Position numbers and translations under genes: made by a program. Below the pieces are notes generated by a model that saw nothing but the letters and a program-made list of their open reading frames with translations, made no database searches and was not told the DNA's origin. Below are positions 1 to 7,624 of a stretch of DNA of 7,624 bases, one piece after another (position 1 is the stretch's first letter; the number at the start of each line of letters is the position of its first letter). Source of the stretch: an uncultured Pelagibacteraceae bacterium (GTDB lineage: Bacteria > Pseudomonadota > Alphaproteobacteria > Pelagibacterales > Pelagibacteraceae); NCBI GenBank assembly GCA_902633535.1, contig CACPGM010000023.1, forward strand, positions 1-7,624, written 5' to 3'.

Positions 1-1426
1 TGCAAGTATACTGGCCCTCTTGTCAATGAAAGTTTTTGTAAGCTCTTCATGAAGTCGATCTGAAAGTTTATCTTCTAATAATTTTGTTTTTTCTATCCAA
101 TAATCCTGATTTTCAATCCAATTGTTTTTATTTGAAACATATGACCAAGTTCTTACATTTGCAATTCTATTTGATATAGAATCGACATTTCCCTCTAATT
201 TGTCTAGTTTCATTAGCTGTAATCGCATATATTCGCTAGTAATTTTACCTTTATCACTACTTAGAAACTTAAATACATTTTCAATTACATTGTAATGATT
301 TCCATAAGTTTTTTTAACAAAATCTGGAATTTGACAACATTCCCACAGCAAATTGAGTGTTTGACTATCAAAATTTACATTTTCAAAATTTTTATCTCTT
401 AGAAAATATTTCAAAGCTTTTTCATCTTCACATTCATGAATTTTTCTTAACCATTCTCTTTGAGGTCTTTCTTCTAAGGATTTTATTAAGGTTAACGAAT
501 TATTAAAATTAAGATTAGAGTTTCTCCAAAATAAAGTTCTAATATCTTCAAATTTGTGATTTTCCAATAAATCAACTTCCTCTGCATTTATTTCTTTACA
601 ATCACCAGTTATTCCAAAACTACCGTCATTAAGATACCTTCCAGCTCTTCCAGCAATTTGTCCTATCTCCGACAAGTTAAGTTTCCTAAGTTTTTTTCCA
701 TCAAATTTTTTTAAATTAGAAAAATAAACATTTTCTAAATCCATGTTAATACCCATACCAATTGCATCAGTCGCTACTAAAAAAATCTACATCTCCAGAT
801 TGGTATAATTCAACTTGTGCATTTCTAGTTTTAGGGCTCAATGATCCCATTACTATTGCAGCCCCTCCCTTTTGTCTTCTTATTAGTTCTGCAATCGCAT
901 AAACCTCTTCAGTAGAGAAAGCAATAATTGCAGTTTTCCTATTAATTCTGGATATCTTTTTATGACCTGCATATGTAAGTTTAGATAATCTATTTCTATT
1001 TATAAACTCAATGTCATCGTCTAAATTTGAAATGATTTTTTTAATAGAGCTTGATCCCATAAGCATTGTAAGCTTACTGCCTCTCATATTTAATAATCTA
1101 TCAGTAAAAATATGTCCTCTCTCATGGTCTGCACACATTTGAATTTCATCTACCCCAACAAATTCCAAAGATTTATCAATTGGCATTGATTCAACAGTAC
1201 ATAAAAAATATTTTGCATTTAGTGGGATAATTTTTTCTTCACCTGTAATTAAAGCAACTTTATCTGTTCCAATTTTGTTAATTACTTTATCATAAACTTC
1301 TCTCGCTAATAATCTTAGAGGAAATCCGATCATACCACTTTCAAAAGACAACATAGTTTCAATTGCTAAATGGGTTTTTCCAGTATTTGTTGGACCGAGA
1401 ACAGCAGTAATTTTGTTATTTGTCAT
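1..1426 (-). CDS. SUV3/MgpS-like DExH-box RNA helicase, 3'-partial and frameshifted
   Basis: This is an ATP-dependent superfamily 2 helicase of the family that includes mitochondrial SUV3, which acts in RNA unwinding and degradation. The first frame starts at ATG 1426. It carries Walker A GPTNTGKTH (residues 11-19), a DEIQ Walker B box (93-96) within VDEIQMCADHERGH, and the start of the second RecA domain, then hits TGA at 769-767. Dropping one base from the A7 run at 779-785 restores DVDFLVATDAIGMGINMD (motif V). The frame then stays open for 260 codons to base 1, with motif VI QIAGRAGR at about residues 256-263 and a long helical C-terminal part containing REWLRKIHECEDE. About 475 residues are visible, and the C-terminus lies off the left edge. 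The conserved sequence on both sides of the break means the split is recent or a sequencing/assembly error. No strong Shine-Dalgarno precedes the start. The family call is firm. The precise RNA role in this organism is not known from the sequence. Confidence 0.88.
779..785. other. A7 homopolymer at the helicase frameshift
   Basis: Seven A on the plus strand (T7 in the helicase sense). With seven, the helicase reads DVDFFSSD and stops. With six, it reads DVDFLVATDAIGMG, the expected helicase motif V. Homopolymer length error in a read or assembly is the simplest explanation. A true disruption or transcriptional slippage remains possible. Confidence 0.8.
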
Positions 1427-1537
1427 TTCTATCTTTGGTATACTTTTATTTTTACCTACCAGATATAGTTAGTGTAGAAGAACAAAAATAGACTAAAACA
1501 TGACCGAATCGGAGGATAAAAAGTTCTCATTTTATTT

Positions 1538-1566
1538 ATTATAATTATTTTAGCACAAGATTCGAA
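1538..1566 (-). promoter_or_regulatory. Possible promoter of the helicase gene
   Basis: On the minus strand a perfect TATAAT lies at 1543-1538. A weak TTCGAA (three of six matches to TTGACA) sits 17 bases upstream at 1566-1561. Transcription would begin near 1530 and give a leader of about 100 bases. In such AT-rich DNA a TATAAT can occur by chance, so confidence is low. Confidence 0.28.
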
Positions 1567-1592
1567 ACTCATAAAACTTTATTTGAATTATT

Positions 1593-1604
1593 TATGATTA
1601 TGAT
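1593..1604 (+). promoter_or_regulatory. Possible -10 region(s) for the TRAP operon
   Basis: TATGAT occurs twice in direct succession (1593-1598 and 1599-1604), about 42-53 bases before the binding-protein start. No good -35 hexamer is seen at 16-18 bases upstream. The placement suits a promoter for the plus-strand operon, but the assignment is weak. Confidence 0.25.
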
Positions 1605-1635
1605 GGTACCCTGAACTTTGATTAAATTAAACAAG

Positions 1636-1640
1636 AGGAG
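1636..1640 (+). promoter_or_regulatory. Strong Shine-Dalgarno of the TAXI binding protein
   Basis: AGGAG within AAGAGGAG lies five bases before ATG 1646. It is the clearest ribosome binding site in the window and fixes the start. It suggests high translation of the periplasmic component, in line with the large excess of binding protein usual for such transporters. Confidence 0.75.
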
Positions 1641-1645
1641 AAAAA

Positions 1646-2653
1646 ATGTTAAGAAAATTATTTAAAACTTTCGCAATTGTTTTATTTTTAGCGAGTAGTT
1701 TTACGAGTAAAGTTATTTCGTCAGAACTAACTTTTTTTACCATAGGTACAGGCGGTACAGCCTATACTTACTACCCAGTAGGCGGAATGATTGCAAACGC
1801 AATCTCAAAACCTCCTGGATCAAGAGAATGTGGAAAAGGTGGAAGCTGTGGAGTAGATGGGTTAATAGCATCTGCTGTATCTTCAAGAGGATCGGTTGAT
1901 AACGTAAATGCTATTTTATCTGGATTGAGAAATTCTGGATTCGCACAGTCAGATGTGGCTTATTGGGCTTACACTGGAACAGGAACGATGGAAGGTAAAG
2001 AGCCCGCTAAAGGTCTAAGAACTATAGCAGCACTTTTTGAAGAACATATTCATTTAGTTACTCTTAAAAATAGTAAAATAAAATCAGTAAAAGATCTTAA
2101 GGGAAAAAGAGTCTCATTAGATGAACCTGGTTCTGGAACTTATGTTGATGCATTGTTAATCTTAGAAGCTAATGGTCTTAGTGAAAAAGATGTTAAAGCT
2201 GAAGCATTAAAAGGTAATGCAGCAACTGATGCACTTAGAAATAAAAAAGTTGATGCAATTTTTGTTGTTGCAGGCTTTCCAACAGGTGCAATTGTTGAAT
2301 TAGCATCTTCAGTTCCAATTAAACTTGTTCCAATTGATGGTGCTGGAGCAAAAAAATTAACCGACAAATATGGTTTTTTCTCTCAAAGTGATATTCCATC
2401 AGGGACTTATGAGAATGTAAAAACAACTAGTACTGTTGCAGTTGGTGCTCAATGGTTTACTTCAGCAAAAGAAGATGATCAGTTAATCTATAATATTACT
2501 AAAGCTCTTTGGAATAAAGAGTCTCGAAAATTAATGGATGTTGGTCATGCAAAAGGGAAAACTATAACACCAGAAACTGCACTATCTGGAGTTGGTGTAC
2601 CGTTACATCCAGGGGCAGAACGTTTCTATAAAGAAGTAGGCTTACTTAAGTAA
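1646..2653 (+). CDS. TAXI-family TRAP transporter solute-binding protein
   Basis: This is the periplasmic receptor that captures a solute and delivers it to the TRAP permease encoded next. The 335-residue length fits the family. An N-terminal signal peptide is evident: MLRK, a hydrophobic core to about residue 19, and probable cleavage near residues 25-27 (KVISS-E). The mature protein opens with the TAXI signature FTIGTGGTAYTYYPVGG (31-47). It also has RECGKGGSCG with Cys62 and Cys68, probably a disulfide in the periplasm, and KRVSLDEPGSGTYVDALLIL (154-173). The C-terminus has HPGAERFYKEVGL. The start is set by a strong AGGAG five bases upstream. The gene is followed after 44 bases by the fused permease, with an intervening hairpin. 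The substrate cannot be read from the sequence; characterised TAXI systems are few and are linked to organic acids such as glutamate or 2-oxoglutarate. Family assignment is firm. Confidence 0.93.
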   Translation: MLRKLFKTFAIVLFLASSFTSKVISSELTFFTIGTGGTAYTYYPVGGMIANAISKPPGSRECGKGGSCGVDGLIASAVSSRGSVDNVNAILSGLRNSGFAQSDVAYWAYTGTGTMEGKEPAKGLRTIAALFEEHIHLVTLKNSKIKSVKDLKGKRVSLDEPGSGTYVDALLILEANGLSEKDVKAEALKGNAATDALRNKKVDAIFVVAGFPTGAIVELASSVPIKLVPIDGAGAKKLTDKYGFFSQSDIPSGTYENVKTTSTVAVGAQWFTSAKEDDQLIYNITKALWNKESRKLMDVGHAKGKTITPETALSGVGVPLHPGAERFYKEVGLLK

Positions 2654-2665
2654 AAATATATAATT

Positions 2666-2697
2666 AAAACCCTGGATAAATTATCCAGGGTTTTTTT
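2666..2697 (+). terminator. Intrinsic terminator or attenuator between binding protein and permease
   Basis: The inverted repeat CCCTGGAT (2670-2677) and ATCCAGGG (2683-2690) is perfect over eight pairs. It can be extended inward by A-T pairs and outward by flanking A4/T4 pairs, with a short AT loop. It is followed by T7 (2691-2697), the standard layout of a Rho-independent terminator. The T tract ends one base before the permease ATG at 2698, and no other promoter fits between the two genes. It most likely acts as a partial terminator or 3'-end stabiliser, so that more binding-protein mRNA than permease mRNA is made. The only SD-like sequence for the permease (AGGG, 2687-2690) lies in the 3' arm of the stem. 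Confidence 0.82.
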
Positions 2698-4722
2698 ATG
2701 GAAAATTCAAAAGAAAATATTAATTTCGAGGACATAGAAAAAAAATATGATCCTCAATTGTCATTTAGGAAGTTAGGCCCACAGCTTGAAATTTTCATAG
2801 TTGCAATCTTGGTTTCTATGTCAGTTTATCATTTCTGGGCATCTGGATTTGGGCTAGTAAGAGAAGTTTTACATAGAGGAATTCATATTTCATATGTGAT
2901 TGGTCTGGTTTTTATTCTTTTTAGATGGAAAAAGGGAGAGAATAATTTTGAAAAAGGTACATTCGCTTTTTTAGATTTTCAGAATATTAATTTGTTAGAT
3001 TATATTTTTGCATTTTTGGCTGTGTCTTCAGCTTTATATCTACCATTATTACCTCCTGAGATACTGGCTCAAAGAGTTGGTAATCCAGAGACAATAGACG
3101 TATTTATGGGATCAATATTAATAATCTTAACTCTTGAGGCAGCAAGAAGATCTGTTGGTCCTACACTTCCTCTTATAAGTATTATTTTTATTTTATTTGC
3201 AATATTTGGACCACTTGCTCCAGGAGCTCTAAAACATGGTGGAACCTCTTGGTTAGGTTTTGTTAATCATATCTACATAACTAATCAGGGTGTTTATGGA
3301 ATAGCGGTTGGTGTAATGGCACAATACGTTTTTTTATTTATACTTTTTGGAGTTTTAGCTACACGAGTAGGTTTAGGAAAATTATTCATTGATTTATCAA
3401 TGTTGATTGCTGGAAAATTTTCTGGAGGTCCAGCTAAAGTTGCAATTTTTTCTTCAGCGTTTATGGGAACAATTTCTGGGTCATCTATTGCTAATACTGT
3501 TACAACTGGATCTTTAACAATACCGGCAATGAAAAAAGTAGGTTACCCCTCACATTTTTCTGGAGCTGTAGAAGCTGCATCTTCTACAGGGGGACAGATT
3601 ACTCCTCCAATTTTAGGTGCAGCAGCTTTTATTATGGTGGAATATCTCGAAGTTCCTTTAAGGGATATTTTGGCTGCCGCACTTATTCCAGCTTTATTAC
3701 ATTATTTTGGGATTTTTATCATGGTGCACCTGGAAGCAAAAAAACTTGGCTTAAGAGGTTTAAGACAAGATGAAATGCCAAATTTATTTTCAGTGATGAA
3801 AGATAATTGGTTATCACTTTTGCCTTTAATAATTTTAGTTTATTTTATATTAAGTGGACGAACTCCAGACTTTGCGGCAATTTATGGTATCATTTCATGT
3901 ATCACTATTGGTTTTATTAAACCAAGTAACAGACTTAATGTTAAAGATCTTTGGAATTGTTTAGCATCAGGAGCAAAGAATACTTTAGCAGTTGGTGCAG
4001 CAGCAGTTTGTGTTGGAATAATTGTTGGTGTTGTTACATTGACTGGAGTTGGTTTCAGATTAGGATTTGTAGTTATTCAGACAGCTGGAGATATAAGTAA
4101 TTTTTTTTCAAATATTTGGCCAATATCTTTTTTTTCATTTGAAGATTTAAGATTATTTTTCTCATTAGTTTTAATAGCAATTTCTTGTATTATAATGGGT
4201 GCAGGAATTCCTACAACTGCCACTTATATCATTCTTGTTGCTGTTGCGGCTCCAGCACTGGCACAACTCGGCATTGAACCTCTTGTTGCACATTTTTTTG
4301 TTTTTTATTATGGAGTTTTAGCTGATATCACTCCTCCAGTTGCATTAGCTGCATATGCAGCATCAGGAATCGCAAAATCAAATCCTTTTAAAACTGGAAA
4401 TACTGCATTTAGGCTAGGTATTGCAAAAGCGTTAGTACCGTTTGTATTTGTTTATTCGCCCTCTTTATTACTGGTAGCAGGTGAATTTCAAACGAACGAA
4501 TTAATTCTTACTCTGACAGGAACTTTAATAGGTATTGCATTGATTGGAATTGCATTTTCTGGTTACTGGTTACGACCACTTAAAAAATATGAGCAATTTA
4601 TAATTGGTAGTGGTTCTTTATTTTTTGTAGCACCAGGAACAGGCTCAATGATCATTGGATTATTGATAATTTTACCTATGTTTTTTTTACAATTTTATAA
4701 AAGACTAACCCCTGGGGCCTAA
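2698..4722 (+). CDS. TRAP transporter permease, fused DctQ/DctM (4TM/12TM fusion), TAXI type
   Basis: This is the inner-membrane secondary transporter that, with the TAXI binding protein upstream, imports an organic solute using an ion gradient. The 674 residues match the fused small-plus-large permease architecture. A cytoplasmic N-terminus of about 30 residues is followed by the small-subunit-like helices (about 31-50, 63-77, 103-118, 136-150) and then the large DctM-like region. DctM-family motifs are visible: GSSIANTVTTGSLTIPAMKK (261-280), EAASSTGGQITPPILGAAAF (292-311), GAGIPTTATYIILVAVAAPA (501-520), and GVLADITPPVALAAYAASGIA (539-559). Extra hydrophobic helices lie at about 602-622 and 634-666, after the core. 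ATG 2698 is the only sensible start, since the next Met is inside the first helix. It directly abuts the T tract of a hairpin and has only AGGG seven bases upstream. The last 18 bases overlap the end of the convergent thioesterase gene. Family call firm; substrate unknown. Confidence 0.93.
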   Translation: MENSKENINFEDIEKKYDPQLSFRKLGPQLEIFIVAILVSMSVYHFWASGFGLVREVLHRGIHISYVIGLVFILFRWKKGENNFEKGTFAFLDFQNINLLDYIFAFLAVSSALYLPLLPPEILAQRVGNPETIDVFMGSILIILTLEAARRSVGPTLPLISIIFILFAIFGPLAPGALKHGGTSWLGFVNHIYITNQGVYGIAVGVMAQYVFLFILFGVLATRVGLGKLFIDLSMLIAGKFSGGPAKVAIFSSAFMGTISGSSIANTVTTGSLTIPAMKKVGYPSHFSGAVEAASSTGGQITPPILGAAAFIMVEYLEVPLRDILAAALIPALLHYFGIFIMVHLEAKKLGLRGLRQDEMPNLFSVMKDNWLSLLPLIILVYFILSGRTPDFAAIYGIISCITIGFIKPSNRLNVKDLWNCLASGAKNTLAVGAAAVCVGIIVGVVTLTGVGFRLGFVVIQTAGDISNFFSNIWPISFFSFEDLRLFFSLVLIAISCIIMGAGIPTTATYIILVAVAAPALAQLGIEPLVAHFFVFYYGVLADITPPVALAAYAASGIAKSNPFKTGNTAFRLGIAKALVPFVFVYSPSLLLVAGEFQTNELILTLTGTLIGIALIGIAFSGYWLRPLKKYEQFIIGSGSLFFVAPGTGSMIIGLLIILPMFFLQFYKRLTPGA

Positions 4723-5130
4723 ATTTGAAGGCTTAACTTTTAAAATTTTCCAAACCCCAGAAGCCGAAGTTATAATTTTTTCATGACATTTTAATTCACA
4801 AAATAAAAATATTAGGGTTTTAGTTTTTTTTAAAATTTTTACGTTACCAATTATTTCATCACCTATTTTTGAAGCTCCTATAAATTTTAAGTCTAATGAA
4901 ATAGTTACACATGGAGCATTATCGGCTGACCTATGTGCTGCTGTCCCTGCTCCTGCATCTACCAAGGCTGATAAATAACCTCCATGGGTTATGCCAGCAG
5001 CATTTAAATGATTTTCATTAATAGTTGATTTAAATTCATATTCAGTTTCTGAAATATTTCTAAACATAACACCTCCGTTATGTTTCATAAAACCTGGCTT
5101 CAAACTGATTTGTTCAAATTTTTCAGACAT
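4705..5130 (-). CDS. PaaI-family hotdog-fold acyl-CoA thioesterase
   Basis: A predicted cytoplasmic thioesterase that hydrolyses acyl-CoA (in this family often aryl- or hydroxyaryl-CoA) to the free acid and CoA. The 141-residue length is standard for a single hotdog domain. The central-helix signature HLNAAGITHGGYLSALVDAG (41-60) holds the HGG motif (49-51) and Asp58, at the position of the catalytic acid in PaaI-type enzymes. The following strands PCVTISLDLKFIGASKIGD and GNVKILKKTKTLIFLFCEL are typical hotdog beta strands. The start at ATG 5130 is supported by the domain, although only a weak AAAAG precedes it. The stop lies within the last codons of the convergent TRAP permease, giving an 18-base tail-to-tail overlap. 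Upstream on the same strand, a 32-codon hydrophobic ORF ends six bases before the start, and tRNA-Arg lies beyond it, so the three may share a transcript. The true substrate is not predictable. Confidence 0.87.
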   Translation of the reverse strand: MSEKFEQISLKPGFMKHNGGVMFRNISETEYEFKSTINENHLNAAGITHGGYLSALVDAGAGTAAHRSADNAPCVTISLDLKFIGASKIGDEIIGNVKILKKTKTLIFLFCELKCHEKIITSASGVWKILKVKPSNLGPRG

Positions 5131-5136
5131 AATCTT

Positions 5137-5235
5137 TTATAATATAAAAGTTAAAATTAATAAAATTATTAAAATAATTATAAAAAAGTATATTACAGAT
5201 ATTTGAAGGGAAGCTTTAATTAGCCAGTTAAACAT
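5137..5235 (-). CDS. Possible micro-protein, 32 residues, single membrane segment
   Basis: ATG 5235 opens a 32-codon frame ending in TAA 5139-5137. It begins MFNWLIKASLQIS and continues as an unbroken run of Ile, Leu, Phe, Val and Thr to the C-terminus, which would form one transmembrane helix with a short Lys-containing N-terminal segment. It sits 12 bases after the tRNA-Arg CCA end and six bases before the thioesterase ATG, in the same frame and strand. That spacing looks like an operon. Against it, there is no clear Shine-Dalgarno (only AAAAAGAA about six bases upstream), and AT-rich DNA readily encodes Ile/Leu/Phe by chance. I do not recognise a family. Confidence 0.35.
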   Translation of the reverse strand: MFNWLIKASLQISVIYFFIIILIILLILTFIL

Positions 5236-5247
5236 ATCAATTCTTTT

Positions 5248-5324
5248 TGGTGCGCCTGCTAGGAGTCGAACCCAGAACCTCCTGGTCCGTAGCCAAGCGC
5301 TCTATCCAATTGAGCTACAGGCGC
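5248..5324 (-). tRNA. tRNA-Arg (anticodon ACG), CCA encoded
   Basis: The minus strand folds into a full cloverleaf of 77 bases including CCA. The acceptor is GCGCCTG paired with CAGGCGC, with discriminator A73. The D arm is GCTC/GAGC with loop AATTGGATA. The anticodon stem is CTTGG/CCAGG with loop CTACGGA, which places ACG at 5290-5288. The variable loop has five bases, and the T arm is CTGGG/CCTAG with TTCGACT and one G-T pair. ACG, normally with A34 edited to inosine, reads CGU, CGC and CGA. The terminal CCA is genomic (5250-5248). A TATAAT lies 16 bases upstream of the 5' end. Confidence 0.97.
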
Positions 5325-5340
5325 ATTTTAATTTTATTTA

Positions 5341-5346
5341 ATTATA
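5341..5346 (-). promoter_or_regulatory. Probable -10 element of the tRNA-Arg transcript
   Basis: A perfect TATAAT on the minus strand ends 16 bases before the mature tRNA 5' end, leaving a leader of about nine bases. No good -35 is seen: TTAAAA at 5371-5366 is spaced 19 bases away. The position suits a tRNA promoter that may also serve the downstream micro-ORF and thioesterase. Confidence 0.45.
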
Positions 5347-5394
5347 GTATATTATTTTTAGTGTATTTTAATGATAAGACAAATTTAAAATTTT

Positions 5395-6570
5395 ATGAGC
5401 AATAAATTAAAAGAAGTAGTTATTGTTAATGCGATCAGAACTCCCATTGGCTCTTATAAAGGTTCATTAAAAAATATGGAATCTCATAACCTTGGATCAA
5501 TAGTCATTAAGGAAGTTTTGAAAAGATCTAAATTTGATAGAGAGGAAATTGATGAAGTTATTATGGGCCAGGTACTGGCTGCTGGTGCAGGTCAAAACCC
5601 AGCAAGACAAGCTGCCATAAAAGCTGGCATACCAATTTCAAAACCAGCACATATAGTTAATCAAGTGTGTGGATCTGGACTTAGAGCAGTGATATCAGGT
5701 TATCAATCAATCAAATTAGGTGAGTCAATAAATATAATTTCCGGAGGTCAAGAAAATATGTCTATAGCTCCTCACTCAATTTTTTATCGGGATGAAAAAA
5801 AATTTTTAGAAGATAAATTACTAGATACAATGATAAACGATGGATTAATAGATGCATTCAATAATTATCATATGGGGGTAACAGCAGAAAATGTTGCAAA
5901 AAAATTTGACATATCGAGACAAGACCAAGATGAATTTGCATTAGATTCTCAAAAAAAAACAGAAACAGCTTATGCTAAAAATAAATTTGATGATGAGTTA
6001 ATAAAAATAAATCATGATGGAAATATCTTAGATAAAGATGAGCATCCAAGATCGGGCTTAGAATTAGCTAACTTAAAGAAATTAAAAACAGTCTTTAAAG
6101 AAAATGGAACAGTTACACCAGGAAATTCCTCAGGAATAAATGATGGAGCTGCAGCTTTATTGTTAACCTCGTTAGAAGAAGCAAAAAGAAAATCCATTAA
6201 GCCATTGGTAAAAATAGTGTCTTGGGCTTCAGTTGGAATAGATCCAGCTTTAATGGGATTGGGACCTATAGAAGCTGTTCGCAAAGCAATCAAAAAGGCA
6301 AAATGGAACTTAAACGAAGTTGATTTATTTGAAATTAATGAGGCCTTTGCTGCCCAAAGTATTGCAGTAATACGTGAATTAGGTATCGATCAAAATAAAG
6401 TAAATGTAAATGGTGGTGCTATTGCCCTTGGTCATCCAATTGGAGCTTCAGGAGCAAGAATTTTAGTTACTTTGATACATGAGATGAAAAGACAAAATAA
6501 GAATAAGGGTTGTGCAACACTTTGTATAGGTGGTGGAATGGGTATAGCTTTATGTGTTCAGAAAATTTAG
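5395..6570 (+). CDS. Acetyl-CoA C-acetyltransferase (thiolase II, AtoB/PhaA-like)
   Basis: Catalyses reversible condensation of two acetyl-CoA to acetoacetyl-CoA and CoA, in the cytoplasm. The 391-residue length is that of biosynthetic thiolases. All catalytic elements are present: acyl-accepting Cys92 in VNQVCGSGLRAV, NEAF (315-318), His347 in GGAIALGHPIGASGAR, and the second active-site Cys377 in CIGGGMGIA. The MGLGP motif lies at 287-291. The YHMGVTAENVAKKFDISRQD segment (158-177) is typical of acetoacetyl-CoA thiolases. The start at ATG 5395 gives the normal N-terminus (KEVVIVNAIRTPIGSYKGSL), but has no Shine-Dalgarno, only AT-rich sequence. No polyhydroxybutyrate or ketone-body genes adjoin it, so whether it works in synthesis or in breakdown of acetoacetyl-CoA is open. 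It is divergent from tRNA-Arg. Its stop overlaps by four bases the end of a small minus-strand ORF. Confidence 0.94.
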   Translation: MSNKLKEVVIVNAIRTPIGSYKGSLKNMESHNLGSIVIKEVLKRSKFDREEIDEVIMGQVLAAGAGQNPARQAAIKAGIPISKPAHIVNQVCGSGLRAVISGYQSIKLGESINIISGGQENMSIAPHSIFYRDEKKFLEDKLLDTMINDGLIDAFNNYHMGVTAENVAKKFDISRQDQDEFALDSQKKTETAYAKNKFDDELIKINHDGNILDKDEHPRSGLELANLKKLKTVFKENGTVTPGNSSGINDGAAALLLTSLEEAKRKSIKPLVKIVSWASVGIDPALMGLGPIEAVRKAIKKAKWNLNEVDLFEINEAFAAQSIAVIRELGIDQNKVNVNGGAIALGHPIGASGARILVTLIHEMKRQNKNKGCATLCIGGGMGIALCVQKI

Positions 6571-6683
6571 GAATTAATTTTTCCGTATTTTTCCTCTAAT
6601 AAAATTTTTTGTATCCAAGTTCTAGCATCTATATGAGTACTAACTTTTGGTTGAATTAGTGCATTTAACAACTTTTTAATCAT
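6567..6683 (-). CDS. Possible small protein, 38 residues, unknown function
   Basis: ATG 6683 opens a frame of 38 codons ending at TAA 6569-6567. A GTG five codons upstream is an alternative start, preceded directly by a stop. The product starts MIKKLLNALIQPKVSTHID and ends in a mixed charged helix, WIQKILLEEKYGKINS. The composition looks protein-like (Trp, Tyr, Gln, Arg, balanced charge), unlike translated AT-rich spacer. No Shine-Dalgarno is seen. It is convergent with the thiolase, overlapping it by four bases, and divergent from the lipoyl-AceE gene. It could be a true small gene, the remnant of a larger gene, or chance. I do not recognise a family. Confidence 0.35.
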   Translation of the reverse strand: MIKKLLNALIQPKVSTHIDARTWIQKILLEEKYGKINS

Positions 6684-6779
6684 TTTTGAAGCATGCACTT
6701 AAAGAGTGTCAAAAAATTGGACAGAATGTGTTAGAATTTGCAATTAAGTAAATTTTTATAGTGTATAAGACTTAAAATA

Positions 6780-7624
6780 ATGACAGAAAAATTATTAGTT
6801 CCTGACATTGGTGATTTTGAAAATGTAGAAGTAATTGAGCTGTTAGTTAAAGAAGGACAAGAAATTAAAAAGGATGATCCAGTTGTAACAATTGAAAGTG
6901 ATAAATCTAGTCTTGAAATACCCTCAACTATCTCTGGTAAAATTCAATCTATAAAAGTAAAGGTTGGAGATAAAGTTTCTAAGGGAGATTTAATTCTTGA
7001 TATATTGAATTCCGATCAAACATCCTCTGCACCTAAAGTTATACCAAAAGATACTGAAAATTTGATAAAGGAAGCAGAAAATGCATTAAAAAAAGATCAA
7101 GAACAAAAACATCCAATTAAAAAAAATGAAAAATCTACAATCCAAGTTGTCAAAGATGGTGATTTAGATCCATTAGAAACTAATGAATGGCTTGAATCTT
7201 TGTCAGCAGTAATCGAAAAAGATGGCAATCAAAGAGCTCATTTTTTAATTAAAGAATTAATTAATAAAGCTTATATGGAAGGTGCTAATATTCCTTATAC
7301 TCAAAACACTCCTTATATAAATACAATTCCAGTCGGTGAAGAAAAAAAATCTAATGGAGATCAAAATATAGAGAGACGAATTAGGTCATTAATTAGATGG
7401 AATGCGGCAGCGATGGTCGTAAGAGCTAATAAAAAGTTTCCTGAACTTGGGGGACATATTGGAACATTTGCTTCTGCGGCAACATTATATGATGTTGGAA
7501 TGAATCATTTTTGGAGAGCAAAGAATAATAAATTCGGAGGAGATTTAGTCTATTTTCAAGGACATAGTGCACCTGGAATGTATGCAAGAGCATTTCTTGA
7601 AGGGAGACTTAACGAAAAACAACT
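6780..7624 (+). CDS. aceE: Lipoyl domain fused to pyruvate dehydrogenase E1 (AceE, homodimeric type), 3'-partial
   Basis: E1 decarboxylates pyruvate with thiamine diphosphate and reductively acetylates a lipoyl group, feeding acetyl-CoA synthesis by the PDH complex. The visible 281 codons are in one frame with no stop. Residues 3-77 form a complete lipoyl domain (LLVPDIGDFENVEVIELLV; lipoyl-lysine Lys42 in ESDKSSLEIP; GDKVSKGDLILDI). Residues 78-126 are a Lys/Glu/Asp-rich linker. From about 127 the AceE N-terminus begins: DGDLDPLETNEWLESL, then INTIPV, ERRIRSLIRWNAAAMVVRAN, GGHIGTF with His226 and VYFQGHSAPGMYARAFLEGR with His262. Those histidines are 36 residues apart, the spacing of His106 and His142, the cofactor-site histidines of E. 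coli AceE. Normally the lipoyl domain lies at the start of E2 (AceF), and AceE begins directly with the DPxET segment. Start ATG 6780 is supported by the lipoyl domain, though the Shine-Dalgarno is weak. The rest lies beyond the right edge, where an E2 gene would be expected. Confidence 0.9.
   Translation, partial: MTEKLLVPDIGDFENVEVIELLVKEGQEIKKDDPVVTIESDKSSLEIPSTISGKIQSIKVKVGDKVSKGDLILDILNSDQTSSAPKVIPKDTENLIKEAENALKKDQEQKHPIKKNEKSTIQVVKDGDLDPLETNEWLESLSAVIEKDGNQRAHFLIKELINKAYMEGANIPYTQNTPYINTIPVGEEKKSNGDQNIERRIRSLIRWNAAAMVVRANKKFPELGGHIGTFASAATLYDVGMNHFWRAKNNKFGGDLVYFQGHSAPGMYARAFLEGRLNEKQ

What the first reader, a model, noticed from the sequence alone, without database searches (positions are those of the whole stretch)
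6780..7624. N-terminal lipoyl domain fused in frame to homodimeric pyruvate dehydrogenase E1 (AceE)
Seen: one uninterrupted frame carries a complete lipoyl domain with the DKSS lipoylation lysine (Lys42), a charged linker of about 50 residues, and an unmistakable AceE N-terminus. Known: in E. coli-type PDH the lipoyl domains are on E2 (AceF) and AceE has none. The lipoyl-bearing E1 that I know of is the heteromeric E1 beta subunit of some alphaproteobacteria such as Zymomonas and Rhizobium. Inference: the enzyme would carry its own swinging arm, so E1 could be acetylated in cis and pass the acetyl group to an E2 with fewer or no lipoyl domains. This may be a convergent solution in a streamlined genome. 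Novelty is my judgement without a database search.
Basis: partly seen in the sequence, partly recalled or inferred. Interest (0 to 1): 0.78.

Follow-up and report, generated by a model that had tools for sequence, protein, structure and literature searches.

The report
SAR11 pyruvate dehydrogenase E1 carries swinging arm
In SAR11, abundant marine bacteria, the first enzyme of pyruvate dehydrogenase carries the swinging lipoyl arm that normally sits on the second enzyme, and in several SAR11 lineages the second enzyme has lost its own arm, so the first enzyme's arm appears to be the only one left.

Summary
Confirmed. One open frame (6780-7622, cut by the contig end) encodes a complete lipoyl domain (LD, K42), a linker and the N-terminus of homodimeric E1 (AceE). 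It is no artefact: 80 of 80 kept SAR11 loci match end to end. Of 134 Pelagibacterales genomes with this E1, the LD is in frame in 132; one is cut by a contig end, one has a frame break in the linker. No LD-AceE was seen outside SAR11 in the Pseudomonadota samples listed.

Main new result: in 24 of these 134 genomes E2 is only peripheral subunit-binding domain plus catalytic core, without an LD, and no spare lipoyl protein was found. The E1 tree needs six changes of the E2 LD, five forced by well-supported branches. The E1 LD keeps its lysine in 139 of 139 copies and is as constrained as the E2 LD (dN/dS 0.098 versus 0.110).

Best reading: E1 carries a working acetyl arm, apparently the only one in several lineages. 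LD relocation is known elsewhere (Zymomonas E1-beta; E3 of Neisseria and Mycoplasma hyopneumoniae), so this is a new variant of a known kind. Lipoylation and acetylation are untested.

The parts
6780..7622 (+). LD-AceE: homodimeric pyruvate dehydrogenase E1 with an N-terminal lipoyl domain, 3' end beyond the contig
   Evidence: one open frame, ATG start, no stop; PF00364 and TIGR00759; full-length relatives of about 1009 aa
6789..7010 (+). lipoyl domain, aa 4-77
   Evidence: PF00364 aa 5-75, E 2e-19; all-beta with pLDDT mostly 78-88 in the model of the relative L001
6903..6905 (+). predicted lipoylation lysine K42 in ESDKSS
   Evidence: K in 139 of 139 E1-borne LD copies in the loci held, some near-identical; modification itself not tested
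7011..7157 (+). linker between lipoyl domain and E1, aa 78-126
   Evidence: low pLDDT except helix 90-104 in the L001 model; dN/dS 0.33, fastest part of E1
7158..7622 (+). AceE N-terminus, aa 127-281, including the segment homologous to the E2-docking N-terminal region of E. coli E1
   Evidence: aligned to E. coli E1 residues 6-161; TIGR00759; docking role of the E. coli region from PMC6270654, passages

Best explanation
A lipoyl domain of E2 (AceF) type was copied onto the N-terminus of AceE in the ancestor of SAR11. The fused E1 forms the usual thiamine-diphosphate-dependent dimer. Its N-terminal segment, which in E. coli docks on the peripheral subunit-binding domain (PSBD) of E2, now also tethers a lipoyl arm through a linker of about 50 residues. 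The lysine (K42 in the window) is lipoylated by the cell's lipoate machinery; E1 transfers the acetyl group from pyruvate to this arm, which swings to the E2 active site to make acetyl-CoA and to E3 to be reoxidised. Because E1 carries an arm, the E2 arm became dispensable and was lost several times, leaving E2 as PSBD plus core. Shown here: the fusion, its conservation, purifying selection on the LD, repeated absence of the E2 LD, and no spare lipoyl protein in those genomes. Inferred: lipoylation, acetylation (in cis or across the dimer), delivery to E2 and E3, and the direction of change (loss rather than regain).
For: Fusion in 80 of 80 kept SAR11 loci and in frame in 132 of 134 E1-bearing Pelagibacterales genomes (hand count of its rows). 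E2 without LD in 24 of the same 134, each junction read directly: E1-E2 gap -65 to 6 nt, E2 of 272-326 aa, no LD with hmmsearch --max at E<=1. Pfam on one representative of each of the six groups: PSBD and catalytic domain only. PF00364 over these 24 genomes gives E1, a ~440-aa frame and a ~140-aa frame in most; read in G431, these are E2o beside lpd and a biotin carrier. Tree of E1: 6 changes of E2-LD state, 5 forced by starred branches; one clade rejected, p-AU 9.6e-51. K in 139 of 139 E1-borne LDs. dN/dS: E1 LD 0.098, E2 LD 0.110, linker 0.326, E1 catalytic part 0.030; E1 LD 0.083 where E2 has none. E1 LD is 60% identical to SAR11 E2 LD but 48% to E2 LD of unfused alphaproteobacteria. Residues aligned to E. 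coli H106, H142, Y177, E235, H407, E571 and H640 are invariant in 38 rows (catalytic roles recalled). LipA in 13 of 13 and a single Lpd over cut-off in 12 of 13 genomes tried.
Against: No biochemical evidence. Most genomes (110 of 134) keep an LD on E2, so for the window's own group the E1 LD could be a second arm. Parsimony cannot tell loss from gain. The AU group was named after seeing the tree. The LD tree is poorly resolved (78 columns), so the origin from E2 rests on identities. G463 and G480 lack a visible E2o, so their assemblies are incomplete. One genome (G472) has a frame break between LD and E1.
Confidence: 0.84

Rival explanations
1. The E1 lipoyl domain is an auxiliary arm or docking aid; the E2 lipoyl domain does the catalytic work wherever it exists.
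For: 110 of 134 genomes keep an E2 LD, which is under similar constraint (dN/dS 0.110).
Against: 24 of 134 have no E2 LD and no spare lipoyl protein was seen. E1 LDs keep the lysine in 139 of 139 copies, whereas four inner E2 LDs have lost theirs.
Confidence: 0.1
2. In lineages whose E2 lacks an LD, the lipoyl domain of the 2-oxoglutarate dehydrogenase E2 (E2o) serves PDH in trans, and the E1 LD is not the acetyl carrier.
For: E2o with an LD is present (G431) and one Lpd over cut-off is seen per genome, next to E2o. Borrowing of LDs between complexes is known in Corynebacterium glutamicum (PMC7568260 and PMC8146983, passages).
Against: Does not explain why the LD on E1 is kept, under purifying selection (0.083, 9 pairs), in the same genomes.
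Confidence: 0.04
3. The E1 LD descends from the N-terminal LD of the alphaproteobacterial heteromeric E1-beta (PdhB) and was transferred to AceE when SAR11 changed E1 type.
For: E1-beta LDs exist in alphaproteobacteria (Zymomonas; PMC7873978, passages).
Against: E1 LD is 60% identical to SAR11 E2p LD and 68% within L001's genome. Frames of 449-485 aa that may be PdhB or E2 match at 33-36% (identity of these frames not tested).
Confidence: 0.04
4. Assembly or frame artefact joining two genes.
For: The window gene is cut by the contig end; one genome (G472) has a frame break in the linker.
Against: 80 of 80 kept loci and 132 of 134 genomes are in frame.
Confidence: 0.01

Closest known systems
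Homodimeric pyruvate dehydrogenase E1 (AceE, TIGR00759; E. coli type)
   Same: whole catalytic part: L001 E1 scores 1424.6 bits, cut-off 859.9, and aligns over E. coli 6-883
   Different: about 125 extra N-terminal residues with a lipoyl domain; 40 of 40 fetched non-SAR11 AceE stretches have no LD in the E1 frame (L201 and L225 overlap)
Heterotetrameric E1 with an LD on E1-beta (Zymomonas mobilis)
   Same: lipoyl domain on E1 (reference title seen in PMC7873978; that paper's own text says subunit alpha)
   Different: other E1 type (alpha2beta2, not AceE); an E2 without LD in such bacteria was not looked for here
Pyruvate dehydrogenase with the LD on E3 (Mycoplasma hyopneumoniae; also Neisseria and Alcaligenes eutrophus)
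   Same: LD moved to a peripheral enzyme; for M. hyopneumoniae the paper puts the LD on E3 (PMC7873978, passages). NCBIfam also holds a 308-position E2 family (NF008815) that the LD-less SAR11 E2 matches over 2-299, below cut-off
   Different: arm on E3 rather than E1
Actinobacterial OdhA / AceF hybrid complex
   Same: an acyltransferase domain without its own LD uses an arm on another protein (PMC7568260, PMC8146983, passages)
   Different: arm borrowed from the E2 of the other complex, not from E1

Membership tests
Homodimeric pyruvate dehydrogenase E1 (AceE) | TIGR00759 equivalog score over cut-off | tested here: met
   L001 1424.6 and L134 1438.5 bits, cut-off 859.9, with lower scores and below cut-off for the exception model TIGR03186. 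The window's own fragment scores 223.6 because it is cut.
Homodimeric pyruvate dehydrogenase E1 (AceE) | E. coli active-site residues kept | tested here: met
   positions aligned to E. coli H106, H142, Y177, E235, H407, E571, H640 are invariant in 38 rows, 33 of them SAR11; roles recalled. In the window only those up to residue 281 can be seen.
Homodimeric pyruvate dehydrogenase E1 (AceE) | pyruvate decarboxylation and reductive acetylation | not testable with these tools
   needs enzyme assay
Lipoyl domain (PF00364, lipoyl type) | profile match with lysine at the hairpin (DK motif) | tested here: met
   window 69.6 bits, cut-off 22.1; K42 in ESDKSS; 139 of 139 E1-borne copies keep K
Lipoyl domain (PF00364, lipoyl type) | lysine carries lipoate | not testable with these tools
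   needs mass spectrometry; LipA found in 13 of 13 genomes tried
[quoted passage not shown]
   for the E2 of 24 of 134 genomes: PSBD and catalytic domain only (Pfam on six representatives). Met for L001's E2.
Heteromeric E1-beta with LD (PdhB, NF008854) | PdhB profile match over cut-off | tested here: not met
   window fragment matches only through its lipoyl part, 24 bits, cut-off 454

The most novel reading that the evidence does not exclude
At least five, probably six, SAR11 lineages run pyruvate dehydrogenase with an inverted layout: the only lipoyl swinging arm is on E1, which loads it itself, and E2 is reduced to a docking and transfer core. SAR11 as a whole is a graded series from arms on both proteins to E1 only.
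Probability: 0.77. Interest if true: 0.82.

Novelty: new variant of a known kind. Interest (0 to 1): 0.74.

Why it matters
Textbook accounts place the swinging arm of pyruvate dehydrogenase on E2. SAR11 bacteria offer a natural series, in one order, from arms on both enzymes to arm on E1 only, with several separate changes. That makes an old question testable by comparison and reconstitution: does active-site coupling need the arm on the core, or only tethered anywhere in the complex? With the arm on E1, the number of arms should follow E1 occupancy, a simple prediction. It concerns central carbon metabolism of very abundant ocean bacteria (abundance statement in PMC10030771, abstract seen in the listing).

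Tried and rejected
Artefact: rejected by relatives. Replacement by heteromeric PdhB: PdhB-like matches in 13 of 197 Pelagibacterales genomes, none over cut-off. Hidden LD upstream of the short E2: E1 and E2 abut or overlap in the 24 genomes. True E1-E2 fusion: one search listed open frames of 1303-1343 aa for some short E2s; reading the junctions showed a stop codon between the genes. A separate lipoyl protein: extra PF00364 matches in G433 and G343 lie in a membrane-fusion-like protein, and the third in G480 is a 72-aa carrier with a biotin-type MKT motif (motif reading recalled). A lineage-wide longer linker in genomes with LD-less E2: 57-68 in four of six groups, but 50 and 52 in the other two, against 43-64 (median 52, n=94) where E2 has an LD, so not a rule. 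Asn for Asp in the E2 DHRxxDG motif of one group (7 loci) is not taken as loss of function, because PDB titles name Asn614 in the Azotobacter enzyme. LD tree to date the duplication: too few columns. Independent LD-AceE elsewhere: long frames in Pseudomonadota checked, no LD; other phyla not searched by genome. Foldseek's top 50 for the E1 model are E1 and transketolase chains only; the LD did not appear as a separate match there.

Rows dropped before counts: L004, L040, L044, L064, L065, L024, L135, L073, L012, L006, L014, L033, L028 were left out of the E1 tree, and rows over 96.5% identical with equal LD counts were merged first (139 to 74). L024's E2 is split by a frame break and was not counted as LD-less. 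L081, L082 and L086 were left out of the lysine count as repeats; the E2 lysine count (113 of 117) still contains five outgroup loci twice. In one search pairs mixing the two E2 states were skipped. G427 matches at E 3.9e-240 but its row was not listed and it has no E2 match, so it is outside the 134.

Full report
What is in the window. The frame 6780-7622 (+) runs without a stop from ATG to the contig end. Residues 5-75 match Pfam PF00364 (E 2e-19), residues 127-281 the start of TIGR00759 aceE (E 4.2e-66) and residues 6-161 of E. coli AceE. The last in-frame stop upstream is at 6759, so the lipoyl domain is complete. G+C is 32%. No whole genome is held for the window. The closest loci are SAR11: L001 (Pelagibacterales SAG-MED19) at 91% and L114 at 91%.

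Is it real. A scan of genome contigs kept the best 80 of 476 relatives; all 80 match query residues 1-281 in one piece. Searching 197 genomes of the same order with the full L001 protein (1009 aa) gave 135 genomes with a match. In 134 of them the row is listed; in 132 the match begins at residue 1-8. G443 begins at residue 68 at a contig end, and G472 has the lipoyl domain as a separate 102-aa ORF next to a 931-aa E1. The remaining genome, G427, was not listed. Public annotation already names such proteins 'pyruvate dehydrogenase (acetyl-transferring), homodimeric type' in Candidatus Pelagibacter, and their precomputed Pfam strings include PF00364 (120 of 1902 hits listed). So the proteins are known as sequences, while the architecture is not remarked on in the papers I searched for.

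How far it spreads. In 289 genomes of the class, 8 had an AceE-strength match (E listed as 0): three of the fused type and five unfused. In 398 genomes of the phylum, 161 had a match at 1e-150; among the listed rows only G001 and G099 begin inside the lipoyl domain before residue 57 (the list was cut). I fetched 40 non-SAR11 AceE stretches, including long frames, and none has a lipoyl domain in the E1 frame; where E2 lies in the stretch, it has one to three. Other phyla were not searched by genome. One protein-database row of this type (P0040, a fragment) is labelled Nanopelagicales; I did not check whether that label is right.

The partner E2. In L001 the next gene, overlapping E1 by one base, is an E2 of 419 aa with one lipoyl domain. 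Searching the same 197 genomes with that E2 gave 159 genomes at 1e-50. 25 of these are genomes without AceE, and those listed match at 30-34%; the other 134 are exactly the E1-bearing genomes (hand count). In 110 the match begins at residue 1-7. In 24 it begins at residue 77-122. I fetched these 24 loci: E2 is 272-326 aa (272 at a contig edge), starts just before the PSBD, and abuts E1 (gap -65 to 6 nt). No LD was found with hmmsearch --max at E<=1. Pfam on one representative of each of the six groups (L134, L158, L160, L150, L062, L164) finds only E3_binding and 2-oxoacid_dh. Three named SAR11 loci among the 80 (L058, L059, L062) show the same.

Is another lipoyl protein available. PF00364 over the 24 genomes gave E1, a frame of about 440 aa and a frame of about 120-145 aa in 21 genomes or, for G433 and G343, these plus a weak fourth; G463 gave two matches, and G480 gave E1, a ~120-aa frame and a short frame. 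In G431 the 440-aa frame is E2o followed directly by lpd, and the 140-aa frame is a biotin carrier next to a biotin carboxylase-like gene. The weak fourth matches lie in a membrane-fusion-like protein, and the G480 short frame is a 72-aa biotin-type carrier. Names in this paragraph beyond one search are my reading of the sequences. One Lpd over cut-off is seen in 12 of 13 genomes tried, none in G480.

Repeated change. A maximum-likelihood tree of the E1 catalytic part (66 rows, 882 columns, quick method) puts the 61 SAR11 rows on one side of a branch (SH-aLRT 100). Presence or absence of the E2 LD needs six changes, five of them forced by starred branches. The groups are L160; L159 with L161-L168; L134, L136, L149 and L151-L156; L157 and L158; L150; and L147, L148, L058, L059 and L062 (loci not in the tree placed by near-identity). 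Holding the 16 rows together is rejected (p-AU 9.6e-51), though the group was named after the tree was seen. Since unfused relatives and the deepest SAR11 group have an E2 LD, loss is the simpler reading. The E1 LD shows no such pattern.

A graded series. The deepest SAR11 group carries more domains: E1 with two and E2 with one (L121, L123, L126, L128), one and two (L129, L130, L131), or two and two (L124). In all four of the inner E2 domains of this group the lipoyl lysine is replaced (E in three, N in one) and the sequence has drifted to 33% identity. These look like dead domains. With 139 of 139 lysines kept on E1, function appears to have shifted towards E1.

Selection and structure. In 42 separate pairs of related genomes dN/dS is 0.098 for the E1 LD, 0.326 for the linker, 0.030 for the E1 catalytic part and 0.110 for the E2 LD. 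In 9 pairs without E2 LD the E1 LD has 0.083. AlphaFold2 for L001 E1 shows an all-beta domain at 2-76, a low-confidence linker with one helix at 90-104, and E1 from 131 on (mean pLDDT 77.8); the best PDB matches are E. coli E1. The short E2 of L134 folds as PSBD plus core (mean pLDDT 81.6), best matching E2 catalytic domains.

How it should work. In E. coli the N-terminal region of E1 (residues 1-55) interacts mainly with the PSBD of E2 (PMC6270654, passages). In SAR11 the lipoyl domain is tethered just before the homologous segment, so the arm sits beside the PSBD, near where the E2 arm would start. The arm can be loaded by E1 and reach the E2 core and E3. The loading and delivery steps are inferred.

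Origin. Within SAR11 the E1 and E2 lipoyl domains are 60% identical on average (61% within a genome, 18 cases), against 48% for E1 LD to the E2 LD of unfused alphaproteobacteria and 47% to other Pseudomonadota. That favours a copy from E2 in the SAR11 stem. Heteromeric PdhB-like matches occur in 13 of 197 genomes of the order, none over cut-off.

What is known. PMC7873978 (passages) lists exceptions to the rule that lipoyl domains sit on E2: E3 of Alcaligenes eutrophus, Neisseria meningitidis and M. hyopneumoniae, and E1 of Zymomonas (its text says alpha; the cited title says E1-beta). C. glutamicum OdhA relies on the arm of AceF (PMC7568260, PMC8146983, passages). PMC10030771 (passages) describes aceEF in SAR11 and extra aceE copies in subclade IIIa without any mention of 'lipoyl'. 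My searches for SAR11 or Pelagibacter with lipoyl, and for AceE with N-terminal lipoyl, listed no paper whose title or abstract start describes this architecture; the library lacks most subscription journals and holds no bioRxiv.

Verdict. It is a new variant of a known kind (lipoyl domain relocation), first noted here for homodimeric E1 as far as these searches go.

Noticed in passing
window 1-1426 (-): Suv3-like helicase gene broken into two frames (219 aa and at least 252 aa) near 779-783, beside a run of T; relatives have one frame of 825-827 aa in the loci read in full. A sequencing error or a real frameshift; not decided.
   Followed up: partly
L122, L125, L127, L132 (G099, G384, G445, G421): Second, unfused AceE paralogue (52-54% identical, 886-891 aa) in some Pelagibacterales, with no E2 beside it; in L122 and L127 it lies next to genes that look like a TRAP transporter (by eye). 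In L127 it scores higher with TIGR03186 (1372.8, cut-off 1408.3 not reached) than with aceE (1339.9). It might use the LD of the main complex.
   Followed up: partly
L124, L129, L130, L131, inner E2 lipoyl domain: Kept lipoyl-like domain in E2 that has lost its lysine in 4 of 4 cases; why it is kept is unknown.
   Followed up: partly
62 of 197 Pelagibacterales genomes: No AceE match at 1e-20 and PdhB-like matches in only 13 of 197; how these make acetyl-CoA from pyruvate, if they do, was not looked into.
   Followed up: no
L136 (G472) 5487-5795 and 2729-5524 (-): Lipoyl domain and E1 in separate overlapping frames in a genome whose E2 has no LD; assembly error or a real split.
   Followed up: no
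L161-L167, E2: Asn replaces Asp in the E2 DHRxxDG motif in 7 loci of one LD-less-E2 group.
   Followed up: partly
window 1646-4722 (+) and 4705-5130 (-): TAXI-type TRAP transporter pair whose permease gene overlaps the end of a convergent hotdog-fold thioesterase gene by 18 bases.
   Followed up: no
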